Assembly: GCA_948468385.1 (NCBI GenBank)
Contig: CAOKHZ010000010.1
Coordinates: forward strand, 62,001-126,000
DNA length: 64,000 nucleotides
Source of the DNA: an uncultured Faecalicatena sp.
Lineage (GTDB): Bacteria > Bacillota > Clostridia > Lachnospirales > Lachnospiraceae
Reading direction: 5' to 3'
Below are positions 1-64,000 of the stretch, piece by piece. The first letter of the stretch is position 1; every line of letters starts with the position of its first letter. The notes under the pieces are model-generated. The model was given only the letters and a program-made list of their open reading frames with translations, ran no database searches and was not told the DNA's origin. The translations under genes and the position numbers were made by a program.

Positions 1-1656
1 CCTCCTCGGCGCGGCCAACGCCGCCACGCTCGACGTGCTTTCGCACAAGCCCGCCATGCCGTCCTTCGCAATCTTTTCCTCCAGCTTTCGCACCACGTCC
101 TGCACGCTTGTGCGCCCGCCAAAAAGATGCTTCTCCGCATAGCGCACACAATATCCCAACGCCGAAACCTGCTCGCTGTCCACGAGTTGTTCCACGTAAC
201 GCAAGTCAATCGTCTCACGGTTAATCTGCACCGCCTCGCGTCCCAGCGTCTTCATCTTAATCCGGTCATTGCCCCTAAACTCCTTGCTCTGTCCCGGACA
301 TCTCGTAAACACCGGGTTTTCCGCCGGTTTCTCCAGCCCTGACAATGCCGGGAAATCCTCCGCCTCGTGCTTGGCCATCCCGGTAATCTCCCTCGGCACG
401 TAACGGTCCATCTGCACGATGTGGTCGGCGATATGGAAATACGCGCCCGAACTGCCCGCCACGATGACCGTGGAAACGCCATATTCTTCATACAATTCGC
501 GGATGCGGTCGATAAACGGCGTGATTGGCTCCATGTCCCGGTGAATGACCCGCTGCATCAATTCGTCGCGAATCATGAAATTGGTCGCGCTCGTGTCCTC
601 GTCAATCAAGAGCGTTTTTGCCCCCGCCTCCATGCTCTCAATCACGTTCGCCGCCTGGGACGTGCTACCGCTGGCATCCTCGGTATAAAACCCGCGCGTG
701 TCCTTTCCATTTGGCAAGTCATTGATAAACATGGAAATGTCCGTCTTCTTGATGCTGCGCCCGTCTTCCGCGCGAATCTTCATGGCGGACGCGTCCGTAA
801 TCACATACTCGCGCCCGTCCCCGGCAACGTGGTTGTACACGCCCAACTCCAACGCCTTAAGAAGCGTTGACTTTCCATGATAACCGCCGCCCACGATGAG
901 CGTGATGCCTTTCGGGATTCCCATGCCCTTAAGCGCGCCCCTATGCGGAAGGTTCATCGTCACTTCCATCTCCTTTGGCGACTCGAACGCCACCGCGCCC
1001 TTCATCGGCTTTGCGGAAATGCCGGATTCCCTCGGCAAAATCGCGCCGTTGGCCACGAATGCCACCAGCCCCATCTCATCAAGCTGCTCGCGAATATACT
1101 GCTGGTCCTCGGCCAGGTCACAAATCTTACGCAGACGCGCCTTGTCACAATTCTTATAAAACAAGGCCTGCTGCACGCAGCGCGGCAAAAAGTCAAACAA
1201 AATTTTCTCCAACTCTCTTGCGTTAATCGTCCGCCCATTGGCCGGGAAACCGATTTCCATGCGTAAAATCACGTCCCCTGTTTCCGCATTAATCTGACAC
1301 GCCGTCCGCTCCAACACCTCTTGTCCGCAACGACTGACGGAAATCAACCCGCTCTTTCCCGAACCTTTCGCCTGAAACGCATACTTTCCGGCCTCGCGCC
1401 CGAACTGCCGGTTCAATTCATCCTGCAAGGCAATCCGCTGATGCGCCCCACAATACAATTCCGGCAAAAATCCCGCCTGTGCCCCCTTCACATGGACGCT
1501 CACCTTCGACGGCGCGGCAAACGGGTCGCCCTGCACGTGGTCGATGGAAAGCACGTAGCCCGGAAACTGGTACATGCCCTTCGTGTCCTTGTACGCCGGA
1601 TATCCCCTATGGTCAATCCGATTCAATAAGTTTCTCAAATCCGTTGATGTCTGCAT
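1..1656 (-). CDS. ABC-class predicted ATPase (COG3044 family), 3' end cut by the window edge
   Basis: The reading frame is open from the start codon to the left edge, so the C-terminus is missing. About a third of the way in there is a modified Walker A, GGGYHGKST, followed some 75 residues later by an acidic Walker B stretch LLIDEDTSATNF. This combination is the signature of the P-loop 'ABC-class ATPase' family, a soluble protein without transporter partner whose cellular role is not settled. The ATG at 1656 matches the family N-terminus (QTSTDLRNLLNRIDHRGYPAYK). A GTG three codons upstream (1665) has a better-spaced AGGAAGG and could be the true start. It is the last gene of a minus-strand run after the MFS and DUF2804 genes, with an 86-nt gap before it. 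Identity is good; function is unknown. Confidence 0.85.
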   Translation of the reverse strand, partial: MQTSTDLRNLLNRIDHRGYPAYKDTKGMYQFPGYVLSIDHVQGDPFAAPSKVSVHVKGAQAGFLPELYCGAHQRIALQDELNRQFGREAGKYAFQAKGSGKSGLISVSRCGQEVLERTACQINAETGDVILRMEIGFPANGRTINARELEKILFDFLPRCVQQALFYKNCDKARLRKICDLAEDQQYIREQLDEMGLVAFVANGAILPRESGISAKPMKGAVAFESPKEMEVTMNLPHRGALKGMGIPKGITLIVGGGYHGKSTLLKALELGVYNHVAGDGREYVITDASAMKIRAEDGRSIKKTDISMFINDLPNGKDTRGFYTEDASGSTSQAANVIESMEAGAKTLLIDEDTSATNFMIRDELMQRVIHRDMEPITPFIDRIRELYEEYGVSTVIVAGSSGAYFHIADHIVQMDRYVPREITGMAKHEAEDFPALSGLEKPAENPVFTRCPGQSKEFRGNDRIKMKTLGREAVQINRETIDLRYVEQLVDSEQVSALGYCVRYAEKHLFGGRTSVQDVVRKLEEKIAKDGMAGLCESTSSVAALAAPRR

Positions 1657-1742
1657 CACTGTCACCCAAAACCTTCCTAAAATTCATTTTTACCTTTTCG
1701 TGGTATTTTTCGCAACACACATGTCACCTTTTCAACAACCTT

Positions 1743-2813
1743 TTACCACCGATTTACTGCATGTTCGATAAACGCCAGAAGGTCGTGGAATTCCACCTTT
1801 CCCTCGTCCGTCATTACAAATCCGTCGAACATGCCGTACACCTGGTCGCAATGCGTATCCACGACCACCAGCTTATTTTGCGTGTAATTGTCATAAACGG
1901 GAGTGAAATGTAACTCCATCTTCCCCTCGCCGTCCTTTAAGTGCCATGGTTCCATGTAGCCGCCATCGCGCTTCACTTCAAGAACCCCCACCTTATAAGC
2001 CTTACGTTTATAAAAATACATGTTTTCCGTCGCATTGTCAAGATGTCCGAAGCCCCAACCGATATTAAATCCAAAATCCACCCCGCCATCCACGCCGCAA
2101 CGGGACAAGTCATTACCAACACCGCCCGCACTGGCGTGGGACGAACTCGACGCTCCAAGCCGCGCCGTCAAATTGCCCCAATACCACTCATGACTGTACG
2201 GCCAGACACCCCTGCCCCAGTCAATCAGTCCGCGCGCGCCGTCCATGTCCACCCGCAGGCCGTCAAACTTCACGAAGCCTTTTACTCGGTAATAATTTTC
2301 CTTATAATTCAAATAAAATTGCCACGGCCTTTCAAACGGGGTGGCGATGACCATCTTCTCATTTGCCACGTCATTTTCCACTTCCAGGTGAAACCTCACG
2401 TCCGCGTATTGCTTATTTTTTCCATGGAAATCCAAAAAACGCATATCGTCCGACACCTTAAAGCGCATCACGAAATCATCCCCACGATACCCGCACACGG
2501 AATTTTTCTCCGGGTCATTATCGAGTCGCGGAATGAAAAACGGCCGCATGCTGCCAATCTCGCGCTTTTCCCCCGTATCCAGGTTCAAAAGCGTCGCCGT
2601 CACGCTGCACATATAAGAAACGTGGCCAATCGTCATCTGCACCACCCATCGATCCTTGATGAACTGATAAAAATTCCATTCCTTGAGATTGAACGGGGTC
2701 TTCTTCACCTTCTCCCGATTGTAAACAAAATTCATCTTCGTGGCATAGCCCGGCTCGGCAAGCCGGCCATTTTCATCCAACAGAAATGTACGATCCGTAA
2801 CCTCATGCTGCAT
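1743..2813 (-). CDS. DUF2804 domain-containing protein
   Basis: A 356-residue soluble protein with no signal peptide or membrane segment. The opening (LLDENGRLAEPGYATKMNF, then NREKVKKTPFNLKEWNFYQF) and repeated Trp/Tyr-rich beta segments such as SHEWYWGNL resemble the DUF2804 family, which has no established reaction. I start it at ATG 2813 because GGAGGT lies 7 nt upstream; a longer frame begins inside the 35-bp tandem repeats and has no ribosome site. It follows the MFS transporter gene on the same strand, separated by the tandem repeats, so the two are probably co-transcribed. A link to uptake or modification of an exported or imported compound is only contextual. Confidence 0.8.
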   Translation of the reverse strand: MQHEVTDRTFLLDENGRLAEPGYATKMNFVYNREKVKKTPFNLKEWNFYQFIKDRWVVQMTIGHVSYMCSVTATLLNLDTGEKREIGSMRPFFIPRLDNDPEKNSVCGYRGDDFVMRFKVSDDMRFLDFHGKNKQYADVRFHLEVENDVANEKMVIATPFERPWQFYLNYKENYYRVKGFVKFDGLRVDMDGARGLIDWGRGVWPYSHEWYWGNLTARLGASSSSHASAGGVGNDLSRCGVDGGVDFGFNIGWGFGHLDNATENMYFYKRKAYKVGVLEVKRDGGYMEPWHLKDGEGKMELHFTPVYDNYTQNKLVVVDTHCDQVYGMFDGFVMTDEGKVEFHDLLAFIEHAVNRW

Positions 2814-2970
2814 TGATTCCACCTCCATATCGTCGCACCGCGGCACGCCCCCATTCACTCCGAGTCATCGCACCGCGGCACGCCCCCATTCACTCCGAGT
2901 CATCGCGCCGCGGCGCCTTCCCTTTCACTCCGAGTCATCACGCAACGGTGCCTTCCCTTTCACTCCACAT
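2803..2970 (-). repeat. 35-bp tandem repeat array encoding a relay of overlapping mini-ORFs
   Basis: Four imperfect copies of a 35-bp unit fill the space between the MFS and DUF2804 genes and overlap the last codons of the MFS gene. On the minus strand each unit holds a small frame (MTRSEWGRAAVR-stop type) of 39 nt whose TGA overlaps the ATG of the next (ATGA or TGATG): 2970-2938, 2938-2900, 2903-2865 and 2868-2803. The first begins inside the MFS C-terminal codons and the last ends 11 nt inside DUF2804. None has its own ribosome site. The repeat and overlaps are seen directly; translational coupling is inference. Confidence 0.75.
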
Positions 2971-4411
2971 CATCACGCCCTGATGCATGTTTCTCCTTCA
3001 TGCGCTTATTATATTCCTTCCATGCGAACCCCAGCGGAATAAAGGTGACGAGCACCATCAGCCCCGCATACAAGAACAAATTCTCCTGCGGCACGTCGAT
3101 GGGATTGCCATACACGTCCGCAATCACTTGCTCCTGCGGCGTTCCCTTGATAATCGCGTTGCCAATCAACGTCCCGGCAAACATCGGAATCAGCGTGAAA
3201 AACGTCACCCGGATGCCCTCGAACTGCCCCTTGTTTTTCTCCGGGAACAGCCCCCTCACCCAAATCATGCACGTCTGCATAATCAGCACGTATCCCATGC
3301 CGACCAGAAACACGCACGCGAACAAGGGGACGTTCTTCGCGGAAAACAACCTCGCGTTGTCCACGCAGGATGGATCCTTGATGAACATGGCCAAAAGAAT
3401 CAATCCTGCGGCATTGGTAATGACGGAAATGCACGTCACCATCGGAATCTTGTCCGCGTTCACCAGCTTGATGAACGGGATGGTGACGAGCACCGCGAGC
3501 AAAAGCGCGATTCCTTCCACCAGCCCCATGTCGCCCGCGGTAAAACCGATGTCATAAATCATCCAGTTTCCCATATGTACGAAATAAAAATTAAACGGAA
3601 CGAAGAACGCACAAGCGACCAGACACGCCAAAAACATTTCTTTATTCGTCTTATTACCCTTCAACGTGGAGAAATGAAAGATGGACGTCAATTGTTCCCA
3701 GAAGCTCCCCTCCTTCGACGGGTGAAGGTCAGGCGAATCTTTCATGATAAACAAGGAAAGGATGCCCATCGTAATCACAAACAGCCCCATTCCCCAGAAC
3801 AAAAGTTGATAATTATCCAAAGCCGGATTGTACTCGGCCGTATTGACCGTGGGATTCCCACTATTTACCAGCATGCCGCCGACCACGGTGCCGACTACCG
3901 TGCCAAAAATCGGCATCGCCGCAAGGGCCGCCCCCACCTGCCCTTTGTTACTGTCATTCGTGTGGTCGTTCAGCCACGCGTTGTACCCGCAGTCGCATCC
4001 CATGGAACCAAAAAAGCTCATGACAGAATCGGCAAATACCACCAAAAATCCCATAAACGCCACCGACAGCATCGGCAGGGACGACCTTATGTACTCCGTC
4101 ATGCCAAAAATAATCGTCGTGACACCCCAGATAATATAACCGACGGATACAAGCTGCTTGCGTTTACCCTTCCTATCCGACATCGTACCGAACACGAACG
4201 TGGAAATCGTCGTGACGATGGCACTGACGATGACCATGCACGAAACGATGTTCACGTCACCGGAAATCTTCGCATACACGAACGTGTTGAACCACTGGTT
4301 CTCCATGTTCCAACATAACTGTCCCGCGATGCCCATCCCCCATACGATGACCCAGAACCTCGCCGCGCTCATTGCGCCATACTGCTTCCTTTGTTTCTTT
4401 TCCTGCCCCAT
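2960..4411 (-). CDS. MFS transporter (sugar:cation-symporter-like)
   Basis: A 483-residue integral membrane protein with about twelve hydrophobic segments. The motif between the second and third segments, GTMSDRKGKRKQ, is the conserved MFS loop, and the overall look (WNMENQWFNTFVYAKI near the start) is closest to the GPH/MFS_2 symporters. The substrate cannot be read from the sequence. ATG 4411 is chosen because AAGGAG sits just upstream; the 23 extra residues of the longer frame are not membrane-like. A promoter is visible at 4511-4539. Probably co-transcribed with the DUF2804 gene; the stop codon lies inside the first repeat unit of the intergenic array. Confidence 0.85.
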   Translation of the reverse strand: MGQEKKQRKQYGAMSAARFWVIVWGMGIAGQLCWNMENQWFNTFVYAKISGDVNIVSCMVIVSAIVTTISTFVFGTMSDRKGKRKQLVSVGYIIWGVTTIIFGMTEYIRSSLPMLSVAFMGFLVVFADSVMSFFGSMGCDCGYNAWLNDHTNDSNKGQVGAALAAMPIFGTVVGTVVGGMLVNSGNPTVNTAEYNPALDNYQLLFWGMGLFVITMGILSLFIMKDSPDLHPSKEGSFWEQLTSIFHFSTLKGNKTNKEMFLACLVACAFFVPFNFYFVHMGNWMIYDIGFTAGDMGLVEGIALLLAVLVTIPFIKLVNADKIPMVTCISVITNAAGLILLAMFIKDPSCVDNARLFSAKNVPLFACVFLVGMGYVLIMQTCMIWVRGLFPEKNKGQFEGIRVTFFTLIPMFAGTLIGNAIIKGTPQEQVIADVYGNPIDVPQENLFLYAGLMVLVTFIPLGFAWKEYNKRMKEKHASGRDDVE

Positions 4412-4510
4412 ACTGTCTCCTTCCTTTAATGGATGCCACAATCTGTTCCATGAAAATATTTCGTATCCACATGTTGGCAATGACTAACTCAGACCGTTTC
4501 TTCTTTATTT

Positions 4511-4539
4511 AGAATACCCTTTTTCCCCGCTCACGTCAA
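4511..4539 (-). promoter_or_regulatory. Sigma-A promoter for the MFS gene
   Basis: On the minus strand TTGACG (4534-4539), 17-nt spacer, TATTCT (4511-4516). It points to a start near 4504, giving a leader of about 90 nt before ATG 4411. Confidence 0.65.
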
Positions 4540-4578
4540 GGGAACAAGGAGCTCATAAAACAAATAGTTGCAATTCAG

Positions 4579-4774
4579 GTTACTTTTCACGGGGTGGGGA
4601 AACAAGGAATAAAGCGTTGCAAGCTTGCTTGCATAACGCTAGATTCCTTGTTTCCCACAACCCGAAAAGGGTGGCCGCCCTAACAGCGAGAAACATAAGC
4701 CCTTGAAAAGGGCGACGTGCGCTAAAAGCGCACGGTTTCGCAGCTGTTTTGGCGTCCACCCCGTGAAAAGTAAC
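4579..4774. repeat. 200-bp multi-hairpin element closed by a perfect 19-bp inverted repeat
   Basis: The ends GTTACTTTTCACGGGGTGG (4579-4597) and its exact complement (4756-4774) enclose a second perfect 14-bp inverted repeat (4597-4610 with 4643-4656), itself enclosing AGCGTT/AACGCT and GCAAGC/GCTTGC, followed by three short hairpins around 4662-4735 (ACCC-GAAAA-GGGT, GCCCTT-GAA-AAGGGC, GTGCGC-TAAAA-GCGCAC). It lies between the aldo/keto reductase and MFS genes and carries no plausible gene. It could be a miniature mobile element or a structured RNA. Its tips share the GTTACTnTTCACGG core seen in other intergenic palindromes of the window. Confidence 0.75.
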
Positions 4775-4785
4775 ACGACATCTAA

Positions 4786-5961
4786 CTATTTTTGAGCCGC
4801 GTCCCGCTGGCGGCATATCTCCGCCCAGCTCGGCATTTTCGAAAGCGTATGTGCAAACCCCTGCATCGCCTCGGGAATATCGATACGCTGGGGACAAATT
4901 TTAGCACATTTCCCACACCCGATACAAGCGGCAGGCCGTTTTTCTTCCGGCAATGCGTCCATACGCATGGATACATTAAGATTGGGGGCAAAACGAAGTT
5001 CATTATAAACTGCCAATAACATTGGAATGTCCAGCCCCTTCGGACATCCGTCGCAGCAGTACCGACAAGACGTACATGGAATCGAATTCTTCATCCCCTC
5101 CGCAATCTCCAACAGCATGGCCTCTTCCGTATCCGTCAGGGCTTTCCGCGTCTCAAAGGTAGAAACGTTTTCCTGCATTTGCTCCATGCTCGACATGCCG
5201 CTGAGTATCATCTGCACATTCGGAAGCCCTTGTAGAAAACGAAACGCCCACGCCGGAACCCCCTCCTTTGGTCTTTTATTTTTCATTTTTTCTTCATCGG
5301 CCGCCTCCAGCTTGGCAAGCCGCCCGCCCCGCACGGGTTCCATCACCCATACCGGGATGTTTCTTTGCGTAAGCAAATCATACTTTTCTTTCCCGTCTTG
5401 CAATGTCCAGTCCAAATAATTAAGCTGAATCTGGCAAAATTCCATCTTGTCACCGTAAAGATCCAAAAACTCCGTCAAATTACTTACGCTTCCGTGAGAA
5501 GAAAAGCCCAAATGACGGATACGCCCCAGCCGCTTTTGCTCCAGAAAATAATCCACGATTCCCCAGCGCGGATCCGTATAGGTCTGAATGGAGTTTTCAT
5601 AGACATTATGAAGCAGATAGAAATCAAAATATTCTACCCCGCATTTTTTAAGCTGTTCCTCAAAAATAACGGCCGGGTCATAGCTCTTGCTGATTTGATG
5701 CCCCGGATACTTCGTCGCCAGATAAAATTGCTCCCGTGGGTATTTGTTCAGTACCCGCCCGATAATCCGCTCCGATTCCCCGTTATGATAGGGATATGCC
5801 GTGTCAAAATAATTTACGCCGTGTTCCATGGCATACTCCACCATCCGCTCCACCTGCAATTCATCCACCGGACTGCCCGGCTCATTAGAACATTGCGGCA
5901 GCCTCATCGTCCCAAATCCCAGCAACGATAATTTAAGTCCTTGAAAATCCGTGTAAATCAT
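4786..5961 (-). CDS. Aldo/keto reductase with C-terminal 4Fe-4S ferredoxin domain (COG1453 type)
   Basis: A 391-residue cytosolic oxidoreductase. Residues about 1-270 form the TIM-barrel aldo/keto reductase domain, with the catalytic tetrad visible as Asp53, Tyr58, Lys84 and His118. The last 100 residues carry two cysteine clusters, CTSCRYCCDGCP and CIGCGKCAKICP, typical of two [4Fe-4S] clusters, so electrons may come from or go to ferredoxin as well as NAD(P)H. The substrate is unknown. ATG 5961 is favoured over an upstream in-frame start because the family begins MIYTDFQGLKLSLLGFGTMRLP and a GAGAGGA site precedes it. Transcribed alone, from a likely promoter at 6023-6053. Confidence 0.9.
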   Translation of the reverse strand: MIYTDFQGLKLSLLGFGTMRLPQCSNEPGSPVDELQVERMVEYAMEHGVNYFDTAYPYHNGESERIIGRVLNKYPREQFYLATKYPGHQISKSYDPAVIFEEQLKKCGVEYFDFYLLHNVYENSIQTYTDPRWGIVDYFLEQKRLGRIRHLGFSSHGSVSNLTEFLDLYGDKMEFCQIQLNYLDWTLQDGKEKYDLLTQRNIPVWVMEPVRGGRLAKLEAADEEKMKNKRPKEGVPAWAFRFLQGLPNVQMILSGMSSMEQMQENVSTFETRKALTDTEEAMLLEIAEGMKNSIPCTSCRYCCDGCPKGLDIPMLLAVYNELRFAPNLNVSMRMDALPEEKRPAACIGCGKCAKICPQRIDIPEAMQGFAHTLSKMPSWAEICRQRDAAQK

Positions 5962-6022
5962 ATTCTCTTCATCCTCTCTTTCGATTCCGTTTTGTGGCAC
6001 CGCGCCACGTCTGCTTTATATG

Positions 6023-6053
6023 ATTATACCAACCGATTGTTACCACCTGTCAA
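6023..6053 (-). promoter_or_regulatory. Probable promoter for the aldo/keto reductase
   Basis: Minus strand TTGACA (6048-6053) and TATAAT (6023-6028), both perfect but separated by 19 nt, which is longer than ideal. Confidence 0.5.
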
Positions 6054-6081
6054 GAGGTTTTAGGAAAAATTAACCACTTCC

Positions 6082-6354
6082 TTAATGCTGTATTCCACCC
6101 TGCCGAGCCGCCATCAACGCCATCAACATCGGCGCGCCATATTTCGCATATTCGCGCACCAGTTCCACGTCATAATTCTCCAGACACCGAGTATTTTCAT
6201 CAAACACCATCACTTGCTGGTGTCCCGGCCTCGACGCAGGCCACTGCAAAATCGACGGGTTGTTCGGATTTCCAGTTCGGGAAAACGCTATCGCAGCAGA
6301 AAAAATTTGTTCCTCTAAGTTTTCCGTCCCACCTTCCCCTTTCTTAAGACGTGT
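6082..6354 (-). pseudogene. C-terminal remnant of a type B carboxylesterase
   Basis: The minus strand codes for a stretch ending at TAA 6082-6084 that reads IFSAAIAFSRTGNPNN, then ILQWPA, then VMVFDENTRCLENYD. This is the typical C-terminal end of carboxylesterase/lipase family proteins (A-F-A-R-T-G-N-P and M-x-F-D motifs). The frame has no start codon and is closed by a TAA at 6355-6357, and the catalytic Ser and His parts are absent. It is therefore a leftover of a deleted gene. No other piece of it is seen nearby. Confidence 0.7.
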
Positions 6355-6457
6355 TTATTGTAACATGGGAATGTGCGCCAGTCAATTTATAGTTTGACGA
6401 TGGGGGCTGAATAGTAACATAATTTTTCAAGTTTTTATAATTTTTCAGATTTTTCTA

Positions 6458-6486
6458 TTGACATTTGTTTTATTATGAGTTATTAT
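6458..6486 (+). promoter_or_regulatory. Strong plus-strand promoter with no protein gene behind it
   Basis: TTGACA (6458-6463), 17-nt spacer, TATTAT (6481-6486). The predicted start is near 6493. No protein gene of normal size follows before the terminator at 6801-6840. Confidence 0.7.
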
Positions 6487-6532
6487 AACTTCAACAACAA
6501 GAACAGATAAGCAATATTCCATTTTCCATATT

Positions 6533-6702
6533 AAATTTCAAAGAAAAGAGGTATAGTCCGATGGGAACGTAAAGAACGTAAGAGACGCGAAATCCAACAA
6601 AGCGAGGTACAGTCCGATGGGAATGATAAAAGCATAAGAAATGAGAAATCCAACGAAGCGAGGTATAATCCAATGGGAACGTAAAGATTACATAACGAGA
6701 CA
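6533..6702 (+). repeat. Three degenerate tandem copies of a 56-57 bp unit
   Basis: Units begin at about 6533, 6590 and 6646. Each contains AAATCCAACAAAGCGAGGTA-like and AGTCCGATGGGAA-like blocks. Short minus-strand ORFs across them (YVPIGLYL repeated) are a by-product of the repeat. Confidence 0.75.
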
Positions 6703-6800
6703 TGCATTTTGCATAAACTGATGGAAAACACCACCTCGAAGGATGGTTTCACATAAAATAAAACAGAATAAGGAGGATGGGCCAATGCACACAGGGTCAT

Positions 6801-6840
6801 AAAAATCCACTGTATGGACGAACCGATACAGTGGATTTTT
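6801..6840. terminator. Bidirectional Rho-independent terminator
   Basis: AAAAATCCACTGTAT (6801-6815) pairs perfectly with 6826-6840, giving T-tracts in both directions. It ends the plus-strand candidate RNA and the minus-strand aminotransferase, whose stop codon is at 6846. Confidence 0.85.
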
Positions 6841-6845
6841 CATGT

Positions 6846-8132
6846 TTAAATATTTCCCAGCAGCTTGTCGATACTGACCAATTTCACGCTCAAGACAAAA
6901 ACCTCCACCGCCGTCTTCAACTCCTCCAACGTCGGGTAAGACGGTGCGATACGGATATTACTATCTTTCGGATCCTTCCCATACGGATAAGTCGCGCCGG
7001 CTTCCGTCATCACCAGGCCGGCCTCCTTTGCCTTAGCCACGATGGCCTTCGCGCACCCCTCCATCGCATCGAAGGAAATGAAATATCCGCCCCTCGGCGC
7101 AATCCACGAGCCAATCTCCAAACCGCCCAGCTCCCTCTCCAACGTCTCCAAGACGGTGTCGAACTTCGGACGCATGACGTCGGCATGCTTCTTCATATGG
7201 TTTACCATCCCGCTAATGTCCTTAAAAAACCTTGCATGACGCAGTTGGTTTACCTTGTCATGGCCAATCGTCTGTATTTTAAGCTGCTCGCGAATCTCTT
7301 TCAGATTGGCATCCGATGCCGCGATTGACGCGATGCCGGAACCCGGAAAACTTATCTTGGAAGTGGAAGAAAATTTATAAACCAGATCGGGATTTCCCAT
7401 TTTTTTACATTCCATAAAAATTTCCAGCAAATAATCTTGTTTGTCATCGTACAGATGATGAATTCCATACGCATTGTCCCAGTAAATACGGAAATCCTTC
7501 GCCGCTGGTTTCAAACAGGCAAAACGATGCACCGTGTCGTCCGAATAGGTAATTCCCTGCGGATTGGAATATTTCGGCACGCACCAGATTCCCTTGATCG
7601 CCTCGTCTTCCGCCACCAATCTTTCCACGACGTCCATGTCCGGCCCGTCCATGGTCATCGGGACGTTAATCATCTCGATGCCAAAATGTTCGGTAATGGC
7701 AAAGTGCCTGTCATACCCCGGAACCGGGCACAAGAACTTCACCTTGTCGAGCTTCGCCCATGGCGTGCTGCCCATGACGCCATGCGTCATCGAACGGGCA
7801 ATCTGGTCATACATCACGTTCAAGCTGGAATTTCCATATATGATAATGTTATCCTTCGGAACCTCCATCATGTCGGCCAAAAGCTGCTTCGCCTCGGTAA
7901 TGCCGTCCAGCACGCCGTAATTCCGGCAATCCACGCCCTCCGTGCACACCAGCTCGGACTCACTTCTTAAAACGTCCATCAGACCCATCGACAGATTCAA
8001 CTGCTCCGTCGACGGCTTCCCACGGGACATGTCCAGCTTCAGTCCTTTGTCCTCGACCTCTTCAAACTCCTTTTCCAGCTCCGCTTTCAACTCCACTAGT
8101 TCTTCCACGCTCAAGTCCTTATATGCCGCCAT
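6846..8132 (-). CDS. PLP-dependent aminotransferase, MocR-like aspartate aminotransferase family
   Basis: A 428-residue fold-type I PLP enzyme. The N-terminal DMSRGKPSTEQLNLS, the mid-region PKYSNPQG and the Schiff-base lysine in SSTSKISFPGSG are typical of the Aminotran_MocR/class Ic aspartate aminotransferases, which lack the MocR DNA-binding domain as here. It likely transfers the amino group of aspartate or a related amino acid to 2-oxoglutarate in the cytosol. ATG 8132 is preceded by GGAGGAG-like sequence; the seven-residue upstream extension is less likely. It is a single-gene unit with promoter at 8237-8265 and the terminator at 6801-6840. Confidence 0.88.
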   Translation of the reverse strand: MAAYKDLSVEELVELKAELEKEFEEVEDKGLKLDMSRGKPSTEQLNLSMGLMDVLRSESELVCTEGVDCRNYGVLDGITEAKQLLADMMEVPKDNIIIYGNSSLNVMYDQIARSMTHGVMGSTPWAKLDKVKFLCPVPGYDRHFAITEHFGIEMINVPMTMDGPDMDVVERLVAEDEAIKGIWCVPKYSNPQGITYSDDTVHRFACLKPAAKDFRIYWDNAYGIHHLYDDKQDYLLEIFMECKKMGNPDLVYKFSSTSKISFPGSGIASIAASDANLKEIREQLKIQTIGHDKVNQLRHARFFKDISGMVNHMKKHADVMRPKFDTVLETLERELGGLEIGSWIAPRGGYFISFDAMEGCAKAIVAKAKEAGLVMTEAGATYPYGKDPKDSNIRIAPSYPTLEELKTAVEVFVLSVKLVSIDKLLGNI

Positions 8133-8236
8133 TCTTCTACTCCTCCGTTTCATGTCACATGCTCACTTCATTTCCAAAAGAAGCCAATGAGCCGCCATCA
8201 GCTTCCTGCCCTTGCAATTTTAAACCACCACTGGAT

Positions 8237-8265
8237 ATCCTACCCGATTTTTGACTTTTCGTCAA
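8237..8265 (-). promoter_or_regulatory. Promoter for the aminotransferase
   Basis: Minus strand TTGACG (8260-8265), 17-nt spacer, TAGGAT (8237-8242). Leader of about 100 nt. Confidence 0.55.
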
Positions 8266-8538
8266 CCATTTCTTGCAAAATTCTAGGAATTTAAAGATAT
8301 TTTTCTTTGTTTTACGTTCAAGCATGAAACATTCAAATTCTAATTATTCATTTTTATATCAATTTTTCACATGATTCCGTTTTCCGATTCAAAAAAGAAG
8401 AATCCCGTAAAAGTCAAAATCATTAGCATCTCGACATCTTCCCGGAATCCTTCTTTTTCACCACTTTTATTACAATTCAACGCCGCACCAGCGCAGGCTA
8501 AGCAGTAATCCACTTTTTATATTCTTTTTTCCAATCCT
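8266..8538. other. Intergenic stretch with hairpins, no gene
   Basis: AT-rich DNA with no credible ORF. It holds an imperfect hairpin (AAGAAGAATCCCG near 8394 with its partner near 8440-8455), likely the YbjQ terminator or a shared one, and a 41-bp palindrome at 8469-8509 (ATTACAATTCAACGC with GCTAAGCAGTAAT) related to the one at 51789-51829. Confidence 0.5.
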
Positions 8539-8850
8539 TCACTTTACCTTCACCGCGGTTCCATATACGATGACTTCCGCCGCTCCCTGCATCACCGAGG
8601 ACGACCCATAACGGACATTGATTACGGCATCCGCTCCCAGGCTTTCCGCCTCGTCCACCATCCGTTTCGTGGCAATCTGCCTGGCCTCGTTCAGCATTTC
8701 GGTGTAGCCGGTCAGCTCACCGCCTACCAACGTCTTCATGCCCGCCATAAAATCCTTCCCTATGTTCTTTGACATTACGACGGTTCCCTTCACGATATCC
8801 AACGCTTCAATTTCTTTCCCCGGTACATAATTAATACTTAGAAGCTTCAT
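8539..8850 (-). CDS. YbjQ/UPF0145 family protein
   Basis: A 103-residue protein that matches the YbjQ (DUF74) family along its length: GADAVINVRYGSSSV and the final VIVYGTAVKV are family hallmarks. The structures are pentameric beta-alpha proteins once thought to bind metals; the cellular role is not known. It overlaps the end of the upstream merR gene by 20 nt, so the pair is translationally coupled and the regulator probably acts in the same process. Confidence 0.9.
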   Translation of the reverse strand: MKLLSINYVPGKEIEALDIVKGTVVMSKNIGKDFMAGMKTLVGGELTGYTEMLNEARQIATKRMVDEAESLGADAVINVRYGSSSVMQGAAEVIVYGTAVKVK

Positions 8851-9481
8851 AGATTTCTCCCCCCTCGATTTCTTTCATTCTTTCCCTCATCACCATGATG
8901 GTCGCCACGATAACCGCCGCCAGCGGTAAGCTGAATATCAAAAACATGAACACCGGCATCGGATCCTCGGAAATCCCCCATGTGCAATACGCGAACAAAG
9001 CAATCATCAGCCCCATGAATACAATCATGACACTTCCCGCTATAATGGAATGCCTTTTCCTTGATTTTTTGTCCGTTCTTTTCGCATCCACGAATGCCAC
9101 ACCTCCTTTTTCCATCTGTTCCATTTTTTGCAGATACACGCTTGCATCCATGCCTGAAAACTGTTCTTGCGCCTGAATCATCGCACCGCAAAACGTCTTC
9201 ATCTCCGCTATGTTCTTTTCTTCCCGCTCCAGCGTGATGATATGCCTGCAAAGACAGTCCTCGAGAGGAAGATGTCCCTCCTGCATCCGGCGTATTTCGC
9301 TGATTGGCACGTTCAATTTACGGAGCAATTTAATCTTTCGCAAAACTTCCACGTCCTCGTTTGAATAGTCCCGGTAACGATTCACTTCGTTACGAGCAGG
9401 ATTTAAAAGTCCTTGCTCCTCGTAAAATCGAATGTTCTTTTTCGTAATGTCCACCAACCGCTCCACTTCATTGATACGCAT
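8831..9481 (-). CDS. MerR-family transcriptional regulator with two C-terminal membrane segments
   Basis: A 216-residue protein. Residues 1-70 form the MerR winged helix-turn-helix (INEVERLVDITKKNIRFYEEQGLL, then NRYRDYSNEDVEVLRKI), followed by a coiled dimerisation helix. Two hydrophobic segments near residues 145-195 (SVMIVFMGLMIALFAY and VFMFLIFSLPLAAVIVATIM) suggest a membrane-anchored regulator instead of the usual soluble form. ATG 9481 follows GGAGG. It overlaps ybjQ. The signal sensed is unknown; the membrane anchor suggests an envelope cue, which is inference. Confidence 0.85.
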   Translation of the reverse strand: MRINEVERLVDITKKNIRFYEEQGLLNPARNEVNRYRDYSNEDVEVLRKIKLLRKLNVPISEIRRMQEGHLPLEDCLCRHIITLEREEKNIAEMKTFCGAMIQAQEQFSGMDASVYLQKMEQMEKGGVAFVDAKRTDKKSRKRHSIIAGSVMIVFMGLMIALFAYCTWGISEDPMPVFMFLIFSLPLAAVIVATIMVMRERMKEIEGGEIYEASKY

Positions 9482-9680
9482 GGCCTTGCCTCCCACTTGC
9501 CGCCATGCCGTTGCCAAGCAAGGTTCGCTGGTCATGAATGACGGCTCCCACTTCCTACTTTGCGTTTTGCGTGTATCTTTCCTTTTTTATACACGTTCCA
9601 CAAGGGGGAAAGTCAACTGTTTTTTGAAAATTTGATAAAAAAGCTCCCCCACACTTTGAAAGAAAGAGTTGGCCTTCATC

Positions 9681-11234
9681 TTATTCCTCACCCATAACCC
9701 GCTGCTCGGATATCTGATTGCCCTCCTCGTCATACTCATACGTGATATCCCATCTTAATTCTCCGGTTCCACGGTAGCTTCTATCCCTAACGCAGTATCC
9801 CCTCTCATCATGTTCGTATACATGATAAGAAATCAACGTCCCATCCTCCGAGTAATGATTTTTCCTTGTCTGGTTTCCATTTTTATCATATTCATAAGTA
9901 TAATATACGTCCAGATAGCCTCCCGCCTCGTATTGACTGCTTTTTACCAAACGGCCTTCTTCATCGTACTCATTTTCACAATAGTAAATAAACATCCCAT
10001 CGGTATCGTATACTTTTTTTCTCACTCGATTCCCATTTTCATCAAACTCGTAGGATTCTTTCATAAGCTTGCCATTTTGGGTTTCCCATCCATATGCCTG
10101 GATTTTCCTTCCCTCCTCGTCATACTTCTCTTCTCCTACCCCGATCTGCTTTCCCGAAGCGTCATACGCCATGATTTTTATCCTGCGCCCTTGCTCATCA
10201 TAAAAATAGTCATGGTACCAGGCCAAATCACCATCCCTATAAAAGGAGTATCTTCTCATACGCTGCTGGGAATCTTTTATTTCCCCGTTTTCCATCTCCG
10301 CGATCTTTTCCTTGATTTCCTTACCATCTCCCGTTTCCTCCAACGCATTTTCCAGGATTTCCATCGCAGTATCATACTCGCCCTGGCGAATCTCCAGGTC
10401 GGCCAGTCCCAGATAGCCTCCTGCATCCGTCGCATCCAGTTCTATCGCCTTCTCGTAATCCGCCCGCGCCAGTTCTATGTTTTCCTTTGTCTCTCCTTCA
10501 GAAATACGGGCGGTTCCGCGCAGTGCGTATGCCTGAGCCGAACCCTCCTTGGGAATCTGTATGTCCAGGGCGGCGTTTATCTTTCTTCTAAGTCCATTAT
10601 CCGCCCACACTTCCTCCAAAACATAAGATGGAACCTCGTATAATTCCAGCTTATCCTTGGCCATCTCATACTTTCCCGACTCTCTTCTTGAATAAAAGCT
10701 TAGTTCTGCCTTTTCCCTGCTTGAAATCTGCTCCGCCTTCATCTCCCCGGTTTTCGGATTCGTCATGCCACATTCCACACTTCCCGTCAAAACAAAAACG
10801 TTCTCGTGCGTATCGTCAAGCACTTCCACCCAGCCGCAACCTTCCTGGATATCAACCGTCATCGTGGAAGTTCGGATTACAAATGTTTCCTCATCCTTTA
10901 CTGGTTTCGTGACGTAAAAAAACACGCCGCCGGAATTAACGATGACTTCCGTCTTCTCCCCATCTTTTTGAACCTCAACCTCGCTCTCCTTATCCAACTT
11001 TACCGTCTTCACGCCATCCAGGGCAATCCATGCATGGCTTTCCTCTCCCGTTTCCATACGGCAGCCACTGGAAAGCTCCACATTTTCCGCCGGGGAAACC
11101 GTCTCCCCATTTCCGTTTAAGACTTCGACCGTCCCTTCCGTCTTCGTAAGGCGCATGGCGGAGTTCGAACCCCCGCAACCCGCGCAGAGCAAGACAACCA
11201 ACAAAAGTACCACCAAATTTCTACTTCTTTTCAT
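9681..11234 (-). CDS. Lipoprotein with FecR-like, TPR and YD-type repeat regions
   Basis: A 517-residue secreted lipoprotein. The signal peptide LLLVVLLCAGC ends in a cysteine for lipidation. Residues about 28-180 resemble a FecR domain (TEGTVEVLNGNGETVSPAEN, SGGVFFYVTKPV). Residues 225-320 hold two TPR-like helix pairs. From 325 to the end come about seven short repeats of the form YEYDExGNxxRKxxYxxDG, like the YwqK/RHS-type YD repeats. FecR domains often bind or sense cell-envelope ligands, and YD repeats are beta-sheet modules; together this suggests a surface scaffold. It stands alone, with no sigma factor neighbour. Function unknown. Confidence 0.75.
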   Translation of the reverse strand: MKRSRNLVVLLLVVLLCAGCGGSNSAMRLTKTEGTVEVLNGNGETVSPAENVELSSGCRMETGEESHAWIALDGVKTVKLDKESEVEVQKDGEKTEVIVNSGGVFFYVTKPVKDEETFVIRTSTMTVDIQEGCGWVEVLDDTHENVFVLTGSVECGMTNPKTGEMKAEQISSREKAELSFYSRRESGKYEMAKDKLELYEVPSYVLEEVWADNGLRRKINAALDIQIPKEGSAQAYALRGTARISEGETKENIELARADYEKAIELDATDAGGYLGLADLEIRQGEYDTAMEILENALEETGDGKEIKEKIAEMENGEIKDSQQRMRRYSFYRDGDLAWYHDYFYDEQGRRIKIMAYDASGKQIGVGEEKYDEEGRKIQAYGWETQNGKLMKESYEFDENGNRVRKKVYDTDGMFIYYCENEYDEEGRLVKSSQYEAGGYLDVYYTYEYDKNGNQTRKNHYSEDGTLISYHVYEHDERGYCVRDRSYRGTGELRWDITYEYDEEGNQISEQRVMGEE

Positions 11235-11693
11235 TACCTTTTCCTCCCGATATCGTTTCTTTTATTTCAACATGCATTTTAATTCCCTGATACCCATGAA
11301 TTGCTACGCACTTTATAAATCTGGTATCATCATAATATCACAAAAAAAGCTCTTGTTCCACATCCATTCTTAATTTTCATGTATTACAACATAAATTTGG
11401 TTACTATTCACGGCCTATGGCCGCGATAGTAACGGTATTCCCACCGTTCTCCCTGAATGTTTACCGCAGTCTAGTAATAGTAAATCTCTAAATCTGGTTT
11501 TTATAACTACGTTTTGAAATATTCAATCGTAAAACAGTTGCGTTTTCCGCAGAAACGTAGTATCCTATATAGTAATACGAAGTACTTTGTACGCTCATTC
11601 TCCTTTGACAGAAATGTATCGGCTACAAAGTTCAGACCGATTTCCATCCACATGGAGTCAAATCACAACATATGACGCAGAGAGGTTTTTAAC
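11235..11693. other. 460-bp intergenic region with GTTACTATTCACGG palindrome
   Basis: No gene is seen. At 11399-11435 GTTACTATTCACGGCC is followed after three bases by GGCCGCGATAGTAAC, a member of the dispersed palindrome family. The part nearer degV is AT-rich and should carry its promoter, with TTGCGT and TATCCT near 11538-11566 (17-nt spacing) as a weak candidate. Confidence 0.5.
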
Positions 11694-12599
11694 ATGAACG
11701 AAGCATTTCACATTATCAGTGACGGTTCTTGTGACCTGCCCACGAATCTGGCAGAAGAAAAAAACATTACGGTCGTGCCCTTTTATGTATCGTTTGATGG
11801 GGAGCACTACCAGAAAGAAAACGTAGAAATCGGCATCCGGGACTTTTATCAGCAAATGGTGGACAACAAGGGCGTGTATCCCAAGTCTTCCATGCCTTCC
11901 ATCCACGATTACCAGCAGGCGTTTTTGCCCTTCGCCCAGGATGGGATTCCCGTAATCTGCATTTGCATCACCACCAAGTTCAGCGGTTCCATGCAGTCCG
12001 CGCTAGGTGCGCGCTCACTCATCCTGGAGGAATACCCGCAGGCGGAAATCACGGTTATTGATGCCACGATCAATACGGTTTTGCAAGGCCTCTATGTTCT
12101 TGAAGCAGTAAATTTACGCGACAGTGGTGTCAGTTATCAGGACACGGTCGCACGATTGGAACAGATAAAGAGCACCGGGAGGATTTTCTTCACGGTTGGA
12201 GATATGGAATATTTGCAGCACGGGGGAAGAATCGGGAAAGTGGCTGCCGTTGCAGGGAGCGTTTTAAACATCCGCCCCGTCATCACGCTGAAACAAGGAG
12301 AGATTTTCCCTTCCGGCATCGGCAGGGGCCGCAGGCGCAGTACCCAGAAAGCGATAGACCTTCTTTTAGGCTACCTGCGGGAGAGCAGTTTGGGGATTGA
12401 AAGTTATAGTCTCGCAATAGGATATGGTTATGACTACGAGGAAGCCGTTGCCTTCCGCGACCACGCACTGGCCACGCTGGGCGAAAACGGATATGACATA
12501 GTAGATATCCCCCTTTATCAAATCGGAGCCACGATTGGCGTGCACACCGGGCCGTACCCGTTGGGATTTGGAATCATCGAGAAAGGGATTTTACCGTAA
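11694..12599 (+). CDS. DegV family fatty-acid-binding protein
   Basis: A 301-residue cytosolic protein with the DegV fold. It starts IISDGSCDLPTNLAEEKNITVVP, contains the TTKFSGSMQSALGA motif and the MEYLQHGGRIGK motif, and ends with a GPYPLGFGI-type C-terminus, all diagnostic. DegV/FakB proteins bind a fatty acid and present it to the FakA kinase for acyl-phosphate formation; no fakA is in the window, so the precise lipid role is inferred from family. GAGAGG precedes ATG 11694. A clear terminator follows at 12612-12634. Confidence 0.92.
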   Translation: MNEAFHIISDGSCDLPTNLAEEKNITVVPFYVSFDGEHYQKENVEIGIRDFYQQMVDNKGVYPKSSMPSIHDYQQAFLPFAQDGIPVICICITTKFSGSMQSALGARSLILEEYPQAEITVIDATINTVLQGLYVLEAVNLRDSGVSYQDTVARLEQIKSTGRIFFTVGDMEYLQHGGRIGKVAAVAGSVLNIRPVITLKQGEIFPSGIGRGRRRSTQKAIDLLLGYLRESSLGIESYSLAIGYGYDYEEAVAFRDHALATLGENGYDIVDIPLYQIGATIGVHTGPYPLGFGIIEKGILP

Positions 12600-12812
12600 A
12601 ATGTAAAAACTAAAGGGATGGCCGCCATCCCTTTTTTGGTTTTCACATACCCTCAAACTACCGGCCACCCGTGAAAGTTGTTCTTTCGTATGTTCAAAAT
12701 CATCCAGGACGTTTTGTGCCGCTTGTTCATTTTTTAATACAAACAGAAGGTAATAAAGAATATTATCCAAATCTGCAAAAGCATCATCCGTCACAATCAC
12801 TCTATAATCCAT
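12591..12812 (-). pseudogene. Truncated RelE/ParE-family toxin
   Basis: The first 55 or so residues (DYRVIVTDDAFADLDNILYY, then RVAGSLRVCENQK) match ParE/RelE toxins, but after ENQK the frame runs straight into the degV terminator hairpin and stops at 73 residues, 25-30 residues short of the usual length. The lost part carries the last beta strands with the functional Arg/Tyr residues. The start overlaps the antitoxin gene by 11 nt, the normal arrangement. Most likely the toxin is inactive, cut by a deletion that joined degV to this locus. Confidence 0.7.
12612..12634 (+). terminator. degV terminator
   Basis: AAAGGGATGG (12612-12621), CCG loop, CCATCCCTTT (12625-12634) followed by a run of T. 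Confidence 0.85.
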
Positions 12813-13041
12813 ATTTCATCCTCAGCTTACTTACCGCTACATCTGCATCCATCACCCTACCCTCGGCAGCATGCCTCCTTGATGTCTCTAACTTTTCAAG
12901 TATTTGTTCTTCTGTCATGGCTTCAACTTCTGCAGTTTTTTTCTGTTTTATATAAAATCTTCTTGTCAAATCATATATTGTCAATAATTCTGATTCTGGT
13001 AAAGACTGTAACATTGATATGGTCGCTTCTAGTGTACTCAC
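12802..13041 (-). CDS. Antitoxin of a ParE/RelE-type pair
   Basis: A 79-residue acidic protein (STLEATISMLQSLPESELLT at the start, VAVSKLRMKYGL at the end) of the type found directly upstream of ParE-like toxins in Firmicutes. The start is GTG 13041, with AAGGAG 8 nt before it. The gene is intact while its toxin partner is truncated. It would normally bind and neutralise the toxin and repress the operon; here it may be a relic or act on a related toxin elsewhere. Confidence 0.7.
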   Translation of the reverse strand: MSTLEATISMLQSLPESELLTIYDLTRRFYIKQKKTAEVEAMTEEQILEKLETSRRHAAEGRVMDADVAVSKLRMKYGL

Positions 13042-13153
13042 AATCTCAACTCCTTCCTAAATTGACATGTCACCATTCATCTTATCATGTATATTACCAC
13101 ACTTTTTTACTCTTTTCCACACAAAAAAGCAATATGTCATCACCTCAACGACC

Positions 13154-13183
13154 GATGGCCGTGCAACCAAGCGCACGGCCATC
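13154..13183. terminator. Hairpin downstream of the aminotransferase
   Basis: GATGGCCGTGC (13154-13164) pairs exactly with GCACGGCCATC (13173-13183). The T-tract is poor, so termination is less certain than the structure. Confidence 0.5.
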
Positions 13184-13195
13184 ATGAATAAAAAT

Positions 13196-14443
13196 TCATC
13201 TTTTCGCGAAAATCTGCTTTAGCGCCTCCACCAGCGCGTCCACGCATTCCCTTTGATACTCCGGCGGGTTGGAGAGCGCCAGCCGCAAGTGGTTTTTCCC
13301 TTTCTCCGGCCCCCAACTGCTTCCTGCCGTATTATTGATTCCCAATTCATACAATGCCGCCGACAGTTCCTTGTCATCCATGCCGCTGCCCGACACGTCA
13401 GCGAAACAGAACGGCCCGCCCATCGGCCTGGCACACTCAAACCGCCCCTCAAAAACGGCCAGGCTCTCACATGTATAGGCAATGTTTTCCCGATAAATCT
13501 TCTTGGCCTCCGCGATATATTCCTGACGTAACGGCATCGTCAGAGCCGCTTCCGCCCCGTACTGCGTAATCGTCGGTGCCATGGAAAAGCTGCTCCACAT
13601 CTGCACGATGGCAAGCATCTTGACAATCTCGGGATTGGCCACGACCCAGCCGATTCGGTAGCCGGACAAGTGATATCCCTTGCTCAGCCCCTGAACAAGG
13701 ATTCCATAATCCTTCATTCCATCCATGGACAAAATAGAAGTAAACTTTGTCTCTTCCCCCGCCTCGGCCACGTAGGACATGCGCTCATAACATTCATTTT
13801 CCAAGACCATGACTCCATGCTTTACGGCAAGCTTTGCAATGGCTCCCAGTTCTTCCTTAGAATACACATAGCCAATCGGATTATTGGGATTGGTAAAGAC
13901 AATCATTTTCGTCTTGTCAGTGATTGCCTCCTCCAACGCCTCCGGGCAAAGCCGCCAGCGTTTCTCCGTGAGGTCTCCTATCGTTTCCGTAAAACAATGG
14001 CGCGGCGTGACTAATTTTGCGCCTCTCGCCCGGATTTGCCCGTAGGAAGTCACAAAATCCGGATCCATGGAAATCACCTCGTCGCCAACGTTGACAAAAG
14101 CGGAAAGTATCGTGTCAATCGCCGGGGTAATGCCGCAAGTCAGGCATATTTCCGCAAATGGGTCTGCAACAAGGTCATTTTCCTCTTTTAACTTTTCACT
14201 GATTTTAATTGGAAGCCTCGGGTTCAAATCCCAATACGTGGTGTCCTTCCTTTTAAGTGCCTCCACGGTCGCCTGGTCAATCTGCTCTTGTAACGGCAAT
14301 TTCAAATAGCGGCCACATTGCAAGTCATAACCTTTTGCACCGGCGGCACCGGTCTTTAATTCCAGCCCTTTTTTCATCCAATCCGCATAAAGATTTTTCA
14401 GCCTGCTTTCCTCGGACACCGAGACATTTTCTCCGTACCCCAT
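13196..14443 (-). CDS. Class I/II PLP-dependent aminotransferase
   Basis: A 415-residue fold-type I aminotransferase. The PLP-binding signatures are NPNNPIGYV, a Schiff-base lysine in LVQGLSKGYHLSGYRIGW and the carboxylate-binding arginine in KNHLRLALSNPP. Its substrate is not deducible. ATG 14443 has AAGGAG 8 nt upstream and is preferred over the upstream frame. It is the last gene of a minus-strand set, after a second aminotransferase, an NhaC-like transporter and RidA, which points to uptake and transamination of an amino acid. Confidence 0.88.
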   Translation of the reverse strand: MGYGENVSVSEESRLKNLYADWMKKGLELKTGAAGAKGYDLQCGRYLKLPLQEQIDQATVEALKRKDTTYWDLNPRLPIKISEKLKEENDLVADPFAEICLTCGITPAIDTILSAFVNVGDEVISMDPDFVTSYGQIRARGAKLVTPRHCFTETIGDLTEKRWRLCPEALEEAITDKTKMIVFTNPNNPIGYVYSKEELGAIAKLAVKHGVMVLENECYERMSYVAEAGEETKFTSILSMDGMKDYGILVQGLSKGYHLSGYRIGWVVANPEIVKMLAIVQMWSSFSMAPTITQYGAEAALTMPLRQEYIAEAKKIYRENIAYTCESLAVFEGRFECARPMGGPFCFADVSGSGMDDKELSAALYELGINNTAGSSWGPEKGKNHLRLALSNPPEYQRECVDALVEALKQIFAKR

Positions 14444-14518
14444 CAAGGTTTCTCCTTTCAGTGGTTTTCCTATACCACCCATGCACATACCTCCTCTTCG
14501 CCTAATGCAGTCACCACA

Positions 14519-14899
14519 TTAACGAGCCGCGATACACTCTATCTCTATCTCCGCATTTTTAGGCAACGCGCTGACCTCCACGCAAGACCTGGCCGGCCTT
14601 AAATCCCCCAGAACCTTTGCATACGCGGCGTTGATTTCCGCAAATTTACCCATGTCACGTACAAAAATCGTGGTTTTCACGATATCGGCCAACGTATATC
14701 CTGCTTCGGCCAAAATTGCCTTGATATTTTCAATCGACTGCTCGGTCTGCTCTGCGATGGTTCCATTCAACAGTTCTCCCGTCTCCGGAACGATGGGAAG
14801 CTGTCCGGATACGAAAATCAAATCGGAAACCATGATCGCCTGCGAATACGGACCTATCGCCGCCGGTGCCTTCTGTGAATTTAAAATTGTCTTGCTCAT
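14519..14899 (-). CDS. ridA: RidA family 2-iminobutanoate/2-iminopropanoate deaminase
   Basis: A 126-residue protein that is RidA from end to end: AIGPYSQAI near the start, FVSGQLP, and the active-site region RPARSCVEVSALPKNAEIEIE. The arginine of RPARS is the residue that binds the imine carboxylate. RidA hydrolyses reactive enamine/imine intermediates released by PLP enzymes, which fits its place between two aminotransferase genes. GGAGG precedes ATG 14899. A longer upstream frame has no ribosome site. Confidence 0.93.
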   Translation of the reverse strand: MSKTILNSQKAPAAIGPYSQAIMVSDLIFVSGQLPIVPETGELLNGTIAEQTEQSIENIKAILAEAGYTLADIVKTTIFVRDMGKFAEINAAYAKVLGDLRPARSCVEVSALPKNAEIEIECIAAR

Positions 14900-14968
14900 A
14901 ACTAAGTACCTCCATCTCTTATAATTCATTGATTCAAAATGACAAAATATTTTCTTATACTGCCACAC

Positions 14969-14999
14969 GCACTTCGCGCCTGGTCAGGCCGCGAAGTGC
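14969..14999. repeat. Intergenic hairpin between the transporter and ridA
   Basis: GCACTTCGCG (14969-14978) pairs exactly with CGCGAAGTGC (14990-14999). It lacks a T-tract and may adjust expression between the two genes or protect the mRNA. Confidence 0.5.
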
Positions 15000-15004
15000 C
15001 ACTA

Positions 15005-16372
15005 TCACAACATTACCAGCCCTATTACCAGATAAATCAAGCATGCAATTAAAAATACCGCCGTTTTTAACGGAATCTGCGCCTTCGCCAGGCTCATGAC
15101 GTCCACGTCCGCCCCGGTCGCCGCCTGAATCACCATGTCCGACAACGGAGAGGTCTCATCTCCAAACATTCCGCCGCCCAGACACGCCGCCAAAACGATT
15201 GGCAGATTTGCGCCGAGTGCCGCCACCAACGGAATCGCAATCGGAAGAAATACCGCCATGCCGCTTAAAAGGGAACCGGTTGCAAACGCGCAAAGTCCAC
15301 AGAAGAAGCACACGATAAACGGCAGCATCTTCGCCGTTAAAAGCCCGCCCGTCAGTTCCACGATGGTCTCGGAAAATCCGACCGCCGTGACGCCTTTCCC
15401 GAATGCAAACGCCAGCGTCAAAAGCAGGATGATGGGCACCATGCTCATCATGCCTTCCACCAAAACTCCAATCAGCTGATCCAGTTTAAAATACCGGCGG
15501 ACAAGCCCATAAACACAAATCACCAGCAATCCGGCAAAGAAAGGAACCGTGATGGTAACCATGCCCGTTGTAAAATAATAATAAACGACCAATACGATAG
15601 AAACCACGAACGGGAGCACGAAGCTTAACATGTCCGAATTTTCCTTCGCCTTGTCCCCGTCCTTCGCCTCTTTTGCTTTTGTACTCTGTGCCGCTTTCAT
15701 CCGCGTTGCTTCCTTTTCGGCAAATTTCTGCTGGCATTTTTTCATATGTCCAAAATCCGGTATCACCTTCAAGGCAACCAAAAGCCCCAAGAGCACACTT
15801 CCGATCGCATAAAAATTAAACGGTATCAATCTAAGATACTCCGCCATGCCGTCCAAAGACGGGTCCACGGCCTGAATCATGCCGGAAATCGCCAGCATGT
15901 ATATGGTCCACGGCAGCATCGCGCACATGGCAGGACCCGTACAAGAAAGAATCGTCCCCAGCTTTTCATGGGATACTTTGTGCTTGTCCGTCAACGGCCG
16001 CATGATGGTTCCAACGCCAATCGTGGACATTGTCCCGTCACTGCAAAACAAGGCAATCAGCCATGTAAAAAACATCGCGCTCCGATCCGAGCGTATTCGA
16101 CTTCCCGCAATCCTGGTAAACGCGTTAAATCCGCCGGCCTTTTTAATCGCTTCAATCATCATGCCGAAAATAAACAGCATGATGAACACGTCCAGATTTC
16201 CCGTAATGCCTCCAACCATGTACTCATTGACAAACGCATATAAAAATCCGGTGCCGTTTGCAATCAGAGAACAAGAAAGTACGCCGACAAACAACGCGAT
16301 AATTACATTTTTGCTCCACAACGCCAATATCAATGTCAAAATAGGCGGGAGCAATGCCAAAATATGGTTCAT
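15005..16372 (-). CDS. NhaC-family Na+/H+ antiporter or amino acid transporter
   Basis: A 455-residue polytopic membrane protein with 11-12 hydrophobic segments. The stretches ALFCSDGTMSTIGVGTIMRP and FGDETSPLSDMVIQAATGAD are typical of the NhaC/IT superfamily. Members exchange Na+ for H+ or for organic anions and amino acids. Flanked by aminotransferases and RidA, an amino acid or amine transport role is as likely as pH homeostasis. AGGAGGT lies 5 nt before ATG 16372. The gap to the upstream aminotransferase is 28 nt. Confidence 0.85.
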   Translation of the reverse strand: MNHILALLPPILTLILALWSKNVIIALFVGVLSCSLIANGTGFLYAFVNEYMVGGITGNLDVFIMLFIFGMMIEAIKKAGGFNAFTRIAGSRIRSDRSAMFFTWLIALFCSDGTMSTIGVGTIMRPLTDKHKVSHEKLGTILSCTGPAMCAMLPWTIYMLAISGMIQAVDPSLDGMAEYLRLIPFNFYAIGSVLLGLLVALKVIPDFGHMKKCQQKFAEKEATRMKAAQSTKAKEAKDGDKAKENSDMLSFVLPFVVSIVLVVYYYFTTGMVTITVPFFAGLLVICVYGLVRRYFKLDQLIGVLVEGMMSMVPIILLLTLAFAFGKGVTAVGFSETIVELTGGLLTAKMLPFIVCFFCGLCAFATGSLLSGMAVFLPIAIPLVAALGANLPIVLAACLGGGMFGDETSPLSDMVIQAATGADVDVMSLAKAQIPLKTAVFLIACLIYLVIGLVML

Positions 16373-16400
16373 ATTCTACCTCCTCACTATGAACAAGCAC

Positions 16401-17597
16401 TTACCGTCCATGCTTTGGATACTTCTCAAGTGCTTTCTTTATGCGTTCCAACGCGTCCATACATGCGGCCATGTCCTTCTTCGCCCCGACAATGACACGG
16501 ATGCCTTTTTCTCCCAAAGTTCCAAACATTGTCCCATCGGACACCGCCACATGAGCCTCTTCCAAAAGATAACCCGTCACCTCGGCGGAAGTCCCCAGAC
16601 CGTCCACCTCCAACCACAAATAAAATCCTGATTCCGGCTTGTGGCAATAAACTCCCGGAATGTCCTTCAAAAGCTCATAGCCCGCCAACGCTCGTTTTTG
16701 GAATTCCACCCGATTTTGCTCTATGAACTCCGGATGCCTCAGTGCCGCCAAAATCGCCTTTTGGATTATGGTATTGGGCGCGCCCACGTAATTGACCGCG
16801 CAGGCCTGCAATACCTCCATGATTGGCTTGTCCGCCACCATGTAGGCTAAACGCAATCCACACAGCCCCATGGACTTGGAAAACGAGCTCATTAAAATCG
16901 TCCGCTCAAACATGCCCGGAATGGTACAAACCTGGAACATTTCCGTTTCGTCAAATACCGTCTCCTCGAAGCACTGGTCAATAATCAGAATCAAATTATT
17001 ACGGATGATTACCTCCGACAATCCACGAAGCGTCTGCTCACTGTACACCGTCGTCGTAGGGTTATTGGGATTCACCAAAATTACGGCCTTTGTATATGGC
17101 GTAATCCGCTTCTCAAACTCCGCCGCATCCAAATCGTACCCCTTTTCCCTGCATGTGGGAACCGGAATCGGAACTGCCCCCATCAACTGCGTGGATACAA
17201 ATGCATGCGAATATGTCGGCGCGGGCACCAAAACCTCCGTCCGCTCTCCCGGCACCAGAAACGGCCGAAGCGCGTACATGTACGATGGATCCGACCCGTT
17301 CGTAATCACGACATTTTCATTCGGATCGATGTCAATCCCGTTCAAGGCACGCACACGCTCCGCCACGGCCTTTCGCATCTCGAGACTTCCCACCGGCAGG
17401 GTATAGTGCGCGGCATCCCCGTCCAACGCTTGTAAAATTCCCTCCCTTACCACCTTCGGCATGGAATCGTCTGGAAAATACGGATCCGCCCATCCCATAA
17501 AATCAATGTCCGCCCGGCCGCGAAACGCCTCGTACCCGTCAAAATCCGGCGCCTCCAGTCCCGCATAAACGGGATCCATTCGTTTCTTCACGTCCAT
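16401..17597 (-). CDS. Class I/II PLP-dependent aminotransferase (first gene of the operon)
   Basis: A 398-residue fold-type I enzyme with NPNNPTTTVYS, LIIDQCFEETVF, the lysine in MSSFSKSMGLCGLRLAYM and a C-terminal GEKGIRVIVGA that supplies the carboxylate-binding Arg. It is only distantly similar to the other aminotransferase of this operon, so the two probably handle different amino acids or steps. GAGGAGGG precedes ATG 17597. It is divergent from the DauR-like regulator across a 280-bp AT-rich region, the usual place for shared control. Confidence 0.88.
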   Translation of the reverse strand: MDVKKRMDPVYAGLEAPDFDGYEAFRGRADIDFMGWADPYFPDDSMPKVVREGILQALDGDAAHYTLPVGSLEMRKAVAERVRALNGIDIDPNENVVITNGSDPSYMYALRPFLVPGERTEVLVPAPTYSHAFVSTQLMGAVPIPVPTCREKGYDLDAAEFEKRITPYTKAVILVNPNNPTTTVYSEQTLRGLSEVIIRNNLILIIDQCFEETVFDETEMFQVCTIPGMFERTILMSSFSKSMGLCGLRLAYMVADKPIMEVLQACAVNYVGAPNTIIQKAILAALRHPEFIEQNRVEFQKRALAGYELLKDIPGVYCHKPESGFYLWLEVDGLGTSAEVTGYLLEEAHVAVSDGTMFGTLGEKGIRVIVGAKKDMAACMDALERIKKALEKYPKHGR

Positions 17598-17727
17598 AAA
17601 TTCCCTCCTCTCTTTGTATTGTAAAATAATAATATCACTAAAATAAAATAATGTCAAGTAAATGTGATTTATTAAATGAAATATTTTAATGTCGCGATAT
17701 TTTTGTAAAGCGAATAAATCATTTCAT

Positions 17728-17756
17728 TTGACAGCATAAAAAAAATGCATTAAAAT
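17728..17756 (+). promoter_or_regulatory. Promoter for the DauR-like regulator
   Basis: TTGACA (17728-17733), 17-nt spacer, TAAAAT (17751-17756). The predicted start is near 17763, so the ATG at 17758 cannot be the translation start. The hairpin repeat at 17767-17817 lies in the first 60 nt of the mRNA. Confidence 0.75.
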
Positions 17757-17766
17757 GATGATACCA

Positions 17767-17817
17767 GGGTCAAAAAGTCATGCGTTTCATGTTTACATGA
17801 AAAAACATGACTTTGAG
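17767..17817 (+). repeat. Leader copy of the TCAAAAAGTCATGC hairpin family
   Basis: TCAAAAAGTCATG is followed by TTTCATGT-TTACATGAAA and CATGACTTTGAGA, forming a long imperfect stem. Related copies are at 30193-30245, 39686-39738 and 55330-55400; the copy at 39686 also shares the flanking AACACCGAAAAG. Confidence 0.7.
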
Positions 17818-17874
17818 ACCCGCAAAACACCGAAAAGTAGCCATATAATTTTACCAAACACAAGGGGAAAGCAT

Positions 17875-18537
17875 ATGAAATATCAAGTTTCACTGACAAA
17901 GGCTGACCGGGAAATATTGGAATCTTACAAGAAAATGGTAGCCGGTCTCTCGGATTATATGGGAGCCGCCTGCGAAATCGTCCTGCACAGCTTAGACGAA
18001 CTGGACAGTTCCGTCATCGCCATCCACAACGGACATTACTCTTCCAGGCGGGTCGGCTCGCCGGTCACGGACCTGGCACTTAAGATGCTAGAACAAATTG
18101 ACGCAAACCATGACGGGGATTCTGTAACCTACTTTACCAAGACCAAGGACGGGATCCCGCTAAAATCCTCCACCATCGTAATCCGGGGCACCAACAACAA
18201 GGCCATCGGCCTTTTGTGCATGAATTTTTATCTAAACGCGCCGCTCTCGATGATTCTTTCAGAGTTTACAAATAACGCACAAGGGGAAAAAACGATGGAC
18301 GAAGAATTTCCAGATGACCCGTGTGCGCTGATTCTATCCAGTGTGAACAAGGCCAGAGAGACGGTCAACGCGGACCATTCCATTTTGTCCGCCAACAAAA
18401 ACAAAGAGATTATCCGAATTTTATATCAGGACGGAATCTTTAATTTAAAGGACGCGGTCGCCATCGTGGCAGGACATCTGAACATTTCCAAAAATACCGT
18501 GTACCTTCATATTCGAAACTTCTCGAAAGAATCCTAG
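17875..18537 (+). CDS. YheO/DauR-like PAS and helix-turn-helix transcriptional regulator
   Basis: A 220-residue protein. Residues about 8-125 form the YheO-type PAS domain (AACEIVLHSLDELDSSVIAI, and VIRGTNNKAIGLLCMNF). The last 55 residues form the DauR-type helix-turn-helix (IIRILYQDGIFNLKDAVAIV, then LNISKNTVYLHIR). DauR-type proteins control amino-acid catabolism genes. Divergence from the aminotransferase operon suggests it regulates that operon. I start at ATG 17875 because AAGGGG precedes it, the length fits the family, and the promoter excludes the longer frame. Confidence 0.88.
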   Translation: MKYQVSLTKADREILESYKKMVAGLSDYMGAACEIVLHSLDELDSSVIAIHNGHYSSRRVGSPVTDLALKMLEQIDANHDGDSVTYFTKTKDGIPLKSSTIVIRGTNNKAIGLLCMNFYLNAPLSMILSEFTNNAQGEKTMDEEFPDDPCALILSSVNKARETVNADHSILSANKNKEIIRILYQDGIFNLKDAVAIVAGHLNISKNTVYLHIRNFSKES

Positions 18538-18614
18538 TTTCTTTCTCGCCCTATGCGTGCAGCTCGAATCCGCTTCGCTTCTTCTCGCTCACGGGCTTTC
18601 GCCCTATGAAAAAG

Positions 18615-18664
18615 ATCAGTCGGGACGTTGTCCGTGTACAAGTACACACAACGTCCCGACTGAT
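18615..18664. terminator. Strong bidirectional terminator between convergent genes
   Basis: A perfect 17-bp stem (18615-18631 with 18648-18664), with an inner GTGTAC/GTACAC extension, flanked by A- and T-tracts. It serves the DauR-like gene and glnN. Confidence 0.9.
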
Positions 18665-18694
18665 TTTTTTCGCACGTCTCAATACTTTCGTGGA

Positions 18695-20815
18695 CTATAC
18701 TTCAAAAATTAAATCTCCGTAGGACGGCATCGGCCATGCCTCTTTATCCACGATCATCTCCAGCGCGTCAACCGGAGCACGCAGTGCCGCCATCGCCGGA
18801 ACGACGGTGTCATGATAATAATTTGCCGCCACGCCGCCTTCCTCCTTGCCTGCCGCCTCTTCGGTCACGGCCTGCAAATTGACAAGTGCCGCCTTCGTCT
18901 CCTTTAAAAGCGCGGACACTTCCGTGAGGATGCCGGACTGTACTTCCGTATCGGCTCCGGCTGCCTTCACTGCCAGAATCGTGTCGGCCAGTGTCTTCGT
19001 ATAGCCCATGACCGCCGGGATAATCTGCTTGCTCGCCATGTCAATCATGGTACGGGCCTCGATATTAATGGCCTTGGAATATGCCTCGTACTGGATTTCC
19101 GCACGGGACTCCAGCTCCGCCTTGGTAAACACGTTGAAGCGTTCAAACAGTGCTACGGCCTTATCCGTCGTGATGGCCGGAATCGCCTCCACCATGGATT
19201 TAATGTTCGGCAAGCCTCTTCGCTCCGCCTCGGCTACCCACTCGTCAGAATATCCGTTTCCATTAAAAACGATTCTCCTATTTTCCGTCATGTACTCCTT
19301 GATCAAGTCATGTACCGCCAGTTCGAAGTCATCTGCCTTTTCCAAAATGTCACATGCGTCCGCAAACGCCTCGGCCACGATGGTGTTAAGCACAATGTTC
19401 GGATTGGCAATGGAATCTCTGGAGCCAACCATGCGGAACTCGAATTTATTTCCGGTAAACGCAAACGGTGAAGTTCTGTTTCTGTCCGTGGCATCCTTAT
19501 CCAAATCCGGCAGGGAGGAAACGCCCGTGTGCAGCTTCGTGCCTTTCAGGCTGTGCGTCGCGGTTCCGGTGCTGATCAACTGATCCATCACGTCCTGCAG
19601 CTGGTCGCCGAGGAAGATGGAGATAATCGCCGGCGGTGCCTCATTGGCTCCAAGTCTATGGTCATTGCCCGGATCGGCCGCTGACTCTCTAAGCAAATCC
19701 GCGTGCTTGTTGATTGCCTTCAAAATACAAGACAATACCAAAAGGAACTGCTTGTTTTCATGCGGTGTCTTGCCCGGATCCAACATGTTGATTCCGTCGT
19801 CCGTGATAATCGACCAGTTATTGTGCTTGCCGGAACCATTGACCCCGGCGAACGGCTTCTCGTGAAGCAGGCACTTCATGCCATGCTGGCAGGCGACCCG
19901 CTTTAACGTTTGCATCACGATTTGGTTATGATCCACGGCCACGTTGGCCTCGGCATAAATCGGGGCCAGCTCGTGTTGTGCCGGTGCAACCTCGTTATGC
20001 TGCGTCTTGGCCGATACCCCGACCTTCCACAGCTGGATATTGACATCACGCATAAATGCCGCGATTCTCTGGCGAATGGTTCCGAAATAATGGTCGTCAA
20101 GCTCCTGCCCTTTCGGCGGCATCGCGCCAAACAACGTGCGTCCCGTATAAATCAGGTCTTTTCTCTGCTCGAACTTCCCGGCATCCACAAGGAAATACTC
20201 CTGCTCCGGTCCAACGGACGGCGTCACCTTCTTGGACGTCACATTGCCAAAAAGACGAATCAAGCGCAATGACTGTGCATTAATCGCCTCCATGGAACGA
20301 AGGAGCGGCGTCTTCTGATCAAGCGCCTCCCCCGTATAGGAGCAAAACGCGGTCGGAATGCAAAGCGTCGCGCCTGCCGCATCCTCCCTTACAAACGCCG
20401 GAGACGTACAATCCCACGCGGTGTAACCTCTGGCCTCAAACGTCGCGCGCAACCCGCCCGATGGAAAAGAGGAAGCATCCGGCTCACCCTTAATCAATTC
20501 TTTTCCCGAAAAACTCATCAAAACCTTTCCGCTCGGCAACGGTGCAGAAATAAACGAATCATGCTTCTCCGCGGTAACGCCCGTCAGTGGCAAAAACCAG
20601 TGGGTATAGTGCGTCGCGCCTTTCTCAATTGCCCACTCCTTCATCTCATGTGCAATGACGTCGGCGGTTTCAAGATCCAGTTCCTTTCCTTCTTCAATCG
20701 TCCTCTTTAAGTTCTTGTAAACCTTTTTCGGCAAACGAGCCTGCATGACGGTATCATTAAATACGTTTTCCCCGAAAATATCCGCAACATCAATCTTTTC
20801 CTTTTCCGTAACCAT
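18695..20815 (-). CDS. glnN: Glutamine synthetase type III
   Basis: A 706-residue cytosolic enzyme that makes glutamine from glutamate, ammonia and ATP. Length and motifs fit GSIII and not [23 protein letters not shown] and [19 protein letters not shown] early, [10 protein letters not shown], the ATP-site [11 protein letters not shown], and [15 protein letters not shown]. The start is set at ATG 20815 with AGAGG about 9 nt upstream; MKAM four residues earlier has no room for a ribosome site. The leader carries two hairpins (20905-20993 region), and a promoter is at 21009-21037, so nitrogen control at the leader is possible but not shown. Confidence 0.95.
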
Positions 20816-20889
20816 AGCCTTCATCCTCTCTCTTCTTTGACTCTCCCACGAAACGGCCTGCCAGAACCGAAGCAACGCATCCTTGCCCA

Positions 20890-20993
20890 CGACCGCGCTT
20901 GTGCGCATTCCCCGGAAGGATTTTGCTTTATAGGGAAAATTTCCTATAAAGCAAAGAAAGGGCACTCCAAGCTGTCTTGGAACGCCCTTGTTC
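20890..20993 (-). promoter_or_regulatory. glnN leader with two hairpins, one a partial dispersed element
   Basis: Just after the predicted transcript start, AAGGGCGTTCCAAG and CTTGGAGTGCCCTT form a stem-loop. It is followed by TTTGCTTTATAGGAAA-like arms (20925-20956) that match the last hairpin of the 130-bp elements at 23163 and 60750, with part of their GCGC-GTGCGCAT arm as well. It could act as an attenuator or stabiliser. Confidence 0.5.
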
Positions 20994-21008
20994 TTATCTA
21001 CGTCAGCT

Positions 21009-21037
21009 AGTATAACTCATATTCCACAAAAAGGCAA
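21009..21037 (-). promoter_or_regulatory. Promoter for glnN
   Basis: Minus strand TTGCCT (21032-21037), 17-nt spacer, TATACT (21009-21014). Confidence 0.55.
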
Positions 21038-21103
21038 GTATAAAATTCATAAAAATATGGTGGCAGCCCTGACAAAATTTTGGCAGTCTTGCCCATAACA
21101 AAA

Positions 21104-21967
21104 TTACGCCTTCCCCACGGAACCAAATAATTCCATCTTGGTCTTCACGGTTTCCTTGATGGCCTCGTAACCCGGCTTCAAAAGTTTCCTCGGGTCATAC
21201 CCCTTACCTTCCTTGTCCTTGCCCGCCTCGACATACTCACGTGTGGCCGCCGCAAAGGAAAGCTGGCACTCCGTATTTACGTTAATCTTGGCAACGCCAA
21301 GGTCAATCGCCTTCTTAATCATGTCCTCCGGGATGCCCGTACCGCCATGCAAAACAAGCGGCATGTCACCGGTCAGCTGCTGGATGGCATCGAGCGTCTC
21401 AAAGCTCAAGCCCTCCCAGTTCGCCGGATACTTGCCATGAATGTTGCCAATACCCGCCGCCAGAAAGTCAATGCCGAGATCCGCGATCATCTTGCACTCC
21501 TGCGGATCCGCGCACTCGCCCTTGCCAACAACGCCGTCTTCCTCGCCGCCGATGGCACCAACTTCCGCCTCAAGCGACATGTTATTCTCCGCCACGATCT
21601 TTACCAACTCCTTGGTCTTGGCCACGTTTTCCTCGATCGGGTAATGGGAACCGTCGAACATGATGGATGAAAATCCCGCCTCCACGCACTTCAAGCAGCC
21701 GTCATACGTTCCATGGTCAAGATGAAGGGCCACAGGAACCGTGATGTTCAACTCCTCAAGCATGCCGTTTACCATGCCTACCACGGTCTTATAACCCGCC
21801 ATGTACTTTCCCGCGCCTTCGGACACCCCGAGGATGACCGGAGAATTACACTCCTGAGCCGTCGTCAAAATGGCCTTCGTCCACTCCAGGTTGTTAATGT
21901 TGAACTGTCCTACCGCGTAATGTCCGGCTTTTGCTTTTTGAAGCATCTCTTTTGCTGATACTAACAT
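21104..21967 (-). CDS. fba: Class II fructose-1,6-bisphosphate aldolase
   Basis: A 287-residue zinc enzyme of glycolysis and gluconeogenesis. The metal and substrate sites are visible: HLDHGTYDGC (catalytic Asp and zinc His), EAEVGAIGGEEDG, a zinc His in GNIHGKY, and LHGGTGIPEDMI with the last zinc His, followed by KINVNTECQ. GGAGGG lies 7 nt before ATG 21967. Monocistronic, with promoter at 22031-22059 and its own downstream gap before the glnN promoter. Confidence 0.96.
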   Translation of the reverse strand: MLVSAKEMLQKAKAGHYAVGQFNINNLEWTKAILTTAQECNSPVILGVSEGAGKYMAGYKTVVGMVNGMLEELNITVPVALHLDHGTYDGCLKCVEAGFSSIMFDGSHYPIEENVAKTKELVKIVAENNMSLEAEVGAIGGEEDGVVGKGECADPQECKMIADLGIDFLAAGIGNIHGKYPANWEGLSFETLDAIQQLTGDMPLVLHGGTGIPEDMIKKAIDLGVAKINVNTECQLSFAAATREYVEAGKDKEGKGYDPRKLLKPGYEAIKETVKTKMELFGSVGKA

Positions 21968-22030
21968 GTTATTTCCCTCCAATTCTATTTATCCGCTTCT
22001 TTTGTTTGCGGAATTTTCCAATCTTGTTCC

Positions 22031-22059
22031 ATTATAGACCATTCCCGTTAAAAATACAA
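22031..22059 (-). promoter_or_regulatory. Promoter for fba
   Basis: Minus strand TTGTAT (22054-22059), 17-nt spacer, TATAAT (22031-22036). Confidence 0.65.
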
Positions 22060-22100
22060 CAAAAAATTTGCCATAAAAGCTTGGACTCACTTTTATAATA

Positions 22101-23018
22101 TTATCGTACCCTCAGCACTTGTCCCGAATAAATCAAATTTGGATTGCTCAAATTATTCAGACTCGCGATTGCCTGCCACGTAGTTCCATATTTCGCGGCG
22201 ATGCCCGACAAGGTGTCACCCCTTCTCACGGTATAATATACCGCCTGCGTCGGAATGTACCCTAATTTCTCGTTGACAAGCTTCTGCACCTCGTCGTAAT
22301 TGTATCCGGCCGCGGTCAGCCTTTCCTCCCTCTCCTTCCCGTTCCCCCACTGCCCGGCGATGACCTCGTCGGCGATGATGCAAAGATTCCTTTCTGCCGT
22401 GGCATATTTATCCCATGCCGCCGCATCCATGTAGGCGACATCCAAATCCAGATTGCCCTCCCAGCCGGGAAGCCGCCCCGTCGAGGTATACTGGTAAATC
22501 GCCGCCATTTTCCACGCGCCAATCCCGCCTATCAGCGGCGCGTCCGGATTATACCCCATCGGGGTGTCTCCCGCGTAATATCCCGCGTTCCACAAGCCAT
22601 AATCCACGGCGACGGGATTCCAGTTATATTGATGAATCGTTCGGTTACTCATGTAAATGAGCGGGCGTACGCCGGTTTTCACGTAAACACGGTCGAGCCA
22701 CGCTTTCGCCCACGGCACCCCCAGGCCCAACTCCTGCTCCCAGTCCAGGGCAAGAATCGCACGTCCAAGATAATACTGCGCCCGCGATATGAAGTAATCT
22801 GCTTCCGACTCCGGCGAGCCGGCATAGCCGACCTCCCTTGCATAGTGGTACAATCCAATTTTCTTGCGGTTGGCCAAGGCATTTTCCACCGCCCTGGCAT
22901 AATCCGGATTCGTATACCCGGTGCCGCCGGTCGCCTTAATAATCACAAATTCACAAGGCACCACACCTAGGTCGATTCCACTTTGCCAACTACTGACATC
23001 AATCCCGTTCATACTCAT
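22101..23018 (-). CDS. GH25 lysozyme with Cpl-7 and LysM cell-wall-binding domains
   Basis: A 305-residue muramidase. Residues 1-200 are the glycoside hydrolase 25 barrel ([32 protein letters not shown], and the catalytic acids in LALDWEQE and DLDVAYMD). Residues 215-255 match the CW_7/Cpl-7 repeat ([20 protein letters not shown]), and 262-305 are a LysM domain ([20 protein letters not shown]). There is no signal peptide, so it needs a holin or lysis to reach the wall, as phage endolysins do. No phage genes surround it. Probably a captured endolysin or part of a lysis or competition function. Confidence 0.9.
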
Positions 23019-23084
23019 ATAAACTTACTCCAATTAATAAAATTCCTCATTCCTATTCTATTCCATACCAAGTGCGCACATGCA

Positions 23085-23305
23085 TGGAATAAAGAGTTTC
23101 GCTCGTGAAACTCTCACGCTTATCTGCACCCCCAAATTTTTCATGTTATGGAAAACGACGTCTTCCCATAACAGAACAAAGAGTCCGGCTTGCCGGACTC
23201 TCGCGCCGGAGCGCGGCTGCGTTAGCAGCCATTTTCCTTAGGCGCGAAGTGCGCATCCCCCGGAGGGTTTTGTGTCATAGGGAACGAAGTTTCCTATGAC
23301 ACGAA
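23085..23305. repeat. Two adjoining copies of the hairpin element (GAGTCCGG family)
   Basis: A short form (GAGTTTC-GCTC-GTGAAACTC, then a GTTATGG...CCATAAC stem) is followed from 23175 by a full 130-bp form: GAGTCCGGC hairpin, GCGGCTGC hairpin, GCGC-GAAGT-GCGC hairpin, and a final TGTGTCATAGGGAA / TTTCCTATGACAC stem. The full form is about 90 percent identical to 60750-60885, with compensatory changes in two stems. Confidence 0.75.
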
Positions 23306-23306
23306 A

Positions 23307-23339
23307 AAGGACATCTTCTGAATTAAAGAAGATGTCCTT
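23307..23339 (-). terminator. tRNA-Glu terminator
   Basis: AAGGACATCTTCT (23307-23319) pairs perfectly with AGAAGATGTCCTT (23327-23339); a T-run follows on the minus strand, directly after the tRNA 3' end. Confidence 0.85.
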
Positions 23340-23340
23340 A

Positions 23341-23412
23341 TGACTCCCAGGGGAATCGAACCCCTGATTCCAGCGTGAGAGGCTAGCGTCTTGACCGCTT
23401 GACCAGGGAGCC
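23341..23412 (-). tRNA. tRNA-Glu (anticodon CUC)
   Basis: The minus strand gives a 72-nt cloverleaf: acceptor GGCTCCC/GGGAGTC, D-arm with GGTCAAGCGGTCAAGAC, anticodon loop CTCTCAC with anticodon CTC, and T-arm GGGGTTCGATTCCCC. CCA is not encoded. It has its own promoter and terminator. Confidence 0.93.
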
Positions 23413-23456
23413 ATGTTAACTTGCTGCTTGTGGGATGTTTCCCACAAGCAGTATTT

Positions 23457-23485
23457 ACTATAACACATAACCTTTTATAATGCAA
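23457..23485 (-). promoter_or_regulatory. Promoter for tRNA-Glu
   Basis: Minus strand TTGCAT (23480-23485), 17-nt spacer, TATAGT (23457-23462). A CTGCTTGTGGG hairpin lies between it and the tRNA. Confidence 0.65.
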
Positions 23486-23607
23486 GCATTTTTTTATTTT
23501 TCTTCAACCTTTTTCTTTTACCTTTTTAAAATTTCAACCTTTTTCTTCAATTTTTTTAGCCCATTTATTTAGAAAAGGTTTTTCTCTCGGATTTAGCCGG
23601 CCGGTGC

Positions 23608-25521
23608 TTAAACTAAACGAATCTCTCCCTTGTAATACACCGCCTTGCATGGCTCCACCTCGTATTTCAAACGGTGCCTCGCACCGCCAATGACAATCTC
23701 CGTCCCGGAATAGGCAATCTCACACGCCAACCTCTTGCCGCTTGGATCCTCGCGCTTTTCTTCCCGTTTCCTTATCGCCTTCTCCAATTGTTCCATCCGC
23801 GTCTTGCTCACAGACAGCTTCATCCGCACCATCGGCAGGTTTTTAAGCCTTTCTGGACCGTTCGGCTGGCGTTCCAGTCTTTCAAGTTCCTCCTGCAGGT
23901 CCTTTATCTCCCGCCGCAACTCTTCATGCTCAAACTCTTCCGATGGTTTACCACCCAGGGACACCAAGGTCGTGCACTCCGCCCGAGAACCCACCGCATT
24001 TGCCCGCACCTCCCTGCCTGCCCGGATTTTTCCACCGATAATGCTTCCCCGGCCGGAACAAGCGCTGACCGCGCCGTCACAATACACGTCGCAATTAACG
24101 ACACAATCCGACAGTAAGTTTTCTCTCGCGCAAACCGTGCTGTTCTCCAAATACCTGACATAAACGCTGCGCCCGGCACGAATCACGGCCTGATCATCGC
24201 CCTTGATTCCCTTTGCCACGACAAGGTCGCCACCGGCCTCGATTATGCTGTCTTCCACGACGCCGTCCACCGTGATGTTCCCCGTCGCCTTGACGGTGAA
24301 CCCCCCGCGTACGTCTCCGCGGATATAAATGTCTCCCATGAAGTCCACGTTTCCGGTAGAATAATCCACGTTTTCGCTGATTTCCAACGCCGTCTTGACC
24401 TCGAAATCACGCCCGTTGAACTCAATGCGCCCCGTCTTGGTCGCAACAAGCGTCGTCCCGTCCTCGGAAATCACCGTATTACGTCCTCTTGGCACAATCG
24501 CCTTACGTCCGTCTTTTGCCGGAACCTCCTTGCCAAGCACCGTGGTACCCGCCACGCCAGATCCCGGAGCGATAATGTCACAAATCACCCCGCCCTCTTC
24601 TATGTTGTGCACGACGTTCAAATTTGCATAATCAATCTGCCCGCTCTCTTCTGCCAGATCCTTCCGCGAAGTACGCGGAAATTTGTCCACGGTATAACCG
24701 TCCTTTCCTTGAACCGGCAATTTGCCTTCGGCCGCCAGATGCAGCTGAAAATACCGTTTTTCATCCCCTGGCAACCGTTCGATCAGCGCTTCGTCCACGC
24801 CGAATTTCACGCCACACTCGTTCAAGGCATTTGCCAACATGTCGCGATCCACTTCCTTGCCGCCGCCCGCCGGAGGATATACCAGGAACCACGCGCTCAT
24901 ATCGTCCCGCGTCAAGAAAAGTACCACCTGCGCGTCCAACCGAGGTATCACTTCTATCTGTTTGTCCGCAACATCCGAATCGGCATCCTCTTGCATATCC
25001 GAACCGGCATCCTGCACATCCGAAGCATCCGAATCAATCTCCTCCGGCACATCCGAAGTATCCGAACCGGTCTCCTCCGGCACATCCGAAGTATCCGAAC
25101 CGGTCTCCTCCGGCATGGCCGAAGCATCTAAACCGGCATCTTCCTGTACATCCGTTTCACCCAATAACAATTCCCATCTGGGCCGCGCCTCCTCAAAACG
25201 TTTGTCCGCGGTGGAAGTGGCAATCTGCCACAGACGCTCCAATTCTGCCTCCAGTTTGTCCTCCGACAGCAATTCCGGCTGTTTCAACGTCCCTGCCAGA
25301 CGCAATACGGGTTCCGTCACGCCTTCTTCCTGCCTTGTCTGCTCCACCCACAGTTTCCACAACTGATTCATGACGTGCTCCGGAGACAACTCGAGACGTG
25401 CCAAATCAACCTCGGGCTGTGATTCCACCCCGTCCTGACGCTCTAAAACAATTTCTTCCTTCGTGTTCTCCTCGGGTTTTGATCCAAACAGCCGAGAAAG
25501 AATGGAATTTCTAAAATGCAT
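23608..25521 (-). CDS. FapA/DUF342 family polymer-forming protein
   Basis: A 637-residue protein. The middle and C-terminal halves show the FapA (DUF342) pattern: VDYSTGNVDFMGDIYIRGDV, GNITVDGVVEDSIIEAGGDL, IKGDDQAVIRAGRSVYV, a right-handed beta-helix of short repeats, then a coiled coil (EELRREIKDLQEELERL). An acidic low-complexity linker near residues 135-175 has three 11-residue repeats of the EETGSDTSDVP type, encoded by near-identical DNA at about 25020-25135. Family members are linked to flagellar or envelope functions but the role is not established. GGAGGT precedes ATG 25521. Confidence 0.82.
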   Translation of the reverse strand: MHFRNSILSRLFGSKPEENTKEEIVLERQDGVESQPEVDLARLELSPEHVMNQLWKLWVEQTRQEEGVTEPVLRLAGTLKQPELLSEDKLEAELERLWQIATSTADKRFEEARPRWELLLGETDVQEDAGLDASAMPEETGSDTSDVPEETGSDTSDVPEEIDSDASDVQDAGSDMQEDADSDVADKQIEVIPRLDAQVVLFLTRDDMSAWFLVYPPAGGGKEVDRDMLANALNECGVKFGVDEALIERLPGDEKRYFQLHLAAEGKLPVQGKDGYTVDKFPRTSRKDLAEESGQIDYANLNVVHNIEEGGVICDIIAPGSGVAGTTVLGKEVPAKDGRKAIVPRGRNTVISEDGTTLVATKTGRIEFNGRDFEVKTALEISENVDYSTGNVDFMGDIYIRGDVRGGFTVKATGNITVDGVVEDSIIEAGGDLVVAKGIKGDDQAVIRAGRSVYVRYLENSTVCARENLLSDCVVNCDVYCDGAVSACSGRGSIIGGKIRAGREVRANAVGSRAECTTLVSLGGKPSEEFEHEELRREIKDLQEELERLERQPNGPERLKNLPMVRMKLSVSKTRMEQLEKAIRKREEKREDPSGKRLACEIAYSGTEIVIGGARHRLKYEVEPCKAVYYKGEIRLV

Positions 25522-25620
25522 GCCTTTTCACCTCCCAAAGCCTCCGCTTAGAATTTTTTCAATATAACATGCCTGTCAATATAGGCATTACTATATTATG
25601 AACGCTTTAATCATAGTGTT

Positions 25621-25649
25621 ATCATAACAATTCCAAGTGGGTCTGTCAA
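25621..25649 (-). promoter_or_regulatory. Promoter for the FapA-like gene
   Basis: Minus strand TTGACA (25644-25649), 17-nt spacer, TATGAT (25621-25626). The start would be near 25614, leaving a 90-nt leader. Confidence 0.6.
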
Positions 25650-25704
25650 GAAGTGAAAAACATTCGCGCCACGCTCATACTGCCGCGGGCATTGGAAACG
25701 GTAA

Positions 25705-26922
25705 CTACAACCCTGCCCCGAGCCGTTCCTCGATGCCTTCCTTGGCATCTTCCTTGAACTCTTCCTTCAGCCCGGCCTTCATCTCTTCTTTCGAATTTGT
25801 CTTTATCTTCAACTCCTTGTCCAGTCCGCCCTCCAATCCGGTTTCCATCTTCTCCTTGACTTCCTCTTTCAATTCTTCTTTTAACTCGTCCAACTCGATT
25901 TCCAGTTCTATTTCCAGAGTTTCATCCAGTTTTGCCACCATCTCTTCGGCCAGTTCCGCTGCCGCCGCTTCCACGGTCAGCTTCTTCTCTTCCTCGCGAA
26001 CCTCCTCCTTTTTGCGGCGCAAATCGGGAATCACGTCCGCCTCCACCATGATTTGCAGTGCCTTTTTCCGATTTTCAATCTGCACTTCGTCATGATTTCC
26101 TCCAAACTCCCCGTCCAGCGTCCATGGAATTTCCTCATCGCTCTCGAATCGAATGCTGCCGGTACGGAAACAATACATGTGCGTGGAATCAATCTGTTTT
26201 CCCAGAAGGGCCGCTATGATTTCATTCACGTCCATCGGCGTTTTGGGCGTCTTGATCAACGTCACCTCGAACAAGCCGTCGTCAAAGGCCACGTTCTGCC
26301 CAACAATGCCCTTGAATCCTCCCACCGAATGGGAATTCGTCACCATGCCGAACATGAACTCATCCTCGATGTTTTCCCCGTCATGTGTCACCCGTACGCG
26401 GTATGAAGGCACATTGAAAATCTTCTTCGTCCCCTCCAGGACATACGCCAGATGTCCCAGAATATTCTTCATTTTCTGATCCGTCTCATAAGACACGTCC
26501 GTGAAAAGCCCGAACGCTGCAATATAGACAAAGTAATTATTGTTAAAAGCCCCGACGTCGCAAGCAAACGGTTTCCCATTAACGGACACGTCCGCCGCCT
26601 CGAGCATGTCTTTGGGAATGTGCAGACTGCTGGCAAAATCATTGGTCGTACCCGCCGGAATGTAACCGATGGGCACCTTTCCCACGCGCATGGACATACC
26701 GGTCACGACCTCGTCAAGCGTTCCATCCCCGCCGCTGCACACCACCAAGTCATATCTTTCTGCATAAGACTTCGTTTTCTCCATGGCATCCTGACACTGC
26801 TGGGTTGGATAAACCGTCACTTCGTACCCACTCTTCACAAAAATGTCCAGTATGTCTGACAATTGCGGCTTCAACAGTCCCATTCCCGCATTTGGATTAT
26901 AGATAAACAACATCTTTTTCAT
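25705..26922 (-). CDS. YegS/DgkB-type lipid kinase with a charged C-terminal tail
   Basis: A 405-residue kinase of the diacylglycerol-kinase catalytic family. Residues 1-300 carry the family motifs: FIYNPNAGMG, VCSGGDGTLDEVV (nucleotide loop), GYIPAGTTNDFA and the later LDGEFGG. It probably phosphorylates diacylglycerol in the membrane-lipid cycle. From about residue 303 there is a tail of some 100 residues made almost only of Lys, Glu, Leu and Met (for example ELDELKEELKEEVKEKME), predicted coiled coil, absent from ordinary members. The gene follows the crh-like gene by 42 nt on the same strand. Confidence 0.85.
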   Translation of the reverse strand: MKKMLFIYNPNAGMGLLKPQLSDILDIFVKSGYEVTVYPTQQCQDAMEKTKSYAERYDLVVCSGGDGTLDEVVTGMSMRVGKVPIGYIPAGTTNDFASSLHIPKDMLEAADVSVNGKPFACDVGAFNNNYFVYIAAFGLFTDVSYETDQKMKNILGHLAYVLEGTKKIFNVPSYRVRVTHDGENIEDEFMFGMVTNSHSVGGFKGIVGQNVAFDDGLFEVTLIKTPKTPMDVNEIIAALLGKQIDSTHMYCFRTGSIRFESDEEIPWTLDGEFGGNHDEVQIENRKKALQIMVEADVIPDLRRKKEEVREEEKKLTVEAAAAELAEEMVAKLDETLEIELEIELDELKEELKEEVKEKMETGLEGGLDKELKIKTNSKEEMKAGLKEEFKEDAKEGIEERLGAGL

Positions 26923-26964
26923 AAACACGACACCCCATGCCGGGAAAGTGTTCTTTCCCCGTCT

Positions 26965-27222
26965 TTAATTATTATGCAAGAAAAAAGTTTTGATTCCCTC
27001 CGCAGCCTTTTCCTCATCCTCGCCCTCAGTGAGTACCGTGACGCGCTCACCCTCCGCCAGGCTCAAGCTCATCATGCCCATGATACTTTTGGCGTTAATT
27101 TTTTTATTGTCCGCCAAAATATAAACCTGGCTCGCGTACTGGCTTGCCTCTTGTACCAACAACGCAATCGGCCTTCCATCCAGACCATTTTCATGTTTCA
27201 CGACAACCGGTGTTTCAATCAT
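26965..27222 (-). CDS. Crh-like HPr domain protein lacking the catalytic histidine
   Basis: An 85-residue HPr-fold protein. The Ser46 region is perfect (KINAKSIMGMMSLSLAEGE), but residue 15, the phospho-histidine of true HPr, is Asp (GLDGRP in place of GLHARP). In Bacillus subtilis Crh the same position is Gln and Crh is regulated only through Ser46. It sits directly after whiA, overlapping by 8 nt, which is the position of crh in B. subtilis. It is therefore most likely a catabolite-control cofactor and not a PTS phosphocarrier. GGAGG precedes ATG 27222. Confidence 0.85.
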   Translation of the reverse strand: MIETPVVVKHENGLDGRPIALLVQEASQYASQVYILADNKKINAKSIMGMMSLSLAEGERVTVLTEGEDEEKAAEGIKTFFLHNN

Positions 27223-28177
27223 AATAACCCTCCTTGTTTTTCCTAATCTTGTCGGCCAGCTCACCAATTTTCCGCAGCCTATGGTTTACCCCCGATTTAC
27301 CGACCGGCGGCGACATGAATTCCCCCAGTTCCTTAAGCGTCGCGTCGGGATGTGACAAGCGTGCAAGTGCCACGTCCTCCAATCCCTCCGGCAATTTTTC
27401 CAACCCAATCGTGTCGCGCAGGTATGTAATGTCCTCCACCTGCTTTACCGCCGCAAAGACCGTCTTATTGATATTGGCCGTCTCGCAGTTCACCTTTCGG
27501 TTCACCGCGTTGCGCATCTCTTTTATTATCCTTACATTCTCCAACTGCATAAGAGAAATGTGCGCTTCCATGATGTTTAACATATCTACGATTTGCTCGC
27601 CCTCTTTCAGGTACACGACGTATACCTTTTTCCGCCGCACGATTTTGGCATCCATCGAGAGACCGCGCATCAGTTCCTGAACTCGCGCCGCCATCTCGCC
27701 CGCGCCGCACACGATTTCAAAATGATAAGATTTGTTCGGGTCGCTCATCGAGCCCGCGGCGAGAAACGCCCCCCGCAAAAAGGCCCGCTTGCAGCAAGGC
27801 TGACGCGTGACGATGGGATTCATCGCCTTGACCTTTTCAAACCCGTTTTGATACTCGTCTATCATCTTGACCGCCTGCAGGACGCGCCGTGCCTCCTCGT
27901 GCCCGTTCACCACTACGGAATAGGAGGTTCCATGCTTTTCCATGTTCCTGCGAACCGAGATGTTAGCATCTATATTAAATGTTTTTTTGAGTAATGTAAA
28001 GACTTTTCTTGCAACAGCCTTATTTTCCGTATGAAATTTTATTCCGTAACGGTCGCGCCCGTCGACCGTGATACAACCACAAAACCCGGCAAGTGCCGCC
28101 AATTCCGCGATTTGGCAATGTCTCGCCTGACTCCACTGATTGGAAATTTCTTCCTTCACATTTGCCGAAAATGACAT
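27215..28177 (-). CDS. whiA: WhiA DNA-binding protein
   Basis: A 320-residue protein with the N-terminal degenerate LAGLIDADG region (ELAALAGFCGCITVDGRD..YGIKFHTEN, then FLRGAFLAAGSMSDPNKSYHFEI) and the C-terminal helix-turn-helix (LEDVALARLSHPDATLKELG, ending SGVNHRLRKIGELAD). In Firmicutes it affects cell division and chromosome segregation. It overlaps the crh-like gene and follows rapZ by 34 nt. The yvcK gene that normally sits between rapZ and whiA is missing. Confidence 0.95.
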   Translation of the reverse strand: MSFSANVKEEISNQWSQARHCQIAELAALAGFCGCITVDGRDRYGIKFHTENKAVARKVFTLLKKTFNIDANISVRRNMEKHGTSYSVVVNGHEEARRVLQAVKMIDEYQNGFEKVKAMNPIVTRQPCCKRAFLRGAFLAAGSMSDPNKSYHFEIVCGAGEMAARVQELMRGLSMDAKIVRRKKVYVVYLKEGEQIVDMLNIMEAHISLMQLENVRIIKEMRNAVNRKVNCETANINKTVFAAVKQVEDITYLRDTIGLEKLPEGLEDVALARLSHPDATLKELGEFMSPPVGKSGVNHRLRKIGELADKIRKNKEGYYD

Positions 28178-28211
28178 ATTTATCCACCCTTACGGCATGG
28201 CCATGCCACGC

Positions 28212-29078
28212 CTATCGCTTGTCAATGTCCCTATGCTCGATGCGCACGCCGTAATCATCGTTTTGCTGCACGAACGTATAAAGTTCGTTCGCCATCGTGA
28301 CCGAACGGTGCTTCCCGCCGGTACAGCCCACCGCGATGACGAGCTGGTTCTTTCCCTCCAAAATATAATTCGGGAGCAAAAATCCAATCAAGTCTTTGAA
28401 TTTCTCCAAAAACTTTTCCGCACGCTCGTCGTTCAAGACATAGTCTTGCACGCCCGCGTCATTGCCTGTCTTTTCCTTCAGTTCCTCCACGTAATACGGA
28501 TTTGGCAGGAAACGCACGTCAAAAACGAGATCCGCGTCTTGCGGGATCCCATACTTGAACCCAAACGACATGATTGTCACGTAAAGGTTTTTAAAATCCT
28601 TTCCCTCCACGAAAATCTTGTCCAATTCGGCCTTGAGCTCCCTTGTCAGCATCCTGCTGGTATCCAGTATATACGTCGCCTTCTTTTTTAAGAACGTGAC
28701 GCGCTCTCGTTCTCTGGAAATCCCTTCTCCGACATGTCCTTCCCCGCCCAACGGGTGCTGCCGCCTCGTCTCCTTATAACGCTTTACCAGCACGTCGTCC
28801 CTCGCGTCAAGAAAAAGGACTTCGCAAGTCGTCATCCTGGCATCCAGCCATGCGGGCGGGACGTCCCCTGCCAGCTCGTCCAGTGCCTGCCCGTTGCGCA
28901 CGTCAATTCCCAGCGCGGCTTTCTTGACGTCCGCGTCGGGAGCCGACAACATTTCGATAAACCTCGGTATCAAGGGAATCGGCAGATTATCCACGCAGAA
29001 GTATCCCGCGTCTTCCAAAATCTTAAGTGCGGTGGATTTCCCCGCCCCGGACATCCCCGTAACAATTACAAGTCTCAT
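28212..29078 (-). CDS. rapZ: RapZ/YvcJ nucleotide-binding protein
   Basis: A 288-residue P-loop protein with Walker A GMSGAGKS, TRRQHPLGGEG, the family signature SFGFKYGIPQDADLVFDVRFLPNPYY, and the C-terminal GCTGGKHRSV that binds RNA or metabolite in RapZ. In Bacillus the homologue YvcJ hydrolyses GTP; in E. coli it controls glmS small RNAs. ATG 29078 is preceded by GGGAGGGG. It lies 32 nt after murB in a murB-rapZ-whiA-crh-like operon, which ties wall synthesis to carbon status. Confidence 0.95.
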   Translation of the reverse strand: MRLVIVTGMSGAGKSTALKILEDAGYFCVDNLPIPLIPRFIEMLSAPDADVKKAALGIDVRNGQALDELAGDVPPAWLDARMTTCEVLFLDARDDVLVKRYKETRRQHPLGGEGHVGEGISRERERVTFLKKKATYILDTSRMLTRELKAELDKIFVEGKDFKNLYVTIMSFGFKYGIPQDADLVFDVRFLPNPYYVEELKEKTGNDAGVQDYVLNDERAEKFLEKFKDLIGFLLPNYILEGKNQLVIAVGCTGGKHRSVTMANELYTFVQQNDDYGVRIEHRDIDKR

Positions 29079-29110
29079 ACCCGCACCCCTCCCGTCAAAC
29101 ATCATCCTTT

Positions 29111-30016
29111 TCAAAACTCTCCTATTCGCTTCACTTCCGGCACGAGGCGTATGCCCGACTGGCGCTCTACCCGCTCCGCCACCTGCTCCATCAAGGAAAG
29201 GATGTCCGCCGCCGTCGCCTTGCCCTTATTAATCACGAACCCACAGTGCTTCTCGGAAACCTGCGCGCCACCAACGGAAAATCCCCGCAGGCCGGCATCC
29301 TCTATCAGTTTTCCGGCAAAATGCCCCTCCGGCCGTTTGAACGTGCTGCCCGCGCTCGGATACTCCAACGGCTGCTTTTCCACCCTGCGCCGCTTTAACT
29401 CGTCCATGTAGTCTTGAATCTGATCCTTGTCGCCCTTTTCCAATTTCATGACCGCACCCAATATAATGTCCTCGTTCGCGGCAAATATGCTGGTTCGATA
29501 GCCAAGCTCGAGTTTTTTCACGGGAATTTCCCGGATTTCCCCGCCCGGCGCAAGCGCGCGCGCGCTGACAATCACCTGCTTCATCTCGCCACCGTACGCG
29601 CCCGCGTTCATCATCACAGCCCCGCCCAGCGTTCCCGGTATCCCGGAAGCAAACTCCAATCCCGTAAGGCTTTCCTGCCGCGCGACCGCGGCCAGCCTGG
29701 CCAGTGAACCCCCGGCCTGCGCGTAAATCAATTCCCCATCCACGCGTATCTCGCCAAGCCCCCGGCCAACCTGAATCATCACGCCGCGATAGCCTTTGTC
29801 TCCCACCAATAAATTACTCCCGTTCCCCAATATATAATGGGAAATATCTTCCTTCGTGACAAATGCGGCCAATTCCGCCAATGCCTCCTCCGATTGGGGC
29901 ATCACGAAATAATCGGCCGGCCCGCCGACGCGAAATGTCGTGTGAGCGCCCATCGGCTCGTCGCGCAACACGTTCTCCTCGCCAAGTATGCCACATAACG
30001 TTTCATATACACTCAT
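29111..30016 (-). CDS. murB: UDP-N-acetylenolpyruvoylglucosamine reductase
   Basis: A 301-residue FAD enzyme for the second step of UDP-MurNAc synthesis. Motifs: HTTFRVGGPADYFV, LGNGSNLLVGD, ASGIPGTLGGAVMMNAGAYG, YPSAGSTFKRPEG with the proton-donor Ser, and the final EVKRIGEF. This is the short type IIb form with Tyr in YRTS. GGAG lies before ATG 30016. It is first in the operon behind the promoter at 30072-30100. Confidence 0.96.
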   Translation of the reverse strand: MSVYETLCGILGEENVLRDEPMGAHTTFRVGGPADYFVMPQSEEALAELAAFVTKEDISHYILGNGSNLLVGDKGYRGVMIQVGRGLGEIRVDGELIYAQAGGSLARLAAVARQESLTGLEFASGIPGTLGGAVMMNAGAYGGEMKQVIVSARALAPGGEIREIPVKKLELGYRTSIFAANEDIILGAVMKLEKGDKDQIQDYMDELKRRRVEKQPLEYPSAGSTFKRPEGHFAGKLIEDAGLRGFSVGGAQVSEKHCGFVINKGKATAADILSLMEQVAERVERQSGIRLVPEVKRIGEF

Positions 30017-30071
30017 GAATAGTCTCCGTTTCTTCTTAACCCTGATATTATATTATGATCTCCTCACTGGT

Positions 30072-30100
30072 ATACTACTACAAATCGTCGTTCTGGTCAA
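30072..30100 (-). promoter_or_regulatory. Promoter for the murB operon
   Basis: Minus strand TTGACC (30095-30100), 17-nt spacer, TAGTAT (30072-30077). Confidence 0.6.
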
Positions 30101-30144
30101 AAGATATTTTCATCATCCGCCATAAATGTTAAGTGCTATAAACA

Positions 30145-30173
30145 TTGCTATAAATCGCCGCACATATTATAAT
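30145..30173 (+). promoter_or_regulatory. Promoter for the pseudouridine synthase
   Basis: TTGCTA (30145-30150), 17-nt spacer, TATAAT (30168-30173). A diverged copy of the TCAAAAAGTCATGC hairpin family (about 30193-30245) follows in the leader, at the same place relative to the start as in the DauR-like gene. Confidence 0.65.
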
Positions 30174-30283
30174 GATGCTATTAATGATATCAGGGGCATC
30201 AAAAAACACGTTTTCATGCTCACACGAAAAAGCATGGCCAGACACGGAGCAATCCACGTATTACTAATGAGAGGAGAATTTTC

Positions 30284-31231
30284 ATGAACCGCACCTTGAC
30301 CTATCAAGTTACCGAAGAAGAAGACGGCCTGCGCGTGGAGCAATATTTACGCCGTCTGGGATTTTCCAGGCAGAACCTGGTCGAATTAAAAAAGATGCCT
30401 GAAAGCATCCTTGTAAATAACATCTGGCATCATCTAAACCACCCCTTGTCAGCCGGGGACGAACTGACGGTTCACATTCACGAAATGACTTCCTCAAAAA
30501 AGATACCGCCTACCCCCTTGCCGCTCGACATCATTTTCGAAGACGAGGATCTTTTGGTGGTCAACAAACCCGCGGGGATGCCGACGCACCCGTCCCAGGG
30601 CAATTATTACAATTCCCTGGCAAACGCCCTCGCCTGGCATTATGGGCAAAAAGGCGAGGCTTTCGTCTTCCGCTGCACGAACCGCCTCGACCGCGACACG
30701 TCCGGGCTGACGGTAATCGCCAAACACATGGTGAGTTCCAACATCCTTTCGCGCATGGCCAGACATCACGAAATTGAGCGGACATATCTGGCCATCGTCC
30801 GTGGCCGTCCGATTCCTGAAAACGGCACCATCGACGCGCCCCTCTCCCGCAAGCCCGGTTCCATCATCGAGCGCACCGTGGACTTCGCCCATGGCGAACG
30901 CGCCGTGACACACTATCACACCGTCGAAGAAAAAAACGGGCACAGCCTCGTCTCGTTACGCCTTGAGACCGGCCGTACCCATCAAATCCGTATTCACATG
31001 AAGCACCTGGGTTATCCGCTGATTGGCGACTACCTCTACAATCCCGACATGGAATATATGACGAGGCAGGCACTGCACAGCGCCCGGCTCTGTTTCACTC
31101 ACCCCGTCAACGGGAGACGGGTGGAATTCTCCTCCCCGCTGCCAAAGGACATGGACGTTTTCGGGTGGGAAAACATTAAGTGGCCGGTATTTCCTTCAAT
31201 TCCAAATAGAATTTCTCCGGATGATCCTTGA
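30284..31231 (+). CDS. RluA-family pseudouridine synthase
   Basis: A 315-residue enzyme that converts uridine to pseudouridine in rRNA. An N-terminal S4-like region is followed by DLLVVNKPAGMPTHPS, the catalytic Asp in NRLDRDTSGLTVIAK, and TGRTHQIRIHMKHLGYPLIGD. The first residue of the usual HRLD motif is Asn, which is tolerated in the family. GAGGAG precedes ATG 30284. The 3' end overlaps the convergent lipoprotein gene by 56 nt. The target site cannot be told. Confidence 0.92.
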   Translation: MNRTLTYQVTEEEDGLRVEQYLRRLGFSRQNLVELKKMPESILVNNIWHHLNHPLSAGDELTVHIHEMTSSKKIPPTPLPLDIIFEDEDLLVVNKPAGMPTHPSQGNYYNSLANALAWHYGQKGEAFVFRCTNRLDRDTSGLTVIAKHMVSSNILSRMARHHEIERTYLAIVRGRPIPENGTIDAPLSRKPGSIIERTVDFAHGERAVTHYHTVEEKNGHSLVSLRLETGRTHQIRIHMKHLGYPLIGDYLYNPDMEYMTRQALHSARLCFTHPVNGRRVEFSSPLPKDMDVFGWENIKWPVFPSIPNRISPDDP

Positions 31232-31598
31232 TATTATATATATACCCATAGGATTCATCCTGCACGTAGGACATCGAAAAGACGGCCTCTCCGTTTTTCA
31301 TGTCCTCTTTTGTCAAATAGACCTCCGCATGCAGTTCCACCGGATACCCGTTCCTATCATAGCTAAAGCGAACCGTCTGAAAATCGTTGTTGACGCAATG
31401 CTCTATAATTTCCATCGCGCACGCCTCCCAGTCTTCCACTTCGCCCGTGTTCGTCACGATTGCCAAGTGCTCAATCGTGCCATGTTCCATGATTACGACA
31501 CGGTTTCGCACCACGTCCATCCCTTCTTCCAGCTCCTCCCGGCCACATCCGGTCAACAACAACGCCCAAACCACTGCCATCCACATCACTCTGCCCAT
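31176..31598 (-). CDS. Small lipoprotein of unknown function
   Basis: A 140-residue protein with signal peptide MGRVMWMAVVWALLLTGC, where the cysteine would be lipidated. The mature part alternates strands (VRFSYDRNGYPVELHAEVYL, AVFSMSYVQDESYGYIYNI) and holds no motif that I recognise. GAGAGG lies 8 nt before ATG 31598; a GTG three codons upstream is less likely. The convergent overlap with the pseudouridine synthase is real on both sides. Confidence 0.65.
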   Translation of the reverse strand: MGRVMWMAVVWALLLTGCGREELEEGMDVVRNRVVIMEHGTIEHLAIVTNTGEVEDWEACAMEIIEHCVNNDFQTVRFSYDRNGYPVELHAEVYLTKEDMKNGEAVFSMSYVQDESYGYIYNIKDHPEKFYLELKEIPAT

Positions 31599-31607
31599 TC
31601 TACGCAC

Positions 31608-31899
31608 CTCTCATCACTTAAGCTTCTTGTTTGACAACTTATAATTTATCAAGTTTTAATACACCAATTTCATTTTAATCAAGTCCTAAGTTTACCAATT
31701 TTGTTTCTATTAACTTTATTTTTTATTACTTTGTATTCCAAAATTTGGTATTTTCATACTCGAAATTAATGTATTTGTTAAATAATAACTTATTTCATAG
31801 GAAATTTCTATCTTTAAATATAAAATTTATAATTATTTTTAAGCTGCAGACCATGGATATTCTCTCAATTGCCGCTTTTCAAAGAAAAGGAGACATAAT
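31608..31899. other. Very AT-rich 290-bp intergenic region
   Basis: No gene is seen. Base composition is far more AT-rich than the surroundings, with many TAATTT and TTTATT runs. It should hold the promoter of the small XRE gene and may mark an insertion point. Confidence 0.45.
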
Positions 31900-32109
31900 A
31901 TGGCGCATTTACACTTAAGAATCAACGAATTACTAAAGGAACAATCCATCAGTAAAAATCGAATTTGCAAAGACTTAGACCTCCCAAGGGGAAATTTCAA
32001 CCGCTACTGCCGGGATGAGTTCCAGAGGGTCGATGCGAATCTCGTGGTAAGGCTATGCCAATATTTCAACTGCGACGTCAAAGACCTCATCGTCTTGGTG
32101 GACGATTAA
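31900..32109 (+). CDS. Small XRE-type helix-turn-helix regulator
   Basis: A 69-residue protein consisting only of a Cro/C1-type helix-turn-helix of the HTH_26 kind (RINELLKEQSISKNRICKDL, then VDANLVVRLCQYFNCDVKDLI). AAAGGAG precedes ATG 31900. It is monocistronic. A perfect 16-bp palindrome GACAACATATGTTGTC lies 59 bp after the stop codon and could be a binding site. The target is unknown. Confidence 0.8.
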   Translation: MAHLHLRINELLKEQSISKNRICKDLDLPRGNFNRYCRDEFQRVDANLVVRLCQYFNCDVKDLIVLVDD

Positions 32110-32167
32110 ACTTTGTCTGCCAAAATACGTCGAAACGGTTTGCTTGCCTTATACTTATCGTATACTC

Positions 32168-32183
32168 GACAACATATGTTGTC
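32168..32183. promoter_or_regulatory. Perfect 16-bp palindrome, possible operator
   Basis: GACAACATATGTTGTC is exactly self-complementary, with no T-tract. It lies in a 400-bp gene-free stretch (32110-32510) that otherwise shows only the proC terminator. Confidence 0.45.
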
Positions 32184-32388
32184 AACCAAGGTTCGGGCAT
32201 ACTTTCCGACAGTTTTCGACAAAAAATCACCCGTAACAAGCAGTTTTACAATCCATGTTCTACGGGTATAGCGTGAAGCACCACGTAAAAATCACCGGCG
32301 CGTGAGCGAACCGATACGACCGTTCCGAATGCCGATGGCACTATTTCACGAGGCACTGAGAAATCACATCGTCAAGGCAAAAAAATAA

Positions 32389-32429
32389 GCAGGGAGCGAA
32401 TCATACCATCGGTATCATTCGTTTCCTGC
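32389..32429 (-). terminator. proC terminator
   Basis: A 19-bp imperfect stem (32389-32407 with 32411-32429); on the minus strand it is followed by a T-rich run opposite 32380-32386. Confidence 0.7.
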
Positions 32430-32510
32430 CATGAACCAGACATTATGGGAAACAGACAAATGTCTATATCTTTAGCTTCCACTCGCGTCGGCCACTGCCG
32501 CCGCAAGTCC

Positions 32511-33305
32511 TCACAAGCTTTTCGACACTTTGGCACAAGCCTTCATTGCCTCAATCATAGCGCTCCGGAAGCCCTTTTCCTCCAACACGCGCACCGCCTC
32601 GATCGTCGTACCCGCGGGCGAGCACACCATGTCCTTCAATTCCCCGGGATGCTTTCCCGTCTCCAAAACCATTTTCGCGCTCCCATACACCGCCTGCGCC
32701 GCAAACGTGTATGCCTGCGCCCGCGGCATCCCCTCGGCCACCGCCGCGTCGGCCATCGCCTCAATCATCAAAAAGACGTATGCCGGCGAACTGCCGCTCA
32801 CCGACACCACCGCGTCCATGAAATGCTCCGCCACCACTTCGGTCTTCCCAATCGCGTTTAAAACGTCCAGCACGCGGGAAAGTTCTTCCCCGGTCACGTT
32901 CTCGTTCGGACAGACCGCCGTCATTCCCTCGCCGACCATCGCCGGGGTATTCGGCATCGTGCGGACAATCTTCAATTCCCTCCCGAATTGCTCCTTCAGC
33001 CAGTCAAGCGTCTTGCCCGGGGCAATCGTGACAATCAGCTGGCTTTCTTTGACCACTCCTTTAATCTGCTCAATCACCGCCTGGTAAAACTGCGGCTTCA
33101 CGGACAAAAACACGATGTCCGCCCGCCTCACGACCTCGACATTGTCTTCCGTCACGAAGATGCCATACGTCTCACGCACTTTATCACGTCCCGACGCGGA
33201 AACGTCCGCCCCGATGATTTCCTGTGGCGTAATGATCCCTTTTTTCATGATGCCGCCCATGATGGCTCCCGCCATGTTCCCCGTTCCGATAAATCCCAAT
33301 TTCAT
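32511..33305 (-). CDS. proC: Pyrroline-5-carboxylate reductase
   Basis: A 264-residue NAD(P)H enzyme for the last step of proline synthesis. The dinucleotide site is KLGFIGTGNMAGAIM; VKPQFYQAV and the C-terminal signature SPAGTTIEAVRVLEEKGFRSAMIEA are diagnostic. AAGGAGGG lies 8 nt before ATG 33305. The acylphosphatase gene lies 32 nt upstream on the same strand, so the two are probably co-transcribed. Confidence 0.95.
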   Translation of the reverse strand: MKLGFIGTGNMAGAIMGGIMKKGIITPQEIIGADVSASGRDKVRETYGIFVTEDNVEVVRRADIVFLSVKPQFYQAVIEQIKGVVKESQLIVTIAPGKTLDWLKEQFGRELKIVRTMPNTPAMVGEGMTAVCPNENVTGEELSRVLDVLNAIGKTEVVAEHFMDAVVSVSGSSPAYVFLMIEAMADAAVAEGMPRAQAYTFAAQAVYGSAKMVLETGKHPGELKDMVCSPAGTTIEAVRVLEEKGFRSAMIEAMKACAKVSKSL

Positions 33306-33337
33306 CTTCCAAACCCTCCTTAATATTGGATACAACG

Positions 33338-33607
33338 CTACCTCGAATCAAATCCCAGTTCCGTTCGCAACGGAATTTCCTCCGTGTCAAGCCAATCAAT
33401 CTGGATGAACTGATTGCGGTTCAACCCGACCAACAACTTTTGAATCATCGGCTCCCGTCCCTGCACTTCCATCAACACCGTACCGTCCCACTCATTTTTC
33501 ACCCAACCGGTCAATCCCAGCGAACGGGCCATGGACTTGGCCGTAAATCGGAAACCCACGCCCTGCACCCGCCCGTGAAACGTGATGCGTTTTCTCACCT
33601 CTGCCAT
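33338..33607 (-). CDS. acyP: Acylphosphatase
   Basis: An 89-residue enzyme that hydrolyses acyl phosphates. The catalytic Arg is in HGRVQGVGFRFTAKSMA and the Asn in GWVKNEWDGTVLMEVQG, as in all members. GGGAGG lies 7 nt before ATG 33607; a 30-residue longer frame has no ribosome site. Co-directional with proC. Confidence 0.93.
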   Translation of the reverse strand: MAEVRKRITFHGRVQGVGFRFTAKSMARSLGLTGWVKNEWDGTVLMEVQGREPMIQKLLVGLNRNQFIQIDWLDTEEIPLRTELGFDSR

Positions 33608-33853
33608 CCAAGTTCCTCCCTTTGTAAAAACATTCCCAGAGTCGCGAAGAGACAGATTCGCCATCTGTACACCGACGCTACCAAGCTCGTAAAACACTTA
33701 CCAGATGTTCATATTATGCGGCATCCTCCCTGCGGTCGGACGACAATCAACGCAAGCATTTTCTCTGTCGAGATTATACCATGCCCCTTTCCAAAAAGGA
33801 ATAAAAAATATTTCACAAAAAAATATTTCCATATTGCAAAACGAAAAATTATA

Positions 33854-33882
33854 TTGAAATTTCATTTCAAACATGCTATTCT
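33854..33882 (+). promoter_or_regulatory. Promoter for the leader RNA ahead of the hydrogenase-maturation genes
   Basis: TTGAAA (33854-33859), 17-nt spacer, TATTCT (33877-33882). The predicted start is about 33890. Confidence 0.65.
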
Positions 33883-33889
33883 AAACTAA

Positions 33890-34065
33890 CATAACGGCCT
33901 CCTAAGCCGTTTCATTTGAAAAAGGTTCTGATTACAAAGGACGGGGGACTCGTACCTGCGTAAGAAGGCTCATGATGGCAATTAAAAATGCGAGGGATAC
34001 GAATTGCGTAGCTCTGTTTTTCATGATGTCCATGTCAGAACCCATTTTCTGACATGGGCATTTTT
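33890..34065 (+). ncRNA. Candidate structured leader or small RNA with its own terminator
   Basis: Starting behind the promoter, the RNA opens with AACGGC-CTCCTAA-GCCGTT, continues through a G-rich core (GGACGGGGGACTCGTACC, GCGAGGGATACGAATTGCG) and ends in a 13-bp terminator stem, GTCCATGTCAGAA with TTCTGACATGGGC, plus T-tract (34028-34065). The gene for the hydrogenase regulator starts about 105 nt later. The layout fits a riboswitch or attenuator, or a separate RNA of about 176 nt. I could not match it to a riboswitch class that I know. Confidence 0.55.
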
Positions 34066-34168
34066 ATGATACATTATTACTTTTCATGGGACAACATGTT
34101 CTATCACACGGTAAACTTCCATTTCCCGTGACGTGATGACCCGTGCATTTTACGGAAAGGAGAATGAC

Positions 34169-34414
34169 ATGGATACAAGAATCGCCCTCGTCGGCATCGT
34201 CCTAAACAACCGCGATTCCGTAGACGAGCTCAACCACCTGCTCAGTCAGTATGGGCAATACATTATCGGACGAATGGGCATCCCATATCGGGAAAAAGAT
34301 TTATCCATCATCAGCGTCGCACTCGACGCTCCGGGGGACGTAATCAGCGCCTTGTCCGGCAAACTAGGAATGCTGCCCGGGGTAAGCACGAAAACCGTAT
34401 ACGCCAAATACTAA
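34169..34414 (+). CDS. TM1266-type putative iron-only hydrogenase system regulator
   Basis: An 81-residue ACT/NikR-C-like protein (MDTRIALVGIVLNNRDSVDE, QYIIGRMGIPYREKDLSIIS, LPGVSTKTVYAKY). This small family is found next to HydE/HydF/HydG genes and is thought to regulate the [FeFe]-hydrogenase system, by context only. AAGGAG lies 6 nt before ATG 34169. hydG follows after a 214-bp spacer with a duplicated segment. Confidence 0.88.
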   Translation: MDTRIALVGIVLNNRDSVDELNHLLSQYGQYIIGRMGIPYREKDLSIISVALDAPGDVISALSGKLGMLPGVSTKTVYAKY

Positions 34415-34431
34415 GTACTTAGTACAAGGCA

Positions 34432-34607
34432 CTAGGCTCGGCAATGCCTCGCCAAGGCGCGCGGAGTCCATTCGCACATAAGCATCCAAAAAACGGATGC
34501 TAAGTGCCGGGTACAAGGTTACTCCGCTTGGCTAGGCTCGGCAATGCCTCGCCAAGGCGCGCGGAGTCCATTCGCACATAAGCATCCAAAAAACGGATGC
34601 TAAGTGC
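34432..34607 (+). repeat. 76-bp perfect direct repeat with a 100-bp period upstream of hydG
   Basis: 34432-34507 is repeated without change at 34532-34607. Each copy contains a GGCTCGGCAATGCC...GCCAAGGC region and ends in the hairpin GCATCC-AAAAAAC-GGATGC followed by TAAGTGC. The second copy leads directly into GGAGGAGG and hydG. The identity implies a recent duplication. Confidence 0.9.
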
Positions 34608-34628
34608 TCATAGGAGGAGGATTTTATT

Positions 34629-36050
34629 ATGTATGACGTAAATTCAAGACACGCGGAGGATTTTATCAACCACGAAGAAATTCTGGAAACGCTTGCCTAC
34701 GCGGATGAAAACAAAGACAACGTCGGGCTGATCGACGCCCTGATTGAGAAGGCGAAGCTACGCAAGGGGCTTTCGCACCGCGAAGCTTCCGTGCTCCTTG
34801 CCTGCGACATCGCAGAAAAGAATGAAGAAATTTTCAAGCTGGCCGAACAAATCAAAAAGGATTTCTACGGAAACCGTATCGTGATGTTCGCACCGCTCTA
34901 CTTGTCCAATTACTGTGTCAACGGTTGCACTTACTGCCCCTACCACGCCAAAAACAAGCATATCGCGCGCAAGCAGCTGACGCAGGAGGAAATTCGCCGG
35001 GAGGTCATCGCCTTGCAGGACATGGGGCATAAACGTCTGGCCTTGGAGGCCGGGGAGGATCCGGTTCACAACACGATGGAATATTACCTGAAATGCATCG
35101 ACACGATTTATAGTATCAAACATAAAAACGGGGCAATCCGCCGTGCCAACATCAACATCGCCGCCACCACCGTGGACAATTACCGTTTGTTGAAAGAGGC
35201 GGGCATCGGCACTTATATTTTATTCCAGGAGACCTATCACAAGGAAAGCTATTTACAGCTCCACCCCACGGGTCCGAAACACGATTACGATTACCACACG
35301 GAAGCCATGGACCGCGCCATGGAAGGCGGCATTGACGACGTGGGCTTGGGCGTGCTTTTCGGATTAGACAAATATCGTTATGAATTTGCCGGGCTGTTGA
35401 TGCACGCGGAGCATTTGGAGGCCGCCTTTGGCGTGGGGCCGCACACGATCAGCGTGCCGCGCCTCAAGCGAGCCGACGACATTGATCCCGACCAGTTTGA
35501 CAATGGCATTGACGATGACATTTTTGCCAAGCTTGTGGCCTGCATCCGCATTTCCGTGCCATACACGGGCATGATTATTTCCACGAGGGAAAACCAAAAA
35601 ACAAGGGAACGCGTCCTACACCTCGGCATCTCCCAAATCAGCGGCGGTTCCCGCACCAGCGTGGGGGGCTATTATGAACCGGAGCCAGAGGACGCCAAAT
35701 CGGAGCAATTCGACATCAGCGACACGCGCTCTCTTGACGAGGTCGTGCGATGGCTGATGGAGATGGACTATATTCCCAGTTTTTGCACGGCATGTTATCG
35801 GGAAGGGCGCACCGGCGACCGCTTCATGTCACTATGTAAGAGCGGGCAGATTCAAAACTGCTGCCATCCTAACGCGCTGATGACGCTGAAAGAGTATTTG
35901 ATGGATTATGCCGCGCCGGAAACGAAAGCCATCGGCGACCGCCTGATTGAAAAGGAAGTGCTTAACGTGCCAAACGAAAAGGCGCGCAAAATCGTGATGG
36001 AAAACCTGCGGCTGATTGAAGAGGACAATCGGAGGGATTTCCGGTTTTAA
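34629..36050 (+). CDS. hydG: [FeFe]-hydrogenase maturase HydG (tyrosine lyase)
   Basis: A 473-residue radical SAM enzyme that cleaves tyrosine to p-cresol and supplies CO and cyanide ligands of the H-cluster. The SAM cluster motif is CVNGCTYC (CX3CX2C) in NYCVNGCTYCPYHAKN. The second cluster in the C-terminal domain is CTACYREGRTGD..C with following CC (CX2CX22C type), so both clusters are intact. GGAGGAGG lies just before ATG 34629. hydF follows 15 nt downstream; hydE and the hydrogenase itself are not in the window. Confidence 0.96.
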   Translation: MYDVNSRHAEDFINHEEILETLAYADENKDNVGLIDALIEKAKLRKGLSHREASVLLACDIAEKNEEIFKLAEQIKKDFYGNRIVMFAPLYLSNYCVNGCTYCPYHAKNKHIARKQLTQEEIRREVIALQDMGHKRLALEAGEDPVHNTMEYYLKCIDTIYSIKHKNGAIRRANINIAATTVDNYRLLKEAGIGTYILFQETYHKESYLQLHPTGPKHDYDYHTEAMDRAMEGGIDDVGLGVLFGLDKYRYEFAGLLMHAEHLEAAFGVGPHTISVPRLKRADDIDPDQFDNGIDDDIFAKLVACIRISVPYTGMIISTRENQKTRERVLHLGISQISGGSRTSVGGYYEPEPEDAKSEQFDISDTRSLDEVVRWLMEMDYIPSFCTACYREGRTGDRFMSLCKSGQIQNCCHPNALMTLKEYLMDYAAPETKAIGDRLIEKEVLNVPNEKARKIVMENLRLIEEDNRRDFRF

Positions 36051-36065
36051 GGGGGAACATTTACC

Positions 36066-37277
36066 ATGAGTTTGAACAACACACCTTCTGCCAACCGCAC
36101 GCATATTGGCATTTTCGGACGGCGTAACGCTGGCAAATCCAGCCTGATTAACGCACTCACCGGACAAAGCCTGGCCATCGTCTCCGACGTCAGGGGAACG
36201 ACCACCGACCCCGTCCAAAAGGCGATGGAGCTTTTGCCGCTTGGCCCGGTCGTGATGATTGACACGCCAGGCCTCGACGACGACGGGGAACTGGGCGCGT
36301 TACGCGTCCAGAAAACCAAGCAGGTTTTAAACAAGACGGACATCGCCATATTGGTGATAGACGCGTGCGAAGGCCTGACTGCCGAAGATGATGACATCCT
36401 GCGCCTCATCCAGAACAAGATGATTCCTTACGTCATCGTTTTCAACAAGTCCGACCTTGCCACGGAGGCAACTAAGACCGGCCACGTTCCCGATGAAAGC
36501 CATATCATGGTCAGCGCGGCCACCGGCGAAAACATTCATGAATTAAAAGAACGAATTGCCCGACTGGTTCCGGACGAAGAAAAAGAGCGGCACGTCGTCC
36601 GGGATTTGGTTCAACCCTTGGACTTCGTCGTGCTGGTGGTACCCATCGACTCGGCCGCCCCCAAAGGGCGCCTCATCCTGCCGCAGCAACAGACCATCCG
36701 TGACCTTTTAGAAGCCGGCACCGTGTCCATCGTGGTAAAAGAAACCGAACTGGCCGAAACCATGCGACGGCTAGCGCGAAAGCCAAGCCTGGTCATTACC
36801 GACAGCCAGGCTTTTGAAGAAGTGGCCAAAATCGTACCGCCAGACGTCCCCCTAACCTCCTTCTCCATTTTGTTCGCACGTTATAAAGGAAATTTGGAAA
36901 CCGTCGTACATGGCGCGAGCGAATTGGACAAACTAAAAGACGGTGACAACGTCCTCATCTGCGAAGGCTGCACGCACCATCGCCAATGTGACGACATCGG
37001 CACCGTCAAACTGCCCCGCTGGATTGGCAAACATAGCGGGAAAAACCTGAATTTCACCTTCCAAAGCGGCGGCGAGTTTCCAACGGACTTAAGCGCGTAC
37101 CGCCTAATCATTCACTGCGGCGGCTGCACGCTAAACGAACGCGAAATGAAATATCGCCTAAAATGTGCCGCCGACCAAAACGTGCCGATTACCAATTACG
37201 GCACGGCCATCGCGCACATGAATGGAATTCTAAAACGCAGCGTTGAAATATTTCATCTTAAGACGAACTCCATGTAA
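36066..37277 (+). CDS. hydF: [FeFe]-hydrogenase maturation GTPase HydF
   Basis: A 403-residue scaffold protein that carries the diiron precursor. Its GTPase part has GRRNAGKSSLINAL (G1), GTTTDPV (G2), DTPGLDDDGE (G3) and NKSD (G4). The C-terminal iron-sulfur ligands are the CTH of EGCTHHRQC and the HCGGC of IIHCGGCTLNE. It is the second gene of the hyd pair; its last 25 nt overlap the convergent EEP-family gene. Confidence 0.96.
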   Translation: MSLNNTPSANRTHIGIFGRRNAGKSSLINALTGQSLAIVSDVRGTTTDPVQKAMELLPLGPVVMIDTPGLDDDGELGALRVQKTKQVLNKTDIAILVIDACEGLTAEDDDILRLIQNKMIPYVIVFNKSDLATEATKTGHVPDESHIMVSAATGENIHELKERIARLVPDEEKERHVVRDLVQPLDFVVLVVPIDSAAPKGRLILPQQQTIRDLLEAGTVSIVVKETELAETMRRLARKPSLVITDSQAFEEVAKIVPPDVPLTSFSILFARYKGNLETVVHGASELDKLKDGDNVLICEGCTHHRQCDDIGTVKLPRWIGKHSGKNLNFTFQSGGEFPTDLSAYRLIIHCGGCTLNEREMKYRLKCAADQNVPITNYGTAIAHMNGILKRSVEIFHLKTNSM

Positions 37278-38347
37278 ACGGGGTTATGGTCGCTCCATTT
37301 AAAACCGGTGTCAATCACCTTGGCTTCAATCACTTCCACATTGGCGGATGCCAGAAAGCCGTCCACCGTCAGCACGAAGCTGTCCTCGTCGTAAGGCGAA
37401 TCCGCGTTGCGGCAGGACGGCACCGGCCGGCTTTCGTCAACCGGCGCGATTAACTGGATTTCTTCCGGAATCAATTCTTCCGGAATGGGTTGCGCCCAAT
37501 TGTCTTCCAATTCCCCGCAGCCAAAATACTCCGAAGAATTTCCCAGCAAATCCTTGTTAAAATCACCGCCGCCAATCACGTAATTCCCCTTTTCATACTC
37601 CTCTATCATGTCGTCGAAAAGCAACAGTAGCTGATTCGTGGCTGTCGAAGGGTCGGACGTGTACGCGGACAGATGAAGGTTGTACACGACCAGCTCTTTG
37701 CCGTTGTCCGTCTCAATGCGCTGTTTACTATAGCACCGATCCAAATCTAAAAATTTCATGAACCCGCCCTCGATTGGCAGGGAACGGCGAATGCCGTTTG
37801 ACATTTCCATATCGGAAATCGTAACGATTCCCGCCTTGTTGCTCCCATGCGGTTCTAGAAAAGGATAGAACAAATAGGGGCTGTCATAATTTTGCGCATA
37901 TGTATAATCCACGTTTTCCATTCCTTCTTTAGCCAGTTCTTGCATGGCCAGTTCCTTCTCGTCCACATGCCAGCTTCTTGTCCCGTCCGTGTCAACCTCT
38001 TGCAGCAAGATGATGTCCGGACTTTGTCCGGCAACCGCTCCCATGGAACCGGACACGTTCTCCGTCACGGCCTCTGCGGAACGTGCGCGGCTCTCCTTGC
38101 CCCCGTCCATAAAAAAGGAATAGTCATCACTGTACGCGCCAAAACCGATATTTGCCGATACGATGAGGTAATCTTCCCCAATCTTGGCCACGTCGTCGGC
38201 CGCGCCGCTGCCAAAACGTTCCACGCCAATTTCCAGATTGTCCTCCAAACGGTAATACGTCGCAAACACGTATGCGAGATAAATCACGACCACGAGGACG
38301 GCGGCGGCGACAACGCCCGCAGCACCCTTTAGCACTTTCTTTTTCAT
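37253..38347 (-). CDS. Membrane-anchored endonuclease/exonuclease/phosphatase-family protein
   Basis: A 364-residue protein. A single N-terminal hydrophobic helix (GVVAAAVLVVVIYLAYVFA) suggests secretion or anchoring with the catalytic domain outside. The EEP fold residues are the metal-binding Glu in ILLQEVDTDGTRSW, the Asn in VYNLHLSA, the Asp/Asn in GGGDFNKDL, and the final SDHNPV. Such extracytoplasmic members act on nucleic acids, phospholipids or phosphate esters. GGGAGG lies 6 nt before ATG 38347. Substrate unknown. Confidence 0.82.
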   Translation of the reverse strand: MKKKVLKGAAGVVAAAVLVVVIYLAYVFATYYRLEDNLEIGVERFGSGAADDVAKIGEDYLIVSANIGFGAYSDDYSFFMDGGKESRARSAEAVTENVSGSMGAVAGQSPDIILLQEVDTDGTRSWHVDEKELAMQELAKEGMENVDYTYAQNYDSPYLFYPFLEPHGSNKAGIVTISDMEMSNGIRRSLPIEGGFMKFLDLDRCYSKQRIETDNGKELVVYNLHLSAYTSDPSTATNQLLLLFDDMIEEYEKGNYVIGGGDFNKDLLGNSSEYFGCGELEDNWAQPIPEELIPEEIQLIAPVDESRPVPSCRNADSPYDEDSFVLTVDGFLASANVEVIEAKVIDTGFKWSDHNPVYMEFVLR

Positions 38348-38426
38348 ATGAATCCTCCCTTTCGTTCTTTTTTCCTTTGCCGTAGAATACATTGTATTTA
38401 GAAAAATATTTTGCCCGGAGGTAACC

Positions 38427-39590
38427 ATGAGTCCCGGAATCTTTTACTTTTATCATTATACGCCAGGGCATCCGCCTTGTAATGTCGGTTTCCTAAAATT
38501 GAACAGTCGGTTTTCGACCTGCTCAATAGAATTGCATATCCGCAACATCCCCGTATCTCAAGGGGACACGTTAAAACTCGGCGCTTTCTATCCCAAAGAC
38601 GGCTCTCTTCTGGCAGTGCCGCTTTCCGACATCGTCGCCAAGACAAATGCCGTTTTTGCAAAATACGACATCCCTGAAGCACTGTTCGCGAACCATTGCA
38701 CGCTTCCCGAACTTGGTGGTTTTTTTCTCACCCTTCCTGACGGCAATATGATTGCCGCCACCACGCCCGACACGACTTTCAATCCGAAGTCGCTTCATTT
38801 TTTACGCAATTTCGATTCGACCGCCACCCCGAAGGAGGACGCACCCGCCGTCCCTACCATGGCACCGGTGGAAAATGCACCGGCCGCCCCCGCTGCGGCA
38901 TCAGCGGAAAGCACGCCGGACGTCCCCGTTGTGGCAGTAGCGGAAAGCACTTCGGATGTCCCCGTTGTGGCAGTAGCGGAAAGCACTTCGGATGTCCCCG
39001 TTGTGGCATTGACAAACGTAACATCGAACGTTACCGTTTCTCAAGCGGCAGAAATCACACGGGATGTTCCCGCTACGGCACCGACGGAAAACGCACCGAC
39101 CATCCCCACTGCGACATCAGTGAAAACTACCCCTGCCATGACGGCAGCCGTACAAAAAGAAGTGCACGCCGTTCCAACCATGGGAACGACGACAGAAACA
39201 AATGCTTCTCCTGCCGCCTCCGCCACGGCAACGATGCGAGAGACGTCTGCCACAAAGCAGAAGGTTCGAAAAATCAGCCGTCAAGATTTGCGCGTTCTTC
39301 CCCGTAAATATTGGAATCTGTCCAACAACAGTTTTCTCATGCATGGCTACTATAATTATAACCACCTTCTTCTTGTCGAAAAAGATGGTCATTACCTAAT
39401 CGGCGTTCCCGGCATCTACAGCACCCGCGAATCCCACGCCGCCAGTTTATTCGGTTTCTCCCGGTTTACAGACGAATATAATGACAAAATGCAGCTTGCC
39501 GGAGAAGAACAAAACAATTTTGGCACCTTCGGTTACTGGTGCTGCGAAATCCCCATCCCTGCCGCAAACGGCGAAAAACGCCGAACATGA
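38427..39590 (+). CDS. Uncharacterised protein with Pro/Ala/Thr-rich repeat linker
   Basis: A 387-residue protein without signal peptide. The N-terminal domain (1-130) reads FYFYHYTPGHPPCNVGFLKL and LGGFFLTLPDGN. The C-terminal domain (285-387) reads LRVLPRKYWNLSNNSFLMHG, YYNYNHLLLV and YLIGVPGIYSTRE, and resembles a domain of unknown function common in Lachnospiraceae. Between them lie some 150 residues of Ala/Pro/Val/Thr with 12-residue repeats (AESTSDVPVVAV). GGAGGT precedes ATG 38427. It is divergent from the EEP gene. No function can be given. Confidence 0.7.
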   Translation: MSPGIFYFYHYTPGHPPCNVGFLKLNSRFSTCSIELHIRNIPVSQGDTLKLGAFYPKDGSLLAVPLSDIVAKTNAVFAKYDIPEALFANHCTLPELGGFFLTLPDGNMIAATTPDTTFNPKSLHFLRNFDSTATPKEDAPAVPTMAPVENAPAAPAAASAESTPDVPVVAVAESTSDVPVVAVAESTSDVPVVALTNVTSNVTVSQAAEITRDVPATAPTENAPTIPTATSVKTTPAMTAAVQKEVHAVPTMGTTTETNASPAASATATMRETSATKQKVRKISRQDLRVLPRKYWNLSNNSFLMHGYYNYNHLLLVEKDGHYLIGVPGIYSTRESHAASLFGFSRFTDEYNDKMQLAGEEQNNFGTFGYWCCEIPIPAANGEKRRT

Positions 39591-39685
39591 CGACACCCCG
39601 AATTGCTACGCACTTCGTGCTCTCGCAATTCTAAACAACTCAAATCCGCTCATTTGCAAGGAAGTTCTTTTCGGTGTTTGGGTAG

Positions 39686-39738
39686 CTCTCAAAGTCATGC
39701 CTTTCCATGCCAGCATGAAATGCATGACTTTTTGAGCC
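39686..39738. repeat. Copy of the TCAAAAAGTCATGC hairpin family, likely terminator
   Basis: CTCAAAGTCATGC-CTTTCCATG and CATGAAATGCATGACTTTTTGAG form a stem of over 20 bp between the convergent 38427 gene and dgt. On the minus strand it also matches the DauR leader copy outside the stem (GATGA-ACCAGG before, AACACCGAAAAG after). Confidence 0.75.
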
Positions 39739-39746
39739 TGGTGTCA

Positions 39747-41156
39747 TCATATGATTCCCCGTAATTCCTGATATAGCCGTTTTGCGTAGCTGTCCGTCAT
39801 CCCGCACACATAATCCGTCACCAACAAGAGGCGAAGGTATAACTTCTCCGCTTCACTCTTTCCTTTTGCCTGCATCCGATACGCCATACGATAATTATCC
39901 GAAATCACGGACACGATTCTCTGGTCGAGCGCGTTTTGCCTATGCCCCGTATCATAATACAAGACCGCCTGCACGAGCTTGTCCATAAGGAAGTCCAGTA
40001 TCACGGCCTCACTGACTTCCTGACGATAAATCATGTCCGACGAAAACACGTAGCGGTAGGCGACGTCCCCCAACAACTCCATCAACTCTTCCCCGTCAGT
40101 GCCATGGAACAAGTCATATTTATAAGCCCCATCCATAATATCATCATAATTAGACGTAAAGCCCGACGTAATACAGCTAATCAAAATTGCCTGTACCCGC
40201 ACGATCCAATTCTTAATCGCATAACTCTCCGGGCTTTTCACTCCTTGTGACACGCCCCGATTATATAATTCTCGCAATTTCCCGGCCGCGTCAAACCGCC
40301 GCGCCAAACGACCTTCTTTCAGTTTGTCCAACTCCCGCAGCAACATGTGGTAGGAGAAACACCCTTTCACGAAGGCATCCTCGATATCCGCCGTCTTATA
40401 CGCCAAATCATCCGCCGCTTCCAGTATATAAGTCAGCGGGTGACGACTGTCCCCCGCCCCGGTGGCGGTCGAAACGGCCTTAAAAATCTCACGGTCGGCA
40501 TAGTAATAGCCCATTTTCTTGTCCTTGATATTTCCCGTGGACGAATCAATCCCCACGGATGAAACCGGGTACTTAATCGTCGTGTTCAACAAAGCATACG
40601 TCAGGTTCATCCCATGCTCGTCCACCAGATAATGCAGCTTTGTCACCAATCTAAGTGCCTGCGCGTTTCCCTCAAAATGATAAAAGTCTTCCTTCATCTG
40701 TTCCGTCAGAAGCCCTTCCACCGATTTTCCTTCAAACTTAAGCGATTTGAGATTTCGCGAAAACCAATCGCGAATCGCCGACTCACCAAAATGCCCGAAC
40801 GGCGGATTACCGATGTCATGAATCATACCGGCACATTGCAAAATATGGCAAATGTCTTCCTTCATCTGCGGCGTAAAGCCGGCATCCGGACGGTGCGTCA
40901 AAATATGCTCGCCAATGTTTTGCCCAAGGGACTTTCCAAATGAAGAAACCTCCAGAGAATGCGTCAGCCGCGTACGAATAAAGTCGCTTTGATCTAACGG
41001 GAATACCTGCGTCTTGTCCTGCAGGCGGCGAAACGACGCGCTCCCGATAATCCGATGATAATCCTTTTCAAACTCACTGCGCAAATCCGAAGACCTGCCG
41101 GAAGTGCCTCTCCCCGGGCGGCTTCTCTCTGTAGACAAAAGTGTGGCCCACTCCAT
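39747..41156 (-). CDS. dgt: Deoxyguanosinetriphosphate triphosphohydrolase
   Basis: A 469-residue HD-domain enzyme that splits dNTPs into nucleoside and triphosphate. Motifs: ASFRRLQDKTQVFP, RTRLTHSLEVSSFG, the HD pair in GMIHDIGNPPFGHFGE, and the later YILEAADDLAYKTADIEDA. The length matches the long Dgt subfamily. I chose ATG 41156 since the family starts MEWATLLSTER-like; TTG at 41162 has better spacing to AAGGAAAG and is possible. Monocistronic. Confidence 0.93.
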   Translation of the reverse strand: MEWATLLSTERSRPGRGTSGRSSDLRSEFEKDYHRIIGSASFRRLQDKTQVFPLDQSDFIRTRLTHSLEVSSFGKSLGQNIGEHILTHRPDAGFTPQMKEDICHILQCAGMIHDIGNPPFGHFGESAIRDWFSRNLKSLKFEGKSVEGLLTEQMKEDFYHFEGNAQALRLVTKLHYLVDEHGMNLTYALLNTTIKYPVSSVGIDSSTGNIKDKKMGYYYADREIFKAVSTATGAGDSRHPLTYILEAADDLAYKTADIEDAFVKGCFSYHMLLRELDKLKEGRLARRFDAAGKLRELYNRGVSQGVKSPESYAIKNWIVRVQAILISCITSGFTSNYDDIMDGAYKYDLFHGTDGEELMELLGDVAYRYVFSSDMIYRQEVSEAVILDFLMDKLVQAVLYYDTGHRQNALDQRIVSVISDNYRMAYRMQAKGKSEAEKLYLRLLLVTDYVCGMTDSYAKRLYQELRGII

Positions 41157-41254
41157 ATCCAATCACGTTCTTTCCTTCTTAATATGATACCCGCATCAAG
41201 ATTCCTTTTGACACTTATTGTGGCACATGGATTGCCACGTGCTGACACGTTTTC

Positions 41255-42541
41255 TCAATCCAAATAAATCGGCTCCTTGTAATTTTTTCCAAGCTTTGCT
41301 TTCAAACGTTCCTGATGTCCCAAAAAAGCCCATTCCGTCATATCCGTCCAGCCATGCATGCTACGCTCGTAAACCTGAACGTAGCCAATCCGGGTCGGGT
41401 GCATCCGCACGCTGTTTGACTGGTACTCGTGTCCCGTATATGGGTTCAGCTCGCCCAGTTCCAAATCTTCTTCCTGGTCGGTAAACGGAATGACTGGTTC
41501 GAAGTCCCTCAATCCCAGTGACGCGGTCTCCCCGGGCCTCCTCATCACGCCACTATGACGCATCTGCCCGGTGGCGAATGACCTTCCATCCTTGTCCCGC
41601 CCGACATCCTCGTCCGAAACCCTGGCAAAGCGGCGCGTCTGCACCTTCTCCTGACCATCCGGCCTTCGCAAAAATACCGTTCCCGTACGGAAACGTTCCG
41701 TCTTCTCTTCCCTTTTCTCATCCGGCTCTTGCGCCCGGGCAGGCTTCGCGTTCCCCGCCGTTTCCGCCAAATCGCCATGTGTCTCCGCTCCGGAAGATTT
41801 TACTCCCGGCAAACTGTCTCCCGTCGTTCCTGCGCCAATTCTTCCTGTGGCCGACTGGTCGCCCGAAGCCTTGGCTTTCGGCAATCCCGTGCCATCGTAC
41901 ATGGCCGCCGTTCTCTCTTTCGTGCCTCTCGTAAGCCGCCGAAACGTCTCCTTGGACTCCTTCAAATATTCCTCACCGAAAGGTGTCCCCATCTCGTCAA
42001 GCCTCTCGTACATGCCATATACTTCGCCAATCGTCAACTCTCTTTGCTCCGGCTCGGACTCTCCTTCCATAATCTCCAGCGCCTTGGCAACGTCTGCCTT
42101 CTCCGAATCCGACAACTGCAAATCCTCCGCCGCGGCCAACTTGTCCTCGCCGGAAACCGCGCCCGAAGAATGCGTCTGCCGGTTCGTCGCCTTCATCCCC
42201 CTTGACGACTTGAGCGTCTCCACCACGGCAGTGTCTCCACCACGTTTGCGGGACTGCGCCTTGTCCGCATACCTCGAAATCACGTCCTCCGCCGGAATAA
42301 TCTGCGTATCCTCCATGGTTTCCAACGGGAATAGGCTAAGATAGAACGGACACTCCAAAATCGCCGCTATCAGCCTCATGTCTTGTTCCTGAAAATTATC
42401 CCGGTTCAGACGTTGTGTCAAATTCTGCCTGGACATCACCTTGCCGGTGCGCTCCTCAATCGTCTCTGCCAACTCCTTGATTGTCATGCCTTTTCGCTTT
42501 AGAATAATCTTGACCTGCTCGCCAAATGATAAATCCTTCAC
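41255..42541 (-). CDS. Helix-turn-helix protein with long disordered region
   Basis: A 428-residue protein. Residues 1-70 form an XRE-like helix-turn-helix (GEQVKIILKRKGMTIKELAE, then SRQNLTQRLNRDNFQEQDMR). Residues 85-320 are low-complexity and charged (Ala, Gly, Glu, Lys, Ser). The last 90 residues are ordered (NPYTGHEYQSNSVRMHPTRI, then HGWTDMTEWAFLGHQERLKA). The start is a GTG at 42541 with AAGGAGG 7 nt upstream. Regulator or nucleoid-type protein; I cannot name a family for the C-terminal part. Confidence 0.65.
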   Translation of the reverse strand: MKDLSFGEQVKIILKRKGMTIKELAETIEERTGKVMSRQNLTQRLNRDNFQEQDMRLIAAILECPFYLSLFPLETMEDTQIIPAEDVISRYADKAQSRKRGGDTAVVETLKSSRGMKATNRQTHSSGAVSGEDKLAAAEDLQLSDSEKADVAKALEIMEGESEPEQRELTIGEVYGMYERLDEMGTPFGEEYLKESKETFRRLTRGTKERTAAMYDGTGLPKAKASGDQSATGRIGAGTTGDSLPGVKSSGAETHGDLAETAGNAKPARAQEPDEKREEKTERFRTGTVFLRRPDGQEKVQTRRFARVSDEDVGRDKDGRSFATGQMRHSGVMRRPGETASLGLRDFEPVIPFTDQEEDLELGELNPYTGHEYQSNSVRMHPTRIGYVQVYERSMHGWTDMTEWAFLGHQERLKAKLGKNYKEPIYLD

Positions 42542-42708
42542 AGCCGTGCCTCCTTGCCCCAAGCACTTGGCGAGGTTCTCTCGACCCTCGTGCAATTTCC
42601 ATATTTATCCTTTTTAGAACGAACCAACCAGAAACAATATTGTTGCTTTATCAATTCATTCTTTACCATGTCCTTTATTCTAACAAATGAATCAATGACC
42701 GTCAATAC

Positions 42709-43674
42709 TCATTCTAATTTTTGTGAACCGTCAAATTGCAAGCCGCTCCATTTCAATTCTTTTCCATTACTGATAGCGATAATCGTCCCCTGACGGTCCG
42801 TACGATAAAATTGAACGTCGTCATCCTCCAACGCGGCCAGAACCTCCGCATGTGGATGCCCATAAGAATTATCCTTTCCACAACTAATTATCGCCCAAGT
42901 CGGATCCGTCACTTTTAAAAATTCCGCCGAAGTGGCCGTCGAACTTCCGTGATGCCCGCATTTAAGCACGTCACATTCCAAGGCATTTCCAAAACGCTCC
43001 ACCATCGCCTGCTCGGACGCTTTTTCCGCGTCTCCGCACATCACGAACGAATTCTCCCCATGCACCAATTTGATTCCCACGGAACTGCCGTTCAAGTCAT
43101 ATTCACTGACAAGCTCCTGCTCCGGACATAATATCCAGAACATGGCATCCCCCAGCAGGTAACTGTCCCCAACTACCGGATGCTCCACCACGATCCCTTT
43201 CTTTTCTATCTGCTCCAAGACATCGGCATAAGCTTTCGTGTCATTGGCCACGTCCGGCATCAACACGTGTTCCACGTCGAAAGCTTCCAGTACTTCGTCC
43301 GCGCCGCCAATGTGGTCGGCATCCGGATGTGTCAAAATCAAGTATTCCAACTCGTTAATTCCCTGGCTTCGCAAATATTCCACAACCTCGTTCGCGCTGC
43401 CCTTGTCGCCACAATCTATCACCATGTCCGCCTTCTTCGTGCGCACGATCGTACAGTCCCCCTGGCCGACATTCAAAAAAATGACTTGCATCTCCCCTTC
43501 CGTCACTCCGACAGAAGTCATTCCACCATACTGCGCGATTCGCCCCGGCGAACGTTCAAACATCCATCCCCCAAAATCTTCCTCAAAAAATTCCGCCGCC
43601 CCATACATGCCGCCCGACACTCCCAGGCAACAAACCAATATCGCCAGAAGCAATTTTTTGACCTTCTTATTCAT
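42709..43674 (-). CDS. Secreted or anchored metallo-beta-lactamase-fold hydrolase (ComEC C-terminal type)
   Basis: A 321-residue protein. An N-terminal hydrophobic segment (LLLAILVCCLGVSGGMYGA) exports or anchors it. The domain is the MBL fold found at the C-terminus of ComEC: FLNVGQGDCTIV, metal site HPDADHIGG, SLLHG-like region FVMCGDAE, and the late CGHHGS. Stand-alone members are likely nucleases or phosphodiesterases acting outside the cell; the ComEC channel is absent here. ATG 43674 follows GGGGG at a long spacing. Confidence 0.85.
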   Translation of the reverse strand: MNKKVKKLLLAILVCCLGVSGGMYGAAEFFEEDFGGWMFERSPGRIAQYGGMTSVGVTEGEMQVIFLNVGQGDCTIVRTKKADMVIDCGDKGSANEVVEYLRSQGINELEYLILTHPDADHIGGADEVLEAFDVEHVLMPDVANDTKAYADVLEQIEKKGIVVEHPVVGDSYLLGDAMFWILCPEQELVSEYDLNGSSVGIKLVHGENSFVMCGDAEKASEQAMVERFGNALECDVLKCGHHGSSTATSAEFLKVTDPTWAIISCGKDNSYGHPHAEVLAALEDDDVQFYRTDRQGTIIAISNGKELKWSGLQFDGSQKLE

Positions 43675-43813
43675 TCGTAGAATTCCCCCTAATGTCACTT
43701 CCATCGCGCTTCAAAAAACACGTCGTTATCACTTGCAAAAATACATCCGTTCACCCCACGGCAATCAAGCTTGCGAGCCGACTTGTCCAATTTTATCCGG
43801 CCGTGAATCATAA

Positions 43814-44410
43814 CTAAATCTTCTCAAAATCCGATGCCGGATGCTTGCACAAGGGACAAATAAAATCCTCCGGCAACTCCTCGCCCTCGTACACATAACC
43901 ACAAACCTTGCACACCCAACCCGTTTTCTTTGTCGGCTTTGGCGCAGGCTTGATATTTTTCTGATAATAAGCATAAGACAACGATTCGCCGTCGTCCAAC
44001 ACCTTCGCGTCCGTCACGTCCGCCAGGAACATCGTGTGCGTCCCCAAATCCGTCTCTGAAACTACCTTGCCGGAAATGTATGCCCCCGCCACGCTTCCTA
44101 TATAAGGAATGCCGTTTTTCGCATGCGGATAACATGCATCCATCTTGTTGACGTTTTTCCCGCTCTGAAAACCGAAATGCTTAAAAACGTCAAATGTCGC
44201 GTTCGTCCCCAGGCAGGACACGTTGAACTCTTTCGTCCGCATGACCATGTCATGCGTGTAATTCGCCTTGTTGACCACGATGATGATGCGATTCGGACTT
44301 GTGGTCACCTGCATCGCCGTATTGATGATGCAGCCATTCTCCTTTTCCCCTTCCTTCGCCGTCAAAACAAATAATCCGTACGTTAACTTGTACATTGCCG
44401 CTTTGTCCAT
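43814..44410 (-). CDS. Flavin reductase domain fused to rubredoxin (high-molecular-weight rubredoxin)
   Basis: A 198-residue redox protein. Residues 1-150 are a FMN-binding flavin reductase-like domain (YGLFVLTAKEGEKENGCIIN, TSPNRIIIVVNK). Residues 163-198 are a rubredoxin (WVCKVCGYVYEGEELPEDF, then CPLC) with all four iron-binding cysteines. Such fusions pass electrons from NAD(P)H to oxygen- or peroxide-reducing enzymes in anaerobes. AGGAGG lies 6 nt before ATG 44410. Single gene; no flavodiiron partner nearby. Confidence 0.93.
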   Translation of the reverse strand: MDKAAMYKLTYGLFVLTAKEGEKENGCIINTAMQVTTSPNRIIIVVNKANYTHDMVMRTKEFNVSCLGTNATFDVFKHFGFQSGKNVNKMDACYPHAKNGIPYIGSVAGAYISGKVVSETDLGTHTMFLADVTDAKVLDDGESLSYAYYQKNIKPAPKPTKKTGWVCKVCGYVYEGEELPEDFICPLCKHPASDFEKI

Positions 44411-44543
44411 GATGAACCTCCTTTGATATTTTTATACAGTATAGCATCATGGCATAAAAACTGCAACAGTTGAACGTCGCCACCCATGACGCAAAAAAAC
44501 ACCGGAAACCGTACATTCACGATATCCGATGCTCCTGACTTAA

Positions 44544-44614
44544 AGCGGGTGATGGGAATCGAACCCACGTATCCAGCTTGGAAGGCTGGTGTTCTACCAT
44601 TGAACCACACCCGC
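44544..44614 (-). tRNA. tRNA-Gly (anticodon UCC)
   Basis: The minus strand gives a 71-nt cloverleaf: acceptor GCGGGTG/CACCCGC, D-arm GGTTCAATGGTAGAAC, anticodon loop CTTCCAA with anticodon TCC, T-arm GTGGGTTCGATTCCCAT. CCA is not encoded. TTGCTT and TAAAAT with 17-18 nt spacing lie about 30 nt upstream. Confidence 0.95.
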
Positions 44615-44671
44615 ATGCCCTTGGCACGAATGCTATTTTACCACCATTTGTGCCAAAAAGCAAGTAGTTTT

Positions 44672-46081
44672 TTATTTTTTACCATTGAAACAATACGTAC
44701 ACACCTTGCACGGCTCCAGCCCGATTGCCTCTAGCATGTCGTCGAGCCGATGGAACCGCAACGTCGTAAAATTCTGGCGGCTTCGAATCTCCTCCACCAG
44801 CTTTTCATACTTTTCACTCGTCGGATCCGCATACTCTTCCAAAACCTCCTGCGTCACCTCCGGTTCCCATTCCGCGATAATCCGCCTCGTAATCAAGTCC
44901 AAGTCCGACTTGGAACGAGAGAAGTTCAAATATTTACAGCCAAACAAGAGCGGCGGGCACGCCGGACGCACATGCACTTCTTTTGCACCGCTCTGGTACA
45001 AAAACTCCGTCGTCTCCCGAAGCTGGGTGCCGCGCACGATGGAATCATCAATCAGTAACAGTTTCTTGTCCTCAATCAATGCCTGCACGGGAATCAGCTT
45101 CATCCTGGCAATCAAGTCGCGCTGGCTCTGATTGGTCGGCATGAAAGAGCGCGGCCACGTCGGCGTATATTTGATAAACGGCCTCGCATAAGGTATCCCT
45201 GACTCATTGGCATAGCCGATGGCATGGGCAATCCCGGAATCCGGCACGCCGGCCACGATGTCCGGCTTCACGCTGTCCCCGTCACGCTTTGCCAGCATGC
45301 TTCCGCATTTATACCGCATCTCCTCGACGTTCACGCCTTCATAGCAAGCCGTCGGATACCCATAATACACCCATAGGAAGGAGCAGATTTTCATCTCGTC
45401 TCCCGGCGGACTCAGCATTTCCACGCCGTCGGCAGTGATAAAGTCAATCTCCGCCGGTCCTAGCTCTTTATACGATTCATACCCCAGATTCAAATAGGAA
45501 AAGCTTTCAAACGCCACACAATATCCGTCCTCACGCTTTCCGACCACCGTCGGCGTGCGCCCGTATTTATCGCGGGCGGCATAGATTCCGTCCTTAGTCA
45601 TCACCAACATGGTCATGGAACCGTCCACCAGCCCCTGCACGTATCGAATGCCATTTATGATGGAATCGGACTTGCAAATCAGCGCCGCCACAAGCTCCGT
45701 CGCATTAATCTGTCCCCCGCTCATTTCCTGAAAGTGGGAACGCCCCTCGTCATATACCTTTTCCCGCAGCTCGTCCAAGTTGTTAATCTTGCCGACCGTC
45801 GTGATCGCAAAGCTTCCCAAATGGGACTGAATCAAGAGCGGCTGCGGCTCATAATCCGATATGCAGCCGATTCCCAAATGTCCCTCCAACTCCTCCACGT
45901 CCTTCTCGAACTTCGTGCGGAACGGAGAATTTTCGATATTATGGATTGCCCTCTGAAATCCTTGTTGCCCATACATCGCCATGCCGCCGCGCCGCGTTCC
46001 CAAATGGGAATGATAATCCACCCCGTAAAATAATTCCAATGTACAATTTTTCTTTGATGCCACGCCAAAAAAACCACCCAT
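44672..46081 (-). CDS. Amidophosphoribosyltransferase-like protein without the N-terminal cysteine
   Basis: A 469-residue protein with the two PurF domains. The Ntn-type glutaminase part holds GVDYHSHLGTRRGGMA and the phosphoribosyltransferase part has the PRPP loop LLLIDDSIVRGTQLRETTEF. In true PurF the processed N-terminus is Cys in CGxFG; here the sequence is MGGFFGV, with Gly at that position, and no in-frame start restores a Cys. It may use free ammonia or have another role. The tail CKVCTYCFNGKK is Cys-rich. AAGGAGGT precedes ATG 46081; a promoter is at 46230-46258. No other pur genes are near. Confidence 0.82.
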   Translation of the reverse strand: MGGFFGVASKKNCTLELFYGVDYHSHLGTRRGGMAMYGQQGFQRAIHNIENSPFRTKFEKDVEELEGHLGIGCISDYEPQPLLIQSHLGSFAITTVGKINNLDELREKVYDEGRSHFQEMSGGQINATELVAALICKSDSIINGIRYVQGLVDGSMTMLVMTKDGIYAARDKYGRTPTVVGKREDGYCVAFESFSYLNLGYESYKELGPAEIDFITADGVEMLSPPGDEMKICSFLWVYYGYPTACYEGVNVEEMRYKCGSMLAKRDGDSVKPDIVAGVPDSGIAHAIGYANESGIPYARPFIKYTPTWPRSFMPTNQSQRDLIARMKLIPVQALIEDKKLLLIDDSIVRGTQLRETTEFLYQSGAKEVHVRPACPPLLFGCKYLNFSRSKSDLDLITRRIIAEWEPEVTQEVLEEYADPTSEKYEKLVEEIRSRQNFTTLRFHRLDDMLEAIGLEPCKVCTYCFNGKK

Positions 46082-46229
46082 GAAGCCTACCTCCTTATCA
46101 AAACTCCACCTTGTCCATCCTTTGTCATGTGTCACGGAACACATTGACCCGTAACCCCGCGTCCATAACCCTCGTCACTCTGTACGCCCCTAGGACGCAT
46201 GCCCACGCAAAAATGACGAGTCCTTTCCT

Positions 46230-46258
46230 AGGATAACATAAAACATCCACAAAGTCAA
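46230..46258 (-). promoter_or_regulatory. Promoter for the PurF-like gene
   Basis: Minus strand TTGACT (46253-46258), 17-nt spacer, TATCCT (46230-46235). The leader is about 140 nt; no purine riboswitch core was recognised. Confidence 0.6.
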
Positions 46259-46492
46259 AAACAATACCTTAACTTCGCGGGTGATGTATCGGCACCATCA
46301 CTTTAGCGGACGGTGGCCGTGCGGCAAGGGCACACAGCCCCGTGAATAGTAACCTGAACAGTAACCAATTTTAAATTGTTTTGCGACGAGATTGACACCA
46401 TGGAACAGAAACGTTATAATGACGACATGACATGCACCATGCGGGGACATCCAAAGGACGGATGCCAAGTACCTATAAAAAGGAGAAGAAAA

Positions 46493-47158
46493 ATGTCACG
46501 TTATCTATTTTCATCAGATTATTTAACAAGCATCATTTATACGGTGCCGGCAATCCTTCTGGCAATTTCGTTCCACGAATTTGCACATGCCTATGTTTCC
46601 TATAAATTGGGCGATCCCACGCCGAAAACGGAAGGGCGGCTGACGCTGAACCCATTGACCCACCTTGATCTCTGGGGAACCTTGTGCCTGGTATTATTTC
46701 GTATGGGATGGGCAAAACCCGTTCGGATTAACACATCGTATTATAAGGATAAAAAGAAAGGGACGATCCTGGTATCCCTGGCGGGCCCGATGATGAATTA
46801 CCTGCTGGCGTTTGCCGGAATGCTGTTGTACGGGATTTTTTACAAAGCCGAAAGCGGCTTCGGAATCTGGTTTTATTACCTGGCGATTATAAATATCGGA
46901 TTAGGAACCTTCAATTTAATCCCCATTCCTCCGCTGGATGGATCGAACGTCCTATTGGAATTGTTTCCGAAGGCCAAATATTTATATTATAAAATCAGGC
47001 CATATGCAATGCCGATATTGTTTATATGCCTCTATACGGGCATTCTGAGAGTCCCCCTGGAGTTGGTAAATTCTGCGGTGATGAACGGCATGTGGGGAAT
47101 TGTACGGGTGCTGCTTAACATCTGGACGTTCCCGCATGGGATCGGCTCTTATCTGTAA
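46493..47158 (+). CDS. Site-2 protease family (M50) membrane metalloprotease
   Basis: A 221-residue polytopic protein of the small YwhC-like branch. The zinc motif HEFAH lies in ILLAISFHEFAHAYVSYKLG, and the third ligand in NLIPIPPLDGSNVL; GRLTLNPLTHLDLWG is conserved between them. Such proteases cut substrates within the membrane; the target is unknown. ATG 46493 with AAGGAG is preferred to the 39-residue longer frame. The leader has ACATCC-AAAGGAC-GGATGC then CAAGTACCTATA, a module resembling the one before hydG. Confidence 0.9.
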   Translation: MSRYLFSSDYLTSIIYTVPAILLAISFHEFAHAYVSYKLGDPTPKTEGRLTLNPLTHLDLWGTLCLVLFRMGWAKPVRINTSYYKDKKKGTILVSLAGPMMNYLLAFAGMLLYGIFYKAESGFGIWFYYLAIINIGLGTFNLIPIPPLDGSNVLLELFPKAKYLYYKIRPYAMPILFICLYTGILRVPLELVNSAVMNGMWGIVRVLLNIWTFPHGIGSYL

Positions 47159-47186
47159 ATTTTACCAAGGGTCAACCATCGTACAC

Positions 47187-47236
47187 AAATGGCCATGAAT
47201 GGTAACGCATAAAATCGTTACCATTCACGGCCATTT
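47187..47236. terminator. Palindromic terminator carrying the GTTACCATTCACGGCC core
   Basis: A 21-bp near-perfect stem (47187-47207 with 47216-47236) with A/T flanks lies between the convergent protease and zinc-ribbon genes. It belongs to the dispersed palindrome family. Confidence 0.75.
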
Positions 47237-47275
47237 TGCCACACATGCGCACTCATCATGCCTTATGGCTTTCCT

Positions 47276-47965
47276 TTAGGGAAGCACCCCTTCCTTAATG
47301 TAGCGATCCCACAGTTTGTTAAACTTGAACGTATAGACGATTCCCAATATTCCGGCAACCGGAATCAGCCAGCCCTGAACCTGACCGTATAACGCCAACA
47401 TCAATATCATGTTGAAAGCGCCATAACACGTGAGGATGATCGCGCACACCCTGCTTTTTCCAAGCTGCATCCACAATCCCAGTGCCAATAACAAAATTCC
47501 GTCCAAAATGGAAGCACTGACGTAACCTTGTAATAAGAATGACGCGATAAGCGTAACGCCCGCGCTGAAATAGCAAATAATCGCGCTTGCCAGAATACTC
47601 GACCTGCAATCCTTCAGCCTTGGCAGCTTGTAAAACTCCTTCTTGGTCATCGGCTCGGAGGTGCCATTCACATACGCCTGCCCATAGTCATAATTCGTAC
47701 CCTGGCCATAGCCCGCCCCCTGCTGGTAGCCCGTACCTACGCCCTGCTGGTAATTCATCCCTTGGCCGTAACCTGCTCCCTGCTAGTAATCCGTCCCCGG
47801 CTGATAGCCAGCTCCCTGCTGGTAATTCGTTCCCTGGCCGTAACCTGTTCCCGGCTGATAACCAGCCCCTTGATCAACCACGTTCACGCCATCTACCGTA
47901 TGCCCGCACTGCGTACAAAACTTCGTACCCTCCGCCACCTCTGCTCCACATGCCATACATTTCAT
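47276..47965 (-). pseudogene. Zinc-ribbon membrane protein interrupted by an in-frame amber codon
   Basis: One continuous frame of 229 residues apart from a TAG at 47783-47785. The N-terminus is a zinc ribbon (MKCMACGAEVAEGTKFCTQC), followed by a Gly/Tyr/Gln-rich linker of YQQGAGYGQGTN type repeats, then about four membrane segments (ILASAIICYFSAGVTLIASF and after). The stop sits where every neighbouring repeat has CAG, so a single C-to-T change explains it. An ATG at 47758 after the stop could restart translation of the membrane half. Either a young pseudogene, an amber read-through, or a sequence error. Confidence 0.8.
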
Positions 47966-48191
47966 TTTCCGTCATTCCTCCTTGACATAGATTGTTATGT
48001 GTCATCCTGACCGGTCATCACGCCGATTGACCGAAGCGTGAAAAGCAATTCGCTTGCTACACATATGAATATTTTACCACGTCCGCACCTCATGGTCAAT
48101 CATTTAAAATCCCTTCGTAATCGACATTGGACTCCTTTTCATGCCATCTTTACTTCGCAACACTTCACCATCCGTACGCCGACACTTTATT
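47966..48191. other. 226-bp intergenic region without recognised features
   Basis: No ORF with a ribosome site and no strong hairpin was seen between the zinc-ribbon gene and the aminopeptidase. Confidence 0.4.
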
Positions 48192-49517
48192 TCACCTCAA
48201 TTCCACCGCTCCATATTCCGCCTCGACCACTGTCGCTTCAAAAAACAGCTTCGCGACCCGCACTAGGTAATCTGTGTCCGCCGCCCCCGCCGTCTCATAG
48301 GGAGAATGCATCGCTAATTGCGCAAGCCCGATATCTGCGCACTTCACGGCCACCTGGTTTCCTGACAAATTTCCAAGCGTCGAGCCGCCCCGCTCGTCGG
48401 AACGATTGTGGAACGTCTGACACGGCACGTCTGCCCGCTGGCAAAGATTTTTAAAAATCGCGGCCGCGACACCGTCCGTCGTATACCTCTGCTCTGCATT
48501 ATATTTCACGACGATACCGCCATTTATCTTCGGGCGGTTTGTCGGGCAAGCCTTGTCCGGGTAATTCGGGTGCACGGCGTGCGCGTTGTCCGCCGACAGC
48601 ATAAAGCTTTGCGAGAGCGACCGGCGGTAATCGGCACTTGAGCGCCCCATCCCTTCATTGACGCGTACCAACGTATCCTGCAAAAACGTCGAGGCCGCCC
48701 CCTGCCTGGTGCTGCTGCCCACTTCCTCATTATCGAACACGCAATGCACGGGAACGCTTTCACCCGCCCCTTCCTCTGCCGCCAGGAATCCTTTCAACGA
48801 CGCAAACGCGCACTGCAAGTCATCCAATTTCCCGCTGGAGATGAATTCCTCCTTCGCCCCCCAAATCGAACCTTTCGTCCGATTATAGAGAAACAAGTCA
48901 TGACCCACGACGTCTTCCGCGCAAACGCCCGCCGCCTCGGAAATTTGTTCCATGAACGTCCCCTTTGTCAAATCCATTCCATATAGAGGAATCAAATCTT
49001 TCTGCACGTTGTACTTATACCCATCGTTGGCTTCCCGGTTCATGTGGATGGCCAGGCTGGGAATCAAAAGCAGGTCACGGTCAACATTGACCAGCTTGCT
49101 AATGATGCGTCCACCCGCCGCGACGTTCTCCCGCACCAGCACCCTTCCCGCCACGGAGAGCGGCCGGTCAAACCAGGGGCCAAGCAACGCGCCGCCATAT
49201 TTTTCCACGTTCAGCCGGACATAAGTTCCCTCCGCCTCCATCTCCGGATTCTCCTTGATTTTAAACGTCGGAGAATCACTGTGGCTGGCCATAATCTGAA
49301 AACCTTTATAGTCTTCTTTCGGAATTCGAAACGCAATCAAGGATGAGCCGTTGCGAATCACGAAATACTTGCCGCCCGCCTTTAAATTCCATGCCTCGCT
49401 TTCCAAAAGCTGCTCATAGCCTCGTTCCAAAAGCTCGAGGCGCATGTTCTCCACGACGTGGAACACACTCGGACTTTTTTCTATAAAATCAAATAATTCT
49501 CGTACTATCTCCCGCAT
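48192..49517 (-). CDS. M18 family aminopeptidase
   Basis: A 441-residue zinc aminopeptidase, related to aspartyl aminopeptidase. Metal and catalytic residues are visible in MASHSDSPTFKIKENP, in VFDNEEVGSSTRQGA (metal Asp and general-base Glu-Glu), in SADNAHAVHPNYPDK and near the end in GLAQLAMHSPYETAG. It would form a dodecamer in the cytosol and release N-terminal residues from peptides. Begins at ATG 49517 with AGGAG about 10 nt upstream. It follows nth on the same strand after 74 bp. Confidence 0.93.
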   Translation of the reverse strand: MREIVRELFDFIEKSPSVFHVVENMRLELLERGYEQLLESEAWNLKAGGKYFVIRNGSSLIAFRIPKEDYKGFQIMASHSDSPTFKIKENPEMEAEGTYVRLNVEKYGGALLGPWFDRPLSVAGRVLVRENVAAGGRIISKLVNVDRDLLLIPSLAIHMNREANDGYKYNVQKDLIPLYGMDLTKGTFMEQISEAAGVCAEDVVGHDLFLYNRTKGSIWGAKEEFISSGKLDDLQCAFASLKGFLAAEEGAGESVPVHCVFDNEEVGSSTRQGAASTFLQDTLVRVNEGMGRSSADYRRSLSQSFMLSADNAHAVHPNYPDKACPTNRPKINGGIVVKYNAEQRYTTDGVAAAIFKNLCQRADVPCQTFHNRSDERGGSTLGNLSGNQVAVKCADIGLAQLAMHSPYETAGAADTDYLVRVAKLFFEATVVEAEYGAVELR

Positions 49518-49591
49518 TTTCTACAAACTCCTAAAAAATTCTTATAATGCTCGTCCCTTGCATCCCGGCACGATTCTTTTCCCCGTATCTA

Positions 49592-50227
49592 TTATACACC
49601 CTTTTTCTTACAAATATCATTCAAACAACACTTGTCGCAATACGGCTTCGTCCGCGCCGTGCAGACCTCACGTCCATGGTACACCAGACGATGACAAAAA
49701 TCGCTTCCCTCTTCGGGCGGAATGATTTTCCACAACGCCATCTCCACCTTTTTCGGTTCCTTGACATCATCCACCAGGCCCATGCGGTTCGTCAGGCGAA
49801 TACAATGGGTGTCGGTGACAATGGCCGGTTTGCCGAACACGTCGCCCATAATCAGGTTCGCGCTCTTGCGCCCTACCCCGGGGAGCTTTAAAAGTTCGTC
49901 GAAATCGTCCGGCACCTTTCCGTCATATTTTTCCATGAGCATCTTCATGCAGCCACTGATGTCACGAGCCTTGCTCCTTCCCAGACCACAAGGCCGCACG
50001 ATGGCCTCGATGTCATCCACGTCGGCCGCCGCCAGTGCCTCCACACTCGGATACTTTTCATACAAGCCTTCCACCACCACGTTAACCCGCGCGTCCGTGC
50101 ACTGTGCGGCCAAACGGACGCTCACCAACAACTTCCACGCGTCATCATAATCCAGCGTGCATCCCGCATCCGGGTACTCTCTTTTCAATCGTTCAATAAT
50201 TTCCTTTGCCAATTGCTTTTTTGTCAT
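49592..50227 (-). CDS. nth: Endonuclease III
   Basis: A 211-residue DNA glycosylase/AP lyase for oxidised pyrimidines. The helix-hairpin-helix LPGVGRKSANLI contains the catalytic Lys, VTDTHCIRL the catalytic Asp, and the C-terminus the [4Fe-4S] ligands CTARTKPYCDKCCLNDIC. The start lies 1 nt beyond the stop of the MATE gene, so translation is probably coupled. Confidence 0.96.
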   Translation of the reverse strand: MTKKQLAKEIIERLKREYPDAGCTLDYDDAWKLLVSVRLAAQCTDARVNVVVEGLYEKYPSVEALAAADVDDIEAIVRPCGLGRSKARDISGCMKMLMEKYDGKVPDDFDELLKLPGVGRKSANLIMGDVFGKPAIVTDTHCIRLTNRMGLVDDVKEPKKVEMALWKIIPPEEGSDFCHRLVYHGREVCTARTKPYCDKCCLNDICKKKGV

Positions 50228-50228
50228 C

Positions 50229-51608
50229 CTACTTCACGGCCTTTCCTTTCCACTTTCCTCTTTTGTAGAAAATACTCGTAATCAACGCCCCCAAAACCCA
50301 CGAAATCAACAAGGAAATAAAAATACATTCCCTGCGCCCTTGCGGAAACTGCTCGCTCTTGGTCATCCACACCATGCCATACGCCAACGGCACCCGAATC
50401 AAAATCGTGGTCACGACGGAAATCCACATCGGAGTCATCGTGTCTCCCGCTCCGCGCATCACGCCGGACAGACATTGCGTAACCGCCATGGCAATGTAAC
50501 CGACCGCCAGAATGCGCATCATGTTCATGCTCAACTCGACCAGTTCTTCCGTGGGTGTGAAAATAGCCATCAAATGTTTTCCGAAAATCAAAATCGCCAG
50601 CGTGATGACGGCCGAAGTCCCGACACCAAGCAACAAGCCCTGCCTTGAGCCCTTCACCACGCGCTCCTGGTTCCCGGCGCCGATATTTTGCCCGGCATAG
50701 GTCGTCATCGTCGTGCCAAATGAAAAATTCGGCAACATGGCAAACCCGTCCACGCGCATCACGATGACGTTCGCCGCGATAAACTGCTCGCCGAAACTAT
50801 TCGTAAGCGACTGCACGATCAGCATCGCCATGGACATGATGGCCTGGGTCACGCCGGAGGGCACTCCCAAACGCACGATGTTCATGACATGAACCCGGGA
50901 CATTTTCAAGTAACTCGGCTTCAATTCAAACAAATCCTTCATCTTCGACAGACGTCGGATGCATAAAAACGCCGATACGGCCTGCGCCAAAATAGTCGCC
51001 CAAGCCACACCGTTGACCCCCATGTCAAAATAAATAACGAACAACAAGTCCAACACGATGTTTAACCCGCTTGCCACCAATAAGTACACTAACGCGGAAA
51101 TGGAATCCCCCAGCCCGCGCAACACGCCGCTTAAGATATTATAATATGCCAATCCCACGGATCCTAATAGGATAATCTGCAAATAGGACGTACTCCAGTT
51201 CAAGATGCTACTCGGCGTGTTCAAAATCACCAAGAGCGGCCTTACCACGATTAACCCCACCACCGTCATCACGATGCTGGCGATGGCGGTAAGCGTGATA
51301 CAGCTTCCAATCGTCATCGACAAGGCTTCCCGATTCCTGGCTCCAAAATACTGCGACACCATGATGCTCGCCCCGACACTGATACCGATAAACAAGACAA
51401 TCAATAGGTTGATAATCGGCCCCGCGCTACCGACCGCCGCCAAGGCATTGTCCCCCACGTAATTTCCAACCACCACGCTGTCCACGGCGTTATAAAGCTG
51501 CTGCGCGATGTTTCCCAGAAGCATCGGCACAGTAAAAATCAAAATATCCTCCCACGGCCTTCCTATCGTCATGTCAACCGGGGCAAAAAGCTTCTTCAAA
51601 AAATTCAT
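50229..51608 (-). CDS. MATE family efflux transporter
   Basis: A 459-residue protein with twelve membrane segments in two homologous halves. The first half has PMLLGNIAQQLYNAVDSVVV and VGDNALAAVGSAGPI; the second half has RLGVPSGVTQAIMSMAMLIV. Members expel drugs or metabolites against Na+ or H+. The substrate is unknown. The start ATG 51608 is chosen by GGAG upstream and by alignment to the family start; the longer frame lacks a ribosome site. Promoter at 51721-51749; nth follows at once. Confidence 0.92.
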   Translation of the reverse strand: MNFLKKLFAPVDMTIGRPWEDILIFTVPMLLGNIAQQLYNAVDSVVVGNYVGDNALAAVGSAGPIINLLIVLFIGISVGASIMVSQYFGARNREALSMTIGSCITLTAIASIVMTVVGLIVVRPLLVILNTPSSILNWSTSYLQIILLGSVGLAYYNILSGVLRGLGDSISALVYLLVASGLNIVLDLLFVIYFDMGVNGVAWATILAQAVSAFLCIRRLSKMKDLFELKPSYLKMSRVHVMNIVRLGVPSGVTQAIMSMAMLIVQSLTNSFGEQFIAANVIVMRVDGFAMLPNFSFGTTMTTYAGQNIGAGNQERVVKGSRQGLLLGVGTSAVITLAILIFGKHLMAIFTPTEELVELSMNMMRILAVGYIAMAVTQCLSGVMRGAGDTMTPMWISVVTTILIRVPLAYGMVWMTKSEQFPQGRRECIFISLLISWVLGALITSIFYKRGKWKGKAVK

Positions 51609-51720
51609 CTCCCGTACACTCCTTTTTGATAAACTTTTCGTACGTCCCTTTCGCACAATCGGAACGACGATTGGCCGAAAAAGAACACCCAAACTGTATA
51701 TTTCAACTGACGGTTACACC

Positions 51721-51749
51721 AGTATAATTCAAATAAAAAAAACAGTCAA
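51721..51749 (-). promoter_or_regulatory. Promoter for the MATE-nth unit
   Basis: Minus strand TTGACT (51744-51749), 17-nt spacer, TATACT (51721-51726). Confidence 0.65.
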
Positions 51750-51788
51750 TGCCTAAATGACTGTTATTTTATGATTTTCAGTTGCTTT

Positions 51789-51829
51789 GTTACAATTCAG
51801 TGCCTCGCCAACGCGGGCTGAACAGTAAC
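51789..51829. repeat. 41-bp palindrome of the GTTAC...GTAAC family
   Basis: GTTACAATTCAG (51789-51800) and CTGAACAGTAAC (51818-51829) are near-complementary. Closely like 8469-8509. Confidence 0.65.
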
Positions 51830-51837
51830 GTTATTTT

Positions 51838-52515
51838 TCACCGCCTCACGCACACGGCCATATGGTAGCCCTCAAAAAGGTATTCACTAAAATGATACGT
51901 ATTGTCATCCACGTCCTGACATATCGTCACCTCCTGCATGTACGGAAAACATGTTTCCCCCGACACTTGTCCAAAACGAAATGAGAATTGATTTGGCATA
52001 AGCCGCATGCCAAGTCCCGTCACTTTCATAAAGCTCTCCTTCAAGGTCCACAAGCGGTAAAATACCTCTCTCTGCCGCTCCTGCGGCTGACTAATAAGAT
52101 ATTCATACTCCTCCGGGCAAAAGAACCGCCTGGCAATCTGCAATTTTAACGCCCCCCCGTACTCGATATCGCATCCCACCTCCGAATGGGCAAACGCCGC
52201 CAGCACCATCTCTTTTGAATGGGACAAATTAAAATAAATTTCCGGATAGTCCTTTAAAACCGGCTTGCCATTTTCCTTTGTGGCAATCTGTACCTCACGC
52301 TCCCGAAGTCCATATTCCTTCAAACCTTCATCCAGCAAAATCCCGGCTCCCAGCGAAAGCCGCTTCCCCGCATCCGTACGCTGACGGTCGACCTTCAATC
52401 GCCTCGTATCCGACATCTGGTCATAATGTCCTCGGAATATCTCCGGCTCTGCAAGCTCCCTTATATGCAATTGAAATAGACGCACCCCGTCTTGTTCGAA
52501 TTTTACGATTTGCAT
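51838..52515 (-). CDS. Sfp-type 4'-phosphopantetheinyl transferase
   Basis: A 225-residue enzyme that loads the phosphopantetheine arm onto carrier proteins. Family motifs are NGKPVL, YFNLSHSKEMVL, the magnesium-binding GCDIE and WTLKESFMK. Sfp-type enzymes usually serve peptide or polyketide synthases, but no such genes are in the window. ATG 52515 is used; GTG directly before it is possible. It follows the DUF4143 ATPase by 28 nt on the same strand, likely by chance. Confidence 0.88.
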   Translation of the reverse strand: MQIVKFEQDGVRLFQLHIRELAEPEIFRGHYDQMSDTRRLKVDRQRTDAGKRLSLGAGILLDEGLKEYGLREREVQIATKENGKPVLKDYPEIYFNLSHSKEMVLAAFAHSEVGCDIEYGGALKLQIARRFFCPEEYEYLISQPQERQREVFYRLWTLKESFMKVTGLGMRLMPNQFSFRFGQVSGETCFPYMQEVTICQDVDDNTYHFSEYLFEGYHMAVCVRR

Positions 52516-52543
52516 CACGCCATCCCTCTGTTACGTCAACTTC

Positions 52544-53800
52544 CTACAAATCCAAACTATTCTTATCTAATAGAAATTCCTTTAATCCCACTGTCATAAT
52601 ACCGTTCTCATCCCTTTTTAGCAAAATATTATCCCTCACAATAATTATTTTCTTAAATGAATCCGAAATAGAAAGCAATGGCCGCTCTTCCTGCCTTTCT
52701 TTCTCCACCGTCGGCAGACGAAACGCCGATTGCACATAATACCTTCGATTTCCTTTATTTATAACAAAGTCAACCTCCGTCTGTTTTCGCACGTAGACTC
52801 CTTTTTCATTTTTTTCGTTAACCTCTACGATTCCCACGTCTACCGCGAATCCCCGCATCCTTAACTCATTAAAAATAATATTTTCCATAATGTGAGTTTC
52901 TTCCTGCTGTCGGAAATTCAATCTGGCATTCCGAAGTCCCACATCCACAAAATAATATTTATACGGTGTGTTAATATACCTCTTTCTCTTGATATCATAA
53001 CGCACGGCTTTTTCAATGATAAAGGCATCCTCCAAATATTCCAGATATTGTTTGATTGTCGGCGCGGATAATTCCACGTTTTCAACACTTTGAAATGTAT
53101 TTACCAACTTATTCGCATTTGTCAAAGAACCTATGGCAGACGAAATAATATTGACCAACTCCTCTAGCTGGATATCATTCTGAACTTTATTTCGTTCGAT
53201 AATATCCTTTAAATACGTCTCCGCAAATAACTTTTTTAAATAATTTTCTTTGTCACCCTCCTCGTTCAAATGCAAGATATACGGAAGTCCGCCAAACGTG
53301 TAATATTGATTCCAGGCATCCTCCCATGTTTCAAATCGTCCCGCCGCATAAAATTCTGAAAAACTCAGTGGATAGACTCGGATTTCGTCTCCTCTCCCCC
53401 GAAATTCCGTTATAATGTCCGATGACAAAAATTTTGAATTACTTCCCGTCACATACACGTCCGCATTTTCAACATGAAGAAACGAGTTTAATACATCTTC
53501 AAACTCATCCATCATTTGTACTTCATCCAAAAGCACATAGTACATTTTGTCATCTTCAATTTTAGAATCCACATATTCCAAACACGCATCCGGATTTCTA
53601 TACTTCTTGTTCCTCCTATCATCAAATGCGATTTCGATAATGTGGTCGGGCGCAACACCTTCTCTTAATAAATATTGCTTAAAAAGCTTAAATAACAAGT
53701 ACGATTTCCCGCATCTTCTTATTCCCGTAATGATTTTTATCAAACCATTATGCTTTTTATCTACTAATTTTCTGAGATATTCGTCTCTCTGAATTTGCAT
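52544..53800 (-). CDS. AAA ATPase with DUF4143 domain
   Basis: A 418-residue protein. Residues 1-200 are an AAA_14-type ATPase (Walker A TGIRRCGKSYLL, Walker B YYVLLDEVQMM, sensor VYVTGSNSKFLSS). The C-terminal part is DUF4143, a PD-(D/E)XK nuclease-like fold (ENIIFNELRMRGFAVDVGIV, then KQTEVDFVINKGN). The exact role of the family is unknown. The gene is clearly more AT-rich than its neighbours, which suggests horizontal gain. GGAGGG precedes ATG 53800. Confidence 0.9.
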   Translation of the reverse strand: MQIQRDEYLRKLVDKKHNGLIKIITGIRRCGKSYLLFKLFKQYLLREGVAPDHIIEIAFDDRRNKKYRNPDACLEYVDSKIEDDKMYYVLLDEVQMMDEFEDVLNSFLHVENADVYVTGSNSKFLSSDIITEFRGRGDEIRVYPLSFSEFYAAGRFETWEDAWNQYYTFGGLPYILHLNEEGDKENYLKKLFAETYLKDIIERNKVQNDIQLEELVNIISSAIGSLTNANKLVNTFQSVENVELSAPTIKQYLEYLEDAFIIEKAVRYDIKRKRYINTPYKYYFVDVGLRNARLNFRQQEETHIMENIIFNELRMRGFAVDVGIVEVNEKNEKGVYVRKQTEVDFVINKGNRRYYVQSAFRLPTVEKERQEERPLLSISDSFKKIIIVRDNILLKRDENGIMTVGLKEFLLDKNSLDL

Positions 53801-53942
53801 GCCGCACCCTCCATTTTAGATTTTTGCAAATTTTGCCCTTTTTCTAAAATCTATTATACAATTTTAGTTTCCCCTTTTCAACCATATATATTCTATTTCT
53901 TCACCGAAATGCCATCCCCAAATGATAACGCCGGTGTACTCC

Positions 53943-55325
53943 TCAATACATCCAGCACAAGAAAAACAGCCCCATGTAAACCGCAGATATCGTGAAAACC
54001 ATCAAAGAGTACGGAAACACGTCTTTATATTTCACCCGAAAGGCTACAACAAGCGGCAACGCCCAAAACGGCTGCAGCAGGTTCGTCAACAAATCCCCAC
54101 AAGTAAACGCGTTTAGTACCCAGTTGACGGGAACTCCGAGCTGCAATGCCGCGGGCATGACGTAGGGCGCTTCCACCATGTATTGCGAGCCGCCCGACGG
54201 AACCAAAAAATTCAAAAGCGCCGTAAAAACAAAAATCAAAAAGGTAAACGTCCGCTTCGACGAGATGGATACAAACGCCTGTGTCAACACGCCCCCAAGC
54301 CCCGAATAGTTCAATATTCCAAACACGCCCGCATAAAACGGATATTGAAAAATTACCCCGCTCAAATTTTTGACCGCCCGACCAGTGGAAGCCAGTATGG
54401 AGTCCGGCGTGCCGTGAAATACCAGCGCCAGCATCAGGAACAGAAAATTGATGGCGTTAAAATTAAATTCTTCGGAAAAATTTCCAACCATTCTCACGCT
54501 ACAAATAACCAGGCCGATAATCCCCATCGACATCTGAAAAACTCGGGTATGATCCATCCGCCAGGCAAAAGAATGATTTTCCCCTAAAACGACATTTTCA
54601 TCCTCCGTCAAAAAATCTTTCTTTATTCGTGAAAGTTGTTCCTCGGAAATCGTATCCCTCAGTCTTGACATCAAAAACATAATCAAAACACAAACCGTAA
54701 CATAAATACACAAATTCATCAAGATAACCGGCATGGTCAGCATGGACTTTGTCAACGGGATCACTCCCACCACGTCCGCCATGAAATTATCCTTCGAAGC
54801 CATGACCAGGGGCGATCCCGCCGTCGGTCCCGCCTGAAGAATCAGCGCGCAATACCCTAGCGCCACCATAAAATGGTATGGCATTTTATTTCCTTTTTTA
54901 TCTTGCTCGACAATCAACGCCCTTCCCAGCAGCATGGCCGCCGCCATGGAAACCGCGAAGTGTAGATAACCAAGAAATCCAACGATCAGCCAATAAAAAA
55001 GCATAGCCTGCGTCGCACTTTTTGGTGCCTTGGCAATTTTTTGCATGAGCTTTTTGACGGGCTTGGAATCGCCCACTAAAAACCCGGTAAACATCAACAT
55101 GCAGATTTGGAAGCTGAACGTCAGCATGCTCCAAAAGCCGTCATACCAATTCTGCCCGATTGACATGGGCGTACTGTCCGTCAAAAATAATGCCATGACG
55201 ACGGATATGACCGTGATAAGCAACACCATCGAAAAGGAACTGGGAATATACTTATTACAAAATCCAGACAAGTTTTCCACAAACGATTGTTTTGTTTCTC
55301 TTGTTTTCACACTCACACACCCCAT
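53943..55325 (-). CDS. AtoE-type short-chain fatty acid transporter
   Basis: A 460-residue polytopic protein with about twelve segments. GFWSMLTFSFQICMLMFTGF, YLHFAVSMAAAMLLGRA and the late LVPSGGSQYMVEAPYVMPAA are typical of the TIGR00366/AtoE family, which imports or exports short-chain fatty acids. The exact start is uncertain: ATG 55325 lies before VKTRETKQSFVENLS, while ATG 55346 falls in a hairpin repeat. It is the fifth gene of the operon and lies 98 nt after the DASS gene, so it may move the acid product or substrate of the enzymes. Confidence 0.85.
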   Translation of the reverse strand: MGCVSVKTRETKQSFVENLSGFCNKYIPSSFSMVLLITVISVVMALFLTDSTPMSIGQNWYDGFWSMLTFSFQICMLMFTGFLVGDSKPVKKLMQKIAKAPKSATQAMLFYWLIVGFLGYLHFAVSMAAAMLLGRALIVEQDKKGNKMPYHFMVALGYCALILQAGPTAGSPLVMASKDNFMADVVGVIPLTKSMLTMPVILMNLCIYVTVCVLIMFLMSRLRDTISEEQLSRIKKDFLTEDENVVLGENHSFAWRMDHTRVFQMSMGIIGLVICSVRMVGNFSEEFNFNAINFLFLMLALVFHGTPDSILASTGRAVKNLSGVIFQYPFYAGVFGILNYSGLGGVLTQAFVSISSKRTFTFLIFVFTALLNFLVPSGGSQYMVEAPYVMPAALQLGVPVNWVLNAFTCGDLLTNLLQPFWALPLVVAFRVKYKDVFPYSLMVFTISAVYMGLFFLCWMY

Positions 55326-55329
55326 TCCA

Positions 55330-55400
55330 GAGTCTCGCCCTTTCATGCCCCGGCGCGCTTTACGCCGCAGGCATGAAACGCAGGGCTTTTTGACTTCAAA
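55330..55400. repeat. Diverged copy of the TCAAAAAGTCATGC hairpin family
   Basis: On the minus strand TCAAAAAGCCCTGCGTTTCA is followed by an inner CCTGCGGCG loop and GCATGAAAGGGCGAGACTC, giving a long imperfect stem. It lies between the two transporter genes and could lower expression of the last one. Confidence 0.55.
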
Positions 55401-55423
55401 AACCTTGTAACAACCACCAAGCG

Positions 55424-56848
55424 TCATCCCAATCCCGCCAACGAAACCAAAGGCATCATCAGGATTGCCGTGACCACCACCATAATGAGCGAGGGAACCC
55501 CGCCGCCCCGAAGTAAATCCGTCTCCGAATAGTAGCCGTCGCCGTAAGAATATAAGAAAATCGGTTCCGTATAAATCAACAGCATCGCCGCAGGCCCCCA
55601 AAACGCCGGAATCATGCAGAGCACGACCGGGTTCATGCCAACGAGGCCGGAAATCGTGTACATCAGCGGAATGAACAAGGATGCCACCGCCGCCGACGTC
55701 GGAATAAACGCCCGCAACACACATACCAATGCCGAAATAAGTATAAGTAACAAAAGTCCGTTCATGGCCGAGAACACTCCACCCGAAAAAACTGCCGTAA
55801 TGATATAGGCGAGTGCTCCGGTCGCCGTAAGCGCGCTGCTGACCGCGGGCGCCGTCCCCATCATCAGCACGATGTTAATGTTTGCCTCCGGTTTAAATTC
55901 TTCCCAGCTTAACACGTCGATACCAGGGAAAAACATCAAGGCCAGTCCAAGAATCGCCACGGTTCCCGTATTCAAAATCGAGATCCAGGTTCCGGCGAAC
56001 CATGCCGCAATCATCAGCACGATAATACACACCGCTTTCTTTTCCTTTGCCGTCAGGCTTCCCACCGACTTAAAATTAGACGATACGACTCCCATTTGCT
56101 CCTCTGTAAGCGGAGCCGCCTTGAAAGCGATTCCCAACCACACGCCGACCACGGCCAAGGCAATGATTCCGAAAGGTGCCGCAATGATCGTCCACTGCGC
56201 GAACGTGACCTCAGTGCCAAGCTGTGCCAGCAAATCCATGATAATGATATTTCCCGGCGTACCAGCAGGCGTGATGAACCCGCCAATTCCCGCCGCCACC
56301 GGGGCGGAAAGTCCCAAAGCCTTTCCCAACTTGTTCAGATCCGTCCCCTTTGCCTTCGAATCCGCGCCAAGCATGTCCAGCAATCCCTTGGAAAACGTAT
56401 AGAACATGATTGCCGTTGCCGTGGACGACATGAAGGAAGACACCAGTCCGGTGGCAAGGGTCATCAAAAGGATAATCGTACTCGTCTTTCCCTTTGACAA
56501 TTTCAGCATCAGGTTCGTGATACGCAACGGAATCGTGGAATTCTTCATTGCCGTGGTAATTCCAAACGAACCGAAAATAAAGAATACCGAAGACACGCTG
56601 AAATTGGCAATGGCGGTCTTAAAATCCATGACGCCCACAATCGGCATCAGGATGATGGCCAGACTTCCCACCAACGACATTGGCAGCACGTCAAGCATCC
56701 ACATTACGATTGCCGCCAGAAAAATCCCGATTGCCCCATACGCCTCGTGCGTCAGAGCGTTCTCGTCGCCCGGTATCAGGGCAAACACCACGACGAGGAC
56801 AACTGCCAGAACCGCCCCTATTATTTTTTTCTTGTCTATATTTTTCAT
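55424..56848 (-). CDS. DASS/SLC13-family organic anion transporter
   Basis: A 474-residue membrane protein with 11-13 segments. FMSSTATAIMFYTFSKGLLD and GFITPAGTPGNIIIMDLLAQLG are the paired SNT-like loops of divalent anion:Na+ symporters; a later RAFIPTSAAVASLFIPL is the matching second-half loop. The likely cargo is a carboxylic or sulfonic acid. GGAGGGGAGG lies just before ATG 56848, and the gap to the OB-fold gene is only 14 nt, so it belongs to the same operon. Confidence 0.9.
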   Translation of the reverse strand: MKNIDKKKIIGAVLAVVLVVVFALIPGDENALTHEAYGAIGIFLAAIVMWMLDVLPMSLVGSLAIILMPIVGVMDFKTAIANFSVSSVFFIFGSFGITTAMKNSTIPLRITNLMLKLSKGKTSTIILLMTLATGLVSSFMSSTATAIMFYTFSKGLLDMLGADSKAKGTDLNKLGKALGLSAPVAAGIGGFITPAGTPGNIIIMDLLAQLGTEVTFAQWTIIAAPFGIIALAVVGVWLGIAFKAAPLTEEQMGVVSSNFKSVGSLTAKEKKAVCIIVLMIAAWFAGTWISILNTGTVAILGLALMFFPGIDVLSWEEFKPEANINIVLMMGTAPAVSSALTATGALAYIITAVFSGGVFSAMNGLLLLILISALVCVLRAFIPTSAAVASLFIPLMYTISGLVGMNPVVLCMIPAFWGPAAMLLIYTEPIFLYSYGDGYYSETDLLRGGGVPSLIMVVVTAILMMPLVSLAGLG

Positions 56849-56862
56849 AATGCCTCCCCTCC

Positions 56863-57303
56863 TTATTCATCCACCACCACGAATTTGTAACCATACATCC
56901 ACGTGGAGTTGCTTTCTCTGTGAAGCTTCTTCGTCACCATTTCCACTCTCGCCCCCGGCACGATTTTTTCTATCGGGGTCTCGGTCACCTCCGCCAGCAC
57001 GCAAACCCCGTCATCCAATTGAATCACGGTCGAGACGCGGGGAATTCTCTCGCCATAACCAATGTGTACGCCCGTTGCCTGCCAGCAAATGTTCGCCTCC
57101 ACTATCATCCCCGTAAACGGATGGCGATACGGTTCCAAATCCCGGCTGTTACATTCCGCACACGCCGTCCTGCGCGGGAAATGAATCGCGCCGCAACTTT
57201 TACAGCGGGTTCCTTCTAATAAATAACGTCCCTTCCTCTCCCGCCAGCTTCTTGTCGCGCTGGCCGTTGTGTGACGGTAAATCTGTTCCTGAAATTGACT
57301 CAT
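56863..57303 (-). CDS. Zinc-ribbon OB-fold (DUF35) protein, PhlB-like
   Basis: A 146-residue protein. The N-terminal zinc ribbon has Cys34, Cys37, Cys48 and Cys51 (CKSCGAIHFPRRTACAEC). The rest is an OB fold (GVHIGYGERIPRVSTVIQLD, then VLAEVTETPIEKIVPGARVE). Such DUF35 proteins form the bridging subunit between a thiolase and an HMG-CoA-synthase-like partner in archaeal complexes and in PhlACB, and the size is as expected for PhlB. GAGAGGAAGG lies 8 nt before ATG 57303. It follows the thiolase gene by 33 nt. Confidence 0.88.
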   Translation of the reverse strand: MSQFQEQIYRHTTASATRSWRERKGRYLLEGTRCKSCGAIHFPRRTACAECNSRDLEPYRHPFTGMIVEANICWQATGVHIGYGERIPRVSTVIQLDDGVCVLAEVTETPIEKIVPGARVEMVTKKLHRESNSTWMYGYKFVVVDE

Positions 57304-57336
57304 GCCATACACCTTCCTCTCTATTATTATGAACTC

Positions 57337-58551
57337 TTATCGTTCGAACTCGTCGTTTGTCGTGACCGTGCAGGTCATGTGCGCGAACGCGCTTCCCGTG
57401 CATGCCGCCACCGCACACCTCGCGTCCTTTACCTGACGCTCTCCTGCTTCCCCTCGAAGCTGAATCACGTTTTCCACCACCTGGTTCAAGCCGTCCGCGC
57501 CCGACGCGTGCCCATAAGAAATCAAGCCGCCGCTCGTGTTTATCGGACACTTCCCGTCAATCGCGGCGTCGCCATTTAGGAAATGTCGGCCACCCTCTCC
57601 AAACTCCGTGATTCCAAGCGCGTCAATCTGCCAAAATGCCGCCCCCGTCAAATCATACACTTGGGCAAGGTCAATGTCCTTCGCCTCGATTTCCGCCATT
57701 TCATAAGCTTTCCTCGCCGCCGCAATCAAAGCCACCGACTGCCCGTAAGTCTCCTCCTTTACTAGCCCCTCCGGAAAGGCCGGACCCATGGGCGGCTCTC
57801 CGATTCTATGCGCGATATAATGCGAGGTCACTCCCAGACTGATTCCGTCAATATAAACCGGCTTATGAGGGTAGTTTTTTGCCTCGTCCGCCGCCACCAA
57901 AACGACCGCCGCACAGCCCTCGCCCATGATGGAAAAACAACTGCCACTGTGATTTAATGAGTCCCGATCCGGCATCGGCGTGCCATAAAGCGTCGCTTTC
58001 GGATTGCGCCGTCCATACCAGTGGCATTGATACGCCTGCGCGCCGTACGCCTCCCAGCCTTCATACCCATAATGCGACATGTAATAGTTACTCATCAATT
58101 CAAATCCGTCCCTATGCCGGAAGCCAAACACGTAATCGTATTCCGTGTCAAAGGAAATGTTGATGTTTTCCGTGTAACCGATATTGTCCCCCTCTTTGTC
58201 AAATCCCATGACCAACACTTTTTTATATTTCCCGGAGGCAATCATGTCCCATCCCGTATTCAAGGCGACAGAGCCGCCGGAACAATTCATTGAGTGAGGA
58301 AACACCGGTGCAGGCGCGATACCAAGCAAGTCGGCCACGCTGCCGCCAATCCCTCCCTGCTCGTTGACTCCCTCGCCGTGATAAGCAATGACCGCGCCGT
58401 CAATGTCCCTCGGTACCATCCCCGCGTCCTCGATTGCCTCATATGCCGCGTCACATACAATGTCCTTCCAGGTCTTCGTCGGGTAAATCCTTCCAGGCGC
58501 CGCCGTGGATCCAATTCCCACGATAGCCACTTTATGTTCGTATTTTGCCAT
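57337..58551 (-). CDS. SCP-x-type thiolase, PhlC-like catalytic subunit
   Basis: A 404-residue thiolase-fold protein. The nucleophile is Cys90 in FPHSMNCSGGSVAL. His58 (VIAYHGEG), His146 (FRHRDGF) and the C-terminal His348 in ISYGHASGADGLNQ complete a plausible active site. Thiolases of this kind work with a DUF35 protein. The arrangement with an inactive-looking ketosynthase and an OB protein is that of PhlACB, which moves acetyl groups to and from an aromatic carbon. GGAGGG lies before ATG 58551, 13 nt after the upstream gene. The acyl acceptor is unknown. Confidence 0.85.
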   Translation of the reverse strand: MAKYEHKVAIVGIGSTAAPGRIYPTKTWKDIVCDAAYEAIEDAGMVPRDIDGAVIAYHGEGVNEQGGIGGSVADLLGIAPAPVFPHSMNCSGGSVALNTGWDMIASGKYKKVLVMGFDKEGDNIGYTENINISFDTEYDYVFGFRHRDGFELMSNYYMSHYGYEGWEAYGAQAYQCHWYGRRNPKATLYGTPMPDRDSLNHSGSCFSIMGEGCAAVVLVAADEAKNYPHKPVYIDGISLGVTSHYIAHRIGEPPMGPAFPEGLVKEETYGQSVALIAAARKAYEMAEIEAKDIDLAQVYDLTGAAFWQIDALGITEFGEGGRHFLNGDAAIDGKCPINTSGGLISYGHASGADGLNQVVENVIQLRGEAGERQVKDARCAVAACTGSAFAHMTCTVTTNDEFER

Positions 58552-58564
58552 CTCTTTTCCCTCC

Positions 58565-59656
58565 TTACAGATATGCATTTAACGGATAATCATGACGGAG
58601 GTACTTGAACTCCATCTTCATCGCTTGTTTGTAATCCACCATCCGCTTGCGTAAAATATGTTCATCAACCGTTTTCACTTTTGCGCGCGCGTTTTCAATC
58701 TCCTCCGTCACGGTCAGCACGAACACGTCCGCGCCCGCTCCGTACCCGTACCCCGCGAGAAAGATTTTATCGTTCGCGCATGCCTGGTCGAACACCTTGG
58801 ACAATCCAATGAGCGGGGACGCCGAACCCGTGTCCCCCACGTAATCCGCAATAATTGAAGGCGCGTACTGACTCTTAGTAAAGCCAAGAAGCTTTGCCTG
58901 GTGACGGACAAATCCCGGTGTCGTCTGTTGGAACACGGCATATTTAAAATCAGATGGTTGATACCCCGTCTTTTTAAATAATGCTTCCGCCGCACCCAGC
59001 ATATGCGCATCAATCCCCACCTCGTTTTTGGCAGTCCCAAGCAGCATGCCCGTCCTCAAATAACGCTCGCCCTCCACGCGGAACCCATCGGACAAGTCGC
59101 TCGAATACGATTCCATCGCGTCCACCGTGGCCAGTACCTTGTCCGTGCCAAGCACCAACGCTCCGGCTCCCGCGCCGGCATAAGGCTCCACCAAATCGCC
59201 CGGCGCCGTGTGACGGTTAATCGTGTCCGCCCCGATTGCCAGTGCCCGGCTGGCCAGTCCGGCCTTCACCATTGCATATGCGTTCAACAAGGCGGCCATG
59301 CCAGACTTCATGGAAAACTGCAGGTCGCAACATTTCGTTCGATAAGGAAGTCCCAACGCCTCGAGCACCATCGTACTTGACGGTCTTGAATCATATGGGT
59401 TCGTACACGTCCCATAATATAACGCGTCCACGCCTCCCGCGTCAGGAACCCTGCGAAACGCCTCCCGCGCCGCCGCGATTGCCAGCGTGTTCGCGTCCTC
59501 GTCCGTGTCAAGGACTCCGCGTTCCAATACGCCTTGGGATTTTTTTATCGTATCGATAGGACTATTCATCCACAGTTCGACAATCTCCTCCACGGCCAGC
59601 CGGTGATACGGCAATTCCACGCCATAGCTTACAATTCCTACTTGCTTCTCATTCAT
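58565..59656 (-). CDS. HMG-CoA-synthase-like protein (PhlA-like) lacking the catalytic Cys and His
   Basis: A 363-residue KAS III/HMG-CoA synthase fold. The start (QVGIVSYGVELPYHRLAVEE) and GTCTNPYDSRPSST are like archaeal HMG-CoA synthase. Where that enzyme has the nucleophile in DLEFACKAG, this protein reads DLQFSMKSG (Met116). The FHQ histidine appears as FQQ in YAVFQQTTPGFVRHQA. So condensation chemistry is unlikely here and a structural role in a complex is more probable, as for PhlA. AAGGAGA precedes ATG 59656. First gene of the operon. Confidence 0.82.
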   Translation of the reverse strand: MNEKQVGIVSYGVELPYHRLAVEEIVELWMNSPIDTIKKSQGVLERGVLDTDEDANTLAIAAAREAFRRVPDAGGVDALYYGTCTNPYDSRPSSTMVLEALGLPYRTKCCDLQFSMKSGMAALLNAYAMVKAGLASRALAIGADTINRHTAPGDLVEPYAGAGAGALVLGTDKVLATVDAMESYSSDLSDGFRVEGERYLRTGMLLGTAKNEVGIDAHMLGAAEALFKKTGYQPSDFKYAVFQQTTPGFVRHQAKLLGFTKSQYAPSIIADYVGDTGSASPLIGLSKVFDQACANDKIFLAGYGYGAGADVFVLTVTEEIENARAKVKTVDEHILRKRMVDYKQAMKMEFKYLRHDYPLNAYL

Positions 59657-59776
59657 CACCCATGTCTCCTTCTTTTTTATTCCCGCAGGCAACGAGCCAA
59701 AGTCATGCTTTCACGCCTTTGTCCACCTTCAGCGGGTCATTTTCCTTGCAAAAGCACTTTTGTTCGGTATGCAAAA

Positions 59777-59829
59777 CGTTTTATGTATATCGTTTTATAT
59801 ATAGTACAATTTCACATCCCAAAAGTCAA
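59777..59829 (-). promoter_or_regulatory. Operon promoter with two overlapping IclR-type operator copies
   Basis: Minus strand TTGACT (59824-59829), 17-nt spacer, TACTAT (59801-59806). CGTTTTATATATAG (59791-59804) covers the -10 box and CGTTTTATGTATA (59777-59789) covers the start region. A protein bound there would block transcription. Confidence 0.65.
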
Positions 59830-59869
59830 TATCCAAGATTTTTTTCAGCCATTTGCCCCATTTTCCCTA

Positions 59870-59914
59870 TTGTATTTTGTGCAAATCGTGTTATACTGTT
59901 TTCTATATAAAACG
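59870..59914 (+). promoter_or_regulatory. Promoter of the IclR gene with an inverted operator copy
   Basis: TTGTAT (59870-59875), 16-nt spacer, TATACT (59892-59897). CTATATAAAACG (59903-59914), the reverse complement of the motif at 59791, lies on the likely start point, which suggests autoregulation. Confidence 0.6.
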
Positions 59915-59970
59915 AAAATTACATCAGAACATGGTATTCAAAAACATCACACGAAAGGCTGGGACTAAAA

Positions 59971-60753
59971 ATGAATTCAGACATAAAACTCGTTCCTGCG
60001 GCAGACAAGACATTGAAAATAATCGAACATATGGCAAAACATATAAAAGAGGGCTGCGGCGTGACGGAAATTGCCAACGCCTTACATTATAACAAGGGAA
60101 CCGTACACCCCATCCTGCAAACCTTGATTTCCAACGGCTGGGTGGAACGAGACCTTCCCGGGAAATATTATCTGACAAGCAAATTGTCCTACCTCGGCTC
60201 CCAAATCGAACTGGAAAACAAGTTGACCAGCGATTTTTTGCTGGTCGCAAACGAGATGGAACACGAATGTGGGGAATTAATCAACCTGCACTTATTAAAG
60301 AGCATGACGCACGTCGTCCTCGCGTCAAAAGTCGTGTCCTCCGTACACACCATACGTGTCGACTTCCCACTCGGGGCGACCATCCCCGTCATCGCGTCCA
60401 GTGCCGGGAAATGCCTGATATGCGAATTTGAAGACCTTTCCCTGCGCCGCATCTTTCAAGAATGCCACGCCCGTTACACGGACACGACCATCATGGAAGA
60501 AGATGCTTTTATAAAGGAAATCCATCAAGTCAAAGAACAAGGCTACGCCCTCAACAAAGGCGAATACGAGGACGGGGTGTGCAGTATCGCCGTCCCCGTC
60601 AGAAATGGCAACGGAAACATTACCGCCTCCATGAACATCGTCGTCCCCGAAACCAGATTCTCAAACGGACGGCAAAAAGAACTGCTGGCCTTGTTGCTGG
60701 AAAAGGCCGCATACCTTTCGTCACTAAGGGGATACCGGGCGAAAGAAGAATAA
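59971..60753 (+). CDS. IclR-family transcriptional regulator
   Basis: A 260-residue regulator. Residues 10-70 are the winged helix-turn-helix (AADKTLKIIEHMAKHIKEGC, then TVHPILQTLISNGWVERD). The rest is the IclR ligand-binding domain (IPVIASSAGKCLICEFEDL, VKEQGYALNKGEYEDGVCSI). Many IclR proteins sense aromatic or small organic acids. It is divergent from the five-gene operon, and motif copies on both promoters point to it as the repressor or activator. Ribosome site is weak (AAAGG). Confidence 0.92.
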   Translation: MNSDIKLVPAADKTLKIIEHMAKHIKEGCGVTEIANALHYNKGTVHPILQTLISNGWVERDLPGKYYLTSKLSYLGSQIELENKLTSDFLLVANEMEHECGELINLHLLKSMTHVVLASKVVSSVHTIRVDFPLGATIPVIASSAGKCLICEFEDLSLRRIFQECHARYTDTTIMEEDAFIKEIHQVKEQGYALNKGEYEDGVCSIAVPVRNGNGNITASMNIVVPETRFSNGRQKELLALLLEKAAYLSSLRGYRAKEE

Positions 60754-60885
60754 AGAGTCCGGCAAGCCGGACTCTCGCGCCGGAGCGCGGCTGCGTCAGC
60801 AGCCACTTTCCTTATGCGCGAAGTGCGCATCCCCTGGAGGGTTTTGCTTTATAGGGAACGAAGTTTCCTATAAAGTAAGAAAAAG
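60750..60885. repeat. Full copy of the 130-bp multi-hairpin element
   Basis: Begins at the IclR stop codon: GAGTCCGGC-AA-GCCGGACTC, GCGGCTGC-GTCA-GCAGCC, GCGC-GAAGT-GCGC, then TGCTTTATAGGGAA / TTTCCTATAAAGTA. Compared with 23175-23305 the last stem differs on both arms so that pairing is kept. Confidence 0.8.
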
Positions 60886-60931
60886 AGGCTGACAAAAATG
60901 CCGCCCCTTTTTCTATTCTCATAACGTCTCT

Positions 60932-61141
60932 TCATTTTCCTTGCGTCATCCATGACTCCACGAGTTGTTTCACTTCTGCCACACTAAGGTTGGCGCATTC
61001 CGCGATTTCCTCAATCGTCAACTTGCCCATCTTTACCAAGCCCTCTATCACTTCTCTCTTTCCTTCATTTCTTCCCTCATTTCTTCCACTGTTCAAAATT
61101 CTCCTCGCTTCCGTTTCAATCAATGCCCCGCCCATATACAT
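60932..61141 (-). CDS. Short Rpn/PD-(D/E)XK-transposase-tail-like protein
   Basis: A 69-residue protein (MGGALIETEARRILNSGRNE, then GLVKMGKLTIEEIAECANLS). Short proteins of this form match the C-terminal tail of Rpn-type recombination-promoting nuclease/transposase proteins and are common as stand-alone ORFs in Clostridia. It may be a remnant of a longer gene or an internally started product. AAGGA lies near ATG 61141. Confidence 0.5.
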   Translation of the reverse strand: MYMGGALIETEARRILNSGRNEGRNEGKREVIEGLVKMGKLTIEEIAECANLSVAEVKQLVESWMTQGK

Positions 61142-61239
61142 TGCTCATCCTTATTTCTCCCTTCCATGATACCATTACCCTTCCACAAATTCAAGCTTAC
61201 CGATAATTTTTCGCAATTTCACCATCTTCTTGGCGAAAC

Positions 61240-61494
61240 TCACTCCCCTTTCTCCTCCACCGCCTGAAACACCAGCAATTCCTCCACGCTACATCCCAGC
61301 AACCTGCCAATTGCCACCATGTTGTCCAGCGAGGGCAGAGTCCTCCCCTTATACCAATCGTATATGGTCTGCGTGGAACCGATGCGCAAAATCTGCTGAA
61401 CCTCCTTCGGTGAAAGGTTCCTCTCCCGTAACATGTCCCGTAAATGTTCCCCCGTCCGCCTCAAATCGATTACCGGAAATTGAAAATTATGCAT
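61240..61494 (-). CDS. XRE-family helix-turn-helix regulator
   Basis: An 84-residue protein with a Cro/C1-type helix-turn-helix in its middle (LRDMLRERNLSPKEVQQILR, then TIYDWYKGRTLPSLDNMVAI). GGGGGTC lies 5 nt before ATG 61494. It lies between the tape-measure gene and host genes, so it could be a phage-element regulator or a host gene beside it. Confidence 0.8.
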   Translation of the reverse strand: MHNFQFPVIDLRRTGEHLRDMLRERNLSPKEVQQILRIGSTQTIYDWYKGRTLPSLDNMVAIGRLLGCSVEELLVFQAVEEKGE

Positions 61495-61736
61495 GGTATG
61501 ACCCCCTTTGTTATAAGCACTCGTTTTTTATCTGTCATCTACATTTTAATCCTTTCCGCACCCCTTGTCATTGAATTCAAAATTCAAAAGGTCGATTTTT
61601 GTCTGTTTTTCCCCCGTTTTTCCGTGCCTTTTTCCCGAAAATCTGCCCCGTTTGGCTCATTTTTCACCGTTTGCACGTATTTTTAGTATCATTTAAGTAT
61701 CAAGAAGCCAAGTAACTACAAGTCATGTAACGCTTA
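61495..61736. other. 240-bp intergenic region at the phage-element edge
   Basis: No gene seen. Pyrimidine-rich (TTTTTCCCCCGTTTTTCCG) with two short AAGTATCA repeats near 61688-61700. It may contain an element boundary, but no second att copy is in view. Confidence 0.35.
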
Positions 61737-64000
61737 TCAGATCGGGTATGGGGACAATCCCGTTCTTCTAAAATAATCCTTGGCGTAATCCTGCGTTACC
61801 CGGAATACTTCTCTTCCGTCAATATTAATAACCAAGTCGCCTTGATTGCTCCTATTTCCTCCAGACAATCCCAACTCTGAAAGCACCTCAAGAACCGCTT
61901 CTTTATTCGCCTGCTTCATGGTTGACAGCGGGGAAACAATTTCCGTCTCTCTCTTATTATCCCCAAGCACTGCCATGAACTCGCGGTTCGGCGGCACCAC
62001 GGCACCGGCCGCCAACTTCGGAATCGGCGCAGGAGTCCAGCTGGCCAGTTCTGGATAAATGCTGTACGTGCTCATTCTGCTCATGTTCCTCGGAAGGATA
62101 CCCGACATGGCACCGCCGGCGACACCAGACACCGCACTTGCTTTTCCACTAAACTGATTGAATATGCTGAACAAGTCACTTATCCATCCGACAATCGTTT
62201 GCACTGCGGACACTATAGTTCCGACAATTCCATTCCAAATGTTTGACACCGTATTTGCCATTCCACTCCATGCGCCATTCCACAAAAATTGAATTGCACC
62301 AACAACGGATGCGATGATGGTCGATATCTGGTTTATTACACCAAATACGATATCTTTTATTCCGTTCCATACGTCCTTGACAGAACCCAAAAGACCTTTA
62401 ATTCCGTTCAACAATCCGGACATAAGGTACTGACCTTGCTCTTCCATTGCCGTTGATGGGCTATGGATGCCAAAGAAATCCTTGAAAGCTTGTAAAACAC
62501 GCTCCCATACCGTGCCCCAATCGGTTTCTGCAATCGCTTGCACAAGTCCCTCGAACAATCCATATATAAGCTGACTAGCCGCGATTATAATTTTACCTAT
62601 CAATTCTACCCAATTAACATTTACAAGAAAATCTATAATGTCTTTCCAAACTTCTGTCCAATCTATCACCGTTATCGCCTCAATGAGAGAATCCAAGATG
62701 CCAGATATAAGCTTTGTGGCACCTTCCGCAACGGTTTTCCCATCAAACTCCACAAAAAACATGTTTATCCCATTGGAAATATTGTCGCCCAAGGCTTTCC
62801 AGTCGAATGTATCAGCGAAAGCAATCGCCGTCTGAAACGCACCAGTAATCGCTCGACCAATCGTTGCACCAATCGTACCAAGGTTTATTGAACTAATGGC
62901 ACCATTCAACCCGTCACCTATTGCAACGCCTATTTCATCGTACTTTAAATTCGTCACGAATCCATAAAGCGTGTTCCAAAGTATCATGAAACGGTTTCCG
63001 AAAAAATTCCCCAGGTTATTCCAGTTTATCTCCCTTACGATTCCCGTAACTGCTTCCGCAAACTTTGACCCGAGATTTTTCCAGTCAATTCCCTCTATCA
63101 AGGAATTCAGGGTGTACGCAATCGAGTTTATTCCAGCCCCTATAGTTCTTCCCATCAAATTCCAGTCGATATTATCAACAAGACTATTAATCGTTCTGGT
63201 AAAAGCTTCTACGACATGCATAATTCTTGGGCCGACATTATCCCAATTAATAACATCGTAAATTTTTTGAAGTGCCTTGTTTAATCCTTCCGCAACATAA
63301 TCTCCGAGTCCTTCCCAGTCCTCCGCCTTAATCATGTCTCTTATCTTATTTGCAATGTCCAACATTCCATTCCCAATCGGAACAGTTTCAAACATGTCAG
63401 CGGGAGAAATGCCACCGCCGCCTCCACCACCCCCGCCGCCGGCGGAATCCGAAGACAAATTGTTCAGCTTATCCAGGGATGACAGTTGCTTATTCGCATC
63501 CTTGGCGGCAGACGCGGTATCACCCAAGCTTTCGGCATAATTCTCCTGCACCGCCGTCGCCTTGGTGAACGTCTTTTGTCCAGTCAGCGCGGCGATGAGC
63601 ATCCCGACATATGTCGCCGCCTTGGAGAGCATGTTGATAAACGACGTGAGCATCGGAGCCACCGCGGTAAGTATCGGGGCGAACGCTGTGGCCAGGCTGT
63701 TCTTAAGCTGCGTCAACGCGGATTTCATCGAGGACAGCGCGGCGTTGACCGGGGTTGAATACCTTGCGAGGTTTCCGATTCCCTCCCGTATTCCGGACAT
63801 CATGGCGTTAAATGCCTTGCTAATCTGGTTGAATATCAGGAGCGAAAGGGCGAGGCCTTTGAACCGATCCCCCAGCGTGGAAAGTAGACCGCCAGACTTT
63901 TTAGTGAATCCACCTATTTTTGTAAATATATTCTTTACCGCGCTCCCGAGTGTCTTGATGGAACCTTTCACGATAGTCTTTACTGTTTCCTTGGCTGACT
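61737..64000 (-). CDS. Phage tail tape-measure protein, 5' end beyond the window
   Basis: The frame is open to the right edge, giving 754 residues of C-terminal sequence. Long hydrophobic and amphipathic stretches (FKGLALSLLIFNQISKAFNA, ITSFINMLS-like), a run of ten Gly after SSDSA, about nine repeats with DW at 20-40 residue spacing (IDWKNLG, INWNNLG, IDWNLMG) and the end LVINIDGREVFRVTQDYAKD are typical of Gram-positive siphophage tape measures. No distal tail, fibre or lysis genes follow on the minus strand, which is unusual and suggests a truncated prophage. Confidence 0.85.
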   Translation of the reverse strand, partial: SAKETVKTIVKGSIKTLGSAVKNIFTKIGGFTKKSGGLLSTLGDRFKGLALSLLIFNQISKAFNAMMSGIREGIGNLARYSTPVNAALSSMKSALTQLKNSLATAFAPILTAVAPMLTSFINMLSKAATYVGMLIAALTGQKTFTKATAVQENYAESLGDTASAAKDANKQLSSLDKLNNLSSDSAGGGGGGGGGGISPADMFETVPIGNGMLDIANKIRDMIKAEDWEGLGDYVAEGLNKALQKIYDVINWDNVGPRIMHVVEAFTRTINSLVDNIDWNLMGRTIGAGINSIAYTLNSLIEGIDWKNLGSKFAEAVTGIVREINWNNLGNFFGNRFMILWNTLYGFVTNLKYDEIGVAIGDGLNGAISSINLGTIGATIGRAITGAFQTAIAFADTFDWKALGDNISNGINMFFVEFDGKTVAEGATKLISGILDSLIEAITVIDWTEVWKDIIDFLVNVNWVELIGKIIIAASQLIYGLFEGLVQAIAETDWGTVWERVLQAFKDFFGIHSPSTAMEEQGQYLMSGLLNGIKGLLGSVKDVWNGIKDIVFGVINQISTIIASVVGAIQFLWNGAWSGMANTVSNIWNGIVGTIVSAVQTIVGWISDLFSIFNQFSGKASAVSGVAGGAMSGILPRNMSRMSTYSIYPELASWTPAPIPKLAAGAVVPPNREFMAVLGDNKRETEIVSPLSTMKQANKEAVLEVLSELGLSGGNRSNQGDLVINIDGREVFRVTQDYAKDYFRRTGLSPYPI

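What the first reader, a model, noticed from the sequence alone, without database searches (positions are those of the whole stretch)
53943..60753. IclR-controlled operon with a PhlACB-like acyltransferase module and two organic-acid transporters
Seen: genes for an HMG-CoA-synthase fold (363 aa), an SCP-x thiolase (404 aa), a DUF35 zinc-ribbon OB protein (146 aa), a DASS transporter and an AtoE transporter, in tight order and divergent from iclR. Known: the same three-protein set, in the order A-C-B and similar sizes, forms the Pseudomonas PhlACB C-acetyltransferase (diacetylphloroglucinol pathway), and a related trio makes HMG-CoA in archaea. By eye the synthase-like subunit has Met for the nucleophilic Cys and Gln for the catalytic His, while the thiolase keeps Cys90 and several His. 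Inference: a PhlACB-like C-C acyl transfer or cleavage enzyme in an anaerobic gut-type bacterium, with transporters for the acid substrate and short-chain acid product.
Basis: partly seen in the sequence, partly recalled or inferred. Interest (0 to 1): 0.85.

Follow-up and report, generated by a model that had tools for sequence, protein, structure and literature searches.

The report
Gut-bacterium cousin of phloroglucinol acyltransferase
A bacterium of a gut-associated family carries a rare regulated gene set for a three-part enzyme that closely resembles the one soil Pseudomonas use to move acetyl groups onto phenol rings, but here it sits beside transporters instead of antibiotic genes, so it probably remodels acylated plant phenols or similar compounds.

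Summary
Five same-strand genes (PhlA-, PhlC-, PhlB-like, DASS, AtoE) lie divergent from iclR. Each subunit's best match among solved structures is the PhlACB C-acyltransferase (E 5e-108, 4e-88, 9e-37). The synthase-like subunit has Met116, Gln243 and Cys84 where true HMG-CoA synthases have Cys, His and Glu; Pseudomonas PhlA lacks all three too, so this is the family's rule. The thiolase-like subunit keeps 9 of 10 PhlC active-site residues. Eight DAPG-type loci keep 10, two NRPS-linked relatives 5, 37 other thiolases 0-2. The one loss, lid Trp211, is dispensable (PMC6392133). The operon is conserved in one sister species under purifying selection (phlC dN/dS 0.010), absent from the 10 other genus genomes searched, and forms a separate lineage beside DAPG and tetramic-acid types. 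No type III polyketide synthase, BKACE or cyclase was found in its genome, so neither known phloroglucinol synthesis nor ring breakdown. Best reading: inducible, CoA-independent C-acyl transfer or removal on an imported acyl-polyphenol or similar 1,3-diketone. Complex identity is well supported; substrate, direction and transporter roles are inferred.

The parts
58565..59656 (-). PhlA-like subunit (pseudo-HMG-CoA-synthase fold, 363 aa; Cys84, Met116, Gln243 in place of catalytic Glu, Cys, His)
   Evidence: phmmer to 9skh_A E 5e-108 and 5m3k_A 1.4e-105; active-site alignment; own lineage in the PhlA tree
57337..58551 (-). PhlC-like catalytic subunit (SCP-x-type thiolase fold, 404 aa; Cys90 nucleophile)
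   Evidence: phmmer to 9skh_I E 4.3e-88; 9 of 10 PhlC active-site residues kept; dN/dS 0.010 against the sister species
56863..57303 (-). PhlB-like linker subunit (zinc ribbon with four Cys plus OB fold, 146 aa, with the PhlB-type N-terminal tail)
   Evidence: phmmer to 9skh_E E 9e-37; Pfam PF12172 above and PF01796 slightly below its cut-off; tail 15/28 and rest 53/117 identical to C. sphagni PhlB, cavity loop 4/14
55424..56848 (-). DASS-family anion symporter (474 aa); both SNT motifs of VcINDY altered (SST, TSA)
   Evidence: Pfam PF00939 E 2.8e-39; TIGR00785 178.3 bits, below its cut-off of 198.6; alignment to VcINDY 4f35
53943..55346 (-). AtoE-family short-chain fatty acid transporter (467 aa from the likely ATG)
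   Evidence: Pfam PF02667 E 8e-76; start; the eight other homologues compared outside the genus pair are 25-30% identical
59971..60753 (+). IclR-family regulator, divergent
   Evidence: PF01614 and PF09339; best NCBIfam match PcaR/PcaU/PobR subfamily, 123 bits, below its cut-off of 284.75
59657..59970 (.). divergent promoter region: sigma-70-like phlA promoter 59829-59801 (-) and two copies of TATATAAAACGA at 59790-59801 (-) and 59904-59915 (+), proposed IclR operators
   Evidence: both copies are present in the sister species, one of them with one base changed; motif picked by eye

Best explanation
The three genes encode a PhlACB-type heteromeric C-acyltransferase. Expected from the family (not tested here): PhlA- and PhlC-like dimers held together by the PhlB-like zinc-ribbon/OB subunit, with all chemistry in the PhlC-like subunit: Cys90 takes an acyl group from a C-acylated phloroglucinol/resorcinol-like ring (or a similar enolised 1,3-dione) held by His58, Tyr126 and His348, and passes it to another acceptor without coenzyme A. 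Because no known enzyme to make or open a phloroglucinol ring was found in the genome, and the operon has an IclR regulator and two acid transporters rather than polyketide or peptide synthetase genes, I infer an inducible system for remodelling or deacylating an exogenous acyl-polyphenol or related 1,3-diketone, with AtoE moving the released short-chain acid and DASS an anionic substrate or product. Shown: gene content, conservation, family, active-site residues. Inferred: substrate class, direction, transporter roles.
For: Best PDB hits of all three subunits are PhlACB chains, in the same A-C-B order. Of the ten PhlC residues that were selected for mutagenesis, 9 are kept, including His56, Tyr124 and His347 that bind the phloroglucinol hydroxyls in the crystal; 8 of 8 DAPG-type loci have 10, NRPS-linked Priestia and L. 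plantarum 5 each, 37 other thiolases 0-2. The missing Trp211 is non-essential: W211A gives more C-acetylation, 66% versus 44%, though its natural MAPG activity is lower, 16 versus 44 mU/mg (PMC6392133 section 8). PhlA-like loss of Glu/Cys/His as in PhlA. Operon unit conserved in a second species, phlC dN/dS 0.010. No type III PKS in 12 of 12 genus genomes; no BKACE and no PF04199 cyclase in G000 or G001. A PF18089 DAPG/phloretin-hydrolase-family protein is present in both operon-bearing genomes and in 1 of the 10 others.
Against: No biochemical data. The window lineage branches outside the DAPG clade in both trees (weak in the PhlA tree, and both trees carry long-branch warnings), so the shared pocket may be ancestral and the substrate may have shifted. 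Gly385 is Ser, Trp211 is lost and the PhlB cavity loop matches only 4 of 14. The known ATases are not good hydrolases: enzyme-catalysed deformylation gave about 2% in 18 h and formylation is put at about 900 times faster (PMC12955522 passage, cut short). The DASS/AtoE homologues do not fix a substrate: DASS relatives sit near URO-D genes in 2 of 3 genomes, AtoE relatives in varied settings. The PF18089 protein is a distant family member on another contig beside PF07090 and SDR genes, and the two carriers are close relatives. G001 is only 74% complete and G000 94%, so absences are not certain.
Confidence: 0.55

Rival explanations
1. The complex is a PhlACB-type C-acyltransferase, but its substrate is an acyclic beta-diketone or beta-keto acid of fermentation (for example a triacetate- or acylpyruvate-like acid), imported by DASS, with acetate, butyrate or acetoacetate leaving through AtoE.
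For: Two organic-acid transporters and an IclR regulator fit an acid substrate better than a neutral phenol. An AtoE-family transporter is embedded in an apparently complete phloroglucinol/triacetate degradation cluster of another genome of the order (judged by family content, the reductase by the recalled identity of 5g4k).
Against: The ring-binding residues are kept, whereas the NRPS-linked type lost His56 and Tyr124. The embedded AtoE is only 25% identical to the window's. No BKACE was found in the genome and no CoA transferase is in the operon.
Confidence: 0.25
2. A biosynthetic C-acetyltransferase that finishes a secondary metabolite, as in reutericyclin-type tetramic acids or DAPG.
For: The close relatives with an assigned role are biosynthetic: PhlACB, and RtcABC/MucABC (PMC8210680 passages). 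NRPS-linked homologues exist on Priestia and L. plantarum plasmids. A phosphopantetheinyl transferase gene lies 1.4 kb beyond the operon.
Against: No NRPS/PKS gene among the neighbours read here (NRPS genes were not searched genome-wide), no type III PKS in the genome. Of the five fingerprint positions changed in the NRPS-linked type, four are kept here. The PPTase gene is separated from the operon by an unrelated AAA/DUF4143 gene.
Confidence: 0.08
3. An ordinary acetyl-CoA thiolase/HMG-CoA synthase complex or a CoA-dependent beta-oxidation thiolase.
For: NCBIfam model NF003274 (hydroxymethylglutaryl-CoA synthase) scores 339 bits, above its cut-off of 244; the archaeal thiolase/HMGCS complex 6esq is a more distant match.
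Against: Glu, Cys and His of the synthase are all replaced. The thiolase-like subunit matches PhlC (E 4e-88) far better than the archaeal thiolase (E 4e-25). Only 0-2 of the 10 PhlC residues occur in 37 other thiolases, against 9 here. P. protegens ATase gave no conversion with acetyl-CoA (PMC6686624 passage).
Confidence: 0.07

Closest known systems
PhlACB (2,4-diacetylphloroglucinol ATase) of Pseudomonas protegens and Chromobacterium sphagni (PDB 5m3k/5mg5, 9skh/9skm)
   Same: Three subunits in the order A-C-B, 48% (A) and 42% (C) identity, PhlA without Glu/Cys/His of HMGS, 9 of 10 PhlC pocket residues, PhlB four-Cys ribbon and N-terminal tail.
   Different: IclR, DASS and AtoE as neighbours, no phlD-, phlE-, phlF- or phlG-like gene among the neighbours read; Met at the PhlA Gly115 position; Trp211 lid lost; Gly385 to Ser; separate lineage.
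RtcABC/MucABC tetramic-acid acetyltransferase type (NRPS-linked; relatives on L. plantarum pLP315 and a Priestia megaterium plasmid; PDB 9vbo/9vbt is closest to the L. plantarum proteins)
   Same: Same three-subunit architecture and order, catalytic Cys and His kept.
   Different: Linked to NRPS/PKS genes; His56, Tyr124, Ser349, Asp352 replaced; window subunits only 31-44% (A) and 35% (C) identical.
Archaeal acetoacetyl-CoA thiolase/HMG-CoA synthase/DUF35 complex (PDB 6esq)
   Same: Same folds and a three-part complex.
   Different: CoA-dependent (recalled and PMC6392133 passage); archaeal synthases keep Glu/Cys/His (2 of 2 aligned); the DUF35 match starts after the tail; pocket fingerprint absent in the archaeal thiolases aligned.
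Phloroglucinol degradation cluster (PGR-DPGC-TfD-TAL; Clostridium scatologenes, PMC10470551, passages)
   Same: Anaerobic phloroglucinol-related chemistry; an apparently complete cluster with an embedded AtoE-family gene in another genome of the order (L134).
   Different: None of its PF05853 or PF04199 enzymes was found in the window's genome.

Membership tests
PhlACB-type C-acyltransferase complex | A, C and B subunit genes adjacent in this order, each most similar to the PhlACB chains | tested here: met
   PhlACB chains are the best PDB hits of all three
PhlACB-type C-acyltransferase complex | PhlA-like subunit lacks the HMGS catalytic Glu and Cys | tested here: met
   Cys84 and Met116 (PhlA: Cys83, Gly115); PMC6392133 passages
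PhlACB-type C-acyltransferase complex | PhlC pocket residues His56, Asn87, Cys88, His144, Tyr298, His347, Ser349, Asp352 (variants nearly or fully inactive) and Tyr124 (ring contact, no variant in the table); Trp211 dispensable | tested here: met
   all nine kept, Trp211 lost (mutagenesis table)
PhlACB-type C-acyltransferase complex | PhlB four-Cys ribbon and N-terminal tail that binds PhlA and PhlC | tested here: met
   alignment: four Cys aligned, tail 15/28; cavity loop 74-87 poorly conserved (4/14)
PhlACB-type C-acyltransferase complex | CoA-independent C-acyl transfer (MAPG disproportionation) | not testable with these tools
   needs purified complex
PhlACB-type C-acyltransferase complex | Phl(A2C2)2B4 heterododecamer | not testable with these tools
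   structure prediction switched off
DAPG biosynthesis cluster (phl) | type III PKS PhlD in the genome | tested here: not met
   PF00195: 0 of 12 genus genomes, own included (rings in 5 of 14 control genomes)
Tetramic-acid (reutericyclin-type) acetyltransferase | NRPS/PKS genes beside the trio | tested here: not met
   neighbours are DASS, AtoE, iclR, AAA/DUF4143 and others
HMG-CoA synthase | catalytic Glu, Cys and His | tested here: not met
   all three replaced, although NF003274 scores above its cut-off
Anaerobic phloroglucinol degradation cluster | BKACE-family TAL and PF04199-family DPGC in the genome | tested here: not met
   no match in G000 (94% complete) or G001 (74% complete)

The most novel reading that the evidence does not exclude
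A third branch of the PhlACB family that works in catabolism: an inducible, CoA-independent Friedel-Crafts-type C-acyl cleavage/transfer enzyme with dedicated acid transporters, by which a gut-family anaerobe deacylates or trans-acylates dietary or microbial acyl-polyphenols, as opposed to making an antibiotic.
Probability: 0.35. Interest if true: 0.7.

Novelty: new variant of a known kind. Interest (0 to 1): 0.5.

Why it matters
The close relatives of this enzyme with an assigned role that I could name are biosynthetic (an antibiotic or a tetramic acid) and come from pseudomonads, Chromobacterium or lactic-acid-type bacteria. A conserved, tightly constrained version in a Lachnospiraceae genome, without any known precursor synthesis but with a regulator and transporters, would extend CoA-free C-C acyl transfer to anaerobic metabolism of plant acylphenols. 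It would also give biocatalysis a naturally Trp-lid-less ATase that branches apart from the Pseudomonas and Chromobacterium ones. The pocket fingerprint makes a clear prediction that one expression experiment can test.

Tried and rejected
Tried without result: a scan of viral contigs and of phage records for PhlA gave nothing; PADLOC gave nothing useful; literature searches (listings only, except the papers whose passages are named) listed no paper that I recognised as on a PhlACB homologue in Lachnospiraceae or another gut anaerobe. The Angew paper's BLAST set of over 100 ATases (PMC12955522) was not seen and may hold this one.

Considered and rejected: true HMG-CoA synthase (catalytic residues replaced), DAPG cluster (no type III PKS found), NRPS-linked acetyltransferase (no NRPS/PKS gene among the genes read around it, pocket differs), part of a known phloroglucinol degradation pathway (no BKACE or cyclase found). 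I tried to fix the transporter substrates by the neighbours of their homologues: DASS homologues (35-39%) lie by URO-D genes in 2 of 3 genomes; of the 7 AtoE homologues outside the genus pair, one lies by a CoA-transferase-like gene and one in a nucleobase-type cluster (both by eye), and the other 5 showed no telling neighbour; one more AtoE-family gene lies inside a phloroglucinol-type cluster but is only 25% identical. I therefore do not assign their substrates. A foreign origin is not shown: operon GC is 50.9% against 49.7% for the window, and in the sister species the operon has the same PPTase gene and MATE-like gene (by eye) on its AtoE side.

Rows dropped: 6 of 46 thiolase hits (ORF of 430 aa or more: L031, L034, L035, L054, L058, L059) and the truncated G744 PhlC; two loci appeared under two names (L011, L062) and are counted once; two of the eight DAPG-type PhlC rows are identical in sequence. 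Fetched but not read: L091, L092. The operator motif was picked by eye before the chance test (2 found, 0.37 expected, 5 of 100 shuffles as high).


Full report
Observation. One search lists the genes as described; the AtoE ORF is best started at 55346. Pfam and NCBIfam confirm the domains: ACP_syn_III/HMGS fold, SCP-x-type thiolase, zf-ChsH2 plus OB fold (the OB model just below its cut-off), DASS, SCFA_trans (AtoE) and IclR. Gaps between the five minus-strand genes are 13, 33, 14 and 77 nt.

Family. In the PDB sequence set, the best hits of the three subunits are the A, C and B chains of PhlACB from Chromobacterium sphagni (9skh) and Pseudomonas protegens (5m3k): E 5e-108, 4.3e-88 and 9e-37. 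Next come 9vbo (E 1.4e-53 to 1.5e-23 for A, C and B), which is closest to the NRPS-linked L. plantarum proteins, and the archaeal thiolase/HMGCS complex 6esq, which is much weaker for the thiolase-like subunit (E 3.8e-25). Identities to P. protegens are 48.1% (A) and 42.1% (C).

Active sites. The PhlA-like subunit has Cys84, Met116 and Gln243 where HMG-CoA synthases have Glu, Cys and His. PhlA itself has Cys83, Gly115 and Gln242, and the authors of the structure note the missing Glu and Cys (PMC6392133, passages). The PhlC-like subunit was scored at the ten residues that were selected for mutagenesis in PMC6392133 (section 8 read; Tyr124 has no variant in its table). In 8 of 8 DAPG-type loci all ten are kept; window and sister species have 9; the NRPS-linked Priestia and L. 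plantarum proteins have 5; 37 other thiolases (archaeal HMGS-linked and four clostridial-type) have 0 to 2 (6 of 46 hits dropped for ORF length). The kept set includes His56, Tyr124 and His347, which hold the phloroglucinol hydroxyls in the MAPG-soaked crystal. The lost one, Trp211, is a lid whose change to Ala in P. protegens raised the C-acetylation product from 44 to 66%, while the natural MAPG activity fell from 44 to 16 mU/mg. The PhlB-like subunit has the four Cys and the N-terminal tail (15 of 28 identical to C. sphagni) that ties A to C in the crystal, but the cavity loop is poorly conserved, 4 of 14.

Distribution and selection. Among 12 genus genomes, only the window's (G000) and G001 have the PhlA-like gene at E 1e-20 (2 of 145 relatives). 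The draws from the order, class and phylum gave 1 of 392 and 1 of 391 (own only) and 22 of 398 (own, one distant homologue in G744 at E 1e-99, the rest at 5.4e-60 or weaker) at E 1e-25. In G001 the six genes stand in the same order, with the same PPTase gene and MATE-like gene beyond atoE. dN/dS values are 0.010 (phlC), 0.040 (phlB), 0.055 (dass), 0.083 (phlA), 0.093 (iclR) and 0.108 (atoE): all six genes are under purifying selection.

Phylogeny. The window pair is its own lineage in both trees (100/100 and 100/99). In the PhlC tree it falls inside the PhlC-type clade (100/100), outside the DAPG and NRPS-linked types together (86/80). In the PhlA tree its position relative to HMGS-type rows is weak (66/51). 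Both trees are midpoint-rooted and carry long-branch warnings. If the PhlC tree is right, the phloroglucinol-type pocket would be ancestral and lost in the tetramic-acid type.

Genome context. PF00195 type III PKS: 0 of 12 genus genomes. PF05853 (TAL family) and PF04199 (DPGC family): none in G000 or G001, although 1 and 6 of the 12 genomes have one. PF18089 (DAPG/phloretin hydrolase family): present in G000, G001 and G002, 3 of 12 (0 of 14 controls); the G000 protein is a distant member (66 bits; PDB hits 5xe5, 5xey and 3hwp at E 1.7e-11 to 4.4e-9) beside PF07090 and SDR genes, and the two carriers are close relatives, so this is weak support. G001 is only 74% complete.

Regulation. A sigma-70-like site (TTGACT-17-TACTAT, 59829-59801, minus strand) fits phlA, although such sites are expected by chance (1 found, 1.3 expected). 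The 12-mer TATATAAAACGA occurs at 59790-59801 (-) and 59904-59915 (+), both in the intergenic region and nowhere else in the window at up to one mismatch. The second copy is identical in G001, the first differs by one base. I propose these as IclR operators; the motif was chosen by eye.

Transporters. The DASS protein scores 178.3 bits against a 198.6 cut-off and has SST and TSA where VcINDY has its two SNT motifs (the role of SNT is recalled). Its homologues in 3 of 298 other family genomes (E 1e-60) are 35-39% identical and lie by URO-D-family genes in two. The 7 AtoE homologues outside the genus pair among 295 genomes (E 1e-50) are 27-30% identical in varied contexts. In G126 another AtoE-family gene lies inside a cluster of a close relative of the SDR 5g4k (E 1.3e-107; phloroglucinol reductase by recall), a PF04199 cyclase, 3HCDH, BKACE, thiolase and CoA transferase, but it is not specially close to the window's (25%).

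Mechanism proposed. Shown: gene set, conservation, catalytic residues. From the family: acyl-Cys intermediate in PhlC, no CoA (P. protegens ATase did not use acetyl-CoA; PMC6686624 passage), a complex held by PhlB. Inferred: a ring-type acyl donor or acceptor (about 0.6), catabolic direction (about 0.5), AtoE for released acids and DASS for an anionic substrate or product (weak).

Novelty. The family is known; the genetic setting, the taxon and the lineage were not met in the sources I searched (listings and passages). I therefore call it a new variant of a known kind.

Noticed in passing
loci L019-L066 (mostly archaeal HMGS loci): 25 of 34 HMGS-linked thiolase-like subunits aligned (mostly Thermoplasmata, Methanomassiliicoccales, Archaeoglobus relatives) have Gly or Asp at the nucleophilic Cys column (3 of them have a Cys two residues away), and 17 of 34 lack the C-terminal catalytic His (GDP, GQP or GYP for GHP): a mirror image of PhlACB, with the thiolase and not the synthase as the apparent pseudoenzyme.
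   Followed up: partly
L088, L089, L090, L062: A-C-B-like trios whose HMGS-like subunit also lacks Glu and Cys, in or beside beta-oxidation-type genes (hydroxyacyl-CoA dehydrogenase-, enoyl-CoA hydratase- and acyl-CoA dehydrogenase-like by eye) of distant Firmicutes genomes including Carboxydothermus islandicus; a B gene was read in three of the four.
   Followed up: partly
L087 (G744:C116): A further PhlA-like (39% to the window) and PhlC-like pair behind an amino-acid-kinase-family gene, an ornithine carbamoyltransferase gene and a gene without Pfam match; the contig ends inside the PhlC-like gene.
   Followed up: partly
L134 (G126:C78, 9392-18076): Apparently complete phloroglucinol-degradation cluster (relative of SDR 5g4k, cyclase, 3HCDH, BKACE, thiolase, CoA transferase) with an AtoE-family transporter inside it.
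   Followed up: partly
L127 (G006:C1:620000-638000): An AtoE-family gene in a cluster with a PF04199 cyclase and, by eye, FdrA/YlbE-like proteins, a uracil-type permease and carbamate kinase.
   Followed up: no
L108:9027-9857 (G000:C29), also L109, L110: PF18089 DAPG/phloretin-hydrolase-family protein in 3 of 12 genus genomes, next to a PF07090 GATase1-like gene in G000 and, by matching sequence, in G001.
   Followed up: partly
61737-63971: A 744-aa repetitive ORF with a poly-glycine stretch that by eye looks like a phage tail tape-measure protein, hinting at a prophage at the right end of the window; no Pfam model reached its cut-off.
   Followed up: no
57337-58551 versus 58565-59656: Between the two species PhlC is 99% identical but PhlA only 90%, although they are adjacent genes of one complex; the difference is at amino-acid level (dN 0.004 versus 0.053).
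   Followed up: partly
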